From the NCBI GenBank assembly GCA_026195895.1, contig JAPHRO010000040.1, positions 1-64,000 on the forward strand: 64,000 nt of DNA, written 5' to 3'. A program made the position numbers and the translations under genes. How positions within the stretch are numbered: position 1 is the stretch's first letter; each line of letters opens with the position of its first letter. The notes under the pieces are model-generated. The model was not told where the DNA came from. It worked only from the letters and a program-made list of their open reading frames with translations, and did no database searches. This DNA comes from Gammaproteobacteria bacterium (GTDB taxonomy: Bacteria > Pseudomonadota > Gammaproteobacteria > SZUA-229). Positions 1 to 64,000 of this stretch are shown here, in pieces.

Positions 1-328
1 CTTCCGGGAGCTGGTCAGTGGAGTGGCTTCGTGTGCGATCTACAAAAGTATCACGCAAATCCTGAACGTGCTCCATGGCATCCGGAATATTAATGCGAAG
101 TGCTTCTTTACCTTCAATGCCTTCGCGATCGAAAATGGATTTACGATGAAAATCTTCAGCGACCTGAATAAGGGCTTTGGATGGCATGCAGCCTACCCGT
201 GCGCAAGTGGTGCCCAGTTCACCGCCGTCAATGAGAACAAAATTATCTGTAAAACGTTTAACCTGGCTCATTGCGTACAGACCGGCGCTGCCAGCTCCAA
301 TAATTGCTACATCAACTTCACGGTTCAT
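1..328 (-). CDS. Dihydrolipoamide dehydrogenase-like flavoprotein, N-terminal part (cut by window edge)
   Basis: The ATG is at 328 and the frame stays open to base 1, so only the first ~109 residues are visible. The protein begins with an FAD-binding Rossmann motif (GAGSAG at about residues 11-16). It then has the redox-active disulfide motif TTCARVGCMPSK, with the two cysteines four residues apart as in the class-I pyridine nucleotide-disulfide oxidoreductases. The family oxidises dihydrolipoamide or related dithiols with NAD. This is a second such enzyme beside the Lpd inside the suc cluster (33041), and it differs in its active-site neighbourhood (CARVGC against CLNVGC). It therefore probably serves a different complex or substrate, which is inference. 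It lies downstream of the Nudix and aspartic protease genes on the same strand. Confidence 0.85.
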   Translation of the reverse strand, partial: MNREVDVAIIGAGSAGLYAMSQVKRFTDNFVLIDGGELGTTCARVGCMPSKALIQVAEDFHRKSIFDREGIEGKEALRINIPDAMEHVQDLRDTFVDRTRSHSTDQLPE

Positions 329-421
329 GATAAATGCCTTTGTAAATAACTCTATGAATACTAATACTGAATTCCAGACGTGTCACTTGCACCATTCAAT
401 CTTACACGAGTAAGCGTGTTT

Positions 422-985
422 TTAATAAACAGTAATTTGTAAACGGTTATTTTTCTGTCGAATAATTTCACCGTCGTGAATTTCGCATTTACCCGCTTTT
501 TTATCTGTGTAATACAGTGCTAATGTTTCTTTGATAACAGGAAACGCCAGCTCATCCCAGGGTATTTCCGCTTCACTAAAAAGCTGAACTTCCAGGCTCT
601 CTGGGCCGGGCCTGGCAAAACCGTTTTTTAGTTCACCACGATACATCATATAGACCTGAGATATATGCGGGATGCTGAACATGCAATACAGTGACATATC
701 ATTCAATTCTGCATGAGCTTCTTCAAAAGATTCTCGCGCCGCACCCTGAAGGGTCGTTTCACCATTTTCCATGAAGCCTGCCGGTAGCGTCCACAAGCCA
801 TGCCGAGGCTCTATAGCTCGACGGCACAGTAAAATTTTGTCCTGCCACTCAGGAATACAGCCGGCAATAATTCTTGGATTCTGGTAATGGATGGTGTTGC
901 AGTTGTTGCATATAAATCGTGGAAGATGATCACCTTCGGGAATTCTATAACTGACACTGGATCCGCAATGATTGCAAAATTTCAT
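422..985 (-). CDS. Zinc-ribbon Nudix hydrolase
   Basis: 187 aa. An N-terminal zinc ribbon has two CxxC pairs (CNHC at residues 4-7, CNNC near 26-29). A Nudix domain follows, with the box GFMENGE...RESFEEA. It matches the G-x5-E-x7-RE-x2-EE pattern, but the later glycine is replaced by histidine. The Nudix family hydrolyses nucleoside diphosphates linked to another moiety. Zinc-ribbon members of this size usually act on ADP-ribose- or NADH-like substrates, but the substrate cannot be read from sequence. The start is 9 bp after the stop of the upstream aspartic protease gene, so the two are probably cotranscribed. Confidence 0.85.
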   Translation of the reverse strand: MKFCNHCGSSVSYRIPEGDHLPRFICNNCNTIHYQNPRIIAGCIPEWQDKILLCRRAIEPRHGLWTLPAGFMENGETTLQGAARESFEEAHAELNDMSLYCMFSIPHISQVYMMYRGELKNGFARPGPESLEVQLFSEAEIPWDELAFPVIKETLALYYTDKKAGKCEIHDGEIIRQKNNRLQITVY

Positions 986-994
986 CTTTTTGAA

Positions 995-1543
995 TTACTC
1001 TTCCGGGTATTGTCTCAGGGTAAGGCTATTGCCTCGCTGTGTAAATTCCAGATGTTTTAAAAAACTCATGCCAAGTAGAATATTATCACCCTGAACATTA
1101 GGATTAATTGTTGCGCGTATATTATAAAGCCGAATCTCGCCTATGGATATTTCCTGTAAGCGTGTGGCATAAACATTAATTTTACCGTTCGCTGTCTGGT
1201 AAGTCATCTGGCGGCCTTTGCTTAGTCCAATTCTGTTGGCAACTGACTCGGGAATTGAGACATCAGTGGCGCCAGTATCAAGCATAAAAACCACAGAAGT
1301 ATTATTGATTTTACCGTCAGTCACATAGTGCCCAAAACGGTTGCGTTGCAAGCTGAGTTCCTTGATGCCGTCAGCGGTGCTGAGCGTATTGATGTTTGTG
1401 TTTGGATTATGCTGTTCATCGAGGATACCGCTGAATATAAATGCGAGTAATGCCATTAACGACAACCACATGGCAGCAATCATGGTTGCACCCACACGTT
1501 TCTGCTGGGAAATTTCGGAATTTGTTTTTTCAGTCGGTTTCAT
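995..1543 (-). CDS. Membrane-anchored retropepsin-like aspartic protease (TIGR02281 type)
   Basis: 182 aa from the ATG at 1543. The ORF can be extended to a TTG at 1636, but that would overlap the divergent PilZ gene. The 1543 start also gives the family layout of a short basic N-terminus, one membrane segment (about residues 20-40) and a periplasmic domain. The catalytic motif is MLDTGATDVSIP, typical of single-lobed retropepsin-like proteases that dimerise to form the active site. An alternative ATG lies at 1600. The physiological substrate of this family is not established. It is followed closely by the Nudix gene on the same strand and is divergent from the PilZ operon. Confidence 0.8.
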   Translation of the reverse strand: MKPTEKTNSEISQQKRVGATMIAAMWLSLMALLAFIFSGILDEQHNPNTNINTLSTADGIKELSLQRNRFGHYVTDGKINNTSVVFMLDTGATDVSIPESVANRIGLSKGRQMTYQTANGKINVYATRLQEISIGEIRLYNIRATINPNVQGDNILLGMSFLKHLEFTQRGNSLTLRQYPEE

Positions 1544-1629
1544 ATGATATTGGCTTGCATTGCTTTGTGTAATATTAACAGAATACGACCAGTGGTTCAT
1601 TTGTGCCTGGTTTGAACTAGACTTGATAA

Positions 1630-2013
1630 ATGGCAAAATTAAATGAACGCAGGCGCCATGTAAGGTTGCTGCGTGATGACAAATTATTTATCCAGATACT
1701 TGCGGCCAGTGAGACGCCGGATATTGTGGGGGATACTTTTTATTGCGCGACGGTCGATGTGGCTGAATCCGGGATTAGACTGGAGGTAAGCAGGGAAGTT
1801 GCGGTTAATAGCGAAATTGATCTCTGGATAGATGTAAAAGTCTGTGCCAGAAAATATTTCCTGCGTGGTCAGGTCAAATGGTGTTATGTTCTGGATGCGT
1901 CCACAGATATTTATCAATTGGGTATAGAGCTCTATGATCAGAACGGTACTGATTTCGAGGAATGGCAAATGCTGTTTATCGGTATGAATAAAACTGAATA
2001 CATTGATACATAA
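1630..2013 (+). CDS. PilZ-domain protein (cyclic-di-GMP receptor type)
   Basis: 127 aa. The N-terminal ERRRHVR supplies the RxxxR c-di-GMP-binding arginines, and DVAESGIRL fits the D/N-x-S-x-x-G second half of the PilZ motif. The rest of the chain is the expected beta-barrel length with no extra domain, so this is a single-domain adaptor-type PilZ protein. The family binds cyclic di-GMP and switches motility, polysaccharide or secretion targets; the partner here is unknown. It heads a tightly packed operon, with its stop one base before the next ATG. Confidence 0.85.
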   Translation: MAKLNERRRHVRLLRDDKLFIQILAASETPDIVGDTFYCATVDVAESGIRLEVSREVAVNSEIDLWIDVKVCARKYFLRGQVKWCYVLDASTDIYQLGIELYDQNGTDFEEWQMLFIGMNKTEYIDT

Positions 2014-2014
2014 A

Positions 2015-2479
2015 ATGAAATTTTACTGTGATGAAATGTTGGCCAGGGTAGGACGCTGGTTAAGAACGGCAGGATATAACACAAAAATCGCATCGAATGC
2101 ACTGTCCGACAGAATAATGCTCGAGCAGGCTATCAATGAGGGGCGGTTGTTATTGAGTCGAGATCGTAAGCTGGCCGAATTTCGAATGGCTAAAGATATT
2201 GTTGTGTTACTTGATTGTAATGACTTTAATGAGTGTATTAAAGAGATTACAGAAAGACTCCGTATTAACTGGCTGTACAGGCCTTTTTCTCGCTGTATCA
2301 ACTGTAATTCTGAGCTGGTGCATGCGAATGTGATGCAGCTCGAAAAAGTGCCAGAAGATTTTAAAAAATTCGCTAAGAAGATATGGTATTGTCAGCATTG
2401 TGACCAGGTGTACTGGCCAGGAGGGCATATGAAACGTATGCAAACAAAACTGCAGGATTTTACAGGGTACTCTTTGTGA
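2015..2479 (+). CDS. Mut7-C RNase-domain protein
   Basis: 154 aa from the ATG at 2015; a TTG at 2003 would overlap the PilZ gene by 11 bp. The N-terminal half (FYCDEMLARVGRWLR, then LLSRDRKL) is the PIN-like Mut7-C fold with conserved acidic residues. The C-terminal half holds two CxxC pairs (CINC, CQHC), the zinc-ribbon found after this domain. The family is named from the C-terminal domain of the animal exonuclease Mut7 and is predicted to cleave RNA. Direct bacterial function is little known. The stop overlaps the GTG start of the next gene (GTGA). Confidence 0.8.
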   Translation: MKFYCDEMLARVGRWLRTAGYNTKIASNALSDRIMLEQAINEGRLLLSRDRKLAEFRMAKDIVVLLDCNDFNECIKEITERLRINWLYRPFSRCINCNSELVHANVMQLEKVPEDFKKFAKKIWYCQHCDQVYWPGGHMKRMQTKLQDFTGYSL

Positions 2480-3201
2480 CAGAAGAAAAATTACAGGACC
2501 AGCAGGCACTTGAACAGGCATTAATTGATCAGGCGCTAATCGATCAGGAAAATGAACTGGAGGAACTGGTATTAACGGAATCCATAGTTAGTGCTACGGG
2601 CCTGAATCAGAATAGTTTACAAATAGGCATCAAGGGCGACCCTTCCTTAAGGGAAACTTCATTAGAGCGGAAAAAATATGAAAGTCCGGTCGATAAAGTT
2701 ATGGATGCGCTTATTGTCAATATGGAAGACCTGCTGCTGAAGCGCAGTATTTATCGTATTTTTATAGGATTTAATAGTGGTGAGGTCCACACCTATTCAA
2801 TATTCGATCCATTACGCAATGAAATTCACGCCGCAGAAAAGCTAGCTGACAAGGCATATATGAGTCGGCATTTTCCGGAGCTGGAGTTTGAAGATAAAAT
2901 CCAGGCAATGCGTGACATTTATGACGGTATTATTAATAGCAGGGTATTTGACAAGGTGCCCGGATACTGGAAGAAAATATTTCTTAAACGTCATGACTCG
3001 TGGGGGCCGATGACGCGTGAGGAAATACATACGGTTATATCAACACTAAAAATTATGCGCAGCCTGCCCGATTTCTACCTGCGTAATATCACTATCTGTA
3101 TAGTGCAGAATATGATTCGTATGCAGTTTAACTGCGATGGTACGCAGATTATTAGCGCCGAGAACTACCAGAAATTTATTGAAGACAATATGCCAGTTTA
3201 G
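2476..3201 (+). CDS. Unknown 241-aa protein in PilZ/Mut7-C operon
   Basis: It starts with GTG overlapping the stop of the Mut7-C gene by four bases, so translational coupling is likely. I do not recognise a domain. The first 30 residues are Gln/Glu-rich and contain a tandem pentapeptide repeat (QALID twice). Residues ~70-240 look like a soluble mixed alpha/beta or helical domain with many charged residues and no signal peptide or membrane segment. Its conserved-looking block is MRDIYDGIINSRVFDK. The tight packing suggests it acts with the PilZ and RNase proteins, which is inference only. Confidence 0.7.
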   Translation: MTEEKLQDQQALEQALIDQALIDQENELEELVLTESIVSATGLNQNSLQIGIKGDPSLRETSLERKKYESPVDKVMDALIVNMEDLLLKRSIYRIFIGFNSGEVHTYSIFDPLRNEIHAAEKLADKAYMSRHFPELEFEDKIQAMRDIYDGIINSRVFDKVPGYWKKIFLKRHDSWGPMTREEIHTVISTLKIMRSLPDFYLRNITICIVQNMIRMQFNCDGTQIISAENYQKFIEDNMPV

Positions 3202-3230
3202 ACTGGTTGGTTATTGTGGCTGGTCAATCA

Positions 3231-3992
3231 TTATTCAAATAGCTCGTCTTCACTAAATTCAGTCTCTTCTTCTGGTGGATTGCCGTCATGCACCAGATTT
3301 TTTCTACGCTGTAGATAGGCTTCCCGAATAAAGATATAGCGATCGAGCGCTGCTTCATCAAGAATAGCTTCTGCCTTGAGTAATTGCGCGCGATTATCGA
3401 TTGCCTTGATGGCGGTCATCGTCCAGGCGGGTTTTTCTTCGCGGGCGGTAATAGGGAAGCCATCATGCAGTTCGTTATACATTGGATCGTAGCCATAACT
3501 TTCGGTAACAAAACCGCCGGCATCTCGAATCGTGCTCGGTCCCCAGAAGGGCAGAACAAAATAGGGGCCGCTGGGAACACCCCAGTATCCCAGTGTCTGG
3601 CCTAAATCTTCATTGTGTTTTTCCAGACCCATATCTGAAGCCCAGTCGATAAGACCAAAAATACCCAGAGTACTGTTGATTACAAAGCGGCCGGTATCTG
3701 AGGCAAATTGCCTGAATTTAAGCTGGAACAGGTCATTAATCATCACCAGTACATCATCCAGATTACTGAAGAAATTACTGACGCCTTTTTGTACAGGTGC
3801 CGGGGTGACAGTATCATAGCCTTGTGCCACAGGTTTCAGCACATAACGATCTACCGTGTCGTTAAATTTGTGTATGCTGCGATTGTAGCTTTCAAAAGGA
3901 TCATTAGGGTCTGTTGATCCTTCAATGGTTGCACAACCGGATAGTAATAAGTTGCTGAGCAGAAAAAATCCGCATAAAACACGTATAAACAT
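3231..3992 (-). CDS. mlaA: MlaA (VacJ) outer-membrane lipoprotein
   Basis: 253 aa with a lipoprotein signal peptide and lipobox LLSGC (Cys20). The NDPFESYNRSIHKFND block after it, and later LGYWGVPSGPYFVLPFWG, are hallmarks of the MlaA/VacJ family. MlaA sits in the outer membrane and removes mislocalised phospholipids from the outer leaflet, passing them to the MlaC/MlaFEDB pathway. None of those partners is in this window. The C-terminus is acidic (residues ~235-253), which is an ordinary variable tail. It is divergent from the PlsC-type acyltransferase at 4171. Confidence 0.93.
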   Translation of the reverse strand: MFIRVLCGFFLLSNLLLSGCATIEGSTDPNDPFESYNRSIHKFNDTVDRYVLKPVAQGYDTVTPAPVQKGVSNFFSNLDDVLVMINDLFQLKFRQFASDTGRFVINSTLGIFGLIDWASDMGLEKHNEDLGQTLGYWGVPSGPYFVLPFWGPSTIRDAGGFVTESYGYDPMYNELHDGFPITAREEKPAWTMTAIKAIDNRAQLLKAEAILDEAALDRYIFIREAYLQRRKNLVHDGNPPEEETEFSEDELFE

Positions 3993-4170
3993 AGTTTTTG
4001 TTCTTAGTTGATTGTGCTGGCAAGATTACACCAGATTAACTGAAAGTAGAAATAGCCAGTACATGCTTCTTACTCCCATTTTCGGGGCTTAAGCTTAATA
4101 TTCCATATAGGCAGAGATATCTGGTTGATGACCTATACTCTTAACAGGAACTGAATCTGGAATTATTGCC

Positions 4171-4920
4171 GTGTTTTACTACACATTACGAATAGCCAAA
4201 ATGACTGCTTTATGGGCTGATTTGCTCATTCTGACAATAGTGCTTTATTTGTTGTCATGGCTACCTGAAGCCTGGTTGGGCCGGCCGTACTACAGAATGT
4301 TTCGTGTCTGGTGTAAAGCTTTTGTCCGAGCTCTGGATGTTGATCTGAAATTACACCAGAAAAACCTCAATCCTGTGCCGCGCCAGTATATTTTAATTGC
4401 GAATCACCCGTCAGCTTTCGAAGATATTGGCATTCCGGCATTATTTGAAGTTTATTCCCTGGCAAAAATAGAGGTAAAAAAATGGTGGATAGTGGGTCGT
4501 ATATCGGCAGCTGCGGGAACATTGTACGTAAAGCGTGAATCAAAAGAATCAAGACGACAGGTCGCGCAGCAGTTAGTTGGTGAGCTCATGCAAGGAAAAA
4601 ATATTGCGCTGTACCCAGAGGGCGGCTGTAAGGGAAAGCGTATTTTTGAATCATTCCGTTATGGTGCTTTTGATGTTTCCATGCAAACAGGCGTTCCTGT
4701 ATTGCCTGTTTTTTTACATTATGAGGCGCAGGAGGATTTTGAATGGCGTGAGCCTCATACCTTGATTGATAAATTATTCCATTTTTTAAATACTAAAAAT
4801 AATACTGCTAACTATTATGTGTTTGATGCTATTGATCCTGCACAATTCGATTCTAAAGAAGAATTTACAGATTATGCCTGGAATCTATATAAACAATGGC
4901 AAAAGAAATATCTTGAATAG
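4171..4920 (+). CDS. PlsC-type 1-acyl-glycerol-3-phosphate acyltransferase family protein
   Basis: 249 aa from a GTG at 4171; an in-frame ATG at 4201 is the alternative. There is one N-terminal membrane segment (about residues 12-31). Acyltransferase motif I is NHPSAFED at residues 78-85. The residue four positions after the histidine is followed by Glu84 rather than Asp, so it is HX4E with Asp85 next. Motif III is present as YPEGG. The family transfers acyl chains to lysophospholipids or related acceptors at the inner membrane. Which acceptor is used cannot be told. It is followed 18 bp later by the CheW-LysM gene on the same strand. Confidence 0.82.
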   Translation: MFYYTLRIAKMTALWADLLILTIVLYLLSWLPEAWLGRPYYRMFRVWCKAFVRALDVDLKLHQKNLNPVPRQYILIANHPSAFEDIGIPALFEVYSLAKIEVKKWWIVGRISAAAGTLYVKRESKESRRQVAQQLVGELMQGKNIALYPEGGCKGKRIFESFRYGAFDVSMQTGVPVLPVFLHYEAQEDFEWREPHTLIDKLFHFLNTKNNTANYYVFDAIDPAQFDSKEEFTDYAWNLYKQWQKKYLE

Positions 4921-4938
4921 CCTGAAACACTAATCATT

Positions 4939-6633
4939 ATGGAAAGAAAAACGATACAGGATGCAGATGCCTTGCTGCTCTATCGAGTAGGACCTGTCTA
5001 TTGTTGTTCACCGACATTGTCGGTGGAGTCCGTTATCATGCCGCCCAGACTGACGCACATGCCGGGTACTTCCCGAGCTGAGCCTGGGGTGTTTAAATTC
5101 CCCAGTGGCATTGTGCGCACCGTTGATTTGCGTGAACGTTTTGGGGTTGATGAAAAAAGCCGGGAACACCCGGGGCGGGTTGTTGTTGTTGAAGTGGAAG
5201 GCGGACATGCCGGTTTCTGGGTTGATGAAATAATCGATGTGATTCATTTTCCAGAACAGGGCTGGGGAATTGTGCCTGCACATATCCCGCGAAGTGTTTT
5301 CAGTCGAACACTGCTATTTAATAATAAAATTCAATTGTATGCGGATTTTGAAAATCTTAATAATTTTCGAGAAGTGGGTTATTTAAGAAAATATATCGAA
5401 TTGCTGAAAGGAGATCCTGAAAAAGTTGCCGCAAATAAATCTGCAACGGATGATGCGCGGCCAAAGTTAGTACCGGAATCAAGCGCCAGGAAATCAGCAA
5501 AAGAAAACCTTGCTCTATCATCTATTGATGCGAAAAAAACAGATAATTTGCCAAACTCTGTTTTGTCAACCGGGTCAGGTCATAAAATCTCTACAGGGTC
5601 ACAACTAAATAATGTTGCAGATGATTCAAAGATTTCCACTGATCGAAAAATCATAGAGTCCAGAGAAAAAGTTTTACAGAATAAAATTCAACAGTCGTCG
5701 TTTAATTCAGTCAAATCAAAACCCGGACCTGACAGGCCTGTTAGTTTTAATCAGCATTCGGCAAAGGACACTGCAATGCATCGAGATAGCAGACAGTTGA
5801 CTGCTACAACAGAGGCTTCTCTGGAATTGAATAGAGGAACTGTTGATTATCAGAGTTCCAGGGATAAAAGCAGCAATCAGTATCCGCCAAATAAAGAATC
5901 TTCTTATCAGGTTGATGAAGATGTGGATAACTCTGCTCTATGGGTGCATGGAAGCTTGTTTATATTTATTCTGATTGGAGTTTTTTATTTTATTAATGAT
6001 ATGGTTTTTACTGAAAAAGATCTAATAGTGGATGACGATTCTTCTTTGGTGCAAACCCCAGCTATAGTATCGACTATTCCTTCGGGCGCCGAAAAGATAA
6101 CTCTAGCAGCGGATGATGTTGCTTTCGATGGCGTGCTGGAAAGTGAACAGTTTGTGGAAGCCGAGGTTATTGCAGAAGATAATTATGCGGATGACTATCA
6201 TGCGATAATTGATGAAAATGAAGAAGGCGTGGTGATTGTATTGAATCAGTCTTATAAAGCCATGGAGAAATCATTAACTATTACGCAAGAGGGTATTGCG
6301 CAGGCTCGAGTCGGAGACATAAAAGAAAGTCAGCAAATAGAAAGTGCAGATGGTCAGCCGCTAGAGCATGATTATACCGGATCGCTTATAGACGAGAGCA
6401 AAGATGAGTCTCTGGCAGTTGAAATAGAGCCAGAAGTGCCAGTCATTAACGAAATAAAGCAGCCTGATTTTATTATCCATGTTGTAGTTAAGGGTGATAC
6501 CCTGTGGCACATTGCCAGGCGTTACATACACAATCCATTCAGATATCCAGAGCTGGCTCGGCTAAGTAAAATAAAAAACCCTGATTTAATATATCCCGGT
6601 GATAAAGTTAAAATCATATTTAATAGTAAATAG
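4939..6633 (+). CDS. CheW-like domain / transmembrane / LysM fusion protein
   Basis: 564 aa with three clear parts. Residues ~8-150 are a CheW-like domain (LLYRVGPVYCCSP, then VRTVDLRERFGV and VVVVEVEGGHAGFWVDEI), with no signal peptide before it, so it is cytoplasmic. Residues ~155-330 are a Ser/Lys/Gln-rich low-complexity linker. One membrane segment lies at about 334-356. An acidic stretch follows, then a C-terminal LysM domain at ~514-562 (VKGDTLWHIARRY ... NPDLIYPGDKVKI). CheW normally couples chemoreceptors to CheA, and LysM binds peptidoglycan. The arrangement suggests a link from a chemosensory array to the cell wall. The convergent neighbour is a chemoreceptor gene. FimV-like proteins also carry LysM and a TM, but lack CheW. 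Confidence 0.8.
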   Translation: MERKTIQDADALLLYRVGPVYCCSPTLSVESVIMPPRLTHMPGTSRAEPGVFKFPSGIVRTVDLRERFGVDEKSREHPGRVVVVEVEGGHAGFWVDEIIDVIHFPEQGWGIVPAHIPRSVFSRTLLFNNKIQLYADFENLNNFREVGYLRKYIELLKGDPEKVAANKSATDDARPKLVPESSARKSAKENLALSSIDAKKTDNLPNSVLSTGSGHKISTGSQLNNVADDSKISTDRKIIESREKVLQNKIQQSSFNSVKSKPGPDRPVSFNQHSAKDTAMHRDSRQLTATTEASLELNRGTVDYQSSRDKSSNQYPPNKESSYQVDEDVDNSALWVHGSLFIFILIGVFYFINDMVFTEKDLIVDDDSSLVQTPAIVSTIPSGAEKITLAADDVAFDGVLESEQFVEAEVIAEDNYADDYHAIIDENEEGVVIVLNQSYKAMEKSLTITQEGIAQARVGDIKESQQIESADGQPLEHDYTGSLIDESKDESLAVEIEPEVPVINEIKQPDFIIHVVVKGDTLWHIARRYIHNPFRYPELARLSKIKNPDLIYPGDKVKIIFNSK

Positions 6634-6751
6634 CTGGCTTGTTTATATCGTTTTGTCGTCGGCTAAAATACAGGTTTTAATAATATCTCTATTAGTCAGG
6701 ACTGAGTGGCTACTAAAAGCAAAAGGTGGTCATGTTGTCGTTGTTTCAGGT

Positions 6752-8812
6752 TCAGGTTTTAAAGTTAGAAATAATTTTTCCAATATTTTCTGAAACACCT
6801 CTGAGTTCAGTTTCGGCTGAGTTAATATGCTCAGTGCCCCGAGAGGTTAATTCGGCGAGCTGGCTGATAGAAACAACATTGCGGCTAATTTCTTCAGCGG
6901 TTGAACTTTGCTGCTCGGATGCTGCAGCCATTTGAGCTAGCATGGAATTAATAGTGTTTATTTCTCCGGCAATGCCACCCAGTGCTTCAGCTACACGTTC
7001 AACCTGTTCACTATTAATGTTTACCTCTTTGATGGCGCGCCCCATGGCATCAACTGCATCACCGGAGCCAGTCTGTAATTTATCAATAAGATCTTTAATT
7101 TGGTTGGTTGATTCCTGGGTGCGACTGGCCAGAGTGCGAACTTCATCGGCAACGACAGCAAAACCTCTACCCTGTTCGCCAGCTCGAGCGGCTTCAATTG
7201 CAGCATTGAGTGCAAGTAAATTCGTTTGCGCAGAAATACTGCTGATAACATCCAGTACCACGCTGATGTTTTCTGATTCAGCCTGCAGGTTCTGGATGAC
7301 ATCGGAAGCATTGTTTAAATCATTTACCAGATGATTAATGCCGCCCAGGGCTTCTGCTGAAGCATAAGCGCCATCCTGTGACTGCTGATTGGCCTGCCGT
7401 GCAGAATCGGCTGCGCTGGATGCATTAGAGGCAATTTCCTGAGCTGTCGCCGTCATTTGCTCAACGGCGGTGGCGACCATTTCAGTTTCCTGATGCTGTT
7501 GCTGGATATTATTGCTGGTTTCCCGGGTAACATTCGACATTTCGGTAGATGCTATTTGTAATCTGTCTGTTGCCATTTGCATCTCTTTTACCATGGCGGC
7601 AAGTTGCGTGGCAAAGTTATTAATGATGGCTGAAATCATCCCTACTTCGCCTACCCGGTTTTCATTTAATTGAATAGTGAAATCGCCTGCAGACATACGT
7701 TGTAAACTGTTTTTAATTTCTTTGGTTATGGTGGTTACCTGCCGTGAACTGGTGAGGGCGATGAGTACACCCACGATCAAGGCAATTAATGATAGTGTTA
7801 TCAGCACTACACTGGTGTTGCTGATTTTCTTAATGAGTTGCTGGTTGCCGGCATCAACGCCATTGCTTTGATGATTGACTATATCATTAACCAGGCCTGA
7901 TATTTTTCCCATTAGCGGACCAAGTTGAGTGCGAATTAATGTGCTGTCTTTACGCCATTGGTTGTTTTTGAATATTTCAAATACCTGGTTTATAAAAGAA
8001 AAATAAAGAGAGGCATTGGTTTTTAATCTTTCAGCGCCTTCTTCCTGTTCAAAGGTGAAAAGCTCGGCGCTGGCATTTAATTTGTTTTCCAGTTTCGAAT
8101 GTAAATCTATATACAGCTCGACCTGATCTATACGTGCTGCATTGGGTGCGGCCAGAAAGGTACGAAAGGTGGCAACAATGCTCATCCAGTTATGCCGTAT
8201 CTGATTTATATCTATAAGTAATTGTCGGCGACTTTTGCTTGCAGGTTCTTCCAGTTCGGATTCAATCATAGCATCAAAAATCTGCATGGATTCTTTATAG
8301 ACTGGGTTAATGTTCTGGTTGGATATTTTCAGGGCTGGGAAATTTTCCACAAAATTTTGCGTTAGATAATCGAGTGTTTTCTGGATTTTTAAATATTCTG
8401 TCAGTAGTTGAGATAACTGACCGGTAAGGTCGATGAGTTTTTCATCATCGCTGTGTTGCGTGAGCTGTTTGTAATTATCCAGTCTAATCTGCAATTCTTT
8501 CAGGCTGGCGTGATAACTGTCGGCATATTCGGGGCTGTTATTGATAATATAAAGCCCCATTAAACTGGCAGAATAATTAATCTGGCTTTGCAGGCGTAGT
8601 GCTGAAACCATGGCGGGTTGAGCTTCATCGCTAATACTTAGCGCCTGTTCCCTGGTGGAATTCAGGCTAATAGTGGCAGCGACAGAAATAATAATCATCA
8701 GCGACAGGATAACGAAAAAGCCACCCCATACCTGATATTTGATCGAGAGATTGTTAAGAAATTTCATCATGGTTGTTGGATTTTCTATTGTTTTAGTTGA
8801 AGCTGTTTTCAT
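6752..8812 (-). CDS. Methyl-accepting chemotaxis protein
   Basis: About 686 aa from the ATG at 8812. A second ATG pair at 8770/8767 ([13 protein letters not shown]) may be the true start, because it gives a more usual short cytoplasmic lead. TM1 lies at ~30-50. A large periplasmic helical sensing region with no recognisable PAS or Cache motif follows to ~335, then TM2, a HAMP domain and a signalling domain. The hairpin tip reads [16 protein letters not shown], and two flanking methylation-type helices rich in Gln/Glu/Ala surround it. The ligand is unknown. The gene converges on the CheW-LysM gene, which suggests the two may belong to one array. Confidence 0.92.
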
Positions 8813-9019
8813 CAAACAGTATAGCTATTCCAGTGCAGTAAAGAACTGGTTCTGGCTAGACGTTCAAAATGCCTGATTATCAATGTAAGCATAGTCCAGA
8901 TTATTGATGCTGCCAAAGTAGCTATCGGCCAGTCAATGAATAGCTTTACCCGATGTTTTATATGGCATTTCCATGTCTGCTGGAAATTAATTGAAATATT
9001 TCTGCAAAGGATATGGATT

Positions 9020-9305
9020 ATGGCGGACCGTATGGCGCTAGCGTCATGTCGGTGACAACTGGCTATTTGATTCGGTCAACCAGGCCCTGGTTCAGAAAGT
9101 TAAGAACGGATATTCTGCAGGAATGTACAAGCTGCTACCTCTTTTCAGATCCCTGCTATCGGAGCTTTTATTGTAGCCGCCTGATGATGTTCGGACCCTG
9201 GCGAATGAATGTCTGCATCGTATTGATGAGCTGTCAGAATTGTTTATTGGCGTCGATGTTTTTGAATCAGCGAATGTGGCCAGGTCCAGCATGTTTGATT
9301 TCTAA
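9020..9305 (+). pseudogene. Decayed small gene (one frameshift, one in-frame stop)
   Basis: An AAAGG at 9006-9010 sits nine bases before ATG 9020, which opens MADRMALASCR and then hits a stop. Shifting frame at about 9051 gives a good protein-like reading (DNWLFDSVNQALVQKVKN, then YKLLPLFRSLLSELLL). This is interrupted by TAG at 9183 and resumes in the same frame as DDVRTLANECLHRIDEL up to a TAA at 9303. Combined length is ~93 residues of helical, soluble character. The overlapping open frames at 9013 (+) and 9292 (-) have Cys/Ser/Trp-rich non-protein-like composition and are shadows. Family not recognised. Sequencing error is an alternative to true decay. Confidence 0.45.
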
Positions 9306-9407
9306 CAGTCTAAATATCATGGTAGTAATTATTTTAAATGAATGACAGTTAAGACAGTTTATATATAAGTTACAGGTAAGTATGAAAATCCGAGCTATAC
9401 TTCAATA

Positions 9408-9974
9408 ATGGATAAGCAAATTCTTACTACGGGTGATGTTGCTCGCTACTGCAATGTCAATTTTCGTACCGTTATTCGCTGGATTGAGCGTGGCATACTC
9501 AATGCCTATAAGTTGCCGGGCAGGGGCGATAATCGTATATCCAGAGAGGATTTTATTGAATTCCTCCAGGATAACGATATGCCTGTTCCGGCGGAGTTCA
9601 GGCCCAGTGAAAACAGGGTGCTGGTGGTTGAGGATGATGTAACAACCGCGAAGATCATCCAAAAGGTGCTGGAAAAAGATGCTATTGAAACCTGTGTGGT
9701 GCACGATGGTTTTCACGCGGGTATCAAACTGAATGAATTTTCTCCGGCGGTGGTTTCGCTGGATCTGGATATACCGGGCCTGAAAGGACTGGATGTTCTG
9801 CGCTATATTAGAAAAACCGATAATTTGAAGCATATTAAGGTTCTGGTTGTATCGGGTCTGCCCGAGGCAGAACTACTAGCTGCCCAGGCTGCCGGTGCTG
9901 ATGATGTGCTGTCCAAACCGATTAAGCCTGAAGTGCTGCAGGAAAGAATGTCTCGATTATTAAGCTCAAACTAG
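9408..9974 (+). CDS. HTH (excisionase/MerR-like) - receiver domain fusion regulator
   Basis: 188 aa. Residues 5-55 form a helix-turn-helix of the excisionase/MerR class (LTTGDVARYCNVNFRTVIRW, then the PGRGDNRISREDF wing). Residues ~69-187 form a CheY-like receiver with acidic pair E75/D76, phospho-acceptor Asp119 in SLDLDIPG, Ser149 and Lys170. The DNA-binding domain is N-terminal to the receiver, the reverse of the usual response-regulator order. No histidine kinase lies next to it. A TATACT at 9396-9401 would start transcription close to the ATG, and no Shine-Dalgarno is visible, so a leaderless mRNA is possible. Confidence 0.85.
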   Translation: MDKQILTTGDVARYCNVNFRTVIRWIERGILNAYKLPGRGDNRISREDFIEFLQDNDMPVPAEFRPSENRVLVVEDDVTTAKIIQKVLEKDAIETCVVHDGFHAGIKLNEFSPAVVSLDLDIPGLKGLDVLRYIRKTDNLKHIKVLVVSGLPEAELLAAQAAGADDVLSKPIKPEVLQERMSRLLSSN

Positions 9975-10329
9975 CGTTTTAAACTTGTGCAGGTTTTCGA
10001 TATCTGGTTAGACTTGTGCACATGCTGATAATCGCTGTTCAATCTTCGTATTGATGAAGATTATCGCTACAAGTTATTGATTTATATGGTTGCGCCATTC
10101 TAACGTATTGAAAAATAAGTAATTATCGAGATGATTAAAAAACGATCAGTTTGTTACGGAGCCGTGAATAATGGGGATTGACGAGATTTCTACAGTGCTT
10201 GTCCACAAAGTTATGCACAGATTCTGTGGATAGTTCTATCGTCAATTTCCGGTTTACCGATATCAGGTGTCATCGAGTTTGTCTGGCTGTTTTATACTAA
10301 TAGATAAATACTAGTTTTAAGGAGAGATC
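9975..10329. promoter_or_regulatory. AT-rich intergenic region with clustered DnaA-box-like 9-mers
   Basis: No gene is visible in these 355 bp. They contain TTGTGCACA (10014-10022), TTGTCCACA (10199-10207), TTATGCACA (10211-10219, a full match to TTWTNCACA) and TGTGGATAG (10225-10233, reverse strand, one mismatch to TTATCCACA). The last three fall within 35 bp. A 7-bp inverted repeat AATCTTC/GAAGATT spans 10041-10062. The ribosome-binding site for the next gene (AAGGAG, 10318-10323) is at the right end. It is unlikely to be a replication origin, because no origin-associated genes and almost no GATC sites are present. Confidence 0.45.
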
Positions 10330-11049
10330 GTGCCACGCATTCTGCTTCTTCTCTTACTCGTTGCGGCGTTGTTATTGCTGTTCTACCGGTTTCGCGGTTT
10401 GACGTCTGCACGGAAAAAGCAAGTTCTCAAATATTTGCTCATATTGCTTGTTGTCGCTGTGTTTGCTGGGCTGGCTATCACAGGTCGACTGAGCTGGTTG
10501 TTTGCGCTAGTGGCTTCGGTGATTCCGTTGATACCGCGGATTATCGCGTGGCTGGTCAGAATACTGCCATCACTGCAGCCATTGTTGAAATATTTTAAAA
10601 TATCGAGAAAAGCTGATAACCAGCCGCAGATGGAAACTCGCTATCTGCGAGTAACGCTCAATGAAAAGACCCGTGACATGGAAGGTGTCGTAGTTCGGGG
10701 CGTTTTTCGGGGGCGTTTGCTGCAATCTCTTTCGATAGATGAATTATTGCGTCTGCTGGATGAATGCAGTCATAGTGATGTTGAGTCGGTGGCATTATTA
10801 ATGGCGTTCATGGATCGATATCATCATGGCTGGCGCAAGCAGCAGGGGGCGCAGGGTAACGGCCATGCCAGCACCGGGAACATGACTCGACAGGAGGCGC
10901 GGGAAATATTGCAGGTGTCTGAGTCCGCAACTGAAAAAGAAATAATTGAAGCTCATCGGCGGCTGATTCAGAAACTCCACCCCGATCGGGGCGGTTCTGA
11001 TTATCTGGCGGCTAAAATTAATCAGGCCAAGGAAACTTTGCTGGTCTGA
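10330..11049 (+). CDS. Membrane J-domain protein (DnaJ type III co-chaperone)
   Basis: 239 aa from GTG 10330, with a strong AAGGAG seven bases upstream. Hydrophobic segments lie at about 2-18, 32-52 and 56-80. A ~100-residue soluble region follows, then a C-terminal J domain from ~175, starting [14 protein letters not shown] and containing the essential HPD in KLHPDRGG. There is no zinc-finger or client-binding domain, so it is a specialised recruiter of DnaK to the inner membrane, resembling the TIM14-like type. Two J-domain proteins lie in this 4-kb stretch (see djlA). It converges on the FadL gene. Confidence 0.88.
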
Positions 11050-11068
11050 CGCATTGAATTTAACGGGC

Positions 11069-12403
11069 TTAAAAAATATAGCCCAGGTTAATGCCGAAGG
11101 TGGTAATGCCCAGGCCGATGCTGGCGCCGGTGGTCGGTGAAGTATAGGTTTTATCTGCGGCTTTCGAGCCATGGAAGCCTAATTCCCAGTGTTTGTTCAG
11201 TTGATAGTCGCCGCCAAAGGCATAGTGGGTTTCAGTTACCGCGGGGAGTATGTAATTACTGTCGGTATCCGCTTCATCAAAAGGCGCATCGGCCTGATTG
11301 TATCCCAGACGTAGATTCAGCTTAGAGTTGACGGCAAACTCGACGCCCAGGGCGATAACCGTCTGGTCATCCCAGTTGGCCGGCAGGCTGATTCGTTCAC
11401 CGTTCGGGCCAATAATATCCAGTGATGATAAGGTAGATGACCACTCAATGCGCTTAACATCAAATGACAGGCTAAGCATTTCATTTAGCTGGTAAGCGAT
11501 ACCCAGCGAGTACATGGCGGGAAAATCCAGATCCAGTGTGTAGGTGCCGGCAGGGCAAACTCTTGGCCCACCGCTGGCGCCACAGCCATTGGAGATCGGT
11601 AGCTGCTGACCAGAAACATCCATGATGGCGCCGTGTGACAACTGGTATTCGAGTTCGCTGAAGTTTTGCTTGCTCTTATAGCTGGCGCCAAGGGTTAAAT
11701 CATCTGAGATATCGTAGAGCAGGCCGAAACTCAGTCCATAGCCAAAAGCCTGGGCAGTACGACTTAAATCAAAGTTGACCATGGTGCCGTCATCAGCAAC
11801 GCCATCGGCATTCCCGCTGCCGTTGCCATCCATGTGGAAAGCCTGTTTGAAGGCAACCGATTGATAGTCAATGTTTAGCGATACCCCCAGACTGAGTTCT
11901 TTTTTAGGGCTCCAGGCTATAGTGGGGGCCATTTGCCAGAATTGAATGGCTGAAAAACCTTCAAAAAAGAGGCCAGGCTGCGTTCCCACTACTTCAGGAG
12001 AAAACCGGGTTAGAGGGTAATCGGTGCCCAGACCTGAAGTGCCGTATATGCCGCCGCCAAAGAAAACGTCAGAGCCTTCTGCAACCGGTGCTGTCCAGCC
12101 CAGAGCGGGTACGCCATATTGCTCGGCGGCTGAGTCGTTCTTTTCACCGCCCAGCGCCTGAAAATCAACAAAACGTTCAGGCATAAACATCTCCAGGCTG
12201 AAGTCTGTGCGGCTACCTATGCGAGCCATGCCCGCAGGGTTGGTAATAGCGGTCATGGCTGAGCCGGGGTTGGCGGTTACTGCGCCGCCCAGGCTTTTCT
12301 GATAGGCGCCGATGCCGGTCAACTGGTAACCGTTGGTAGCATTTGCATTACAGGAAATGGCAAGACAGGCAAGCAGAAGCAGGGACTGGTTTTTGGTATT
12401 CAT
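11069..12403 (-). CDS. OmpP1/FadL-family outer-membrane transporter
   Basis: 444 aa with a signal peptide (cleavage probably after ANA at ~22). The N-terminal NGYQLTGIGAYQKSLGGA and the NPAG motif (AITNPAGMARIG) are the conserved hatch region of FadL-type 14-strand barrels. The sequence ends in a beta-signal with terminal Phe (GINLGYIF). The family carries long-chain fatty acids, hydrocarbons or aromatics across the outer membrane. The substrate is unclear here. A second, different FadL homologue is at 42463 next to an acyl-CoA synthetase, so this one may serve another hydrophobic compound. Confidence 0.9.
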   Translation of the reverse strand: MNTKNQSLLLLACLAISCNANATNGYQLTGIGAYQKSLGGAVTANPGSAMTAITNPAGMARIGSRTDFSLEMFMPERFVDFQALGGEKNDSAAEQYGVPALGWTAPVAEGSDVFFGGGIYGTSGLGTDYPLTRFSPEVVGTQPGLFFEGFSAIQFWQMAPTIAWSPKKELSLGVSLNIDYQSVAFKQAFHMDGNGSGNADGVADDGTMVNFDLSRTAQAFGYGLSFGLLYDISDDLTLGASYKSKQNFSELEYQLSHGAIMDVSGQQLPISNGCGASGGPRVCPAGTYTLDLDFPAMYSLGIAYQLNEMLSLSFDVKRIEWSSTLSSLDIIGPNGERISLPANWDDQTVIALGVEFAVNSKLNLRLGYNQADAPFDEADTDSNYILPAVTETHYAFGGDYQLNKHWELGFHGSKAADKTYTSPTTGASIGLGITTFGINLGYIF

Positions 12404-12489
12404 ATCGAACTCGCAGGTGGTGCTGCCAGTTGCATTCAGCAGCTTGATTTGGTCAGTGCACTTAAGAATTAACTTAATTACAGTCAGTA

Positions 12490-12894
12490 TTATTTCAGAG
12501 TGGCGCTACTCAGTAATTGGTCAAAAGGCGATGCCGGGCCTATTTCAATCACGATGGTTTCACTTAATGGCACTTCATCGGACTCGATGTGGGGCAGTAT
12601 TTGCTCTGAAATTTGCAGTATGGTCAATATGCCCTGTTGCGTGGCGCTATCTTCCGATGCCTGGCTTTGCTGCTGTAATGCTGTAATGTGATCACGAAAA
12701 TCTTTAATACGTGATTCATGATCCAGTTTTTGAAATTCAGGCGAAAAACTTAAATGAAGTTCACGGCTAGCTGCGTCAGAGTTATCCACGATCTGGATAT
12801 GAAAAGGGCCTTCGATAAGCATGTTTTTAGTGTTCCACGAAATATTACAGGATGCTAATTGTCCATGCAGCCGGGCAGATTGTAAAGTCAGCAC
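12490..12894 (-). CDS. Unknown 134-aa protein downstream of djlA
   Basis: It begins with GTG 12894, eight bases after the djlA stop; an ATG at 12822 is the alternative. The chain is soluble, without signal peptide or membrane segments. A beta-rich first half (about residues 15-70) precedes a helical Gln/Ser-rich segment (about 75-110). No family was recognised. It is probably cotranscribed with djlA, which gives no firm hint of function. An AT-rich gap separates it from the FadL gene downstream. Confidence 0.6.
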   Translation of the reverse strand: MLTLQSARLHGQLASCNISWNTKNMLIEGPFHIQIVDNSDAASRELHLSFSPEFQKLDHESRIKDFRDHITALQQQSQASEDSATQQGILTILQISEQILPHIESDEVPLSETIVIEIGPASPFDQLLSSATLK

Positions 12895-12902
12895 CGATAT
12901 GG

Positions 12903-13679
12903 TTATTTTCGTTCCCGCTTAATCTGGTCATAGGCGGCTTTTATTTCCTGGGTTTTTTCTGTTGCCAGCTTAAGCATTTCTTCCGGTAGACCTTTAGCCA
13001 CTAATTTATCCGGATGATGCTGGCTCATCAATCTGCGATAAGCTTTTTTAACTTCAGCATCGGTAGCGGTAGAGCTTACTCCTAGCACCGTATACGCATC
13101 CTTTAGCGAGGTTTTGTGAGTGCCCTGCTGGGCGCCGGCATACTGTTGCTGCGCCATAACCATCTGAATTAGTTGTTCAAGCTGAGCACTACTGAATCCC
13201 AGTGAGTTACTGACATGGTTGAGCGCTTTGTGTTCTTCCGGGTGCAGCTTGCCATCCGCGAATGCTGTGGCTATAAGGATTTCCAGGAACATTTGAATCA
13301 AATTGCGGCGCCGATGACACTCTCGTTTGAACTGTTGCAGCACGTCTGCCAGTGGAAAATCATCCTGTTTGCCCTGATTGAATAAGTCGATAGCGGCAGC
13401 GCGCTGTTCAGCAGACAAATTCATCTGAGCCATAATATTTTCGGCCATTTGAATTTCGTCTCGGGTGACCTGGCCATCAGCTTTGGCGAGGTACCCCATC
13501 ACCGAGAAGCTGGTAGTGAAGAATGCGGCCTGGGTGCGTTGCGTATCACCCACATCAAGATCAAGCCCACTAATGCCTCTATCGAATTGATGTCCGAAGG
13601 TGGCACCAAGCAGAGCGCCTAGCGGGCCGCCAAGCATAAAGCCAAATCCGCCTCCGATTATTTTACCCCACCAGCTCAT
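12903..13679 (-). CDS. djlA: DjlA-type co-chaperone (TerB + J domain)
   Basis: 258 aa. The N-terminus is a glycine-rich membrane segment (residues ~8-27, glycine-zipper like), as in DjlA. Residues ~55-150 are a TerB-like helical domain (GYLAKADGQVTRDEI and IATAFADGKLHPEE carry its paired acidic motifs). The C-terminal ~65 residues are a J domain with HHPDK. DjlA is an inner-membrane DnaJ-like protein whose J domain faces the cytoplasm and stimulates DnaK; in E. coli its overproduction affects envelope signalling. A 134-aa unknown gene follows closely. Confidence 0.9.
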   Translation of the reverse strand: MSWWGKIIGGGFGFMLGGPLGALLGATFGHQFDRGISGLDLDVGDTQRTQAAFFTTSFSVMGYLAKADGQVTRDEIQMAENIMAQMNLSAEQRAAAIDLFNQGKQDDFPLADVLQQFKRECHRRRNLIQMFLEILIATAFADGKLHPEEHKALNHVSNSLGFSSAQLEQLIQMVMAQQQYAGAQQGTHKTSLKDAYTVLGVSSTATDAEVKKAYRRLMSQHHPDKLVAKGLPEEMLKLATEKTQEIKAAYDQIKRERK

Positions 13680-13767
13680 GAATATTTATCCGCCAAAAAT
13701 GATGGCGAGTATTATAAAGTATTTTATCAATGGGGTAGCAGTTTAGATGTGGAAGAAATCGGGGAAA

Positions 13768-14139
13768 TTAAATTATATTGTCTTCATGTAATGCAGTATC
13801 AAGTTCATGATCATCGATAGATACCCCATTTAAAATATTTAGCATGAGTTTGCGTTGCTGGCTGACGTTGGCATTTAGCTCATGATGGATTCTGTCATAA
13901 TGATGGTTGATGGCCGCTTCAAAGTCGTTGTAGATGCTGCTGTTAAGTATGATGTGATGGTTGTTTTGCTGGAATTCGTGTTCAATAAAATGGATGCTAT
14001 TAAGTAGAGTTTCTCGTGATAAGCAGTCATTTTTGCTGTTTTTTCCTGAATAAGTAATAAAGGCGTAATTTCTGAGGGCTTCGCACAATATATTTTTTAC
14101 TGTTGTTGAGCATTTGATCTGAATTGAGTTCTTTTTCAT
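13768..14139 (-). CDS. Unknown His/Asn-rich 123-aa protein coupled to the M48-like gene
   Basis: The ATG at 14139 follows the stop of the upstream M48-like gene by one base (TAA-A-ATG), so the two are translationally coupled; a longer start at 14154 would overlap that gene. The protein is soluble and helical, rich in Asn, His and Ile, with one histidine cluster (INHHYDRIHHEL). No signal peptide or known domain. Codon use is AT-rich like its partner gene. The coupling suggests a partner of the membrane protein, which is inference. Confidence 0.6.
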   Translation of the reverse strand: MKKNSIQIKCSTTVKNILCEALRNYAFITYSGKNSKNDCLSRETLLNSIHFIEHEFQQNNHHIILNSSIYNDFEAAINHHYDRIHHELNANVSQQRKLMLNILNGVSIDDHELDTALHEDNII

Positions 14140-14140
14140 T

Positions 14141-15688
14141 TTAAGCGGCCTCAACCTGATAAGCTAATGCCTGTCTTCTATATGATTGAGCTGCTTTATT
14201 ATTGCCAGCACGCACATAATATTTGGTAATTAGCTGGCAGGCCATGACGGTAAAGCTGCTATCTAGTTTAATGGTGTTCTCTAATGCTTCGATGCCGCTA
14301 TCATCCATTTTTGCTATGAGTGTGCGTCCAATATCAAAACTAATTCGAGGATCTCGAGGATTATATTTTAATATTTGTTTATAAAGTTCGCTTGCCTCAG
14401 GTTCGTCAACATAACGTTTTATTAGAAGAATATATTCCCAGATTTTAGTGTCAGAGAGCAGGCCTTTGCTGGCCTGAATCCTGTATTCTTTTAAAAGGTT
14501 CTGTTCTAGCTGACCTTTTTTGTATTTTTGTTGCCAGTCAAACCGGTGCGTTATAAACCAGACTTTATCCATTTGTTTAGTGATCTCGGCAAGAGAGCTA
14601 TTTAAAAAATGATGAGCGGAACTTTCGGTTACAGGCTCTGGCAGGTTGTTGCCGGTATGTCCCAGATTTTCGAATCTGGTGCGTAGTGAAGGCATAAAGT
14701 TTGAGTGATTTTCTGTTTGTAGTTCATGGTCCAGCCATGACTGAGCGCTTTCTCTATCGATATTTATTCTAAGATTTCTTTCCAGGCTCGAATAAGGAAA
14801 GTAGGGTGGGGATTTGTATTTATAGGCTTTATTAAAAAGGTGCGGCCAATAATTTTCTTCAAGGTATTTTTTACAGATGCTGCTGGTGGTCAACATATTA
14901 ACGATGGAGTTATCTATCATTGCCTGGCTTGCTGCGGCATCAGCATAGAGTTCCTCCTGCCTGCAGGCAGCTTGCGCCAGTAGTCGAAAAACTGGAGTGA
15001 ACCATGAGAAAAAAGCTAGCATGAATATATTTGGTAGTTGCCATTGCTTGCTATGGGCTTTCTTATAGAGACTCAATGTTTTTTGATAAAAATATATCCA
15101 TGCTGTTGGGCGTTTATATGTGCCGGTGAGATGTATGATTTTTCTGTATATTGCAGCCTTTAGTTGTATGGGTGACAGGCTTTGCATTAATGGCAGGCCA
15201 ATTAAAAGCGTGTTAGTGAATAATACTGGAAAGCCATTTGTAGGGGTTCGTATAATTTCTATTTCACAAATATTAGTCAGTTTTATAAAGTCAATTTTTG
15301 GTGCATTGCAGTCATCACATATTTCATTGACTAGTGCAATGAGTGAGGCGGAATCTTCATTGGAAAGTGGCCGGCCAGCAGGTAAATCAATATTAAGTTT
15401 AAATAAATAATAGCTAAGTATGGTTGCTATTGTAGCGACACTTATCTGGGTCAATATTATCGTTGCGTCCAGGTAGTCGCTGGCAGCAATTATATTACTG
15501 GGTATGGAAATTACTAAATAAAGGGCAATGATCGGAATTGAGAATAAAAAAAATGTTGCCAGCAGGGAAAGCACGAGTATCACTGCAATATACAGATGGG
15601 GGTGTCTCTCAGTCAGGCTTTTTTTAGTATCATCTTCCGGTTTGCTGGATAAAATGCTGCGTTCCAGTGCGTCAAGCGGGTCACTCAT
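14141..15688 (-). CDS. M48-like membrane protein lacking the zinc-protease motif, with TPR-like tail
   Basis: 515 aa. Two membrane segments (about 33-62 and 74-97) are followed by a region laid out like an M48 (HtpX/Ste24-type) peptidase. The position of HExxH reads RKIIH (182-186), so the first His and the catalytic Glu are missing. The downstream third-ligand motif survives as EELYAD (245-250). The C-terminal ~110 residues look like TPR-type helical repeats (YKQILKYNPRDPRISFDIG). By family logic it should be an inactive pseudopeptidase, perhaps a scaffold or regulator. Coupled to the 123-aa gene downstream. Confidence 0.7.
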   Translation of the reverse strand: MSDPLDALERSILSSKPEDDTKKSLTERHPHLYIAVILVLSLLATFFLFSIPIIALYLVISIPSNIIAASDYLDATIILTQISVATIATILSYYLFKLNIDLPAGRPLSNEDSASLIALVNEICDDCNAPKIDFIKLTNICEIEIIRTPTNGFPVLFTNTLLIGLPLMQSLSPIQLKAAIYRKIIHLTGTYKRPTAWIYFYQKTLSLYKKAHSKQWQLPNIFMLAFFSWFTPVFRLLAQAACRQEELYADAAASQAMIDNSIVNMLTTSSICKKYLEENYWPHLFNKAYKYKSPPYFPYSSLERNLRINIDRESAQSWLDHELQTENHSNFMPSLRTRFENLGHTGNNLPEPVTESSAHHFLNSSLAEITKQMDKVWFITHRFDWQQKYKKGQLEQNLLKEYRIQASKGLLSDTKIWEYILLIKRYVDEPEASELYKQILKYNPRDPRISFDIGRTLIAKMDDSGIEALENTIKLDSSFTVMACQLITKYYVRAGNNKAAQSYRRQALAYQVEAA

Positions 15689-15984
15689 TTGAATCTTTCC
15701 TTTTTAAATATTATCAATTAGTTGCAATTGCAATAAAAAAACAGATGAAAATGCGTGGTAAAAAAGCAATCAGGCTGCAATGAATGAGTGATGTTTTATA
15801 GGGTCATTTATAATCCTGTGGATAACTAAATAAACAGGCGGGTTATTTTATAATTATTGTTTATTGCAGCGGGCTATCAAGTTAAGTCAATCATGAATGT
15901 GGGGTCAAGCTGGCGGGTGTGCTAGATGTGATATTTGAGATAAATATCACGTTTTTATATCCATATAAGAAATTAACTGTATTT
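15689..15984. other. AT-rich intergenic region with one perfect DnaA box
   Basis: No gene is visible in these ~296 bp. TGTGGATAA at 15817-15825 is the exact complement of the consensus DnaA box TTATCCACA. The rest is AT-rich, with A and T runs near the start of the M48-like gene that probably hold its promoter. A single box can occur by chance and does not mark an origin. Confidence 0.35.
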
Positions 15985-16224
15985 TTATGTTTTATTGGTG
16001 AAGTCCATTTCGCCAGTTCGTATCAGCTCGGCTACCTGCAATGTGGGCTCATCAGGAAATAGTTTTCGTAAATCTTCCATGGTGAGTGATTCACCTTTTT
16101 CATCGTAACGCTGCCAGATCTTCTCCCAGCGCTCATCATCAAAATAAAATCCCACCGGCAGCAGAGCCACGGGTTTATTATTAAAATCAGTTATTACTTT
16201 GGGCTCTATTAATTTACCAGGCAT
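15985..16224 (-). CDS. Small unknown acidic protein (79 aa)
   Basis: ATG at 16224. The protein is soluble, has no signal peptide, and contains aromatic-rich blocks (VGFYFDDERWEKIWQRYDE) and a short helical C-terminus. I do not recognise the family. It lies 37 bp downstream of the TRAP large-permease gene on the same strand and could be the last gene of that operon, but nothing in it points to transport. Confidence 0.55.
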   Translation of the reverse strand: MPGKLIEPKVITDFNNKPVALLPVGFYFDDERWEKIWQRYDEKGESLTMEDLRKLFPDEPTLQVAELIRTGEMDFTNKT

Positions 16225-16261
16225 AACGGGTATCTATTGTGAATTGGAAGAATATTATAAC

Positions 16262-17515
16262 TCAGCTTTTCCACCACAGGGTAAGAAATGGTATATATGA
16301 AATAAGTCCCAGCCAAATTAACATAATAACCAGGAAAGGGAAGGTGGATCGAAATAAGGTTAAAATTGATTTGCCGAAGCGTTGGCTGGCAATAAATAAA
16401 TTTATACCGACAGGAGGTGTCATATAGCCAATTTCAAGATTGGCCAGAAAAATTATCCCCAGATGAACCGGATCAATTTGATAACGGGTTGCCAGTGGGA
16501 GAATCAGGGGAACCACCACAACGATGGCGGAAAAAATATCCATCATCGCACCTACGATAAGTAAAAACAGGTTGAGTAGCAGGAGAAATTGTAGCTGACT
16601 GTCTATTCGTTGCTCCAGCATAGAGAGCAGTTGCATGGGTATCTGGCTGTCAATCAGAATATTGGTTAAACCCATGGTGATGCCAAGAATAATGAGAATG
16701 CTGCCAACCAGAGTAGAAGTATCTATAAGTATTTTAGCAAGATCATTATGCAGATCGAGTTCTTTATAAATTATGATCTCCATGAGAAATACATAAGTTG
16801 CGGTGAAAGCGGCTGCCTCGGTAACCGTAACGAAACCACCAAAAATTCCAGTAATAATAAGAACCGGTAATAAAATATCCCAGAAACTATCTTTGGCAGC
16901 AGCTAATGCTTTGGACAGAGAAAAATCATGGATGGGTTCATGCCAGTTGAGAGCGGATTTATAACTATAAAGAGACAGCATAATAAGCAGTATCAGTCCG
17001 GGTATTACCCCGGCCAGGAATAGTTCGTCAATGCTTGCACCGGAAACTATGCCATAAAGCAGAATAGCCAGACTTGGTGCAAACAATAATCCCAGTGAGC
17101 CTGATGATGTTAATAAACCCAGAGAAAATTTATCATCATAGTTTGCCTGTTTGAATAATGGATAAAGTAATCCACCCAGAGCAATTATTGTTACTCCAGA
17201 AGCACCGGTAAAAGCAGTAAAAAAAGCACAGGAAATAATGGTAACAATGGCCAGGCCGCCAGGGAGCCAGCAAAATAATGAATTGAATAAATTTATTAGT
17301 CGTTTTGGGCCGCCGCCTGCGGCCAGGGTCATTCCGGCCAGAGTGAATAGCGGGATCGCAATAAGATTTGGCTGTGAGGCCAGTCGATACAGTTCAATAA
17401 TTAAAATTGCAGGATCAAGATTAACACTGTTGCTGGCAACCAGCCCGCCTGCGCCCAGAACAACAAACAGTGGTACGCCTAATATAGCCAGGACAATGAG
17501 TAAAACGACAATCAT
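16262..17515 (-). CDS. dctM: TRAP transporter large permease (DctM type)
   Basis: 417 aa, almost entirely hydrophobic with about 12 membrane segments. The features are those of the DctM/TRAP-M family: a repeated layout, IPLFTLAGMTLAAGG in the first half, and a C-terminal block with GYMTPPVGINLF. It forms the Na+-driven transport channel with the small permease. Its ATG overlaps the stop of the DctQ gene (ATGA). TRAP transporters import C4-dicarboxylates, sialic acid, ectoine, keto acids and other organic acids. The substrate is not decidable from the permease. Confidence 0.92.
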   Translation of the reverse strand: MIVVLLIVLAILGVPLFVVLGAGGLVASNSVNLDPAILIIELYRLASQPNLIAIPLFTLAGMTLAAGGGPKRLINLFNSLFCWLPGGLAIVTIISCAFFTAFTGASGVTIIALGGLLYPLFKQANYDDKFSLGLLTSSGSLGLLFAPSLAILLYGIVSGASIDELFLAGVIPGLILLIMLSLYSYKSALNWHEPIHDFSLSKALAAAKDSFWDILLPVLIITGIFGGFVTVTEAAAFTATYVFLMEIIIYKELDLHNDLAKILIDTSTLVGSILIILGITMGLTNILIDSQIPMQLLSMLEQRIDSQLQFLLLLNLFLLIVGAMMDIFSAIVVVVPLILPLATRYQIDPVHLGIIFLANLEIGYMTPPVGINLFIASQRFGKSILTLFRSTFPFLVIMLIWLGLISYIPFLTLWWKS

Positions 17516-18012
17516 GTTTTGACTGCTATTTGTTCATGTTCAAAGCCGGTTAGGAGAAGCAGGAAAAAATGCATACTTAAAATGATAAAACCAACAGGGA
17601 TAATGAGTGCCATGAATAGCGCCCACTGTTCATTGGCTGGGGCATAGTTCCATTCGTCAATCCAGAACTGGATGCTATAGTAGGAAAATATCGCGCAGAT
17701 GAATGTGCTTATTATGAGTAGAGAGCGTGCCAGTTTTTCTTTTTGTCGGGAGTTTAAAAAAGCTGACAGAATGTCTATTTTAATGTGATTGTTCTGTTCG
17801 GAAACCAGGGCTGCGCCCATAAATGTAATGAATAGCACCAGGTGTCGGGAAATGACGTCCAGGTGTGGGAAACCAGTGTCAAAAAAATTACGCGCAATAA
17901 TCTGTGACAAGGTAAATAACAATAGCAGTACCAGACTGCTGGCAGACAGTAGTTTTTCAATAGCTATTAGCCCCTGTTTTGTTTTCAGGGCAAAGCTGTG
18001 CCAATGAGACAT
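17512..18012 (-). CDS. dctQ: TRAP transporter small permease (DctQ type)
   Basis: 166 aa with four predicted membrane helices (about 22-42, 53-70, 92-112, 132-155), the DctQ topology. The first helix is followed by the characteristic ARNFFDTGFPHLDVISRHLV segment. It pairs with DctM in the inner membrane. The start codon shares a base with the stop of the DctP gene (TAATG), and the stop overlaps the start of dctM, so the four genes from TatT to DctM form one tightly coupled operon. Confidence 0.9.
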   Translation of the reverse strand: MSHWHSFALKTKQGLIAIEKLLSASSLVLLLLFTLSQIIARNFFDTGFPHLDVISRHLVLFITFMGAALVSEQNNHIKIDILSAFLNSRQKEKLARSLLIISTFICAIFSYYSIQFWIDEWNYAPANEQWALFMALIIPVGFIILSMHFFLLLLTGFEHEQIAVKT

Positions 18013-19034
18013 TAATTTTTTTCCTGTGCCGAACGATAGGTTTTTAGCAGTTGTTTACTGCGCGTGAAATATTGTTCAGGGATATAATTGCTCCTGGCCA
18101 GAATTTCTGCAGCCTCATCTCGTATATCCAGCATTGCCTGTTTTTCTTTTTCATTCCAGTCCCACATGAATTCAATTCCGCTCTGCTTTAGCAGGTCAAT
18201 GCTTTTTTGATTGTCGCGTCGTGATATTTTGTTTATTTTTTCACCCGTGGCTTTGCCGGTAGTGCTTAACAGTTGCTGAAGATCTGCGGGCAGTTTGTTG
18301 AAAAAATGCTGGCTGACAATCAGTCCTCCGATTGCATTAGTGGCTGGAAGTATGGAGGCGTAGTTAACTTTGGTATGCCATTGCATGGCCAGCGCGCCAA
18401 ATGGGGAATTAAAAACGGTATCTATACTGCCATGTTTGGCTGAAAGCTGAGTGTATACATCCATGATTGATAGTGGTACAGGTGATATTCCTGCAACCTG
18501 AGTTAATGCTTCTCCCATAGGGTCACCTTGCCAGATCCAGATTCGACGTTGTTTCATTTCTTCAAGAGAACCAATGGGCTGCTTGGAGAAAAAATGAATA
18601 AAACCAACTTCAGGCCAGCCAAGTAGTTTAAATCCCTGTTTGTTAAAACCTGCCTCGATATCAGGCATAATTTGTTTCCGTACATAATCGGATTCATCGG
18701 TATTGCGGAAAAGAAATGGCATTTCCAGTACGCGGGCCGGCGAAAAAATTCGCCCTATTCCGTAGCCGGTAAAAAAAGCACCCTGTAACTGACGGCTTCT
18801 TATTTTGCGTAATACATCCGGTTCATCACCCATGACGCCGCCGGGATAGATTTTGAACTTTAGGCGGCCATTGCTTTGCCTGTAGATTTCATCGGCCCAG
18901 CTATTGATTTCGTTCATCCATGCGGTATCGTCTGGAACCAGGGTGGCAAATTTAAGGGTATATTGTTCTTTGCTAAATGCGCTAAGAGATGAACAGCATA
19001 GACTAAAAAATAAAAGCAGTTTTATTAAAACCAT
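18012..19034 (-). CDS. dctP: TRAP transporter periplasmic substrate-binding protein (DctP type)
   Basis: 340 aa with a Sec signal peptide (about residues 1-21). The mature part starts with the DctP-type fold (YTLKFATLVPDDTAW, then GRLKFKIYPGGVMGDEPDV). It contains the usual arginine-bearing binding region (RRIWIWQGDPMGEAL). The paired TPR lipoprotein just upstream identifies it as the TatP-like partner of a TPR-associated TRAP system. These are thought to handle hydrophobic ligands, although the ligand here is unknown. Its start overlaps the end of the TatT gene by 10 bp. Confidence 0.9.
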   Translation of the reverse strand: MVLIKLLLFFSLCCSSLSAFSKEQYTLKFATLVPDDTAWMNEINSWADEIYRQSNGRLKFKIYPGGVMGDEPDVLRKIRSRQLQGAFFTGYGIGRIFSPARVLEMPFLFRNTDESDYVRKQIMPDIEAGFNKQGFKLLGWPEVGFIHFFSKQPIGSLEEMKQRRIWIWQGDPMGEALTQVAGISPVPLSIMDVYTQLSAKHGSIDTVFNSPFGALAMQWHTKVNYASILPATNAIGGLIVSQHFFNKLPADLQQLLSTTGKATGEKINKISRRDNQKSIDLLKQSGIEFMWDWNEKEKQAMLDIRDEAAEILARSNYIPEQYFTRSKQLLKTYRSAQEKN

Positions 19035-19894
19035 TGTGATTCCTTGTCGAGTAACAGGGCTGCTTTTTGTCTGGCAATGTTATTGATTAATGACTGTTCA
19101 GGATAAATATCCTCTGCGCTGTTAATGATGCCTGTAAGCCTGGAATGGAAAGACTGTTGATCATAGCGCTGACGGTCCAGGTATTGTGCGCGTAACAGGT
19201 CAATAATGAGTAATTTGTTTTCATTGTGTTTGTTAGCTTTATCAAAATATTTTTCTGCTAATGCAAAATCTCCGCCTAACATAGGTGAGCGACTACCATA
19301 ATATACGCCAAAGAAAATGTTTGGACCGCTCATAAAAAAGTGCTCGTCCAGTTCCAGTGCCCGTTGCATTAAAATCACTGCCATGGGGAGTTGCGCCAGG
19401 CTTGCCGCTTTGTCACGATTGAGATCAATCCATTTTGCCCAGCAGGAGGCGGCCCAGAATAATGCAGGAACGGAATCATCATTGAGTTGTTTAATAGCTG
19501 TTTGTAGTTTGTTTGGATCCCCATAGAAAAAGCCATGTTCTATACCCTGGTTAATGAGAATGTTCCTGGCATGTAAAAAACCCCGGTAGTAGAAATTCGC
19601 AGCACGCTGTTTTTTGATGTCTTCTACGAAGCCAAAAGCGTAGCCATAATAAGCCTGTGCCAAATAAGCCTGTAGCTGGCTGTTACCAGGATCGTTAATT
19701 AACATGCCTTCCATGAGTTCGATGTTTGGAGGGAAGGCGGCTTTTGCTAATTCCAGGTCGGTTTCTTTGTTTAATGCAGTAATGCCACCTTCAATCATGG
19801 GCATTGACATGCGTACGGTCATTTGTTTTATTGAACAGGAAGCCAGCAATATTAAGGTCAGAGAGAGGCAGACGGTTTTAAATAGATGATTCAT
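19025..19894 (-). CDS. tatT: TatT-like TPR lipoprotein of a TRAP transporter
   Basis: 289 aa with a lipoprotein signal and lipobox LASC (Cys20). The mature protein is all-helical. The conserved block around GPNIFFGVYYGSRSPMLGG and DKANKHNENKLL matches the TRAP-associated TatT family first described for Treponema pallidum. TatT forms a trimer with a pore and docks the substrate-binding protein TatP. It is the first gene of the tatT-dctP-dctQ-dctM operon. The membrane in which it sits here (inner or outer) cannot be told. Confidence 0.82.
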   Translation of the reverse strand: MNHLFKTVCLSLTLILLASCSIKQMTVRMSMPMIEGGITALNKETDLELAKAAFPPNIELMEGMLINDPGNSQLQAYLAQAYYGYAFGFVEDIKKQRAANFYYRGFLHARNILINQGIEHGFFYGDPNKLQTAIKQLNDDSVPALFWAASCWAKWIDLNRDKAASLAQLPMAVILMQRALELDEHFFMSGPNIFFGVYYGSRSPMLGGDFALAEKYFDKANKHNENKLLIIDLLRAQYLDRQRYDQQSFHSRLTGIINSAEDIYPEQSLINNIARQKAALLLDKESQWF

Positions 19895-19965
19895 TTGTTT
19901 TTATAAATCCGTATAAAAATTTGCATGAGCCTTAAAATACAGGGAATCCATCATTCTGTTTATGC

Positions 19966-21180
19966 TTAGTTGCTGGCCAGCTGAAGACTTTCCCAGTCAT
20001 TTTCTTCAATTTCGTAAATATGCTCTTCTATAACAGAAGGATCAAATTTTTTCACACCCAGTAAAGCGTAATATGAGAAAGGTCGCTGATGTTTTTTATT
20101 GTAGCGATAAACCAGAAAATAGCCCTCGGCTATATGGCGTCGGTCTTCATCGGTCAGCTTGTCAGGGTGGCCATACAAAGCAGGTAATGTGATGGTGCGT
20201 CCGATGAGTAATTTATTGGGGTTGTAAATATATTTGCTATTGGCCTGATAAATATGCGGCCAGTAAAATGGATTGATATAATTTTTCTTTGATAAGCGCC
20301 AGAGGCTGTCGCCATTCACCAGATGGTGAGATTTTTCGGGAAAAAATGCTGCGGGTTTATTCTCTGTAACCATCGATTCGCTGTTGGTTGCTATCACATT
20401 GACAGTGGCTTGTTCGATGGGTGCTACTGGTTCAGGCTCATTGGCATATTGCAGAATGGCTGGCTCAAGGCTAATGGTTTCAGTTGTTTTTTGTGTGGCT
20501 GCTGGAGCCACCTGTTTTTTTTCGTCCACGACTTCGGTGGTGAGTGAGTTGATATTATTCGTATTGCTTTTGCCTGAGGTGTCGATGGTCAGAGTAGTTT
20601 CTGTTTCTATAGCAGGCTGATATAAATAAAATGCAAAGGCTGCGATTATCAGTGCGGCCGCAATTGATTTTATTGGCGGTTGATTACTGGATTTAATATC
20701 GGTATTTTTGTGTTTAATATTTTTACTTAAATAAGGTTCTCTGATAATTGTTTTTTGATTATTGGAATCAGTTGCAGTGGGTGAGGTTGCCGTGCTCGAT
20801 TGAGCTGCGGTGACGGTCGACTGGACTGGCGGTATGTTGCTGCTGATTTCTGCATTTGCTTTTGTTGCCGATATTGTCGCATCGTCCAGTTGCTGATCCT
20901 GAGTTTTATCTTTTAATGCTTTGGCCGGGGTAAATACAACACGAGGATGCGCGGCAATAATCAGGCTTTCACCGGTACGTGGGTTCCTTCCTTTGCGCTC
21001 CCGGGTCCAGTGAAGTTTAAAGCTGCCAAACTGATACAGCCGCACATGGCCATCATCGAGCAGGCCCTGTCGAATAGCATTAAAGAGTTCCCGGGAAAAA
21101 TTTCGCAGTAGTGTTTTATTGTCGCCGCTGATGCGAGCTATTTGATCACGAATAGCGCCTTCATGGATGCGCCCACTCAT
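19966..21180 (-). CDS. HU-like DNA-binding domain / transmembrane / LysM fusion protein
   Basis: 404 aa. Residues ~1-92 are an HU/IHF-type domain with a full beta-arm including the intercalating RNP tip (KGRNPRTGESL) and FTPAKALKD at the end. Residues ~93-168 are a Ser/Thr/Gln-rich linker. A single membrane segment spans ~171-189, with basic residues before it (cytoplasm in, C-terminus out). A periplasmic linker follows, then a LysM domain at ~286-332 (HHLVNGDSLWRLSKKNY ... NKLLIGRTI) and ~70 further residues. It would tie the nucleoid to the peptidoglycan. The ATG overlaps the stop of the second HU gene (ATGA), which implies coupled synthesis and probable heterodimers. Confidence 0.8.
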   Translation of the reverse strand: MSGRIHEGAIRDQIARISGDNKTLLRNFSRELFNAIRQGLLDDGHVRLYQFGSFKLHWTRERKGRNPRTGESLIIAAHPRVVFTPAKALKDKTQDQQLDDATISATKANAEISSNIPPVQSTVTAAQSSTATSPTATDSNNQKTIIREPYLSKNIKHKNTDIKSSNQPPIKSIAAALIIAAFAFYLYQPAIETETTLTIDTSGKSNTNNINSLTTEVVDEKKQVAPAATQKTTETISLEPAILQYANEPEPVAPIEQATVNVIATNSESMVTENKPAAFFPEKSHHLVNGDSLWRLSKKNYINPFYWPHIYQANSKYIYNPNKLLIGRTITLPALYGHPDKLTDEDRRHIAEGYFLVYRYNKKHQRPFSYYALLGVKKFDPSVIEEHIYEIEENDWESLQLASN

Positions 21181-21440
21181 GACGGCGGATCCTCTGGCTT
21201 CCAGGGTTTGACGAAGTCTTTTAATTTTTGTGAGGCGCGGAAAAACAGATTTTTTCGTCCGCTCTGAATATTGCGGCTATCCCGCAAGCCCAGTGTGCCA
21301 AAGCCACGGATGATCACATTTTTGCCTTCACCAAGATGTCGAGCCATTGCGTCCAGTTCCTGATGCAGCAATCTGTGGGCTTCTTTCTGGGTGATATTCA
21401 GTTGCTGAGCCAGCTGTCTAATGAGTTCGCTTGTCGTCAT
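21177..21440 (-). CDS. HU-family protein with short, Pro-less arm
   Basis: 87 aa, the length of a normal HU/IHF subunit. The helical N-terminal half (ELIRQLAQQLNITQKEAHRL) and NVIIRGFGTLGLRD fit the family. The arm then reads RNIQSGRKNLFFRAS, so the usual RNPxTG tip with its kinking proline is absent. It is probably able to dimerise but with altered DNA bending. It is the first gene of a two-gene operon with the membrane-bound HU-LysM protein and is best seen as its soluble partner. Confidence 0.78.
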   Translation of the reverse strand: MTTSELIRQLAQQLNITQKEAHRLLHQELDAMARHLGEGKNVIIRGFGTLGLRDSRNIQSGRKNLFFRASQKLKDFVKPWKPEDPPS

Positions 21441-21577
21441 AACAGGAAAAGTTAGCGGTAATTAATTTAACTATAGACCTAAAATTGCGATCTGGCAAAG
21501 TATGGCTAGTGTAAGTTGTTGATTATAAATAGATAAATTATCGATCATGGTGGGCATATATATACCCGGAAAAGCCT

Positions 21578-21586
21578 TGTTATAAT
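21578..21586 (+). promoter_or_regulatory. Extended -10 promoter for the 21616 operon
   Basis: TG-T-TATAAT (21578-21586) matches the extended -10 consensus of sigma-70 exactly. Thirty bases downstream is the ATG at 21616, preceded by CAGGAA at 21608-21613 as ribosome-binding site. No good -35 is apparent, as is usual for extended -10 promoters. The region faces away from the HU operon, whose start is at 21440. Confidence 0.55.
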
Positions 21587-21615
21587 GGGCTCCTTTTAGC
21601 GATCGACAGGAACCC

Positions 21616-22005
21616 ATGGCAGCCGACAATACCCTGCTTACCATCATAGAATTAGGCGGTTATCCTAATTTTTCCCCCCTGTACCAGCGCAAGGGTTTTC
21701 AAACTGAAATTATTGATAGTATGCGCAAGGCCATCAAGTGGCTGAAAAAGAATCAGCCCAAAGTGATTGTGGCGGAGTTTAATTTTCAGATTGATTTTCG
21801 AGATCGAAGCAGTAACCTGGATTCGCTGATGGCGGTATTGCAGCGCATGCCCGATACCCGGCTCATCGTATTCTATGATCAGGATCAGCGGCCACAACTG
21901 GATGATTTTCTGGCGGTGTATCCGGTTTTTGAAATCATCGCTTTCCCGATCGAGGAGCAGGCTCTGGAAGCGGCGCTGGATCGTGCCATAGAGGAGGCTG
22001 CATGA
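21616..22005 (+). CDS. Pseudo-receiver-like protein
   Basis: 129 aa, soluble. The alternation of hydrophobic strands and helices (LLTIIELGG, PKVIVAEFNFQ, TRLIVFYD, FEIIAFPI) resembles a CheY-like receiver. However, the acidic pair and the phospho-acceptor Asp are not in their usual places, so phosphorylation is unlikely. This assignment is structural reasoning from the pattern, not a clear family match. The stop overlaps the next start (ATGA). Confidence 0.6.
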   Translation: MAADNTLLTIIELGGYPNFSPLYQRKGFQTEIIDSMRKAIKWLKKNQPKVIVAEFNFQIDFRDRSSNLDSLMAVLQRMPDTRLIVFYDQDQRPQLDDFLAVYPVFEIIAFPIEEQALEAALDRAIEEAA

Positions 22006-22685
22006 GCGTCATGTTTAGCCAGTATCCGGGAACGCGCGAGCGTCATTTACAACGCAAGTTCGAGAATCCACTATTTGGCGATGAGCCGGTCAGTTTGCTG
22101 GATATCCAGCAGGCGCAGCAACAGGATGCGCAGGAAGTGGATGATTTTATGAATGAATTCCGTGATCTGGTACAGCGGGCGGTGGAGCTGGAGGCCAATG
22201 CGGAGGCCGATGTAATTTTAAAGCTGAAAGAACAGCTGGATAAAAGCTACGAGCGTTGTACCGGGCTGGCCGGCGATCAGAGCGAGATCAAGCAAATGCT
22301 CAGGCGGCTGGTGGCAGCTATTATGCAGTCCATGTGGCAGGCCATTGGTCAGGACGCGCAGGCGCATGCCAAACTGCAGATGGAAGAGCAGGCGCGAGAA
22401 TCCCATTTCGCCATGCTGGAAAATCCACTGATTTCCGATTTGCTCAGACCGGATAGCTGTATTGGTGAAGATGATCTGGTGCCGACCCTGTTGAGTGAAT
22501 CACGAGAAGCCGTATTGCTTGCCATGCAAATGTTTATACCGGAACAGCAGGCGGTAGTGTGCAAGAAGGCCGGCGAGTTAATTGCACAATGCGCGGATTC
22601 CGATTCTGCTGCAATAACAACAGCCAGACAGCGCCTGCTGGATATGGAAACCGCCCTCCAGCCTGGTAACCAGATGCCGGGTTAG
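22002..22685 (+). CDS. Unknown helical protein (227 aa)
   Basis: The start overlaps the stop of the pseudo-receiver gene by four bases, so the two are coupled. The chain is soluble and strongly helical, with coiled-coil-like Glu/Gln-rich stretches at ~35-80 (LLDIQQAQQQDAQEVDD) and ~105-145. No signal peptide, membrane segment or recognisable domain. Probably a partner of the gene before it. Confidence 0.65.
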   Translation: MSVMFSQYPGTRERHLQRKFENPLFGDEPVSLLDIQQAQQQDAQEVDDFMNEFRDLVQRAVELEANAEADVILKLKEQLDKSYERCTGLAGDQSEIKQMLRRLVAAIMQSMWQAIGQDAQAHAKLQMEEQARESHFAMLENPLISDLLRPDSCIGEDDLVPTLLSESREAVLLAMQMFIPEQQAVVCKKAGELIAQCADSDSAAITTARQRLLDMETALQPGNQMPG

Positions 22686-22794
22686 ATGCTGGCATGGGCT
22701 TGATATTTCAGCATAAGCCATAATATTAGTGTGTTGTATTAATCCGTGCTTTTCTATAAAAAGCACTTCTGCAAAAATATGAAGTTAAAGAGTT

Positions 22795-23502
22795 ATGAGT
22801 AAAGACGACGGTATAGTTCCACAGCAGGCCATTATCGAAGGTTCCGATGATGAACAGGCGAAAGCATTTTTAGCGGAGCGGCTGGCGAATTTAAAAAGTG
22901 ATTTAAATGCGCTGCCGGCAGATGCTAGCCCCACTGAACGGGCGCGTATTCAGCTTGATATGGCCAATGCCATGCTTGGGCTGGAGCAGGCAGAAGCAGC
23001 CTGGAATGAAGCGCGACAGGCGTTCGATGTTTTTATTGAACACGAGCAATGGCCCGATGCGGTGGAAGCCTGCGATATCATGTATCAGACAGATCAGCCC
23101 GCTTCTATTCTGGCGCTGGCCCATGGCGTCTGGTTGTCGGTTACTTATCCCATCGATCCCGAACACTCCATTGTGCTGCTGACTTATGTGGTGGATGAAA
23201 CACCCAAAGACTCAGACGGTGCTGCGGTTGCGGCGGCCACTGCACACTATATTGTAGGGCTGCGTGCCAGTGATGAGCAGCACGATAGCTTGAGTTTCCT
23301 GACCACCAATCTGATTGCCAAAGTTGGGCAGCGCCACGGTGATGTCAAGTCACAGGAAGCGCTGGATTTCTGGATGGAAAAAATGGAGCTGAATGATCCG
23401 CAGATTTTCCTGCCGCGTATGGCAACCGTGCTGGATGCAATTGTTCAGGACCAGTGGTGGTTTGATCGTGATGCTTTGCGGGAAAAACTGCCGGTTAATT
23501 AA
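22795..23502 (+). CDS. Unknown helical (TPR-like) protein (235 aa)
   Basis: It starts 109 bp after the previous gene; the ATG is preceded by AAAGAG. It is soluble and helical, with a repeat-like central part (LGLEQAEAAWNEARQAFD, then WPDAVEACDIMYQ) that resembles TPR helices, though no repeat consensus is clean. Possibly the third gene of the 21616 unit, although the gap could hold its own promoter. Function unknown. It converges on the SulP gene. Confidence 0.65.
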   Translation: MSKDDGIVPQQAIIEGSDDEQAKAFLAERLANLKSDLNALPADASPTERARIQLDMANAMLGLEQAEAAWNEARQAFDVFIEHEQWPDAVEACDIMYQTDQPASILALAHGVWLSVTYPIDPEHSIVLLTYVVDETPKDSDGAAVAAATAHYIVGLRASDEQHDSLSFLTTNLIAKVGQRHGDVKSQEALDFWMEKMELNDPQIFLPRMATVLDAIVQDQWWFDRDALREKLPVN

Positions 23503-23513
23503 CTCGCGTCACA

Positions 23514-25652
23514 TTACTCGGACAGCCGGCGCATTTCCGTGTCGGACCATCTGAGTCGATCGCTCAACTCACGACCCAGTCGCATGACCAGTTTAATCGC
23601 CGCGTCCGGGTTTTGTTGTTTCAGTAGTTGAAAACCATCGCTGTCCAGCATTAATAATTTAGCATCAGTAATGGCTCGAGCATCCGCCGTCCGCGGCCCT
23701 GGTTTCAGGAAAACAATTTCACCAAAAAATGCGCCGGCGCCAAATTTGGAAAGTCGCTTGTAGTGGTGATGTCCGTAGGGCAACAGAATATCGATTTCAC
23801 CTTCGGTCACAATAAATAATTCGCTGCCCATATCATTTGTTTTAAACAGGATTTCACCGGATTTAAGCGCCACCGGTTTCATGGCCTTTTGTAGCGTTGC
23901 TAAAACATCTGCGGATAAGCCGTAACAGAGATCGCTATCCTGTAGTGCTATCTGCTTGAGCGGTTTCTGTTTTTCGCCCAGTTTTTCCAGTAATTTATTT
24001 TCCGCATACTCGATGGCTTCATCGGCGTCGATAAATGTTCGTACCGGATAATTACCACTGTGATGCGGGCTGATCTGGCGTAATGTTTTTTCCACTTTCT
24101 GACTCAGACCTTTGCCTTTACGCACATTGGTGAAAATAAGTTCGCCATTTACCTTATGCAATCTATCCGCCATTTGTTGCAGCATGCGTACGGCGGTTAA
24201 ATCAACCTGCTGTACTCGCGCCATGTCGAGAATGATCGTTACCGGGCGACTGAGTTCAGCATTAAACTGTTCAAATAATTTATCGACGGTGCCAAAAAAC
24301 AGATTGCCTTTAAGTTCATAAATGAGTACCTCTTCGGCATGTTGCTGCAGTAGTGCTCGGTTCTTTTCGCTGCGTCGGCGTAACGATGGGTGCTGCGCAA
24401 CAGTGGAGCGCCGATGCACCACAGGTGACAGGATTTGTGCGCGCACGAACTGGAAAGTGGCCAGTAGCAAACCGACACCCACAGCAACCATCAGGTCATA
24501 GGCTACGGTGACCCCTGTTACCAGCAGTGCGGTGGATGCGTCAAGCCGACTGCGGCGACGTTTAAGCCAGAACAGAATGTCTCTTTCCAGCATGCTAATA
24601 ATGGCAACATGCAAAATGATGCCGGCCAGCACGCTGATCGGGAGTAATGCGGCAATCGGCCCCAGCAATACGATAACCAGCACAAAGGTGAGCGCACTGA
24701 TAATAGCTGCCCAGTAGCGACCTCCTGATTTGATGGCGACCAGTGAAGCGCCAGTGGTGCCAGCACCGGCTATGCCGCCAAACAGTGCGGCAACCATCTG
24801 GCCAATGCCCTGGCCGGTTAATTCGCGTTTGGCATGGTGGCGATCGGTCGTTGCCACATCAGCGACTACCGATGTTAACAGGCTATCCAGGGATGAAAGT
24901 ACGGCTAGCGCCAGGCTGACCGGCAGAATAATATCCCAGGGAATATTGTCCAGCGATGCAGGCATAACCAGCTGGATACTGGCAATATTGGGCAGACTGC
25001 CCACCACCCATTGATCGGGATAAGTAAAGCCGGTCACATTACTCAATATATGGAATATGACAGAACCGGTGAGCAGGCCAGAAACCGTGCCGGGAATCGC
25101 GGGTAAAAGTTTCGGCAGGAATGACATGGCGGCAAAAGTAACCAGTGCTGTCACCCAGGGGAGCCACAGCGTCTGCTGCAGCATCTGATCGAAGGCGAAT
25201 AAATCCAGCATATCCACCTGTGAATTTATCATCAGAATGGCAGAGCCGGTCATGAAGCCCGCGACGACCGGGTAGGGGATGAATTTAATCAGGCGGCCGC
25301 CACTGGATAGCCCGATAAGGATCTGGATGATGCCGGTGATAAACAGCATGATGGCTATATTGTTCACCAGCTCGGTGCCGGAAATACCGCGGGCGTTCAG
25401 GCTAACCAGTGCTCCGGCAACCAGCACCATGGTGGGGCCGGTGGGCGAGCTGACCATGCCGGTAGTGCCACCACTGAGTCCGGAGAAAAAACACAGGGCA
25501 ATGGCCGTAATCAGGCCGGCCATTGCCCCCAGTGCAGGATCCTGGCTATAGGGCGCCCACAGGGCGATACCGAAGGCGGTTGCCTGTGGCAACATGACTG
25601 CTGAGGCTGACAGCCCGCCCCAGAAGTCGCCCTTGTTGAAGCGTATTTTCAA
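23514..25652 (-). CDS. SulP-family anion transporter with STAS and cyclic-nucleotide-binding domains
   Basis: 712 aa from TTG 25652, chosen because AAAGGA lies seven bases upstream and the N-terminus then matches the family. About 10-12 membrane helices fill residues 10-415, including LPQATAFGIALWAP near the start. A STAS domain follows at ~440-560 (IILDMARVQQVDLTAVRML). The C-terminal ~130 residues form a cNMP-binding domain (GSELFIVTEGEIDIL, FGAGAFFGEIVFLKPG). SulP proteins carry sulfate, bicarbonate or dicarboxylates. The extra sensor domain suggests gating by cAMP or a similar ligand. A palindrome GTTATCGATAAC lies 46 bp upstream. Confidence 0.9.
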   Translation of the reverse strand: MKIRFNKGDFWGGLSASAVMLPQATAFGIALWAPYSQDPALGAMAGLITAIALCFFSGLSGGTTGMVSSPTGPTMVLVAGALVSLNARGISGTELVNNIAIMLFITGIIQILIGLSSGGRLIKFIPYPVVAGFMTGSAILMINSQVDMLDLFAFDQMLQQTLWLPWVTALVTFAAMSFLPKLLPAIPGTVSGLLTGSVIFHILSNVTGFTYPDQWVVGSLPNIASIQLVMPASLDNIPWDIILPVSLALAVLSSLDSLLTSVVADVATTDRHHAKRELTGQGIGQMVAALFGGIAGAGTTGASLVAIKSGGRYWAAIISALTFVLVIVLLGPIAALLPISVLAGIILHVAIISMLERDILFWLKRRRSRLDASTALLVTGVTVAYDLMVAVGVGLLLATFQFVRAQILSPVVHRRSTVAQHPSLRRRSEKNRALLQQHAEEVLIYELKGNLFFGTVDKLFEQFNAELSRPVTIILDMARVQQVDLTAVRMLQQMADRLHKVNGELIFTNVRKGKGLSQKVEKTLRQISPHHSGNYPVRTFIDADEAIEYAENKLLEKLGEKQKPLKQIALQDSDLCYGLSADVLATLQKAMKPVALKSGEILFKTNDMGSELFIVTEGEIDILLPYGHHHYKRLSKFGAGAFFGEIVFLKPGPRTADARAITDAKLLMLDSDGFQLLKQQNPDAAIKLVMRLGRELSDRLRWSDTEMRRLSE

Positions 25653-25697
25653 ACGGGGGTCCTTTTTTATTATCAGACTTATATTTTAATTGTAGTT

Positions 25698-25709
25698 GTT
25701 ATCGATAAC
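25698..25709. promoter_or_regulatory. 12-bp palindrome upstream of the SulP gene
   Basis: GTTATCGATAAC is a perfect palindrome in the 5' region of the SulP gene (start at 25652). Its position, 46 bp upstream of the start codon, fits an operator for a dimeric repressor or activator. The regulator is unknown; no adjacent regulator gene exists. A 12-bp palindrome can occur by chance. Confidence 0.3.
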
Positions 25710-25793
25710 GACTGAAAAAGGAGGTCGGCAATAGCCGGGAAAAAGCAGGAAGTTGACTGGACGGGCGCCGCCCGCCCTGGAACAGGGGTGTAT

Positions 25794-26078
25794 TTACTTG
25801 TTGTTATCGTCTTTTTTCATGCCATGCAAGTTGACGACATTGGAAGTCGGTGTTTCATCGGTAAATCGGGGGCGGTGCAGGCTAGGCTTGCCAGCTGCAT
25901 CGGCGATTTCTTTTTCTCGGGCTGCAATCAGTGAAAAACTCTGGCGGACATCTTCCATGGTCTGCTGGCTCAATGGATGGCGCATGCCGGGTTCCGGGGT
26001 GATTTCGCGCACAACGCTGGACAGCACCTTGCGCAGGGTGACCAGTATTTGCAATTCTTTCGATGTTTCCGAATCCAT
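25794..26078 (-). CDS. Small conserved-looking cytoplasmic protein (94 aa)
   Basis: ATG 26078. The soluble N-terminal half is helical (ELQILVTLRKVLSSVVRE). A Pro/Gly/Met segment (ITPEPGMRHPLSQQTMED) is followed by a second helix and a disordered Thr/Asn-rich tail. The centre looks strongly constrained, with ordered charged positions. I think I have seen this layout in gammaproteobacterial proteins of unknown function, but cannot name a family. It is an isolated gene on the minus strand, divergent from the 26186 gene. Confidence 0.65.
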   Translation of the reverse strand: MDSETSKELQILVTLRKVLSSVVREITPEPGMRHPLSQQTMEDVRQSFSLIAAREKEIADAAGKPSLHRPRFTDETPTSNVVNLHGMKKDDNNK

Positions 26079-26185
26079 AATGACTTCTACCTGTGGAAAA
26101 TTGTTGCATATTATATACTAATTTCAGTTATAATACCTGACTAATTTACTCGGTTTTATTGTCTATATCAACCAAAGGGTGCTGT

Positions 26186-26425
26186 ATGCCTTATTACGTA
26201 TTTCGAATTGAAGAAGCTGAATTGGCGATGCTGAAACAACTGGATCTGATTAAAGATTTCGAGTCTTTTAAAGAAGCGAAAAATTTTGCCAGAGAACAGA
26301 GGGCGGCGCAGCCGGAAGGCGATCAGGCAATTATTAAAGTGATGTTCGCTGACAACCAGCTAGCGGCTGAAGAAATGTTGATGGAAAAACGTGAACAGCC
26401 TATTGTGATGGAACACGAGAAATAG
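26186..26425 (+). CDS. Small unknown protein (79 aa)
   Basis: I chose ATG 26186 because AAAGGG at 26174-26179 is correctly spaced; a longer TTG frame from 26159 lacks a signal. The protein begins PYYVFRIEEAELAMLKQ and is soluble and helical. It has features of a small adaptor (LDLIKDFESFKEAKNFARE) but no named family. The next gene follows 38 bp later on the same strand. Confidence 0.65.
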   Translation: MPYYVFRIEEAELAMLKQLDLIKDFESFKEAKNFAREQRAAQPEGDQAIIKVMFADNQLAAEEMLMEKREQPIVMEHEK

Positions 26426-26463
26426 TTCTGCCATTATCCTGAATCCAATTCCCCCCCTTTACG

Positions 26464-26919
26464 ATGGACGAAGACGAATACAGAAAAACCTACCAGCAAA
26501 TCACCGAGCTGCAATGCGTATTTGAGAAAGCGTTGTGTTCCCTGCGCTGCAATTGTTCGCAGGGCGAAATGTTTCGCCTGGCGGATCGCCATGGCGTGAC
26601 CTGTAAAAATGCCGACAGTCAGCAAAACTGTGTCGCCCTGCTGAATCATTTGCGCAGCCAGACACGATTTGTTTTCAAAATAAACGAAATCGATGGCCCC
26701 TTCCCGCACAACAAGGAAATTCGGGTGCAGAACGGTGGCTTGCTGGGTATTCAGAAATTGCTCGACGGCGACGCCTCAACAGAGATGGTTGCGGATGTAT
26801 CCAGCGTGGTCGCAACGGCCGTTGAAAAATATGGCAGTGTAGAAAACCTGCCCTATGACCAGATCATGCCGTCGGTGATGGCATTCAAGGCCCGGCCTAA
26901 ACGGCGCAATAAAAAATAA
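26464..26919 (+). CDS. Cysteine-rich unknown protein (151 aa)
   Basis: ATG 26464. The first ~65 residues carry six cysteines (CVFEKALCSLRCNC, then VTCK and QNC), suggesting a metal- or Fe-S-binding site. The remainder is helical and ends in a basic tail (FKARPKRRNKK). No signal peptide, so it is cytoplasmic. I cannot name the family; the cysteine pattern is not that of a standard ferredoxin. Confidence 0.65.
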   Translation: MDEDEYRKTYQQITELQCVFEKALCSLRCNCSQGEMFRLADRHGVTCKNADSQQNCVALLNHLRSQTRFVFKINEIDGPFPHNKEIRVQNGGLLGIQKLLDGDASTEMVADVSSVVATAVEKYGSVENLPYDQIMPSVMAFKARPKRRNKK

Positions 26920-27058
26920 TCGTTGAACACGCGTAGGTCAGTCAGGCAATACCATGGTTAGCGGTATTTATGGGCTATGCAAGTCGCGCTATAAGCAGGG
27001 CTGTGCTGATTAGCAATGCGGGGTAAAATATCGAGCTTACAACTTTTGAGGTGGTTAG

Positions 27059-27376
27059 ATGAAACGAGCAAGAACCGTTGATGAGTACGTGGCTCTGGTT
27101 AAAGATGCCCTGTATGAAGTCGAAGATATGCGCGCCGCAATCGATTTCGATTCCGAAGGTATGGGTGAAGCGCCCAAATTTATTGATGATCTGGAAGATA
27201 CCCTGAAAGGTATTTTTACGTCCATGCAGGAAGGCACTTATTGCTGGCGCACCGGCGATCTGGCTTATATGGAATTCGTGCGCAATATGGATGAATCGGC
27301 TATCCCGTTTCGGACATTGCTGGTGCGCATAAATGATACGCACAAAAATGGCCTGGAAACCGATGACGAAGACTGA
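27059..27376 (+). CDS. Small acidic unknown protein (105 aa)
   Basis: ATG 27059, with GAGGTGG about six bases upstream. The protein is soluble and acidic, starting MKRARTVDEYVALVKDALYE, with a helix-rich body and a GTYCWRTGDLAYMEFVR segment that looks like a conserved core. It resembles short gammaproteobacterial proteins of unknown function. The stop overlaps the start of the Nudix gene, so they are coupled. Confidence 0.7.
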   Translation: MKRARTVDEYVALVKDALYEVEDMRAAIDFDSEGMGEAPKFIDDLEDTLKGIFTSMQEGTYCWRTGDLAYMEFVRNMDESAIPFRTLLVRINDTHKNGLETDDED

Positions 27377-27938
27377 GTCGAATTCCAGTCCCTGGCAGAC
27401 TCTGGAAAGCCGGGATGTATATGAAAATCCCTGGATTAAATTAGAAGAACATCAGGTCATCAATCCCGGCGGGAGTCCCGGTGTTTATGGCAAGGTATGT
27501 TTTAAAAGTCAGGCGGTAGGCATTATTCCCGTTGATGGGCAGGGCAACACCTGGCTGGTCGGGCAGCATCGCTACACGCTCGATGAGTGGTCGTGGGAGA
27601 TTCCCATGGGCGGCTCTCCGCTGGGTGAGGATTGTATGCAGACTGCGCAGCGTGAACTGGAAGAGGAAACCGGTTTAATCGCCGGTGATGTTCAGCAGAT
27701 TATGCATGTACATACTTCGAACTCGATAACCGACGAGCAGGGCTATCTGTTTTTAGCACGTGATCTGAAGCCGGGGCAGCAGCAATTAGAAGATACCGAA
27801 AAAGACCTGCAGCTAAAAAAATTGCCCTTGCTGGACGCGATTGAAATGGCCCAGGATGGTCGGATAACTGACGCCATGAGTGTGGCTGGTTTGCTTTATC
27901 TCGCTTTGAACAGGGATAAATATCCAGGTATGGAATAA
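27363..27938 (+). CDS. Nudix hydrolase (ADP-ribose pyrophosphatase-like)
   Basis: 191 aa from ATG 27363, which overlaps the end of the previous gene. A start at 27333 is possible but less natural. The Nudix box is complete (GGSPLGED...QRELEEETGL), and the segment after it (HTSNSITDEQGYLFLARDL) matches the NUDT5/NudF-type fold. The expected reaction is ADP-ribose to AMP and ribose 5-phosphate, a housecleaning step in NAD metabolism. The exact substrate is inference. Followed by a second Nudix gene 13 bp later. Confidence 0.88.
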   Translation: MTKTESNSSPWQTLESRDVYENPWIKLEEHQVINPGGSPGVYGKVCFKSQAVGIIPVDGQGNTWLVGQHRYTLDEWSWEIPMGGSPLGEDCMQTAQRELEEETGLIAGDVQQIMHVHTSNSITDEQGYLFLARDLKPGQQQLEDTEKDLQLKKLPLLDAIEMAQDGRITDAMSVAGLLYLALNRDKYPGME

Positions 27939-27951
27939 TTCACCAAAGCTA

Positions 27952-28449
27952 ATGTTGCAATACATTCCATTAGCGAATGCCGGTGCTGTTCTTCGTAAAG
28001 CAAAAAAATTAAGGGGTGAATTTGTGCAGCAGAATGATCAGCCCAGGGTGGGCGTCGCCGTTATTGTGCTCAGGCAGGGAAAAGTGTTACTGGGCAGGCG
28101 GATGAAAATGCCGGGACGTAATACCTGGCAATGCCCCGGTGGCTATATGCAGCAGGGTGAATCGGTGTTTGAAAGTGCACGCCGGGAAGTTGCGGAAGCG
28201 TCAGGACTGGTCATCCACAATCTAAATTATGGACCTTATACCAACAATCGTTTTACCAATGGTGGACTGCATACGGTCACGCTCTATGTCGTAGCTGACT
28301 ATATGGGCGGCGAGGCGATTGTAAAAGAGCCGAATGAAATTGAATGCTGGCAGTGGGTTGATATCAATGAAATGCCGCAGCCCCTGTTTTTACCCCTGCA
28401 GAAATTAATGGATAAGCATGGCGACTGGTTTACTGCACTTGGCCAATAA
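27952..28449 (+). CDS. Nudix hydrolase (MTH1/NUDT15-like), box partly degenerate
   Basis: 165 aa. A ~30-residue lead precedes the Nudix domain (VGVAVIVLRQGKVLLGRRM). The box reads GYMQQGES...REVAEASGL: the second Glu of the EE pair, which helps bind the catalytic metal, is Ala. Activity may therefore be reduced or shifted. The family cleans oxidised or non-canonical nucleotides, or acts in nucleotide-sugar metabolism. It is the second of two adjacent Nudix genes, probably one transcript. Confidence 0.82.
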   Translation: MLQYIPLANAGAVLRKAKKLRGEFVQQNDQPRVGVAVIVLRQGKVLLGRRMKMPGRNTWQCPGGYMQQGESVFESARREVAEASGLVIHNLNYGPYTNNRFTNGGLHTVTLYVVADYMGGEAIVKEPNEIECWQWVDINEMPQPLFLPLQKLMDKHGDWFTALGQ

Positions 28450-28450
28450 A

Positions 28451-28810
28451 TTATTTGGCATAACTGAGAAGTGTCTGATAAATAAAATCAGTCAGTGCGG
28501 TATCCAGCTCTAGACTAACTCGCTTAAATTCTTCCGCAATCTTTTTGCCGTCAAAGATGCCGTCAGGCATCATGATAGGCGTCATTTTATAGCTGCCGTC
28601 ACCCGGCTCGCCGTTATCAATTTTATCATGGCTGTAGCCCATTTTTTCTGACCAGCTTATCGAATGTTCGTTAATGTTTTTGTTATAACTGAATTGAAAA
28701 GCAATGGGCTTGTTGTGGTTATCAAACCAGACAAATAAATCATGTTGCTGGTCGCTGAACCAGACGCGATTCTTCTTTGCAGGATGATTTGATCTAATAG
28801 CGCGCAACAT
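28451..28810 (-). CDS. Unknown 119-aa protein convergent with the Nudix genes
   Basis: ATG 28810. The protein is soluble with no signal peptide. The sequence starts basic (MLRAIRSNHPAKKNRVWF) and has a beta-type segment followed by helices. A block around WFDNHNKPIAFQFSYNK looks like a small antiparallel sheet. Nothing recognised. The stop lies one base from the end of the convergent Nudix gene, so the two 3' ends almost touch and a shared terminator is likely absent. Confidence 0.6.
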   Translation of the reverse strand: MLRAIRSNHPAKKNRVWFSDQQHDLFVWFDNHNKPIAFQFSYNKNINEHSISWSEKMGYSHDKIDNGEPGDGSYKMTPIMMPDGIFDGKKIAEEFKRVSLELDTALTDFIYQTLLSYAK

Positions 28811-28861
28811 TGTTGTTGATTATATGGATGTATACGTTTTTCACACAATATATGATACAAA

Positions 28862-28890
28862 TTGAACTATAACTAATACTAACTTATTAA
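28862..28890 (+). promoter_or_regulatory. Sigma-70-type promoter for the suc cluster
   Basis: TTGAAC (28862-28867) and TATTAA (28885-28890) are separated by exactly 17 bp. Transcription would start near 28897, about 30 bp upstream of the sucA ATG at 28927. It faces away from the unknown gene at 28810. No operator for ArcA- or Fnr-type regulation was recognised in this short leader. Confidence 0.5.
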
Positions 28891-28926
28891 ATGTGAAGCA
28901 CTTACACTCATTCAGTCAGGGACCGC

Positions 28927-31785
28927 ATGAGCAACAATAATAAATCAGACATGCAAGCACTCTGGGATAGCGCCATGCTGGATGCCGGTAGTGCTGCCTG
29001 GGTAGAAGGCTTGTATGAGACTTTTCTGCGGAATCCCAATGCTGTTGAAAATCACTGGCGGGAATATTTTGAAACTTTACCCCGGGTTAATGGTTCGGCT
29101 GCAAAAGATATTCCCCACGATGAAATTCGCGAACAATTTCGCCAGCTAACCCAGCGATCGGGGGGGATTCAGGCAGCGCCCCATGGTGCGGCGGCCAGTA
29201 TCAATCTTGAGTATGAGCGTAAACAGGTACAGGTCTTGCAGCTCATCAATGCCTATCGTTTTCGTGGCCATCAGCATGCCCGGCTTGACCCATTGCAGCG
29301 GCCTCTGCGAGAAACTATCGAAGAGCTTGATTTTCGGCATCACGAACTGACCGAGGCCGACCTGCAAACCTCGTTTGATACCGGTTCATTATTCGGTCCA
29401 GAACAGGCGTCGCTGGCTGAAATTCTCAATATTCTTCAGCAAACCTACTGCGGTTCTATTGGTGCAGAATATATGCACATTACCGAAACGGAAGAAAAAC
29501 GCTGGATACAGCAGCGGCTGGAAAGTGTTCGTGGGAAAGCGGATTTAACAGCCGAACAGCAGCACAATATTTTAAGCCGGCTGACGGCGGCCGAAGGTCT
29601 GGAAAAATATTTACACACCAAGTATGTAGGACAGAAGCGTTTTTCTCTGGAAGGTGGTGAAACTCTGATTCCAGTTCTGGATGAAATCATCCGGCGGGCG
29701 GGTGGTAATTATGGCATGAAGGAAGTGGTCATCGCCATGGCGCATCGTGGTCGTTTAAATGTGCTGATTAATATCATGGGTAAAACCCCGAATGATCTGT
29801 TCATGGAATTCGAGGGCCGAAAATCCCATGGTAATTCCGCTGGCGATGTGAAATATCATATGGGTTTTTCATCGGATGTACAGACAGCGGAAGGCGTGGT
29901 GCATCTGGCACTGGCTTTTAATCCGTCACATCTGGAAATTGTTGCACCGGTAGCCGAAGGTGCGGTGCGGGCGCGGCAGGAAAGGCGCGGTGATGCCAAA
30001 GGCGTTGAGGTACTGCCGTTACAAATCCACGGCGATGCCGCTTTTGCTGGCCAGGGGGTAGTGATGGAAACCCTGCAAATGTCTCAGTCCCGAGGGTATT
30101 CAACCAAGGGCACGGTGCATGTCATCATTAATAATCAGATTGGGTTTACTACCAGTAATCTGCTGGATAGTCGTTCTGCTTATTACTGTACCGATGTGGC
30201 CAAAATGGTGGATGCGCCCATTTTCCATGTCAATGCAGACGATCCTGATGCGGCAATTCTGGTGACCCAGATGGCACTGGATTATCGCATGACATTTAAA
30301 AAAGATGTGGTGATCGACATGGTCTGTTATCGACGCCATGGACACAATGAAGCAGACGAGCCGTCGGCGACTCAGCCGATGATGTACAGGAGCATCAACA
30401 GCCTGCCCACTACACGCGCACTCTATGCTGAAAAACTGGTCAGAGAAAAAGTTCTGCTTGCTGATGAAGTGGAAAAAATGATTAGTCGTTTTCGGGATGA
30501 AATGGATGCAGGCCATTGTGTTGTGCCTAACATGATTGAAAACGGCGAAGCCAATTATGCGTTTCATATTGACTGGCATCCCTACGAAAACACTTCGCAT
30601 GCTGCGCCAGCAAAAACAGCGATAAGCATAGAAGATATTCGTTATCTGTCTTCACGTCTTGAACAAATGCCGGAAGATTTTGAGCTGCACCCCAGGGTTG
30701 ATAAAATTATGACCGACCGGCATAAAATGACTGCGGGAGCATTGCCGCTTGACTGGGGCTATGCGGAAATCATGGCTTATGCCTCACTGGTTAATGAAGA
30801 TTATGCGGTGCGTCTTTCCGGCCAGGACTGTGGTCGAGGTACGTTTTTCCATCGCCATGCAGTATGGCATAACCAGCTAGATGGTCGTGCCTATGTGCCG
30901 CTCAGAAACATCAATAAAAAGCAGGCCAATTTTCTGGTTATTGATTCACTGTTGTCAGAAGCCGCAGTGCTGGGTTTTGAATATGGTTATGCCACCGCAG
31001 AGCCGGAAACGCTGGTGATCTGGGAGGCGCAGTTCGGTGATTTTGCCAATTGTGCGCAGGTGGTTATTGACCAGTTTATTGTCGCCGGTGAACAGAAATG
31101 GAACCGGTTATGTGGCCTGGTCATGTTTTTGCCCCATGGTTATGAAGGTCAGGGTGCTGAGCATTCGTCGGCCAGGCTTGAACGTTATTTGCAGCTTTGT
31201 GCGCAGGATAATATTCAGGTTTGTGTGCCTAGCACGCCGGCACAAATGTTTCATTTATTACGCCGTCAGATGGTACGTAAGTATCGCAAGCCGCTGATTA
31301 CCATGACGCCAAAAAGTTTGTTACGGCATAAACTGGCTGTCAGTACACTGGAAGATTTAACGGAGGGCAAGTTTGTAGCGGTATTGCCCGAAGTCGATGA
31401 TATCAATGACAGGGCAGTAAAGCGTGTCATCATGTGCAGTGGCAAAGTGTATTACGATTTACTGGAGAATAGACGTGCGGCTGAGAAAAATGATGTTGCA
31501 ATTATTCGCATCGAAGAATTGTATCCCTTTCCGGCTAAGGCGCTTAACAATGTGTTAAAGCAGTATATGAATGCGAAAGAATTGATCTGGTGTCAGGAAG
31601 AGCCAAAAAACCAGGGCGGCTGGGATTATTTTGAGCCACGTATGGCGGCCAAATTAAAGCACCCCTGTGATGTTCGCTATGTTGGGCGCGAGCCTTCGGC
31701 AGCACCTGCAGTGGGCTCGGCAAAAGTTCATGCACGGCAGCAAAAGTCTCTGGTCGCCGAAGCCCTGGGTATTGAAATTAATTAA
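28927..31785 (+). CDS. sucA: 2-oxoglutarate dehydrogenase E1 component
   Basis: 952 aa, a full-length SucA. The N-terminal targeting segment ([20 protein letters not shown]) is followed by the thiamine diphosphate-binding domain, with [16 protein letters not shown] and the [11 protein letters not shown] region. The transketolase-like C-terminal half contains [17 protein letters not shown]. The enzyme decarboxylates 2-oxoglutarate and transfers succinyl to the lipoyl arm of SucB. It is the first gene of sucA-sucB-lpd-sucC-sucD, reached from a promoter at 28862. sucB follows after 11 bp. Confidence 0.97.
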
Positions 31786-31796
31786 AGAGATTAGCC

Positions 31797-33014
31797 ATGA
31801 CAATAGAAGTTAAAGTTCCCGCTTTACCTGAATCAGTTGCCGATGCAGTCGTCGTTAGCTGGCATAAAAAGGCGGGAGATAGTGTACGACGAGATGAATC
31901 CCTGGTTGATATTGAAACAGATAAGGTCGTGCTGGAAGTGCCTGCACCGGTTGATGGTGTACTGCTGGAAGTTGTTGAACAGGAAGGGGCAAATGTAGTT
32001 GCCGATCAGCTATTGGCAAAATTGGAAGCTGGAGAAGTTGCCGCAGCAACAGAACCAACTGCAGCTGCAGCAGATGTTGTTAGTACAGACTCTGCTGAAT
32101 CTATTATCACGCCCTCGGCAAAAAAAATGATTATTGAAAATAATCTCGATGCAGCGTTGATTCAGGGCAGTGGTAAAGCTGGACGAGTATTAAAAGAAGA
32201 TGTCCAGGCGTTTATGCAACAACAAGCAACACAGCAAACAGCAGTTGAAAAAACGGCAGAAAAAGCCGTTGAGACTCAAGTGCCAGAGAAAGAAATTTTA
32301 CCCGTTTTCGGCGAGCGAATTGAAAAGCGCGTGCCGATGACACGTTTGCGCGCACGGATTGCAGAACGTCTTGTTGAGGCACAGCATACGGCGGCTATCC
32401 TGACAACGTTCAACGAAGTTAATATGCAGCCGGTTATGGATTTGCGTAAAAAATATCAGCAACAGTTTGAAAAGAAATATGGCATTAAGCTTGGCTTTAT
32501 GTCGTTTTTTATTAAGGCAAGCATCGAAGCATTAAAGCGTTTTCCAGGCGTCAATGCATCGATTGATGGCAATGATGTTGTCTATCATGGTTATTTTGAC
32601 ATAGGTGTAGCGGTGTCATCTCCCCGCGGGCTGGTAGTGCCGATTATTCGTAATGCCGATCAAATGAATCTGGCTGAAATTGAAAAAGCAATTGCTGATC
32701 ATGTCGATGCGGCACAGAACAATACTCTTGCAATCGATGATATGATCGGTGGCACATTTACCTTATCCAATGGCGGCATATTTGGTTCATTATTGTCGAC
32801 GCCGATACTCAATCCTCCCCAGAGTGGTATTCTTGGTATGCATAAAATTCAGTCTCGGCCAGTTGTTGAAGGCGAGGCAATTGTTGCAAGGCCGATGATG
32901 TATCTTGCTCTGTCTTATGATCATCGAATTATTGATGGCCGGGAAGCGGTACAGTTTCTGGTTACCATAAAAGATGTGCTGGAAGATCCAGCAAGAATGA
33001 TTATTGGCGTATGA
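31797..33014 (+). CDS. sucB: Dihydrolipoyllysine succinyltransferase (E2)
   Basis: 405 aa. The lipoyl domain has the modified lysine K43 in [10 protein letters not shown] flexible Ala/Glu-rich linker leads to the E3/E1-binding domain ([15 protein letters not shown]). The catalytic domain ends with [13 protein letters not shown], where His376 and Asp380 are the active-site pair. It moves the succinyl group from the lipoyl arm to CoA. Length and order are standard for a gammaproteobacterial SucB. Followed by lpd 26 bp later. Confidence 0.97.
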
Positions 33015-33034
33015 ATCTAGCTTAATTCTGGTAA

Positions 33035-34489
<1,455 letters not shown>

Positions 34490-34583
34490 ATCATGATGAA
34501 TGATGCTGGCTGGGATAAAATAAAATTAGTACGCATTAACAGTAGAATAACCAGCGGGTATTTCGCAACAGCGGAGTGACATA

Positions 34584-35750
34584 ATGAATTTACATGAATA
34601 CCAGGCCAAACACCTGTTTGAAAATTACGGTATGCCAGTACCACAAAATCGCGTAGTCAGCTCGGCGGGTGATGTGCATGCCGCGATTGATTCTCTTGGC
34701 GGTGATCGTTGGGTGATAAAGGCACAGGTGCATGCAGGTGGTCGAGGTAAGGCGGGTGGCGTGAAGCTGGTTGATTCAATAGATGATGCTTCGCATCATG
34801 TGGGTGAAATGCTGGGAACACGACTGGTTACATATCAAACGGATGCTGATGGTCAGCCGATCAATCGTGTATTGATAGAAGAAACCTGCAATATAGCTAG
34901 TGAACTCTATCTGGGTGCGGTAGTAGACAGAGCAACCCGTCGAGTTGTCATTATGGCGTCTACCGAAGGTGGTGTTGAAATAGAAAAAGTTGCTGCCGAA
35001 TCACCTGAAAAAATTCTTCGTACAACCCTGGATCCGATGTTGGGGCTCATGCCTTTTCAGTGCCGCAAGCTGGCTTTTGGTCTGGGTCTGCAGGATGATC
35101 AGGTCAAGCAATTTACCAAATTACTTTCCGGTCTGGCGAAGCTATTCATTGATAAAGATTTAAGCCTGGTTGAAATTAATCCGCTGGTTGTTACCAGAGA
35201 AGGGGATTTGATCTGTCTGGATGGAAAAATAAATGTCGATGATAATGCGTTATATCGCCAACCGGATTTAATGGAAATGCGTGATGCTTCGCAGGAAGAT
35301 GAACGTGAAAATCGAGCCAAGGAATGGGATTTAAATTACATCGCCCTGGACGGCAGTATTGGTTGCATGGTAAATGGCGCAGGTCTTGCCATGGCAACGA
35401 TGGATTTGATTAAACTACATGGTGGTGACCCGGCAAATTTTCTTGATGTTGGTGGTGGTGCAACCAGGGAACGAGTCGCAGAAGCCTTTAAAATTATTTT
35501 GTCTGACAGCAATGTGAAGACGGTTCTGGTTAATATTTTTGGCGGTATCGTGCGCTGCGATTTGATCGCCGAAGGTATTATCGGTGCGATTGAAGAAGTT
35601 GGTGTGAAGGTGCCAATAGTTGTGCGTCTTGAAGGCAATAATGCAGAACGCGGTTCACAGCTGCTTGAAGACAGTGGATTAAATATTATTGCTGCCCATG
35701 GTTTGACGGAAGCGGCCCAGAAAGCGGTTGCTGCAGCGGAGGGCAAATAA
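34584..35750 (+). CDS. sucC: Succinyl-CoA synthetase beta subunit
   Basis: 388 aa, full length. The ATP-grasp start [16 protein letters not shown] and [15 protein letters not shown] are typical of Suc[14 protein letters not shown] and [11 protein letters not shown] are the C-terminal CoA-ligase half. With SucD it makes ATP or GTP from succinyl-CoA. The 94-bp gap after lpd holds no evident terminator, so transcription probably runs on. The stop is directly followed by the sucD ATG. Confidence 0.97.
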
Positions 35751-36626
35751 ATGAGTGTTTTAATTAATGCCGAAACAAAAGTTATTTGCCAGGGCTTTAC
35801 CGGAAAACAGGGCACATTTCACTCGGAACAGGCTATTGCCTACGGCACTAAAATGGTGGGCGGGGTTACCCCGGGGAAAGGTGGCCAGATACATCTGGAG
35901 TTGCCGGTATTTAATACTGTTAAGGAAGCGGTAACCAATACTGCAGCAACCGCTTCTGTGATCTATGTGCCAGCTGCTTTCTGTAAAGATTCTATTTTAG
36001 AAGCGGTGGACGCCGGGATTGAACTGATTGTATGCATTACTGAAGGTATTCCAACCCTGGATATGCTGGAAGCAAAAATAGCCGTTGATAATGCGGGCGC
36101 TCGTTTGATTGGCCCGAATTGCCCAGGTATTATTACCCCCGATGAATGCAAGATCGGCATTATGCCCGGCGTTATTCATCAGGCGGGTAAAGTCGGTGTG
36201 GTCTCGCGCTCAGGTACTCTGACTTATGAAGCGGTAAAACAAACTTCGGATTTAGGTTTTGGTCAGACCACCTGCATTGGTATCGGTGGTGATCCTATCC
36301 CCGGAACAAATTTTATTGATTGCCTGCAATTGTTTGAAGAAGACCCTGAAACAGAAGCCATATTAATGGTCGGCGAAATCGGTGGAACTGCCGAGGAAGA
36401 AGCGGCCGAATTTATTCAGACCAATGTCAGCAAGCCGGTGACTGCATTCATTGCGGGCGGTACAGCACCAAAAGGAAAACGAATGGGTCATGCGGGCGCA
36501 ATCATTTCTGGGGGCAAGGGTACCGCGGAAGAGAAATTCACTGCACTGGAAAAAGCTGGCGTTACCACCGTGCGGTCTCCTGCTGATCTGGGCAAAGGTG
36601 TCGCTGATGCCACCGGTTGGAAGTAA
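35751..36626 (+). CDS. sucD: Succinyl-CoA synthetase alpha subunit
   Basis: 291 aa. It has a CoA-binding Rossmann domain ([17 protein letters not shown]) and the phosphohistidine His247 in [11 protein letters not shown]. It carries the transient phospho-intermediate of the reaction. The ATG abuts the sucC stop (TAAATG). It is the last gene of the suc cluster. The ~280-bp space after it has no gene and no clear hairpin terminator. Confidence 0.97.
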
Positions 36627-36908
36627 AATTATAATTTTTTATCGTGTATAGCCGCCCAGCGATTGATATGATCTCATCCAGCCGATCATTAAATTAATTC
36701 GATAATTCGGATATCTTACGTGAACAATAAAACTCATCTGGCAGGCAAGCTTGTGGAGGATTATATTCTGAGTTCATGGCTTGCATAATCTGTCTCTATT
36801 ATTTTGTCTCAGATACTATTTTCTTGCCAAAAGATTACAGAAAAATGATAGCAGGATTGTATTTTCGTATTAATTTCCAGGCTGATATGTATTTAATATT
36901 GCGGCTTG

Positions 36909-37427
36909 CTATTTGGGGCCAATATTGATTCCCAGTGATAGACGCATTTCCTGACTTCTGTTTTCGGTGACCTGGTGAATCATATCCGGCGGGAAAAACA
37001 CGAACAGGCCTTCTTCCGGCTGTACTTCAATAGTGAAGTTTTTGTATTGTAAAATCAGATTTCCAGAATCCTGGGGGGTTTTCACATAATAAACGGCTGA
37101 CAATAATTCATCATCGTCGTCGTGACGGTGAGCAGTGGTAAGCTGACCATGACCCATGGCGTTAAACCATAAGCCAGCCTTGAGATCAGCTTCATTTTTT
37201 TTAAGGATTTTTGCCGCGTTGCTAATGGCCAGGCTGAGAATCTGCTGAACTTCGGGAATCTTGTCGGAGCTGATATAAATATTTTCATAGCGGCCATTAA
37301 AGTGATGGGTCTTTTTGATGTCTTCATCATTCATATGCTGGATGAAGCCAGTCAGTAATGCAGTATTCATGCTGCCTGCATTCTTATTTCTAGCTGTATG
37401 TAGATTAGGTAGTGGAGTTAAGCTCAT
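36909..37427 (-). CDS. 2OG-Fe(II) oxygenase-like protein
   Basis: 172 aa. The iron-binding facial triad is visible: HRHD (the H-x-D pair near residue 96), then the distal His in DMIHQVTEN. An Arg suited to bind 2-oxoglutarate follows (MRLSLGINIG). The SAVYYVKTPQDSGNLIL strand is typical of the TIGR02466-type putative oxygenases. The family hydroxylates unknown small-molecule or protein targets. It is a single gene, divergent from cmoA. Confidence 0.8.
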   Translation of the reverse strand: MSLTPLPNLHTARNKNAGSMNTALLTGFIQHMNDEDIKKTHHFNGRYENIYISSDKIPEVQQILSLAISNAAKILKKNEADLKAGLWFNAMGHGQLTTAHRHDDDDELLSAVYYVKTPQDSGNLILQYKNFTIEVQPEEGLFVFFPPDMIHQVTENRSQEMRLSLGINIGPK

Positions 37428-37796
37428 AATTATTCTGCTAATGTCATTGTTTACGATAGCGCCTGGTCCTGTTGTTTTAATTATGGTGATTTGCTTATGG
37501 AAAGCAAGAGTATAATTTAACCGGCGGACCTTGAAATCAAAGCGCTTGAACAGGCATCAGCCGGAACTAGTATTAATAGATCCCATCAAATATGAGCTGC
37601 ATCGTCCTGATGAATAATTTGAGCTAAGCTTTCGAGCTGATTCAGTGTAAAATAAGCGATAAATTGCTTATTTAAATCCGGAAATTTCATAATTCGCTAT
37701 GAACATCATCGTATCTCATCCCAAAAACAATGATGGTTATTGCTTTTTCTGCGTGAACTGTTTCTATAATGCCCATTGGGTTAAGAGGTTTTATGG
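37428..37796. other. Intergenic region between oxygenase gene and cmoA
   Basis: No gene is visible in these ~370 bp; frames here are short and not protein-like. It should hold the divergent promoters for both neighbours. An 8-bp inverted repeat AAATAAGC/GCTTATTT (37650-37673) could be a weak hairpin. AAGAGG at about 37782-37787 is the ribosome-binding site of cmoA. Confidence 0.4.
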
Positions 37797-38534
37797 ATGA
37801 GCAAGCATAAAACACAGGATATTTTGTATTCGCAGCCGCTAGAGGCTATCACCGATTTTGTTTTTGATGAGTCCGTTGTTCATGTGTTCAGGGACATGAT
37901 TGGTCGCTCCGTGCCTGGTTACAGCACCCTGTTGTCAATGATTCCAGTGCTGGCCAGACATTACGTCAAAAATAATAGCCGTTGTTATGATCTTGGTTGT
38001 TCTTTGGGCGCATCTACACTTGCTATGCGCCATGGTATTGATGCGCAGGATACGGAAATTATATCTGTTGATAACTCTCCGGCCATGATTGAGCAATGTC
38101 AGCGTTATATCGCTAATGATAAAGCAGTTGTTCCCGTAAAACTGGTTTGCGCAGATATTCGTGATATTTCCGTTATTTGTGCATCTATGGTTGTGATGAA
38201 TTTCACGCTTCAGTTTATCGAGCGGAATGATCGATCGAAATTGCTGGATAGCATTTATCAGGGGCTGAATACGGATGGTGTTTTACTGCTGTCTGAGAAA
38301 ATACATTTTTCAGATGAAGTTGAACAGGAGTGGATGACAGATTTACATCATGAGTTTAAAAAAGCAAACGGTTACAGTGAGCTGGAAATCAGTCAAAAGA
38401 GAAGCGCGCTAGAAAATGTGCTGGTGCCAGAAACAATAGAAAAACATAAACAACGACTAACAAAAGCTGGATTTAGAAAAGTCATTGTCTGGTTTCAGTG
38501 TTTTAATTTTGTTTCTCTGTTAGCAATAAAATAA
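37797..38534 (+). CDS. cmoA: Carboxy-S-adenosylmethionine synthase CmoA
   Basis: 245 aa. The SAM-binding core (CYDLGCSLGASTLAMRH) and the MNFTLQFIE block are diagnostic of CmoA. It makes carboxy-SAM from SAM and prephenate for the wobble modification cmo5U34 of tRNA. cmoB follows 14 bp later, as in most Gammaproteobacteria. Ribosome-binding site AAGAGG is 9 bases upstream. Confidence 0.95.
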   Translation: MSKHKTQDILYSQPLEAITDFVFDESVVHVFRDMIGRSVPGYSTLLSMIPVLARHYVKNNSRCYDLGCSLGASTLAMRHGIDAQDTEIISVDNSPAMIEQCQRYIANDKAVVPVKLVCADIRDISVICASMVVMNFTLQFIERNDRSKLLDSIYQGLNTDGVLLLSEKIHFSDEVEQEWMTDLHHEFKKANGYSELEISQKRSALENVLVPETIEKHKQRLTKAGFRKVIVWFQCFNFVSLLAIK

Positions 38535-38548
38535 CAAGTAATGTAAAA

Positions 38549-39520
38549 ATGAATTATGAACTTTTGTACGCCGCCATGCAGGAATATGGTCTGGAAAAAT
38601 GGCTGAATATTTTACCGGAACAAATAAAGCAGGGTCTTGATGAAGAGCGTTATGGCGATCTCACAAGATGGCAAAAAGCGCTAGAGAGGCTGCCGGAAAT
38701 TTCATTAAAATCCTGTGACTTTAATGCTTCGGCGGTTACTGTTAGGCCAGAACTGCCGCTTTCGCAGGCGCTTGCAGATGAGCTGAAAGACACATTGAAA
38801 CAACTGATGCCGTGGCGCAAAGGTCCTTATGAAATACATGGCGTTAACATAGATACTGAGTGGCGCTCCGACTGGAAATGGCAGCGTCTCGAGCAACATA
38901 TACAGCCATTAGCAGGACGTGTTGTTCTCGATGTGGGTTGTGGTAATGGCTATCATGGCTGGCGTATGCTGGGTGCGGGTGCTGAGCTGGTTATGGGTAT
39001 AGATCCCTCACCTTTATTTGTCATGCAGTATCAGGCCGTTAAACATTTTACCGGGGAAAAACCACTGTATGTCCTGCCGCTGGGAATTGAGGCGGTGCCT
39101 GAAAAACTTAATGCCTTTGATACAGTATTCTCAATGGGCGTGCTGTATCATCGGCGTTCGCCGATTGATCATTTGATTCAACTGCGCGACTGTCTTAAAT
39201 CCGGCGGCGAACTGGTACTGGAAACTCTGGTGATAGAAGGTAATGAGCAACAGGTGTTAGTGCCGCAGGGGCGATATGCAAAAATGCGCAATGTATGGTT
39301 TATCCCCAGTTGTGATGCGCTGGAACTCTGGCTGGCACGTTGTGGATTCAAAAATATTCAGCAGGTAGATCTGAATGTCACTTCGCTGGATGAGCAGCGT
39401 TCTACAGAGTGGATGCAATATGAATCGCTAAAAGATTATTTAAATCCAGCCAACCTGAAATTAACAGTCGAAGGCTATCCCGCACCACAACGCGTTGTTA
39501 TAATTGCGACAGCGCCCTGA
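38549..39520 (+). CDS. cmoB: tRNA U34 carboxymethyltransferase CmoB
   Basis: 323 aa. It contains PWRKGPYEIHGVNIDTEWR and the SAM-fold VVLDVGCGNGYHGWRM, both characteristic of CmoB. It uses the carboxy-SAM made by CmoA to convert 5-hydroxyuridine-34 of tRNA to 5-oxyacetyluridine. Ordinary length. The next gene is 29 bp away and unrelated in function. Confidence 0.95.
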   Translation: MNYELLYAAMQEYGLEKWLNILPEQIKQGLDEERYGDLTRWQKALERLPEISLKSCDFNASAVTVRPELPLSQALADELKDTLKQLMPWRKGPYEIHGVNIDTEWRSDWKWQRLEQHIQPLAGRVVLDVGCGNGYHGWRMLGAGAELVMGIDPSPLFVMQYQAVKHFTGEKPLYVLPLGIEAVPEKLNAFDTVFSMGVLYHRRSPIDHLIQLRDCLKSGGELVLETLVIEGNEQQVLVPQGRYAKMRNVWFIPSCDALELWLARCGFKNIQQVDLNVTSLDEQRSTEWMQYESLKDYLNPANLKLTVEGYPAPQRVVIIATAP

Positions 39521-39549
39521 ATAATGATGGAAATTTAAAATATTTTCTT

Positions 39550-40068
39550 ATGTTTCGTTCGTTTAAAAAAAAGCTAAATAAAAATCGCTGGTTCAGTATA
39601 GTGCTGAATATTTTGTTTATAGCAATATTGTTTTATGCTTTAAGTAGCTGGCAGACGAAAGATGCGGCGCGTGGTGAAGCGACAAATATTTCGGGTGATT
39701 TAATCACCGGTGAAAAATTTAATCTGCAGCACTATCGAGGGCAGCCTGTGCTTATCCATTTCTGGGCAACCTGGTGTCCGATTTGTAAGCTGGAAAATAA
39801 TAGTATAGCGGCGATTGCTGAGGACTATCAGATAATCACCGTCGCTTCCTGGTCAGACAGTGATTCGGCAATAAAAAAATTCCTGCAGGAAGAAAATCTT
39901 AATCTGCCAGTGATCACAGATCATGATGGTGAGTGGGCTAAATTGTATGGTGTGAAGGCGGTGCCCACAAGTTTTGTGCTGGATGGAGAAGGCCACATTC
40001 GATTTGTAGAAACTGGATTTACCACCGAGCTGGGTTTAAGGTTGCGCTTATGGTGGAGTTCAAAATAA
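39550..40068 (+). CDS. Membrane-anchored thioredoxin-like protein (TlpA/ScsD type)
   Basis: 172 aa. There is one membrane segment (about 15-33). A periplasmic thioredoxin fold follows, with the redox motif C76-P-I-C79 (FWATWCPICK) and the cis-Pro loop (VKAVPTSFVL). The CPIC motif and the LENNSI helix resemble ScsD/DsbE-like proteins that reduce or oxidise periplasmic partners. The partner is unknown; no cytochrome-maturation genes are near. It sits between cmoB and the acyl-CoA synthetase. Confidence 0.85.
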   Translation: MFRSFKKKLNKNRWFSIVLNILFIAILFYALSSWQTKDAARGEATNISGDLITGEKFNLQHYRGQPVLIHFWATWCPICKLENNSIAAIAEDYQIITVASWSDSDSAIKKFLQEENLNLPVITDHDGEWAKLYGVKAVPTSFVLDGEGHIRFVETGFTTELGLRLRLWWSSK

Positions 40069-40150
40069 TCTGCAGGCGAAAGCATATAGCTGTCAAAGTC
40101 AGCAAATTAAACCATAATTAACTATATAGTAATAATGTTTACTGGAATTT

Positions 40151-41971
40151 ATGCAAATGGAAAATGATCTGATTCAGCAGAAGGATGTAGCTACGCTTGC
40201 CGGTCTGTTTCGCGAGCGTTTAACACGCACTCCGGATAAAGTCGCCTATCGCCAGTATGATTTTGCCAGTCAGCAATGGACAGCAAGCAGTTGGCGAGAA
40301 ATGGCTAATGAAATTGCCCGCTGGCAGGCAGGTTTTAAAAAAGACGGTCTGCAAGCCGGTGATAAAGTGGCGGTGATGTTGCGCAATAGTCGTGAATGGG
40401 TTGTATTCGACCAGGCAGCAATGGGTATGGGGCTAATAACCGTTCCTCTCTATGTAGATGACCGGCCAGACAACGTTGCTTATATAATTAATCATGCAGA
40501 AATAAAATTATTATTTGTTCAGGATAAAGCACAGTGGCAGCGCTTATTGAGTGCTGAAATAGATCTGGGTAGTTTGCAGCGAATTATCAGCATCAAAAGA
40601 ATATCCGAAGACGATCAACCCGATGATACGCGACTGGAATCTTTATCTGACTGGTTGTTTGGTTTGCAGGGGGAATTGCAAACAGGTGATGCGGCGCCAG
40701 ATGATCTGGCAACTATCGTTTATACATCTGGAACAACCGGTCGCTCCAAAGGTGTCATGCTGTCCCATAACAATATTCTTTCCAATGCTTTTGCGGCAGT
40801 TGCCTGCAATGAATGGCAGGACGATGAAATTTTCCTGTCGTTTTTGCCTTTGTCTCACATGCTTGAACGCACAGCAGGTTATTGTGTGCCGATGATTATT
40901 GCGGCCGAGGTAGCCTATTCTCGTTCGATACCGCAACTGGCTGAAGATCTGTTAGAAATCAAACCCACTACATTAGTTTCTGTGCCACGAATTTTTGAAC
41001 GGGTATATGGAAAAATTCATGACGGTCTCAAGGAGAAATCGCTGCTAGCACGTTTGCTGTTTCAATCGGCAGTTAATATCGGCTGGCACAAATTTGAATA
41101 TGAGCAGGGACGGGCAAGCTGGCATCCAAAATTACTTTTTAGCAGGTTGTTACATAATATGGTTGCTGGAAAAGTCATGGAAAAACTTGGCGGACGAATG
41201 CGGCTGGCTATTTGTGGCGGCGCGGCGTTGTCGGAAGATGTGGCCAGGTTATTTATAGGTTTAGGCTTGCCACTGGTTCAGGGGTATGGGCTAACGGAAT
41301 CGAGCCCGGTGATTACGGTTAATCGTGTAAATGACAATATTCCTGCAAGTATCGGCACTGTTTTACCGGGGGTAAAAATTCGCATTGCTGACAATGATGA
41401 GCTGCAATCTTATGGACCGGGCAGCATGTTAGGCTACTGGAAAAATGAACGAGCAACGCAAGAAAGCTTTACCGAAGATGGCTGGTTAAGAACGGGTGAT
41501 AAAGCGCGCATCGATGAAAGTAATGGCCATGTGTATATCACCGGACGTTTAAAAGATATTATCGTATTGGCCAATGGAGAAAAAGTGCCGCCCAATGATA
41601 TGGAGCTGGCGATTGCACTCGACCCGTTATTTGATCAGGTAATGATCATTGGCGAAGCGCGACCTTATTTGTCAGCCATGCTGGTGTTAAATCCTGATGC
41701 CTGGGCGGATTTTGCGGTGTCATTAAGCATTCATCCGGAAGCGCCCGATGCATTTCATCAGAATAATGTTGAGAAGGCATTGCAGGAACGGGTCGCGGCA
41801 CGCTTAAATAATTTTCCCGGCTATGCAAAAATTCGGCAGATTTCAGTCACCCTGGAACCCTGGACCGTAGATGATGGGTTGCTTACACCCACACTTAAAG
41901 TTAAGCGGCCTAAAGTCATGGCTAAATTTGCCGATGAAATCACTAAATTATATGAAGGTCATGGAGCATGA
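40151..41971 (+). CDS. Long-chain acyl-CoA synthetase (AMP-forming)
   Basis: 606 aa. The AMP-binding motif YTSGTTGRSKGVMLSH, the GYGLTESSPVIT motif and the C-terminal TGRLKDIIVLANGEKV are all present. It resembles the FadD15-type/eukaryotic-like long-chain ligases (about 600 aa) more than E. coli FadD. It activates fatty acids to acyl-CoA at the inner membrane. An alternative ATG lies at 40157. The thioesterase gene overlaps its stop, and a FadL porin follows, forming a fatty-acid uptake group. Confidence 0.92.
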   Translation: MQMENDLIQQKDVATLAGLFRERLTRTPDKVAYRQYDFASQQWTASSWREMANEIARWQAGFKKDGLQAGDKVAVMLRNSREWVVFDQAAMGMGLITVPLYVDDRPDNVAYIINHAEIKLLFVQDKAQWQRLLSAEIDLGSLQRIISIKRISEDDQPDDTRLESLSDWLFGLQGELQTGDAAPDDLATIVYTSGTTGRSKGVMLSHNNILSNAFAAVACNEWQDDEIFLSFLPLSHMLERTAGYCVPMIIAAEVAYSRSIPQLAEDLLEIKPTTLVSVPRIFERVYGKIHDGLKEKSLLARLLFQSAVNIGWHKFEYEQGRASWHPKLLFSRLLHNMVAGKVMEKLGGRMRLAICGGAALSEDVARLFIGLGLPLVQGYGLTESSPVITVNRVNDNIPASIGTVLPGVKIRIADNDELQSYGPGSMLGYWKNERATQESFTEDGWLRTGDKARIDESNGHVYITGRLKDIIVLANGEKVPPNDMELAIALDPLFDQVMIIGEARPYLSAMLVLNPDAWADFAVSLSIHPEAPDAFHQNNVEKALQERVAARLNNFPGYAKIRQISVTLEPWTVDDGLLTPTLKVKRPKVMAKFADEITKLYEGHGA

Positions 41972-42357
41972 CAGAAACGGGCCTGCCAGATAACAGGGTG
42001 CCGGTAATCCGTATACCGGCAACACCCGCCGATGCAAATATGGGCGGCAGTATATTCGGTGGCTGGATTATGTCGCAGGTTGATATTGCCGGCAGTATCC
42101 CCGCCGAAATCCGCGCCCAGGGTGCCATCGTAACGCGGGCGGTCGATTCATTTGAATTTAAAAAACCGGTTTTTGTTGGCGATCTTATCAGTTGTTATGC
42201 CGATATTGTGGCCGAAGGGCGAACATCGATTACGGTAAAAGTAACAGTCTATGCACAACGTAGAAACGGTGAAAAAATAGAAGCTGTTGAAGTGACGGAG
42301 GCGAGCCTGGTTTATGTGGCGATTGATAAAAATGGTCGTCCAAGAGCGCTGCCATAA
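41968..42357 (+). CDS. YciA-type acyl-CoA thioesterase
   Basis: 129 aa, a single hot-dog domain with NMGGSIFGGWIMSQVDIAG and RAVDSFEFKKPVFVGD, matching the YciA/acyl-CoA thioester hydrolase group. It hydrolyses acyl-CoA to free acid and CoA. The start overlaps the synthetase stop (ATGA). Having synthetase and thioesterase translationally coupled would balance acyl-CoA levels (inference). Confidence 0.9.
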   Translation: MTETGLPDNRVPVIRIPATPADANMGGSIFGGWIMSQVDIAGSIPAEIRAQGAIVTRAVDSFEFKKPVFVGDLISCYADIVAEGRTSITVKVTVYAQRRNGEKIEAVEVTEASLVYVAIDKNGRPRALP

Positions 42358-42462
42358 ATCGGATTTGTATGGATTTCAATTGAAATAAGCCTGCAACATA
42401 TTGATTATTAATTGTTCAGGCGTATGATGAAAAACACTTTATAACACTAAAAATACAGGAAT

Positions 42463-43890
42463 ATGACCATGAAATTTTCAGCCAGAAAACGTACCCTTGC
42501 TGTTTCAATGGCGCTGTTGTCTGCAGGTATTTCAACAGGAGTCCAGGCATCCGGATTTGCACTCATTGATAATAGTGCCAGTGGCATGGGTAATGCATTT
42601 GCCGGTGGTTCCGCCATTGCGGAAGATGCGTCAACCATCTATTTCAATCCGGCAGGTATGACCCGTTTATCAGGGGATCAAATTTCTGTAGCTGGACATT
42701 TTATTTCGCCGGCGGCTGATTTTACCAATAATGGTTCAACGCTGGTGACGGGTGCGCCGATGTCGGGTACTAATGATGATGGCGGCGAGTCAGCTCTGGT
42801 GCCTAATTTTTATTATGTAAAAGACCTGGGTAATGGCAACTTTTTTGGTCTGGGTATTACCGTGCCATTTGGTTTGTCCACGGATTATGAAGATGACTGG
42901 GTCGGGCGTTACACCGCAACCAAATCTGAAGTATCGACTGTTAATATTAATCCCAGTTTTGCCTCGAAAATCAATAATGATTTATCTATTGGTTTTGGCA
43001 TTAGCCTGCAATACATTGAAGCGACCCTGGCCAATCAACTGGATTCGGGGATGATCTGTACCGGTGTCTTAGTGCAAGGAGGCGCGGCTACTAGTACTGC
43101 TATGGCTACCTGTGCAGGCGCGGGTGGCATGGCCGTTGGTGATGTGAATGTGGATAGTTCACAATCACTGGAAGGCGACAACTGGGCAACGGGCTGGAAC
43201 TTCGGTCTGCTATATGATCTGGATAAAGATTCACGTTTAGGTCTGGCTTATCGTTCCGCTATCAAACAGGATCTGGATGGTGACGTGAACTTTACCCGTT
43301 CGGCAGAACTCGAAGCGTTTTTGAATGGCACCAGTCCAATTGGTTCAGTTGGGCCAGCAGCAAATGCATTCAGCAATACTCGGCCAGGGGTAGAGGCAGG
43401 TATAGAATTACCGGCGTCACTTTCTGTAAGTTACTATCGCGATATTGATTCTAAACTGGCGATCATGGCGGATATTACCTGGACGGAATGGAGTAATTTT
43501 GATCAACTGGAAATTCGCTTTGACAATGGCCCCTATCAATCGGCTTCTGTGATTCCGGAAAACTGGGATGATGCCTATCGCTTTGCATTGGGTATGAGTT
43601 ACAAACAGGACAGTACCTTCACCTATCGTGCCGGTGTGGCCGTCGACCAGACTCCGATTCCTTCCGCGGTAGATCGTACACCGCGTATTCCCGGCGATGA
43701 TCGCACCTGGTTGAGCCTGGGGCTGGGTTACAATGTTTCTGCCGATATGTCGATCGATGTTGGTTATAGCCATCTGTTTGTCGGCGATACCGAGATTAAC
43801 AATACCGATGCATCGTTTGGCCATACCGTAACCGGTAGTTATGAGGCCGATGTTGATATTCTAAGTGTGCAGGGTAATTTCAAGTTTTAA
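42463..43890 (+). CDS. fadL: FadL-family long-chain fatty-acid outer-membrane porin
   Basis: 475 aa with a signal peptide (cleaved near residue 29, after VQA). The mature N-terminus SGFALIDNSASGMGNAFAGG and the NPAGM motif are the FadL hatch. The protein ends in Phe (LSVQGNFKF), as barrel proteins do. It is more FadL-like than the homologue at 11069. A 105-bp gap separates it from the thioesterase gene. A strong terminator follows at 43911. Confidence 0.92.
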   Translation: MTMKFSARKRTLAVSMALLSAGISTGVQASGFALIDNSASGMGNAFAGGSAIAEDASTIYFNPAGMTRLSGDQISVAGHFISPAADFTNNGSTLVTGAPMSGTNDDGGESALVPNFYYVKDLGNGNFFGLGITVPFGLSTDYEDDWVGRYTATKSEVSTVNINPSFASKINNDLSIGFGISLQYIEATLANQLDSGMICTGVLVQGGAATSTAMATCAGAGGMAVGDVNVDSSQSLEGDNWATGWNFGLLYDLDKDSRLGLAYRSAIKQDLDGDVNFTRSAELEAFLNGTSPIGSVGPAANAFSNTRPGVEAGIELPASLSVSYYRDIDSKLAIMADITWTEWSNFDQLEIRFDNGPYQSASVIPENWDDAYRFALGMSYKQDSTFTYRAGVAVDQTPIPSAVDRTPRIPGDDRTWLSLGLGYNVSADMSIDVGYSHLFVGDTEINNTDASFGHTVTGSYEADVDILSVQGNFKF

Positions 43891-43910
43891 ACTGAAATTA
43901 TTTTTTTATA

Positions 43911-43937
43911 AAAAAGGAGAGCTCTGCTCTCCTTTTT
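43911..43937. terminator. Bidirectional rho-independent terminator
   Basis: A perfect 11-bp stem (AAAAAGGAGAG / CTCTCCTTTTT) encloses a 5-base loop. The A-run at the left and T-run at the right make it work in either direction. It sits 20 bp after fadL and 13 bp before the stop of the convergent HExCH gene, so it ends both transcripts. Confidence 0.9.
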
Positions 43938-43949
43938 AATTTTCTTATT

Positions 43950-44438
43950 TTATTTTCTTAAATTATATAACGGCTGCTCGTTCTCGTTGATAATGGCATG
44001 TGCAAGCAGCCACTGTTTTGCATCTTCAGCATCTTCGTTAAACCATGCCTTGCTTGAGCCCAGGCGAAACGTATAACCCCATTCATCCATGTCGCTAAAC
44101 ATTCGTTCACGTCCAAAACCTTCAATATAATCAGCTAATAAAATCTGTAAATAACATACGCCGTTTTCTTCATCATAATCACCACCGGCATCGGTGTGCA
44201 AATGTTTTCTGCGGGTCGAATCCATGCAGATGTAATGACAGGATTCATGCAATGCGGAATGCACAGGGGTGTCCATCCGAATGTGTAGATTGTTTTTAAT
44301 AATGCCCGCTTCGGAATCGCCAAACCAGCTACCGGGAATTTCTTGATCGGCTGCAACAAGCTGAATGTTCAACTTGAATTTGCCAAGCAGGTGTTGAAGC
44401 TGTTCAAGATTGATGTCAGCACAGGTGAGAATAGTCAT
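43950..44438 (-). CDS. Putative HExxH metallohydrolase of unknown role
   Basis: 162 aa from ATG 44438; a longer frame to 44459 starts inside an inverted repeat. It has a clear zinc-type motif HESCH (in HSALHESCHYICMD) followed by ADYIEGFGRERM, which may supply a third ligand. No signal peptide, so it would be cytoplasmic. The protein family is unknown to me. It lies downstream of rdgB on the same strand, across a 12-bp inverted repeat. Confidence 0.75.
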   Translation of the reverse strand: MTILTCADINLEQLQHLLGKFKLNIQLVAADQEIPGSWFGDSEAGIIKNNLHIRMDTPVHSALHESCHYICMDSTRRKHLHTDAGGDYDEENGVCYLQILLADYIEGFGRERMFSDMDEWGYTFRLGSSKAWFNEDAEDAKQWLLAHAIINENEQPLYNLRK

Positions 44439-44449
44439 GATGTTGAGGC

Positions 44450-44490
44450 ACCGGATCACTTGGCCAAAGTAGTTGCGAAAGTGATCCGGT
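44450..44490. repeat. Perfect 12-bp inverted repeat between rdgB and the HExCH gene
   Basis: ACCGGATCACTT (44450-44461) and AAGTGATCCGGT (44479-44490) are exact complements around a 17-base loop. There is no T-run, so it is not a classical terminator. It could be an RNA hairpin that stabilises the rdgB mRNA 3' end or a binding site for a dimeric regulator. Confidence 0.7.
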
Positions 44491-44496
44491 TAGTGA

Positions 44497-45102
44497 TTAA
44501 AGATGATTTAGTTTCTTAAGCTGTTCGGCCAGTGCATTCAATGCGATAGCGCGATGACTGATTTTATTTTTTTCTTCCAGGCTTAATTCGGCTGCCGCAC
44601 ATTGCTGCTCGGGCAGCCAGAAAATCGGGTCGTAACCAAAACCACCTTCACCCCTGGGTGAGGTCATGATTCGACCTTCGAGTGAACCCTGGGTAATAAT
44701 GGGAGTTGGATCATCGGCATCGTGCATATAGACCATGACGCATTGATAACGTGCAGTACGATCTGCCTCGGCAACTCCGTCCAGTTCGGCCAGCATTTTT
44801 TCATTATTTTTTGTGTCGTTTGCACCTTCGCCGGAATAACGTGCCGAGTATATGCCCGGGGCTTTATTCAGCGCATCCACTTCGATGCCGGAATCGTCAG
44901 CAATCGCGGGCAGGCCAGTCAGCTTTGCTGCATGACGGGCTTTCTTAAGCGCGTTTTCGACAAAGGTCAAACCGTCTTCAACCGCCTCAGGCACATCGTA
45001 TTCTGTCTGCGGCACAACTTCGATGCCATGCTCGCCGAGCAGTTTGTTGATTTCACGAACTTTGCCGGCGTTGCCGCTGGCTAAAACAATTTTATTACTC
45101 AT
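44497..45102 (-). CDS. rdgB: dITP/XTP pyrophosphatase RdgB (HAM1 family)
   Basis: 201 aa. The N-terminal [16 protein letters not shown] and the [20 protein letters not shown] block are typical, as is the [13 protein letters not shown] motif. It hydrolyses dITP, ITP and XTP to monophosphates and so prevents their incorporation into DNA. The start overlaps the stop of rph by four bases; rph-rdgB is a common gammaproteobacterial pair. Confidence 0.96.
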
Positions 45103-45815
45103 GATGAAAGCGCCTCATCCTGTGCTGCCAGTAATTCGCTAATGCCCTTTTTTGCCAGTGCCAGCATAGCATTGAGTTCATCCATCCTGAAAGCATGGCC
45201 TTCGGCGGTGCCCTGTACTTCGATGAAGGCGTCAGCATCGTTCATCACCACATTCATGTCGGTTTCAGCATTGGAGTCTTCTGCATAATCCAGATCAAGC
45301 ACCGGTTCGCCGTTATAGATGCCCACCGATACAGAAGCCACCTTGCCAATTAATGGATTTTTTTTAATCAGCTTCCTGTTCAGCATATACTGAACCGCAT
45401 CTTCCAGCGCAACATGACTGCCGGTAATCGAGGCGGTACGCGTGCCGCCATCTGCCTGGATCACATCGCAATCGATGGAAATGGTATTTTCGCCCAGTGC
45501 TTCCAGGTCGATAGCGGCGCGGAGTGAGCGACCAATCAGGCGTTGTATTTCCAGTGTGCGGCCGCCCTGTTTGCCGCGGGCAGCTTCGCGACCGGTACGG
45601 GTGCCAGTCGATCGGGGCAGCATGCCGTATTCTGCGGTAACCCAGCCCTGGCCTTTGCCACGGAGCCAGCCGGGTACTCTGGGTTCCACCGATGCCGTAC
45701 AGATGACTTTGGTGTTGCCAAATTCAATCAATACTGAACCTTCAGCATGCATGGTGTAGTTACGCGTTATCTTAACCTGACGCATTTCATCAGTGGAACG
45801 GCCGCTGGGTCTCAT
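45099..45815 (-). CDS. rph: RNase PH
   Basis: 238 aa, full length, starting [18 protein letters not shown] and containing the phosphorolytic core ([32 protein letters not shown]). It trims tRNA 3' ends with phosphate as co-substrate. It is the first gene of an rph-rdgB operon, divergent from yicC, which is also a usual neighbour. Confidence 0.96.
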
Positions 45816-45899
45816 TATGTGTTTACCTTCATTTCATTGGAGCGCGTATTATCCTTAATTAAGGTAGAATGATCCAGACGCCCAAACCAGGATTTTTAT

Positions 45900-46766
45900 A
45901 TGACTTACAGCATGACTGCTTTTGCCCGCCAAACTTCTGAGCAGGATTCAGGGGCGCTGGTATGGGAAATACGATCGGTTAATCACCGCTATCTGGATGT
46001 GATAGTCCGGTTGCCAGAAGAGCTGCGAAATATTGAAATGCAGGTGCGGGAGAAAATTTCAGCGAAAATAAACCGGGGAAAAGTTGAGTGCGTATTACGC
46101 TTTAAAGCATCACAGGAGCACAGTTCAGAAATCATGGTCAACGAAACGCTGGCTAAAGCGCTGGTAAATTCCTGTCAGGTGGTTATTAAGAAATTGCATC
46201 AGCCGAGCGAACTGAATCCGATGGATATATTGCAATGGCCGGGTGTGGTCGAAGAACCTGAACAGGACATGAAACCCACGGAAACAGCAGCGCTGGTACT
46301 ATTTGACAAAACGCTGGATGAGTTACTGGAATGTCGTCAGCGCGAAGGGCAGCGTATGCTGGAAGTTCTACAGCAACGACGCAGTGCCATGGAAAAGCTG
46401 GTCGAGCAGGAATGTCAGCGACGGCCAGAAATCGCGCAGAAATATCGCGATAAAATACTCGCTCGGCTACAGGAATTACAGGCCACACCGGATATGGATC
46501 GCCTGGAACAGGAGCTGGTATATCTGGCGCAAAAAATGGATGTCGACGAAGAACTGGATCGATTAAAAAGTCACTTCGCCGAACTCGACGATGTCTTTTC
46601 ACGCAACGAACCGGTTGGTCGCAGGCTGGATTTCATCATGCAGGAACTGAACCGCGAAGCCAATACCCTGGGTTCAAAGTCAGTAGATATTAAAACCACG
46701 CAGGTGTCGGTGGAATTAAAAGTGTTGATCGAACAGATGCGCGAACAGGTGCAGAATATCGAATAA
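45900..46766 (+). CDS. yicC: YicC-family RNase
   Basis: 288 aa. It starts MTYSMTAFARQTSEQ and includes IRSVNHRYLDVIVRLPEELR and FIMQELNREANTLGSK, both diagnostic. YicC is a metal-dependent endoribonuclease that cuts structured RNA, including RyhB in E. coli. It is divergent from rph, the standard arrangement. Confidence 0.95.
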   Translation: MTYSMTAFARQTSEQDSGALVWEIRSVNHRYLDVIVRLPEELRNIEMQVREKISAKINRGKVECVLRFKASQEHSSEIMVNETLAKALVNSCQVVIKKLHQPSELNPMDILQWPGVVEEPEQDMKPTETAALVLFDKTLDELLECRQREGQRMLEVLQQRRSAMEKLVEQECQRRPEIAQKYRDKILARLQELQATPDMDRLEQELVYLAQKMDVDEELDRLKSHFAELDDVFSRNEPVGRRLDFIMQELNREANTLGSKSVDIKTTQVSVELKVLIEQMREQVQNIE

Positions 46767-46809
46767 CAGTCATGCGTTTTCCATGGGTAAACGTCTTTCT
46801 AATTAATTG

Positions 46810-46837
46810 CTGGCTTCCCGCAACAGCGGGAAGCCAG
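46810..46837. terminator. Strong GC-rich hairpin between yicC and the FKBP gene
   Basis: A 12-bp perfect stem CTGGCTTCCCGC / GCGGGAAGCCAG closes on an AACA loop. It lies between the convergent yicC and FKBP genes, consistent with a bidirectional stop, although neither side has a clear T-run. Confidence 0.7.
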
Positions 46838-46902
46838 TGATGATTTCCAGATTCTTATGCTGGCCTATGCCCGGAATATCAATTTTTTATTACTGAATAT
46901 TT

Positions 46903-47610
46903 TTAGGACTTCTTGATTTCCAGTAATTCAATTTCAAAAATGAGTACAGAATTGGGGCCAATTTTCTGTCCAGCACCACGCTCACCATAAGCCAGGTCTG
47001 CTGGGACAAACAATTGCCATTTGCCGCCCACTTTCATTTTTTGCAGGGCTTCAGTCCAGCCTTTGATAACGCCTGAAACAGGGAAGGTTGCAGGTTGACC
47101 GCGTTTGTGGGAGCTATCGAAAACTTCGCCGCTGATCAGGTTGCCACGGTAATGGGTGACCACGGTGTCCGTGGCTTTGGGCATGGCGCCGTCACCGGCT
47201 TTCAGTATTTTATACTGGAGACCGCTGGCCAGTGTTTTAACGCCATCTTTTGTCTTGTTGCTTTCCAGGAAGTCCTGGCCCTCTTTCAGGTTTTTATCGG
47301 CGATGGCTTTTTTTTCAGCCAGCAGTTTTTCCTGTTCTGCCTGGGCCTGTTTCTGGAACTCTTCTGCTGCCGCCTGCATTTCTGCCTGGGTCATTTTTAG
47401 CGGGTTGCCATTGTATGCATCGGTGATGCCCATGATGACCTGATTTAATTCGATGGTGCTTCTCTGGGCTGACATCTGTTTGCCCAGGTTCATGCCCATG
47501 ATGTAGCTGGCTTTTTCATTCAATGTTTTGAGTGGCGCATCTGCGGCTACAGATGTAAAACTGGCGATCAGGCTGATGCCGCCAATGAGAGCGGGAATGG
47601 TTTTTAACAT
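46903..47610 (-). CDS. FKBP-type peptidyl-prolyl isomerase (FkpA/Mip type)
   Basis: 235 aa with a signal peptide (cleaved near AAD). A helical dimerisation domain fills ~27-125 (ASYIMGMNLGKQM and a charged coil). The catalytic FKBP domain follows (VVTHYRGNLISGEVFDSS, VIKGWTEALQKMKVGGKW). It is a periplasmic folding chaperone. The periplasmic protease DegQ is next door, pointing to envelope quality control. Confidence 0.92.
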   Translation of the reverse strand: MLKTIPALIGGISLIASFTSVAADAPLKTLNEKASYIMGMNLGKQMSAQRSTIELNQVIMGITDAYNGNPLKMTQAEMQAAAEEFQKQAQAEQEKLLAEKKAIADKNLKEGQDFLESNKTKDGVKTLASGLQYKILKAGDGAMPKATDTVVTHYRGNLISGEVFDSSHKRGQPATFPVSGVIKGWTEALQKMKVGGKWQLFVPADLAYGERGAGQKIGPNSVLIFEIELLEIKKS

Positions 47611-47757
47611 GTGGATTGCCCTTTTTGAGTAATGATTTAAAATTTGAATCCCGCACGTTAGCAGGACACAGCAAGCCTCGCAAGCCCATTATCCGGGCGG
47701 AAACTTTAGGCTTTGCTTATGGTCAATCATGCAGAAATAAAATGAGGTGCTCAACGA

Positions 47758-49128
47758 ATGAAGAGTTTAAGCAGATCGTTTATCGGGGCTATTTTGCTGG
47801 TATCGATTTTTTCTGTGCAGGCGGCTTTGCCGGCAAGAATCAATGGTCAGCCGATGCCGTCGTTAGCGCCGATGGTGGAACAGGTCACGCCGGGTGTGGT
47901 GAATATATCAACGCGGAGTCATGTCAATATTCGGCAGAACCCGCTACTCAGTGATCCGTTTTTCAGGCGTTTTTTTGATTTACCCCAGCGGCCCCAGCAG
48001 CGGCAGCAGACCCAGCCACAAAGCCTGGGTTCCGGAGTGGTGATTGATGCCGACAAGGGCTATGTCATTACCAACCACCACGTGGTGGGCGAGGCGGATG
48101 AAATTACCGTGACTTTACGCGATGGCCGCGAACTGAAAGCAGAGCTGATCGGCTCGGATGCCGAAGCGGATGTGGCGGTGCTCAAGGTGCCAGCACAGGG
48201 CTTAACGGCCATTCGGATGGCCGATTCGGATGCGCTAAGAGTCGGCGATTTTGTGGTAGCCATCGGCAATCCTTTTGGTCTGGGGCAGACGGTGACTTCC
48301 GGTATTGTCAGCGCCATGGGACGCAGTGGCCTGGGCATAGAAGGTTATGAAGATTTTATTCAGACCGATGCCTCCATTAATCCGGGTAATTCCGGCGGTG
48401 CGCTGGTCAACCTGCACGGTGAGCTGGTGGGTATCAATACCGCCATCCTGGCCCCGGGTGGCGCTGGCGGCAATGTCGGTATCGGTTTTGCCATCCCGAT
48501 TAATATGATTCGCCAGATTATGCAGCACCTGATCGAATACGGGGAAGTGCGTCGGGGTGTGCTGGGCGTGGTAACCCAGGATCTGACCTCCGACCTGGCC
48601 CAGGCTTTTGGTATCAAGACGCGCCAGGGCGCGGTGATTTCCAGGGTGTTTCCGGATTCAGCGGCGGTCAGAGCCGGCCTCCAGACGGGCGATGTGGTGT
48701 ACGAGGTAAATGGTCGGCCGATCCGGAATGCGATGGATATGCGCAATGCTGTGGGTCTGCTGCGTATTGGACAGAAACTGGAAATGCAGATACTGCGCAA
48801 TGGCAAACGCATGCAGCTGGTGGCCACTATCGAAGAACCAAAACAGAGCAGCCTGCAAGGTGAAAAACTCTCCGATAAGCTGGCCGGTGCGGTGATCGGT
48901 CAACTGCAGGATGCCGATGATCCGAGTATGCAGCGGGTGGTTGTCATGGAGGTGGTGGAAGGCAGTCCTGCCTGGTATGCGCGACTGCGCAAGGGTGACG
49001 TGATTCTGTCGGTTAATCGCCAGCCAGTTAACAGCGTCGAGGATGTACGCCGTTATACAGCGAATGCGGCGCAGCTATTATTGAATATTCAGCGCGGCTC
49101 TACGGCTTTGTTTGTGTTGATTAAGTAA
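47758..49128 (+). CDS. degQ: DegQ/DegP-like periplasmic serine protease
   Basis: 456 aa with a signal peptide (~1-22). The catalytic triad is His108 (NHHVV), Asp138 (ADVAVLK) and Ser212 (GNSGG). Two PDZ domains follow: one from ~270, one from ~375. The short linker region and lack of the long Q-linker resemble DegQ more than DegP. It degrades or refolds misfolded periplasmic proteins. Confidence 0.93.
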   Translation: MKSLSRSFIGAILLVSIFSVQAALPARINGQPMPSLAPMVEQVTPGVVNISTRSHVNIRQNPLLSDPFFRRFFDLPQRPQQRQQTQPQSLGSGVVIDADKGYVITNHHVVGEADEITVTLRDGRELKAELIGSDAEADVAVLKVPAQGLTAIRMADSDALRVGDFVVAIGNPFGLGQTVTSGIVSAMGRSGLGIEGYEDFIQTDASINPGNSGGALVNLHGELVGINTAILAPGGAGGNVGIGFAIPINMIRQIMQHLIEYGEVRRGVLGVVTQDLTSDLAQAFGIKTRQGAVISRVFPDSAAVRAGLQTGDVVYEVNGRPIRNAMDMRNAVGLLRIGQKLEMQILRNGKRMQLVATIEEPKQSSLQGEKLSDKLAGAVIGQLQDADDPSMQRVVVMEVVEGSPAWYARLRKGDVILSVNRQPVNSVEDVRRYTANAAQLLLNIQRGSTALFVLIK

Positions 49129-49225
49129 GGGCTAGAGGTGCGGGATGGTTCGATGTTGAGCTTCCTGCTTCTGCCCCTGTTTGAGAGCTGTACGAGGGTG
49201 AGTTGTCGCATCTCTTCGATTGCTT

Positions 49226-49377
49226 TGTCTGGCGCTCAGGCTACGTGCCTTCGCTTAGCGCATATCCGGTGGCTTCTTTGCTGAGGAGTTAAGGGGTCAG
49301 TAGGTGAACGGGTTTATGTTTGATAACGGTGTCTGGCGCTCAGGCTCCCGCCTTCGCTTCGCATAGCGCATATCCGG
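49226..49377. repeat. Two imperfect copies of a ~45-bp repeat
   Basis: TGTCTGGCGCTCAGGCT starts copies at 49226 and 49330, 104 bp apart. Each runs on to AGCGCATATCCGG (ending 49269 and 49377). Copy 2 carries a 4-bp insertion and other changes in the middle. The copies lie in the ~290-bp gap after degQ, where no gene was seen. They could be members of a dispersed chromosomal repeat family. Confidence 0.65.
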
Positions 49378-49419
49378 CCCGGCTTCCCTGCCGGGCGTTC
49401 GTGGCTCCTTGCCCGCCAC

Positions 49420-49854
49420 TCACCCTTCGGTATTTTTTTCTACCCAGCGGTGGCCTTCGGGCAGGGTTTCTTTTTTCCAGAACGGTGCCCGGGATTTCAG
49501 TTCTTCCATCAAATAGCGGCAGGCCTCAAACGCCGCTGCGCGATGCGCCGACCAGACGCAGGTCAGCACGATCGGGTCATTGGGCTGGATATCACCGACC
49601 CGATGCACAATCAGGCAATCCATAATATCCCAGCGCTGTCTGGCTTCCTCGCAGATTTTATCCAGGTAGGACTCGGTCATGCCCGGATAATGTTCCAGTG
49701 TCATCACCTGTACTTCATCGCCTTCATTAAAGTCTCGCATAGTGCCGACAAAGCTGGCGGTCGCGCCGTATTTACCTGCGGCCATGTGTGCCTGCTGGTA
49801 ATGTTGAATAGCCTGCCAGGGATCAAATGCCTGAGTGTGGATTTCGCTGGCCAT
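49420..49854 (-). CDS. moaE: Molybdopterin synthase catalytic subunit MoaE
   Basis: 144 aa from ATG 49854, just after the MoaD stop; a longer reading frame exists but its first 70 residues overlap MoaD. It contains KYGATASFVGTMRDFNEGD and the C-terminal FWKKETLPEGHRWVE with the catalytic Lys. It transfers sulfur to precursor Z with MoaD. The moaDE pair lies divergent from moaC; moaA is not in this window. Confidence 0.93.
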   Translation of the reverse strand: MASEIHTQAFDPWQAIQHYQQAHMAAGKYGATASFVGTMRDFNEGDEVQVMTLEHYPGMTESYLDKICEEARQRWDIMDCLIVHRVGDIQPNDPIVLTCVWSAHRAAAFEACRYLMEELKSRAPFWKKETLPEGHRWVEKNTEG

Positions 49855-49855
49855 G

Positions 49856-50089
49856 TCAGCCTCCGGTAACCGGTGGAAAGAAGGCGACTTCATCGCCGTC
49901 ATTTGCCTGCTGATTGCCGTCAACATACTGCATATTGATAGCGCACAGAGTATTGTCGGGCATAGCCATATTTGATGTGGCCTGGGCCCAGACCTGATCA
50001 ACCGATATCGGTTCTGCTGAGCTAACACTGGCTTCTGCCTGACCAACCCGTTCGCGCAGGCTGGCAAAAAATTTCACAGTTATGGTCAT
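49856..50089 (-). CDS. moaD: Molybdopterin synthase sulfur carrier subunit MoaD
   Basis: 77 aa ubiquitin-like protein ending in the required Gly-Gly (PVTGG). It starts MTITVKFFASLRERVG. The C-terminal glycine is activated to a thiocarboxylate, which donates sulfur to molybdopterin. The next gene, moaE, begins directly after its stop codon. Confidence 0.93.
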   Translation of the reverse strand: MTITVKFFASLRERVGQAEASVSSAEPISVDQVWAQATSNMAMPDNTLCAINMQYVDGNQQANDGDEVAFFPPVTGG

Positions 50090-50147
50090 TCGATATTCTC
50101 GTGTCTTCTGGTACGCTAGCCAGTAGCTAAAATTTTAAGGTAATTAC

Positions 50148-50630
50148 ATGAGCGATAAGTTAACCCATTTTAACGCATCCGGCGAAGCCCATATGGTCGA
50201 TGTAGGTCAAAAAAATGTGACTCAGCGGCAGGCGGTGGCCGAAGGGCGGATTTTTATGCTGCCCGAAACGCTGGCGTTGATAAAGCAGGGTAATCATAAA
50301 AAAGGCGATGTGCTGGGCATTGCACGCGTGGCGGGTATCATGGCGGCGAAGAAAACCGCGGAGCTGATCCCTCTGTGCCATCCCATTGCATTGACGCATG
50401 TCGATATAGCATTGACCACGGATGAGCAGATGCCAGGGGTGCATTGTGTGGTAACCGTGGAATGCAGCGGTGTCACCGGCGTGGAAATGGAAGCGCTGAC
50501 CGCGGTGCAGATTGCTTTGTTAACGATTTACGATATGTGCAAAGCGGTGGATCGTGGTATGCGTATGGACGATATTGGTCTGTTGAAAAAATCCGGTGGT
50601 AAATCGGGTAGCTGGACCCGGCAAGATTAA
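50148..50630 (+). CDS. moaC: Cyclic pyranopterin monophosphate synthase MoaC
   Basis: 160 aa. It has [16 protein letters not shown] near the start, then [15 protein letters not shown] and [14 protein letters not shown], all typical of MoaC. With MoaA it makes the pterin precursor of molybdopterin. Its 3' end runs into a 15-bp tandem repeat that carries its TAA stop. Confidence 0.95.
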
Positions 50631-50697
50631 TTCAGGGAAAATTAATTCAGCAACGATTAATTCCAGAAAGATTAATTCCAGAATGATTAATTCTAAA
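50623..50697. repeat. Five tandem copies of a 15-bp repeat
   Basis: Each unit contains ATTAATTC (for example AAGATTAATTCCAGA). Units start at 50623, 50638, 50653, 50668 and 50683 with 1-4 differences each. The first unit contains the moaC stop codon. A 15-bp period is a whole number of codons, so losing the stop would extend MoaC by KINS-like pentapeptides. No gene follows until sthA at 50771. Confidence 0.85.
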
Positions 50698-50770
50698 AAC
50701 GCATTAACAAATAATAAACTGCCCTGCACTCAGGGTTAATAAAGATAAAAAGAAAATACTGGGGATAACA

Positions 50771-52165
50771 ATGCCAAATAAATATGACCTGGTCGTTATA
50801 GGCAGCGGGCCTGCTGGCCAGAAAGCGGCTATACAGGCGGCAAAAATTCATAAGAAAGTCGCCATTATAGAACGTGATCGAGAGATTGGTGGCGTGGCCG
50901 TACATACGGGTACTATACCCAGCAAAACTATTCGGGAAGCGGTGCTGTATTTATCCGGTTATGACCAGCGAGGACTTTATGGCCAGGGATATTGCCTGAA
51001 AGAGGAGGTCACCATTACAGATATTTTGCGGCGCGTATCCATCACCATTGGCCAGGAAACGGAAGTGATGTCGCATCAACTGCGTCGCAATGGGGTCACC
51101 ATTTTAAAAGGCACGGCGTCTTTTCTGGATCAGCACAGGATTCAGATCAAAAGCCATCACGGTAAGCTGAGTCAGATAGAAGCGTCGTACGTGCTCATTG
51201 CAACCGGTACGCGCCCCCATCGTCCCGATCATATTAAATTTGATGGTGAAACGGTCATCGACAGTGATGACATTATGCAACTGAAAAAAATCCCCCGCTC
51301 CATGGCAGTGATTGGCGCCGGCGTTATCGGAGTTGAGTATGCGTCTATTTTCAGCGCACTGGATATCAAGGTGACGCTGGTGGATGGTCGTGATTCGATG
51401 CTGGGTTTCATGGATCGTGAAATCACCGATGAACTGACGCATTTGATGCGTGACCGGGGCATGGTGATACGGCTGGGTGAAGATGTCGCCAGTGTCGAAA
51501 AAGATGAAACCGGCGAAGCGATGATTACCCTGGTTAGCGGCAAAAAATTCCGCGCTGAGCTGGTCATGTTTGCCGCCGGTCGTATGGGTTGTACCACATC
51601 ACTGAATCTGGAAAACGCGGGATTGCAAGCCGATAGTCGGCATCGCATTAAAGTGAATGAGTTTTATCAGACCGAAGTGCCGCATATTTATGCGGCCGGT
51701 GATGTCATTGGTTTCCCCAGCCTGGCATCGACATCGATGGAGCAGGGGCGTTTGGCCGCGCGTCATGCCTTTGGTCTGTCAGTGCCGAACCAGCAACGGC
51801 AGTTGTTTCCCTACGGAGTCTATGCGGTGCCGGAAATGAGCGTGGTCGGTAAAACAGAAGAGGAACTGACCCGCGATAAAATTCCTTACGAAGTCGGTAT
51901 CGCCCGTTTAAAAGAAACGGCCCGTGGCCATATCATGGGTTTACAGGAAGGTATGCTGAAACTTGTTTTTGGCCTGGATGATAAAAAACTGCTGGGCGTG
52001 CATGTCATCGGTGAAGGTGCAACTGAACTGGTGCATATTGGGCAGGTGGTGCTGGGATTAAACGGTGATATCGAATTTTTTATCGATAATGTTTTTAATT
52101 ATCCAACGCTGGCGGAAGCTTATAAAATTGCTGCGCTGGATGCCTGTAATCGTTTTGTTGAATAA
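50771..52165 (+). CDS. sthA: Soluble pyridine nucleotide transhydrogenase SthA
   Basis: 464 aa with FAD motif GSGPAG and a second nucleotide-binding GAGVIGVEYASIF. At the position of the usual redox disulfide it reads GGVAVHTGTIPSKT. Both cysteine positions are non-Cys (Ala43 and Thr48); E. coli SthA keeps the first. This fits SthA, which exchanges electrons between NADPH and NAD without a disulfide. It is 464 aa, as expected. Confidence 0.9.
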   Translation: MPNKYDLVVIGSGPAGQKAAIQAAKIHKKVAIIERDREIGGVAVHTGTIPSKTIREAVLYLSGYDQRGLYGQGYCLKEEVTITDILRRVSITIGQETEVMSHQLRRNGVTILKGTASFLDQHRIQIKSHHGKLSQIEASYVLIATGTRPHRPDHIKFDGETVIDSDDIMQLKKIPRSMAVIGAGVIGVEYASIFSALDIKVTLVDGRDSMLGFMDREITDELTHLMRDRGMVIRLGEDVASVEKDETGEAMITLVSGKKFRAELVMFAAGRMGCTTSLNLENAGLQADSRHRIKVNEFYQTEVPHIYAAGDVIGFPSLASTSMEQGRLAARHAFGLSVPNQQRQLFPYGVYAVPEMSVVGKTEEELTRDKIPYEVGIARLKETARGHIMGLQEGMLKLVFGLDDKKLLGVHVIGEGATELVHIGQVVLGLNGDIEFFIDNVFNYPTLAEAYKIAALDACNRFVE

Positions 52166-52166
52166 A

Positions 52167-52658
52167 TCATTCGTCGGTTTTATTGAATTTTCTAAATAGA
52201 AAAATAAGCCAGCCTGTTAAGACTATGAAATAAATACTTAACAGATTAATAAACAGGTCTTCATTTAATCGGGGTGGTTGTAGCTGATTGGCGCGAAAGC
52301 CCAGATGAAATATCACCAGCAAAAAAAGATTGGTTGCCAGACCCATAAATAACAGCCAGTTGCTAATTATTTTAATGCTGTGTGCTTTTCGTTCCGGGGC
52401 CAGCCAGAACTCTCTGCGTGGAAAGCTGATGTATTTAATCGGCAGATTTTTAAAAATAAACGGTACCGATAAAAACAGGGTGGAATTCAACACGAGTATT
52501 GCGGTATTAATGATCAGACTGGTCTGGCTGGATGCCCAGCCATCGGCATAGCCGCCGCGGCCAAAATGTATAGCAACATTTTCTGGCAGCAACGGCAGAT
52601 AATAATACTGGGCAAGCAGGCCCGCCAGTAACGATATATAGATACCCGTTTTCATCAT
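52167..52658 (-). CDS. DUF1648-type integral membrane protein
   Basis: 163 aa from ATG 52658; a longer TTG frame overlaps the upstream gene. Four membrane segments are predicted (about 5-20, 42-65, 90-112, 133-153). The motif LPENVAIHFGRGGYADGW is the DUF1648 signature. Function unknown. It follows the DUF2333 gene by 13 bp on the same strand. Confidence 0.8.
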   Translation of the reverse strand: MMKTGIYISLLAGLLAQYYYLPLLPENVAIHFGRGGYADGWASSQTSLIINTAILVLNSTLFLSVPFIFKNLPIKYISFPRREFWLAPERKAHSIKIISNWLLFMGLATNLFLLVIFHLGFRANQLQPPRLNEDLFINLLSIYFIVLTGWLIFLFRKFNKTDE

Positions 52659-52671
52659 CGCTAACGGAAGG

Positions 52672-53745
52672 TTATCCCTGCGATAATAATATACGCAATT
52701 CAATCATTGCTGCATTGGCGCGTGAAATATAGTTGGCCATTACCAGCGAGTGATTGGCGAAGAAACCAAAGCCGCCGCCGTTTAAAATTACCGGGCTCCA
52801 GACAGTATCCTGGGTGGCATCCAGTTCACGAATAATTTGTCGCAGACTGATCAGGGCGTTTTTCTTTTGTAAAATATCCTGAAAATCGGTTTCCACAGCT
52901 TTCAGGAAATGACTCAGTGCCCAGGCGCTGCCGCGAGCCTCGTAGAAAATATCGTCGATTTCTGTCCATGGCGTTTTGGTTTCGACGATGCTGGCAGCGG
53001 GTGTGGATTGCTGCGCTTCGGCATCGCCAGCCAGATCGGTATTGATGCGCTGTTGACCCACGCTGGCGCTCAGTCGTTGTGATAAACTGCCCAGGCGTTT
53101 TTCAACCAGTGCCAGCCAGTCTTTCAGATTATCGGCGCGGGCAAAAAACTGGCCATCCTGTTTGTCGGTATCTGCCAGGCGGCGCAGGTAACTGCGGAGT
53201 GCTTTGAGGGCTGTTCGGTATTCAGATTCACTGGCCGGCAGCAGCCAGGAATCATTATCAAAATTCAACCGGGGTTCCGCGATAATCAGATCTTTGTCTT
53301 CTATCGACTGTGATTGAGAACGGCTAATGTCTTTGCGTAGTGCGCTGGCGAGATCACGCATTTGCACCAGTACGCCAAATTCCCAGTTAGGAATATTGTC
53401 CATAAAGACGCCGGGGGGCATCATGTCATTGCTGAGATAACCGCCCGGTTTGTCGAGCAGGATTTCACCCACTTTTATCAGCGTGGCGGTGGTGATATAG
53501 CCGGTAACCATATCTTCGTTATGTGCGCTGGCGATGGCTGATGCATTGTCCACGACATCGAAGGCATCCGGTTCGCTATTCCACAGAAAACCAAAGATAA
53601 TCTGCACCACAATCAACACTATAATCAGGCCTGATATAATGCGTACTGCCCAGTGCTGTTCGTGATGCTCACTCAAATTCAGTGGTTTTACGATTAGCTG
53701 CCGGAGACGATCGTAGACGTCAAACAGATGGTCAAGTATTTTCAT
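52672..53745 (-). CDS. DUF2333-family membrane protein
   Basis: 357 aa. A cytoplasmic lead is followed by one membrane segment (about 35-55) and a large periplasmic domain with GGYLSNDMMPPGVFMDN and NWEFGVLVQMRDLA, the DUF2333 (PF10095) features. Role unknown. It forms a pair with the DUF1648 gene and is divergent from asmA. Confidence 0.88.
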   Translation of the reverse strand: MKILDHLFDVYDRLRQLIVKPLNLSEHHEQHWAVRIISGLIIVLIVVQIIFGFLWNSEPDAFDVVDNASAIASAHNEDMVTGYITTATLIKVGEILLDKPGGYLSNDMMPPGVFMDNIPNWEFGVLVQMRDLASALRKDISRSQSQSIEDKDLIIAEPRLNFDNDSWLLPASESEYRTALKALRSYLRRLADTDKQDGQFFARADNLKDWLALVEKRLGSLSQRLSASVGQQRINTDLAGDAEAQQSTPAASIVETKTPWTEIDDIFYEARGSAWALSHFLKAVETDFQDILQKKNALISLRQIIRELDATQDTVWSPVILNGGGFGFFANHSLVMANYISRANAAMIELRILLSQG

Positions 53746-53821
53746 GGTGCTTCCCGGGAATAAACATGGTCTTATTGTAACCTGAATCTATCGTTTCTGG
53801 TGTAACTGTTCGGAGAATGGA

Positions 53822-56164
53822 ATGCAGCGTATTGGAAAAATAATCAAAGTTTTGCTGGTACTGGTTGTTGTGCTGGTTGTGGGTCTGGTCATATTTATAC
53901 TGACCTTCGATGCCAATCAGTACAAAGCGCAAATTGCTGAGCAGGTTGCGCAGACGACGGGACGTCAGTTGCAACTGGAGGGTGACATCAGTGTGTCACT
54001 ATTCCCCTGGCTGGGGCTGGAAACGAATCAGGTGATGCTGGCCAATGCCCCCGGATTTGGCGAGCAGCCGTTTGCGCGCGTCGAGAAACTGGCGGTAAAA
54101 GTTGAGCTGGTGCCGTTACTCAAACAACAGATCAGTGTCGATAAAGTGCTGCTGCACGGATTGTATTTGTCGCTGCAACAAAATGCCCAGGGGCAGAATA
54201 ACTGGGCGGATCTGGTCCAGTCAAAATCGAGTGGTGTCGACCCGGCAGCAGCAAAAAAATCCACCGCACAGAAAACACCGTCGCGACCCGCGGCCGCACC
54301 GGCCGACATGTTTGCAGCGCTGGCAATCAATGGTCTGGAAATCAGAGACGCGACGGTGGTGTGGCAGGATGATGTGAGTGGCTCACAGATGGCCCTGGAT
54401 CAGGTTAATCTGGAAACGGGCGCCATTGTGCTGGATGAACCGATTCCATTAGAATTTTCCGCACATGCCAGACTCAATCAGCCGGCGGTGGAGATCAAAC
54501 TGGCAGTAACGACTGCGGCGAAGTTTAACTTGAATAGCATGCATCTGGTGTTACAGGATCTGGCGTTGCAGTTACACAGCGAATCGCCGACGCTGGTCGC
54601 GCAGCAAGCCGTATTAAAACTGAATACGGCACTGGATGCCAAACTCGATGCACAGCAATTTGCATTCAAAAATTTTCAGTTATCGATTGCTGCCAGGGGT
54701 AAACAATTACCCGGGGGTGAAGTCGATGTGTCGATGACGTCGGCTATTGATGTTGATGTCAAAAAACAACTGGCCAGTTTGCAAAATACCCATATCGAAA
54801 CCCTGGGATTAAATATTGAGACCTCGCTCAGGTTGACACAATTTATGCAAGAGCCCTTGTTGCAGGGGACATTTGATCTGGCTGAATTCAATCCGTCGTT
54901 GTTACCCAGTCAGTTGGGAATTGATTTGCCTGCAATGCAGGACCCAACCGTGATGCAAAAAGCCCGCGTTCAGTTTACTTATCAGGCGACGCCTGCCAGG
55001 GTTAAGCTGGATGCCATACAGATTCAACTGGATAACAGTGAAATAACCGGCCATGTGCAGCTACTGGATTTTACCAGGCCCGGCCTGCGTTACGAGCTGC
55101 TATTGAATCAGATAAATCTGGATGCGTATTTGCCACCCGTAACCCCGCCGGTTGCATCTGTGGAGCCGGCAAGTGTTAAAAAAACCGCGGTTACCGATCC
55201 GGCCGCGGTACCGGATATCCCTGTTGAGTTACCGTTGGACCTGTTGCGCAGTATCGATGTGCAGGGCGTTGTTAAGGCCGGCGAGATTACCGCGTTTGCG
55301 CAGCGGTTGCAGCAGTTCAATATGACTGTCAAAGGTAAAGAGGGTGTGTTGCGGGTGCATCCGCTGACAGTGCAGTTGTTAGATGGCAGTGCCAGTATGT
55401 CGGCCAGGCTGGATGTGCGCGGTCAGCAACCGCAATATGCGCTGGACCTGAATGCAAGGGAATTACAGGCCGGGCCGGTGGCGAATCCGTTATTACAAAA
55501 TTTACTGGGCGAGCAGGCCGTGGCTATCGATGGCGCGGCAAATATGACGGCGCATGTTACAACGCAGGGCCGTTCGGTTAATGCGCTGAAGGCCGCGCTG
55601 AATGGTCAGCTTAATATCAATGTGGGTAAGGCGACATTGCAGGGTGTGGATGCGGAATATTTTGTGCGCAAAGCCGTCGTTGATTATCTGGAAGAAAAGA
55701 AAAAAACACCGCCACAGAGCTGGCGGGGTGAATACAATCCACGGCAAACCACGGCGTTTACTGTCATGCGCGCGTCAGGAAAAATTACCAACGGGGTATT
55801 GGTCAATCAGGATCTGTTGCTGGATTCAAAACGGTTGAAAGTTACCGGGGCCGGTCAGGTGAATATGGTTAAAAATAATCTCGACTATCGACTGGTGGTT
55901 GATGTACAGCCGACGCGTGACAAAACCGCAGCCGATAAATTACTGGATATTCCGCTGCCGATAAATGTGCGCGGTGATTTTGCCGCACCGCAAATTGATC
56001 CCGATTTAAAAACCTGGAAAAAATCCGTCGGCAAAGTTTTAAAGGATGAGGCAAAAGCCGAAGTGGAGCAGAAAGTCGATGAGAAAAAAGACGAGCTAAA
56101 AGACAAGCTGAAAGATAAATACGAAAATAAACTCAAAGATAAATTTAAAGGTCTGTTTAAATAA
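53822..56164 (+). CDS. asmA: AsmA-family envelope protein
   Basis: 780 aa. A single N-terminal membrane segment (about 8-28) is followed by the AsmA start (FDANQYKAQIAEQVAQTTGR) and a long periplasmic repeat-like beta region. AsmA-like proteins are thought to bridge lipids between membranes. The last ~45 residues are very Lys/Glu-rich, a charged coil (KDELKDKLKDKYENKLKDK). mutY follows after one base, and the asmA-mutY-yggX run is one unit. Confidence 0.9.
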   Translation: MQRIGKIIKVLLVLVVVLVVGLVIFILTFDANQYKAQIAEQVAQTTGRQLQLEGDISVSLFPWLGLETNQVMLANAPGFGEQPFARVEKLAVKVELVPLLKQQISVDKVLLHGLYLSLQQNAQGQNNWADLVQSKSSGVDPAAAKKSTAQKTPSRPAAAPADMFAALAINGLEIRDATVVWQDDVSGSQMALDQVNLETGAIVLDEPIPLEFSAHARLNQPAVEIKLAVTTAAKFNLNSMHLVLQDLALQLHSESPTLVAQQAVLKLNTALDAKLDAQQFAFKNFQLSIAARGKQLPGGEVDVSMTSAIDVDVKKQLASLQNTHIETLGLNIETSLRLTQFMQEPLLQGTFDLAEFNPSLLPSQLGIDLPAMQDPTVMQKARVQFTYQATPARVKLDAIQIQLDNSEITGHVQLLDFTRPGLRYELLLNQINLDAYLPPVTPPVASVEPASVKKTAVTDPAAVPDIPVELPLDLLRSIDVQGVVKAGEITAFAQRLQQFNMTVKGKEGVLRVHPLTVQLLDGSASMSARLDVRGQQPQYALDLNARELQAGPVANPLLQNLLGEQAVAIDGAANMTAHVTTQGRSVNALKAALNGQLNINVGKATLQGVDAEYFVRKAVVDYLEEKKKTPPQSWRGEYNPRQTTAFTVMRASGKITNGVLVNQDLLLDSKRLKVTGAGQVNMVKNNLDYRLVVDVQPTRDKTAADKLLDIPLPINVRGDFAAPQIDPDLKTWKKSVGKVLKDEAKAEVEQKVDEKKDELKDKLKDKYENKLKDKFKGLFK

Positions 56165-56165
56165 T

Positions 56166-57218
56166 ATGGCGAACATATCCTTTGCGCAGAAAATACTCGA
56201 CTGGTATCAATTGCATGGGCGTAAGGATTTGCCCTGGCAAAAAGAGCGCTCCGCGTACCGGGTGTGGATTTCTGAAATCATGTTGCAGCAAACCCAGGTC
56301 GTAACGGTTATTCCTTATTTTGAAAAATTCATGCAGCGGTTTGGCAGTATTCAACAGCTGGCCGAGGCGGCGGAAGATGAAGTGCTGCATCACTGGTCGG
56401 GACTGGGCTACTACGCGCGGGCGCGGAATTTACATAAAGCGGCGCAGCAAATATGTGAACAACACGAGGGTGAGTTCCCGCTGGCATTTGAACAGGTGGA
56501 AGCCCTGCCGGGAATTGGCCGCTCCACCGCGGGAGCGATTCTGGCGCAGTCCGCTGGGCAACGACACGCCATCCTTGATGGTAATGTGAAACGGGTGCTG
56601 GCGCGATTTCATGGTGTCGAGGGCTGGACCGGGCAGACGAAAGTGCAGGCCATGTTGTGGAGCTACGCAGAGCAGCACACGCCGGATCAACGGCTGGCCG
56701 ATTATACCCAGGCGATGATGGATCTGGGGGCAACCCTGTGCCGTCGCGGCCGTCCAGACTGTGCCATCTGCCCCATTGCTGCAGATTGTGTGGCTTTACT
56801 CACGGGCCGGGTGGCTGAACTGCCAACGCCCAGACCACGCAAAACCCTGCCGGTAAAATCGGTGCGGATGCTGGTTTTGCTGGATTCGTCTAATCAGGTG
56901 CTACTGGAAAAACGGCCGCCAACCGGCATCTGGGGCAGTCTCTGGGGCCTGCCTGAAGTGTCGTTAGACGAAGACATCAAGCCCTGGTGTGAACAACAAT
57001 GGCAATTCGATATCGATGCATGTGAGGACGAGCCGAGCTTTCGCCATAGCTTCAGTCATTACCATCTGGACATCACACCCTGCCGGGTGCGTGTCAATAA
57101 CCCTGATCAATGTGTGATGGAAGCGGAGCGCATAGTCTGGTATAACACCTCCCAACCTGATCGGCGCGGCCTGGCTGCACCGGTTCAAACCATATTGAAT
57201 AGATTGAATGAGGACTGA
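56166..57218 (+). CDS. mutY: Adenine DNA glycosylase MutY
   Basis: 350 aa. The catalytic Glu37 ([10 protein letters not shown]), the helix-hairpin-helix [12 protein letters not shown] and Asp138 (ILDGNVKRV) are present. The 4Fe-4S ligands are C192, C199, C202 and C208. A Nudix-like C-terminal domain recognises 8-oxoG. It removes A mispaired with 8-oxoguanine. yggX follows two bases after its stop. Confidence 0.97.
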
Positions 57219-57220
57219 TT

Positions 57221-57496
57221 ATGGCGCGCATGGTGCAATGTGTAAAACTGGGTAAAGAGGCTGAAGGCCTGGACTTACCCCCTTATCCCGGTGATCTGGG
57301 TGCAAAAATATATAACAGTGTGTCCAAGGAAGCCTGGGCCGAGTGGTTGAAACATCAGACCATGTTGATTAATGAATACCGGCTGACACCGATTGAGCCG
57401 AAAGCACGTAAGTTCCTCGAAGAACAGATGGAAAAATTCTTTTTCAGTGATGAGGGCAGTGAGGCACCGAAGGAATTTGTACCTCCCTCAAGCTGA
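57221..57496 (+). CDS. yggX: Fe(2+)-trafficking protein YggX
   Basis: 91 aa, starting [18 protein letters not shown] and including [15 protein letters not shown] and [11 protein letters not shown], the YggX layout. It helps protect Fe-S clusters such as that of MutY; mutY-yggX is a classic pair. A terminator-like hairpin at 57526 follows. Confidence 0.97.
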
Positions 57497-57525
57497 TTGG
57501 CATGCTAACGCCTGTTGCTGTTGAG

Positions 57526-57583
57526 TAGCCGGCGCCATAAACATTAATCGTAAGTTTAAGGTATATGGGGCCGGCTATTTTCC
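57526..57583 (+). terminator. Rho-independent terminator of the asmA-mutY-yggX operon
   Basis: TAGCCGGCGCCATA (57526-57539) and TATGGGGCCGGCTA (57564-57577) pair at 13 of 14 positions around a 24-base loop, followed by TTTTCC. It begins 30 bp after the yggX stop, which is the expected place for the operon end. Confidence 0.7.
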
Positions 57584-57674
57584 AGAGTTGCCATAATTTC
57601 ATGAAGTGCGGAATAAATTTCAGCCTGTATTAGCTTCGAATCCTCGATTTATGGTGATTCTGACACAGAAGAAC

Positions 57675-57703
57675 TTGACTAACGGAGCACTTGCCGCTTT
57701 AAT
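57675..57703 (+). promoter_or_regulatory. Sigma-70 promoter for tRNA-Phe
   Basis: TTGACT (57675-57680) and TTTAAT (57698-57703) are separated by exactly 17 bp. The start site would be near 57710, about 60 bases before the tRNA, giving a 5' leader that RNase P would remove. Confidence 0.6.
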
Positions 57704-57769
57704 ACGCCCTCCTGATTTTGACGGTGTTGTTGCAAACGCTGATTTGTAGTCGTCAAACATACCCAGTAT

Positions 57770-57845
57770 GGCCGGGTAGCTCAGTTGGTAGAGCAGCGGA
57801 TTGAAAATCCGCGTGTCGGCAGTTCAATTCTGCCCCCGGCCACCA
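57770..57845 (+). tRNA. tRNA-Phe (GAA)
   Basis: A complete 76-base cloverleaf. The acceptor stem GGCCGGG pairs with CCCGGCC, the D arm contains AGTTGGTA, and the anticodon loop TTGAAAA gives GAA. The T arm GGCAG/CTGCC encloses TTCAATT, and the encoded 3' end is ACCA. Its 3' end is the insertion point of the island to the right. Confidence 0.97.
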
Positions 57846-57908
57846 TTTTTCTTCGTAGTTTTCATCCTAAGTAAACAAGTTATCTAGCAGTAGTTGCTAA
57901 ATTGAACT

Positions 57909-58024
57909 GCCGCGTCAGTTCAGTTGCTCGGCGCGTCCCTGCGCCTCGGCCTTTGGCCCAGAGTGAAAAAAACATCACTCTGTCCAAACTGGCTCCCGGC
58001 CAGTTTGTCTATCCCCGGCCACCA
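57909..58024 (+). repeat. tRNA-Phe-derived double-hairpin element, copy 1
   Basis: It starts with a stretch like the tRNA-Phe T arm (CCGCGTCAGTTCAGTTG) and ends with CCCCGGCCACCA, the tRNA 3' end. In between are two perfect hairpins: CAGAGTGA/TCACTCTG (57959-57982) and AAACTGGC/GCCAGTTT (57986-58006). The sequence after its CCACCA resembles that after the real tRNA. See copy 2 at 61152. Confidence 0.65.
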
Positions 58025-58183
58025 TTTTCTTTGTTATAACTTCCATCGTGAATTGTCCTCTGAACCATAAATTGGCCATTTGGCAAAGTTATGCCTGAAT
58101 CTTTAATTGATATTGCTATTTTCAATCATTAGAAGTCTTTAAGAAAACTTAATTTTGATAACTACCTGATTCTCCTTTGCGGT

Positions 58184-58229
58184 GCGGATTCAACCGGTCG
58201 ATGCAACACATTCATAAAAACGTTCAGCC
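58184..58229 (+). repeat. Island-flanking repeat, copy A
   Basis: It shares GCGGATTCAACCGGTC and GCAACACATTCA, then TTCAGCC, with copy B at 60292. The two copies have the same orientation and bracket the cassette array. Copy A overlaps the distal half of the first attC site (58188-58268). Confidence 0.7.
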
Positions 58230-58268
58230 GAGCGCATTAGCGCGTCGGCTGAAATGGCATTGTTAGGC
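58188..58268 (-). other. attC-like recombination site, cassette 1
   Basis: On the minus strand it begins with GCCTAAC (RYYYAAC, 58268-58262), 12 bases after the stop of the cassette 1 gene, and ends with GTTGAAT (GTTRRRY, 58194-58188). In the middle TTCAGCCGA pairs with TCGGCTGAA, the inner stem of a folded single strand. Length 81 bases. The outer arms pair only partly. Confidence 0.6.
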
Positions 58269-58279
58269 CAATATGTTTA

Positions 58280-58681
58280 CTAAAAACAAAAAATGAACTT
58301 ATCTACCAGGTCAAAGTATTTCTTTAAGTGCTTTTTCAACTTTTCCAACCTGTTGTTTTCAGATGCAAGATGGATATCTTCAACAACAACAGCAATTTCT
58401 TTTGCGAGTTCTTGTTTCTCTCCCTTTAGATTAGCTGCAAAGAATGCCACGCTTTTTTCAAGGCTGTATGTAGTGACATGTATTTGCAAAACCTCCTCCA
58501 GGTTTAGTATTTTCTTGTTTCTAATCTCCACAGTTTTATCAAGAAAAATTTCCTTGGCCACTTTCATCGATTTAACATCTGCTACCTTAAGATGCTGTGT
58601 TGGCTTTTCTTTTGATTCATCTGTTGCTAGAACAGAAAAAGAAAAAAGCATAGTAAAAATTAGAAGTGCTAACTGTTTCAT
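58280..58681 (-). CDS. Cassette 1: unknown exported protein (133 aa)
   Basis: ATG 58681 with GGAG about eight bases upstream. It has a Sec signal peptide (MKQLALLIFTMLFSFSVLA, cleaved near residue 19). The mature protein is Lys/Glu-rich and helical, with no cysteines except one near the C-terminus. Likely periplasmic. No family recognised. AT-rich, and flanked by attC-like sites, so it is the last cassette of the array. Confidence 0.7.
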   Translation of the reverse strand: MKQLALLIFTMLFSFSVLATDESKEKPTQHLKVADVKSMKVAKEIFLDKTVEIRNKKILNLEEVLQIHVTTYSLEKSVAFFAANLKGEKQELAKEIAVVVEDIHLASENNRLEKLKKHLKKYFDLVDKFIFCF

Positions 58682-58735
58682 TTTATTTTCTCCACCGCCC
58701 TATTGTAAAAATGTCTAGGCATAAGGGCGTATTCA

Positions 58736-58817
58736 GCCTAACGCTTAAGCTCAGTTGACCGTAATACAGAGCGAAGCGGCGTAATACTGGTCAACTGCAG
58801 CGCTTTGTTAGTTGGGC
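58736..58817 (-). other. attC site, cassette 2
   Basis: On the minus strand R'' is GCCCAAC (58817-58811) and R' is GTTAGGC (58742-58736), both perfect matches to RYYYAAC and GTTRRRY. The stop codon of the cassette 2 gene (TAA, 58810-58808) abuts R''. Inner arms AGTTGACC/GGTCAACT form the stem. Length 82 bases. Confidence 0.85.
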
Positions 58818-59692
58818 TTTTTTCGATTAAAGACTTTGTCTCCATGAATATCTACATCCCCTTTTAGCGCATCTAATGTACCTGAGTTTACAACTCGGTC
58901 AATATTGCTTCTAGCTGTTTTTTCTATTTTTGTTGTTTGTTTATCAGATATATTATCTTTAATTTTATCTGATCTTTCAGCCTTTTCGATAAGGTGGTCG
59001 AATATAAATTCAGGCACCACATACTCATCACTCCCAAGGACTCCATTTTTTACATGTACTTTTGTACCTTTCCAGTCATTTGGTCTATCGATTTTAATAA
59101 AGCCTATAATTAGTAGATATGGGAGTTTGATGAAAACATAAGCCTGTTTACCTGATGTTACTACATCAAGGTCTACCGACCTTAGCAAATAACGGTTGAT
59201 GTTTAAGGGTAAAGATTTTGTAGCTGAATTAATTTTATCTAAAGGAATTACGTGTTGTTGAAATTTACCAGGGTGTGGCTCATGACCTAATAAAAAACTC
59301 TCCCATTTTTGAAGGGCGTTTTCTACCTCAGCTTTCATAGAGTCATTAAAGTGAGGTAATTCATGTTTTTCTTGTATATATTTAAGCACCCTCCATGATA
59401 ATGATGTTGTAAAGTTAAGCATCCATTCTGAATACCTAAAACTGTGTGCTTGTTTGGAAACTAGAGGGTGAAATACAGTTTTTGAAAATTCTGTTTCCCA
59501 ATCACAAAATAAATCCTCGCAATTTGGACACAGAAACTCTTGCTTAAAACCGTCTTGAACTCTTTTGTTTGGTTCAAGGCCGCACCTAATAAAACCCGTA
59601 GCAGAAGTTTCCTTTAGCCATTTGTATATAAACTTAGGTACGATGTGGCTTATTTCTAATTTATCGTCAGCTTCGCACAATCTACAGGGCAA
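58808..59692 (-). CDS. Cassette 2: HNH-like zinc protein (294 aa)
   Basis: It starts with TTG 59692, supported by GGAG at 59703-59706; no ATG is nearby. The N-terminus CRLCEADDKLEISHIVPKF has a CxxC followed by SHIVP, and FLCPNCEDLFC gives a second CxxC pair. Together they resemble an HNH-type zinc nuclease core, though I cannot see a full catalytic set. The remainder is mixed alpha/beta with a Lys-rich C-terminus. HNH proteins in cassette arrays are often anti-phage effectors (inference). Confidence 0.75.
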   Translation of the reverse strand: MPCRLCEADDKLEISHIVPKFIYKWLKETSATGFIRCGLEPNKRVQDGFKQEFLCPNCEDLFCDWETEFSKTVFHPLVSKQAHSFRYSEWMLNFTTSLSWRVLKYIQEKHELPHFNDSMKAEVENALQKWESFLLGHEPHPGKFQQHVIPLDKINSATKSLPLNINRYLLRSVDLDVVTSGKQAYVFIKLPYLLIIGFIKIDRPNDWKGTKVHVKNGVLGSDEYVVPEFIFDHLIEKAERSDKIKDNISDKQTTKIEKTARSNIDRVVNSGTLDALKGDVDIHGDKVFNRKKPN

Positions 59693-59716
59693 TGTTCACT
59701 CTCCTTTTTATACTAC

Positions 59717-59779
59717 AGCTAACGCCAAGCTAAGGGCCAACCTGCTTGTTGGTTGGTCCGCTTGAGCGCCTTGTTAGGT
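59717..59779 (-). other. attC site, cassette 3
   Basis: On the minus strand R'' is ACCTAAC (59779-59773) and R' is GTTAGCT (59723-59717, one mismatch to GTTRRRY). The stop codon of the cassette 3 gene lies inside R'', a normal cassette feature. The inner stem pairs GGCCAACC with GGTTGGTC. Length 63 bases. Confidence 0.82.
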
Positions 59780-60067
59780 TTTTGTTGTTTCACTGCTATG
59801 CATAAGTAGTTTGTGTAAGAAAGCGCCTTTTCTTAAAAAGTAATAGGACAGCACTAAGTAAAGCACTACTTTTGCAGATATAACACCAAAGCTCACCCAT
59901 TTTTGTATTATTTCTGATTCTGCCCACTGAGACGAGTCTTGATATTGATAGAGACTATATAGTGATGAAAGATAGCCTGCTAAATTTATAGTGTGTACTA
60001 ATGCTTCGAAAGCTATATAAATACCTATTGCTCTTAATACTATCCACGCTGTTTTTTCGTTTTCCAT
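59774..60067 (-). CDS. Cassette 3: small membrane protein (97 aa)
   Basis: ATG 60067 lies nine bases after a GTTAGGT cassette boundary (60082-60076). There are two to three membrane segments (about 10-32, 58-80), a Tyr/Ser-rich middle (GYLSSLYSLYQYQDSS) and a Lys/His-rich C-terminus. No family recognised. The leader is so short that no Shine-Dalgarno is visible, which is common in cassettes. Confidence 0.7.
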   Translation of the reverse strand: MENEKTAWIVLRAIGIYIAFEALVHTINLAGYLSSLYSLYQYQDSSQWAESEIIQKWVSFGVISAKVVLYLVLSYYFLRKGAFLHKLLMHSSETTKT

Positions 60068-60075
60068 TTTTGTAA

Positions 60076-60125
60076 ACCTAACTATTACTATACGGACCCT
60101 ATCGGTCCGTATAGCTATATTAGTA
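60076..60125 (-). other. Possible attC site at the head of the array (perfect palindrome)
   Basis: On the minus strand R' is GTTAGGT (60082-60076), just before the cassette 3 gene. The centre is a perfect 11-bp palindromic stem CTATACGGACC / GGTCCGTATAG (60088-60114). The R'' side (about 60125-60119) is degenerate. A second TACGGACC occurs at 60199. It could instead be a repressor operator for cassette 3. Confidence 0.5.
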
Positions 60126-60545
60126 AACTCTTTTAAAAAACCCTAAGGGATTGGTTTTATAAGAAATGAAACAATCCCTGTCTAATATTGATGTTAGCAA
60201 GTACGGACCCCGATTTGCTGATGTCAATATATCACGAATGTCTGTTTTTGGGAGACCTCTACTCGAAATTCGTGAATGACTGCTATGTGCTGCGGATTCA
60301 ACCGGTCAAAGCAACACATTCAACAATAAAATTCAGCCATGCTGCTTTTCAGTGACGTCTGCAGTGACCTGTTATAAACATCTTGGTGATTTTCAAACCC
60401 GGGATATTTAGTCTGAAATAGTATTTATATATGATCTCAATCATTACAGATATTTATATAATATGATATAAAAATTTAAGGACACTAATTTCATAGTGGG
60501 GAATTAATTAACCAAAAGTATTGATTTCATCACTGGGGAGGCACT
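60126..60545. other. Non-coding stretch between array and orphan gene
   Basis: No gene is visible in these ~420 bp. It holds repeat copy B (60292-60338), a TACGGACC half-site (60199-60206), and GGGGAGG at 60535-60541, the strong ribosome-binding site of the next gene. AT-rich. No integrase remnant was recognised. Confidence 0.45.
60292..60338 (+). repeat. Island-flanking repeat, copy B
   Basis: It matches copy A (58184) over GCGGATTCAACCGGTC and GCAACACATTCA and ends in TTCAGCC. The same GTTGAAT end as in the first attC (minus strand) is present, so it may be the 3' half of a further, degenerate attC. The two copies lie 2.1 kb apart in direct orientation. Confidence 0.65.
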
Positions 60546-60872
60546 ATGAACGACAAACGCCAAATTCCTTTTTCCCTCAGGCGTAAGTTGCTGCGGGAAC
60601 ATCCTGAAAGAGGTCCTGTAAAGCCCAGTAAACCGGGTCTGTTAACGAATGGGATATGGGAGGCTCCTCCCGGGTACAGGAGTGCGGGAATAGTGATCGT
60701 CGAGAATTTTCAGTTGGTCGAAGACACGGTTCCAGATGCTGTTCACCGAAAATCCGGTATGGGGGATGATGTCATTATCCAGCTTCGCTCAGAAACCATC
60801 GTCAAGGACGGACGCCTGGCTGTCGACAGGATCACGGCCGAATACTTTGTACGTGAATTCCTCTGTTGTTAA
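60546..60872 (+). CDS. Orphan unknown protein in the island (108 aa)
   Basis: ATG 60546 with a strong GGGGAGG five bases upstream. The protein is soluble, starting basic (RQIPFSLRRKLLREHPERG) with a Pro/Lys/Gly-rich segment. It ends in a helix with two cysteines (FVREFLCC). It is higher in GC than the cassette genes and on the opposite strand, so it is likely a separate insertion. No family recognised. Confidence 0.6.
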   Translation: MNDKRQIPFSLRRKLLREHPERGPVKPSKPGLLTNGIWEAPPGYRSAGIVIVENFQLVEDTVPDAVHRKSGMGDDVIIQLRSETIVKDGRLAVDRITAEYFVREFLCC

Positions 60873-61151
60873 ATCAATTAATGGGATTGTTGGCAAATGA
60901 GAATGATTTAGAATTGTCACCGAACCCTTTTCTTCTTTTACATAAATGACCGCCACTAGCCGAATACAGAATCTAGAACTGTTTGGTCAGGAGTCCGCTC
61001 TGGGTTACTGACGTTTATTGAATGTATCGGTATTCGGGAAGTATGGATTAATTCACTAATTTTGGTGGTGATATGCGCTTTAAGTGCGCCTTTGTATCAT
61101 CTGGATAGTTTAATACGTTGTCACTCTGGGTTGTGGGTCATTATTCACGGA
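60873..61151. other. Non-coding stretch right of the orphan gene
   Basis: No gene is visible. It may contain the 3' end signals of the orphan gene, but no convincing hairpin. It leads into the tRNA-Phe-derived element at 61152. Confidence 0.4.
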
Positions 61152-61257
61152 GATTGAAAATCCGCGTGTCGGCAGTTCAATTACTCGGCCCGGAGTGATA
61201 GATAAAAAGCATCACTCATTCTAAATTCTTTTTAGACAAATTTATCTGCCCGGCCAC
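61152..61257 (+). repeat. tRNA-Phe-derived double-hairpin element, copy 2
   Basis: Bases 61152-61182 are identical to tRNA-Phe 57799-57829 (anticodon arm to T arm). The copy is then interrupted by ~62 bp with two hairpins: GAGTGAT/ATCACTC (61193-61217) and TAAATT/AATTTA (61222-61244). It ends CTGCCCGGCCACC like the tRNA 3' end. The hairpins differ in sequence but match in position to those of copy 1. Confidence 0.8.
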
Positions 61258-61328
61258 CCCGTTTCTGTTTTTCCTGAATTTTATCTGATTGAATCGGCTG
61301 GCTGTTGCGAATTGTGATTCGTATCAGC

Positions 61329-63698
61329 TCATCGGTTTTCCAGTCTGTTGTAATCAAACAGTGATGCTTCAATGGGGTCGGTGTGCTGGTATTCCTGGTG
61401 TATCTGATCGCTATGTTGCCAGAATTGTGGATCGCTGCGGCGGATAGCGTAGCGGTCCAGAAATTCTTTATACTGGCCTGCTGTTTGAATTGCGCCTAGA
61501 TCATAAACAAATTCATTTATCGCGTATTTATTCAGGCGTAAAAATACGTTGGGATAATTACCAATAAAACCTTTGGCGATTGTAAGATAATCTTCTTCTG
61601 GCACCCGCTCATCTTCTTCAAAAAATATATGGGAGACGCTGAGGTGGGCGCTGTTGTTGATAAGTGTATACGTTTGCTGGGAGTTGTTGTCTGGGTCGGT
61701 GATGGTTAAAAATATAGTTTGAGGAAGCAATGAAACAAAGCTGCCTTCCAGGTGATCAAGCTTTGCAAGTTGCTGGTCGGTATTGGAGATATTTTCAATG
61801 TTATGTTTAGTGCTTAGTGCCGATCCCATATGTTGTTTTAACATAGTATAAAGTTCGGGTTTTGGATTGCTGCTTTTAAATTTAATGCCGGTTTCTGTGT
61901 TTAGTTGTATGTGCTCTCCTAAAACATATTCTTTAAGTTCTTTGCTGGCGCCGCGATACCACAGGTCTCTCTCAATGATTCGTTGCCTGGCAGGTAAGAA
62001 TGAAAGAAAGCTGTTTTCTCCTTCCATGCGTAAAAAATCCATATACAGTCGAGTATTGAGCTGATGCCCTACATTGCCGTAGACATCGAAGCCTGCAACC
62101 AGTAGATAATGAATGCGCTCTAGCAGCGGATAGCCAATTATCCAGGCGGTTTTTGGATCTTTACCAATAAATCCTTTTACCACGGATGCGCTGTCAAAAT
62201 GTCGAAATATAGTTAAAGCAGAATTGCTGTTGGTGGTGTTGCCATTCCAGACACGGTTTAAAGTGATATCTGCTGGATTGGTGAGTTTGTTATTTATGTA
62301 TTTATCTTTTGCGGCTAGATATTTTTTTTGCAAGCCTGAATAGGTGATCCAGGTGGTTAATGGCAAAGCGTTACTTTCTTCTGCGGCGGGCAGGCGTAGA
62401 TTATCGCTATTCTCGGCTAGAAAGCGGCCATAATCAGCATGCGAAAAATTGTCAGGATCTAGAAACGCAACCCAGAAATGATCCTGAATAACATTGAGTG
62501 CCACCTGGCCGCGACAAACCGGGCCTTTAATGAATCCCATAATAGTAAATTGTGCTTCATCAAGCATAAATTTGTAACGGGACTTTACCGGTATGTCTTT
62601 GAAACTTTCAAATGGGTTTGATGATATTTTTGGGGTGTACGGCGGTAAATGTAAAACTGCATAGTCTTCATCCAGAAATAATTCCTGGTAGCGCTGCATA
62701 CGCTTTTTACTTAAAGCGTAGGGCATGTGGGTTTTACTCAAGATGCTGGTGCGCGCAGCTTGCAAACGATAATAGACGCGGCCAGTGCCAGGATTATCGT
62801 AGGGGCGCCGGGTGGCTATGATATCTACAGGTTTACCGGGCGGCGTTCTGGAACGAATGAGTTTGAAAAATTTTCTCTGGTTTAAATCTTCAAAGTATAA
62901 ATTGGCTATAAATAGATGCTCATAAATATAACGACTCATCAGTTGTTGTTTAAGCGTGTTGCCGTTTAAAAACCGTTCCCAGGTATCAATGTTATCCTGC
63001 ATGTCGGGTCTTATTTCATAGCTGGTGTCATTGGGAGAACCCTGTTCAAGCCAGCTAATAAGCGTGCGGTATTCGTCATTGCTGAGTTCCGGTAGACCGT
63101 AGGGCATGCCCCATAGCGGATAGTCGGTTTCATATTGTTTAAAGTTTTCGATGGTTGCGCATTGCTGGTTGCGATTCAGTGAAAAATCGAAACTGTCGGG
63201 TAGAATATCGGTTTTGGGTAACGGGTGAATGCGTTTCTGTTTCAGTATGCGCGCCATGACGCCGGCATTCAGGTTGGCTTCGTAGTTTTGAACACGCTCG
63301 TTGATAACGGGATAAAAATCCATGTTGCGCCATTCTGCTGGTGTCTCTGCATCTTCAAACAATCGTGTGAGCTGGCTGGCCAGTAGCCGGGTGCCATCAT
63401 AAACTTTTTCCTTGCTGGCGCCCCGGGTTATGCCTTCATAGGCGCTAAGCTTAAGCTGGCAGGGCGCATCATAACAACCATGACAAACGACGCAGCGGCT
63501 GTCCAGAATGGGTTTGATTTGTTGCTGGAAACTGATGCTCTGTTCTGATTTGTGCGGTGAATTTAAATTAGTTGCGCGGGCCGTGCCGTATTCCTGATTT
63601 AAACGTATTAGTTCGCTGGAGGTACAGCCGGTGATGAGTGCAATAAATAGAAAAATTAAAATATTTTTCTTAACTGGCAGCAGTAAGTGAATTTTCAT
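61329..63698 (-). CDS. cti: Fatty acid cis/trans isomerase
   Basis: 789 aa. It has a lipoprotein-type signal with lipobox ITGC (Cys25). A c-type haem site CVVCH (69-73) follows, as in Cti of Pseudomonas. The long C-terminal part matches the family. Cti turns cis-unsaturated membrane fatty acids into trans forms to lower membrane fluidity under stress. The start codon overlaps the cysQ stop (TAATG), so both are probably cotranscribed. Confidence 0.9.
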   Translation of the reverse strand: MKIHLLLPVKKNILIFLFIALITGCTSSELIRLNQEYGTARATNLNSPHKSEQSISFQQQIKPILDSRCVVCHGCYDAPCQLKLSAYEGITRGASKEKVYDGTRLLASQLTRLFEDAETPAEWRNMDFYPVINERVQNYEANLNAGVMARILKQKRIHPLPKTDILPDSFDFSLNRNQQCATIENFKQYETDYPLWGMPYGLPELSNDEYRTLISWLEQGSPNDTSYEIRPDMQDNIDTWERFLNGNTLKQQLMSRYIYEHLFIANLYFEDLNQRKFFKLIRSRTPPGKPVDIIATRRPYDNPGTGRVYYRLQAARTSILSKTHMPYALSKKRMQRYQELFLDEDYAVLHLPPYTPKISSNPFESFKDIPVKSRYKFMLDEAQFTIMGFIKGPVCRGQVALNVIQDHFWVAFLDPDNFSHADYGRFLAENSDNLRLPAAEESNALPLTTWITYSGLQKKYLAAKDKYINNKLTNPADITLNRVWNGNTTNSNSALTIFRHFDSASVVKGFIGKDPKTAWIIGYPLLERIHYLLVAGFDVYGNVGHQLNTRLYMDFLRMEGENSFLSFLPARQRIIERDLWYRGASKELKEYVLGEHIQLNTETGIKFKSSNPKPELYTMLKQHMGSALSTKHNIENISNTDQQLAKLDHLEGSFVSLLPQTIFLTITDPDNNSQQTYTLINNSAHLSVSHIFFEEDERVPEEDYLTIAKGFIGNYPNVFLRLNKYAINEFVYDLGAIQTAGQYKEFLDRYAIRRSDPQFWQHSDQIHQEYQHTDPIEASLFDYNRLENR

Positions 63699-64000
63699 TA
63701 TTTTAAATACTTTGTCCAGTCTTGAGAATTGTCACCGAATACAAAAAATTCAGGATTGAGTAAACAGTCCTTGGTGTTGTAGCGCATGGGCTGCATATCT
63801 GTCTGGCGCATATAGCCACCGGCTTCCTCAACGATGCACTGAGCCGCTGCGGTATCCCATTCCGATGTCAATCCGAGTCGAGGATATATGTCTGCCGCAC
63901 CTTCTGCGACTAGACAGGATTTTAGCGAGCTGCCCATGCTAAGCAATTCAATCTCACCCATGTTTTCAAGATACGCTTTTAATTTATCTGAGGCATGTGA
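63698..64000 (-). CDS. cysQ: CysQ 3'(2'),5'-bisphosphate nucleotidase, C-terminal part (cut by window edge)
   Basis: The visible ~100 residues contain GSSLKSCLVAEGAADIYPR and the metal-binding motif SEWDTAAAQCIVEEAGG, typical of the inositol monophosphatase fold and of CysQ. It removes 3'-phosphoadenosine 5'-phosphate. The start lies beyond base 64000. The frame reads on upstream without a stop. Confidence 0.88.
   Translation of the reverse strand, partial: SHASDKLKAYLENMGEIELLSMGSSLKSCLVAEGAADIYPRLGLTSEWDTAAAQCIVEEAGGYMRQTDMQPMRYNTKDCLLNPEFFVFGDNSQDWTKYLK

Follow-up and report, generated by a model that had tools for sequence, protein, structure and literature searches.

Whether and how the bacterial chromosome is mechanically tied to the cell envelope is a long-standing question. 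It is raised anew by two overlapping genes in a gammaproteobacterial stretch of 64,000 nucleotides, hereafter the window. The downstream gene, HUb, encodes an HU-type DNA-binding domain, a membrane-spanning segment and a LysM domain in one chain, and the upstream gene, HUa, encodes a second HU. The initial annotation saw in this arrangement a possible link between the chromosome and the peptidoglycan. The domains of both proteins and their conservation are real, and the pair could act as a chromosome-wall tether. The features of the locus are as follows.

19966–21180, minus strand: HUb, 404 aa, in the order HU domain, linker, transmembrane (TM) helix, linker, LysM, helical extension
20905–21144, minus strand: HU/IHF domain of HUb (aa 13–92), PF00216 at E 7.9e-16, fold match at Z 9.2, net charge +9
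20980–20991, minus strand: GRNP, arm tip of HUb (aa 64–67), from the alignment of 13 HUb sequences
20671–20895, minus strand: predicted cytoplasmic disordered linker of HUb (aa 96–170), pLDDT below 50
20611–20670, minus strand: predicted single TM helix of HUb (about aa 171–190), by hydropathy in 13/13 sequences, helix 171–186 in the model
20344–20610, minus strand: predicted periplasmic disordered linker of HUb (aa 191–279), pLDDT below 50
20176–20343, minus strand: LysM of HUb (aa 280–335), Pfam LysM at E 0.009, NCBIfam LysM/Kbp at 7.3e-7, Kbp fold match
19969–20175, minus strand: helical C-terminal extension of HUb (aa 336–404), folded with the LysM, 41% mean pairwise identity
21177–21440, minus strand: HUa, soluble HU-family subunit, 87 aa, PF00216 at 2.7e-12, arm about 12 residues short and without the proline tip
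21177–21180, minus strand: stop/start overlap, 4 bp (ATGA), between HUa and HUb

An intact HU domain with an RNP arm tip had been placed at the N-terminus of HUb, and the profile search recovers it there, PF00216 scoring 58.5 bits over aa 13–92 against a Pfam cut-off of 22.4. In the AlphaFold model this part matches solved HU/IHF chains at Z values of up to 9.2, and the closest solved structures for the fold include IHF. The arm-tip proline is invariant among the 13 aligned HUb sequences, and the HU part carries a net charge of +4 to +11 across the family. The model of HUa (pLDDT 86) matches HU chains at Z values of up to 10.7. Judged from their sequences, HUb and HUa probably both bind DNA. 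Against PF18175 (HU-CCDC81) HUa reached 29.9 bits, under the cut-off of 35, and HUb gave no match; a kinship of HUa with CCDC81-like HU was dropped, as the same model also responds to genomes with ordinary HU.

HUb was searched for in relatives, in the class, in the family and in named genome contigs, and 13 distinct complete genes were found in several gammaproteobacterial families (the window, G002, G014, G022, G024, G026, G011, G020, G050, G190 and G137, together with the Chromatiales records L039 and L042). In G005 the contig end cuts HUb, with HUa and the HU part visible; L046 is cut at the contig start with its HU out of view and was left out of the complete set. At all 13 complete loci HUa is the immediate upstream neighbour of HUb, encoded on the same strand and overlapping with it, and it is seen at 14/14 loci where this position is visible. 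The overlap measures 4 bp in 11 of the 13; G024 has 1 bp, and for L042 the figure is 8 bp when translation is taken to start at the second ATG. The carriers are some uncultured gammaproteobacteria, and within the family 9 of 54 genomes have the pair. Four HUb, the window's own included, were present in a class sample of 369, and a phylum sample of 398 contained none besides the window's own; the only other match in the latter, G586, was rejected as a normal HU whose tail is rich in Ala, Lys and Pro. Such patchy occurrence argues for a function that is dispensable or niche-specific and not for a universal tether. Relatives of the pair were absent from viral contigs and plasmids, and there is therefore no sign of a mobile origin.

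Conservation of the neighbourhood extends to the pair itself, but not beyond it: HUa always adjoins HUb, whereas the remaining flanking genes differ from genus to genus. TRAP transporter genes flank the pair in the window and its nearest kin; judged by eye, the flanking genes are FHA and phosphatase-like in L039 and era/recO-like in L042. A gene for a 129-aa protein, weakly response-regulator-receiver-like, runs divergently from HUa in the window (21616–22005, plus strand) and adjoins HUa only in the window's nearest kin. In one genus a ParA/MipZ-like ATPase gene (L045:8399-9058, minus strand) is convergent with HUb at 11 bp from its end; its candidacy as a functional partner was rejected, as it is convergent and limited to that genus. 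In one genome a lytic-transglycosylase-like gene with solute-binding and SLT domains (L063:9878-11287, plus strand) lies 63 bp downstream of HUb.

When 40 HU-fold sequences are placed in a tree, all HUa fall into one clade (support 95/86) and all HUb into another (97/99), each distinct from IHF-alpha, IHF-beta and the HU that the same genome encodes; the E. coli HU/IHF reference rows were entered by hand, and the window genome's own HU and IHF stand for the same groups. HUa and HUb likewise score far below the NCBIfam cut-offs for IHF and group with neither IHF-alpha nor IHF-beta. Since the window genome also encodes normal HU, IHF-alpha, IHF-beta and a lysine-rich HU, the pair is additional to the usual set. 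About 14 kb beyond the window, the same genome encodes a further HU-like protein whose N-terminal tail is rich in lysine and alanine, with AAKKK repeats (C13:78190-78477; L004:1498-1941, minus strand). The distance matrices of the two proteins correlate (r 0.71 for HUa with HUb, 0.81 for HUa with the LysM part, Mantel p 0.0002), a pattern that shared species history gives as well; this fits HUa, HUb and the LysM part being co-inherited as a unit, contact not being proven by distances alone. Perfect co-occurrence, gene overlap, two separate clades and matched distance trees together give indirect support to an HUa/HUb heterodimer.

Such a heterodimer had been proposed together with an unequal bend of the DNA, on the ground that HUa overlaps HUb by 4 bp and has an arm lacking the proline tip. 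The coupling stands, in 13 genomes, and the description of the arm is right for the window, but the shortened arm is not a family trait. It occurs in 5 of the 14 HUa (the window, L008, L009, L010 and L015, by 9–13 residues), while in the other nine the arm is full-length and has a differing tip that contains proline, often YLP, so the idea of an unequal bend is confined to the window's clade.

A single strong TM segment (hydropathy 1.8–2.8) is present in every one of the 13 HUb, and by the same measure neither an N-terminal hydrophobic signal nor a second TM segment occurs in any of them. Lys and Arg are more numerous before the helix than after it in most members, the bias being weak in L008 and L042, and this excess favours the HU domain inside and the LysM outside. 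The single TM helix thus agrees with the first description, with the two ends of HUb predicted to lie on opposite sides of the membrane, and an N-in/C-out topology is supported by hydropathy and charge. The two ends of the protein are conserved, with mean identities of 45% for the HU end and 52% for the LysM end. The linkers between them are variable: the cytoplasmic one ranges from 63 to 263 aa at 17% identity and the periplasmic one from 68 to 271 aa at 15%. Conserved ends joined by variable linkers that never fall below 63 and 68 aa form the pattern expected of tether spacers.

A C-terminal LysM is the remaining element of the original description, and it is supported by orthologues and by fold. 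The window's HUb scores 16.4 bits with Pfam LysM, against a cut-off of 20.9, and three orthologues exceed that cut-off with 28.2, 27.1 and 21.4 bits. In the AlphaFold model the domain matches the LysM of Kbp (7vcm) at Z 6.2 and an rmsd of 1.2 Å over 55 residues. After it comes a conserved extension, helical and about 60 aa long and absent from the earlier description of HUb, which is modelled at pLDDT above 90 over nearly all its length and forms with the LysM a compact C-terminal unit; searches of HUb against Pfam and NCBIfam gave no match for aa 336–404. The LysM would be expected to bind peptidoglycan. Some loci share only this end of the protein: L047 and L048 match HUb by the LysM only and were rejected, and G335 was excluded as a TM-LysM protein without HU, its 195-aa product (L065:8737-9324, minus strand) carrying part of the same extension. 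Elsewhere in the window (4939–6633, plus strand) a 564-aa protein combines a CheW-like domain (4.3e-16), a hydrophobic segment and a C-terminal LysM (1.1e-10), and is a further case of a cytoplasmic adaptor that carries a wall-binding domain; relatives with E below 1e-25 occur in 10 of 58 genomes, and several of these align over just a portion of the protein.

The layout of HUb is consistent with chromosome-to-peptidoglycan tethering, and we give slightly better than an even chance to an IHF-like HUa/HUb heterodimer that is bound to DNA and tethered through the inner membrane to the peptidoglycan. The two proteins would be the subunits of one dedicated HU/IHF-type dimer, produced from an overlapping two-gene operon and binding DNA without strong sequence preference. 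The flexible cytoplasmic linker of HUb would join this dimer to the single inner-membrane helix, and the periplasmic LysM and helical extension would grip the peptidoglycan. The resulting passive tether may hold part of the nucleoid at the envelope, for example during segregation or division. Whether a dedicated heterodimeric HU, one subunit of which passes through the inner membrane, provides a direct DNA-to-peptidoglycan link in Gammaproteobacteria is in our estimate an evenly balanced matter. Counted against the tether are the sub-threshold LysM score of the window's HUb, the action of some LysM proteins such as Kbp on potassium, and the normal HU and IHF that the cell keeps. As a tether, HUa/HUb would exemplify an HU/IHF-type pair that has taken on a membrane role, using a wall-binding domain other than SPOR, in a two-gene unit whose DNA and wall ends are both readable and which is small enough for expression in E. 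coli.

HU of many species forms homodimers, and HUb could likewise work as a homodimer, with HUa as a separate and perhaps inhibitory HU; we hold this to be very improbable, given co-occurrence and overlap at 13/13 loci, the two separate clades and the matched distance matrices. The two proteins might instead make up a membrane-bound regulator, the LysM reading the state of the peptidoglycan and the HU pair acting IHF-like at specific promoters in the manner of ToxR-type one-component regulators. Sequence specificity is possible for IHF-like heterodimers, the order of cytoplasmic DNA-binding domain, TM helix and periplasmic sensor is a known layout, and in one genome the lytic-transglycosylase-like gene stands just downstream on the same strand. 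We nevertheless consider a regulator possible but unlikely, because neighbours that are not conserved between genera leave no constant local target, and unstructured linkers of 63–263 and 68–271 residues are better suited to tethering than to relaying a signal.

A polar or septal organiser of the FimV/HubP kind, in which the LysM would set the place and the unstructured cytoplasmic part would recruit proteins, with DNA as one cargo, appears to us quite unlikely. It draws on the need of FimV for its LysM in polar placement (PMC12918733), and on the one genus in which a cytoplasmic linker of 183–263 aa occurs next to the ParA/MipZ-like ATPase gene; yet that linker is not conserved in the family, and the ATPase gene is convergent, outside the operon and confined to this genus.

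Several known systems resemble the proposed tether in part. HUa and HUb are two diverged HU-fold subunits, as are IHF-alpha and IHF-beta. IHF is soluble and encoded by genes that are not linked, whereas the HUa and HUb genes are linked, the proteins form separate clades, and HUb is predicted to be membrane-anchored. By family model and fold, the nearest LysM to that of HUb belongs to Kbp (YgaU), a soluble potassium-binding protein of BON and LysM domains. FimV binds sacculi by its periplasmic LysM, and HubP, which also combines a TM helix with a LysM in the periplasm, places oriC at the pole (PMC12918733). These proteins show that a LysM connected by a single membrane helix to a part in the cytoplasm is able to bind sacculi and, in HubP, to help place the origin. 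HubP/FimV share with HUb the one inner-membrane helix between periplasmic LysM and cytoplasm, but in them the LysM is N-terminal, there is a signal peptide and a TPR/FimV domain, HU is absent, and DNA would be held indirectly; the domain order of HUb is the reverse, and Pfam gave no TPR match in it.

The nearest analogue is the HU-TM-SPOR architecture, which likewise has one or more cytoplasmic HU domains, one TM helix and a peptidoglycan-binding domain outside. These Bacteroidetes proteins with CCDC81-like HU (Pfam HU-CCDC81_bac_1/2) were reportedly described by Burroughs et al. in 2017, with a proposed role in chromosome partitioning. HUa/HUb differ from them in being split over two genes, in having a LysM and helical extension for the SPOR domain, of which Pfam finds none after the TM helix of HUb, and in belonging to Gammaproteobacteria. 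The initial annotation had offered the locus as a candidate for an undescribed system. In the literature searched we found no paper that pairs HU with LysM, and the HU-TM-LysM pair is absent from it, but the idea of combining HU, a TM helix and a wall-binding domain is already known from the HU-SPOR proteins. New to the literature searched are the division into two subunits, the combination of LysM and helical extension, and the occurrence in Gammaproteobacteria.
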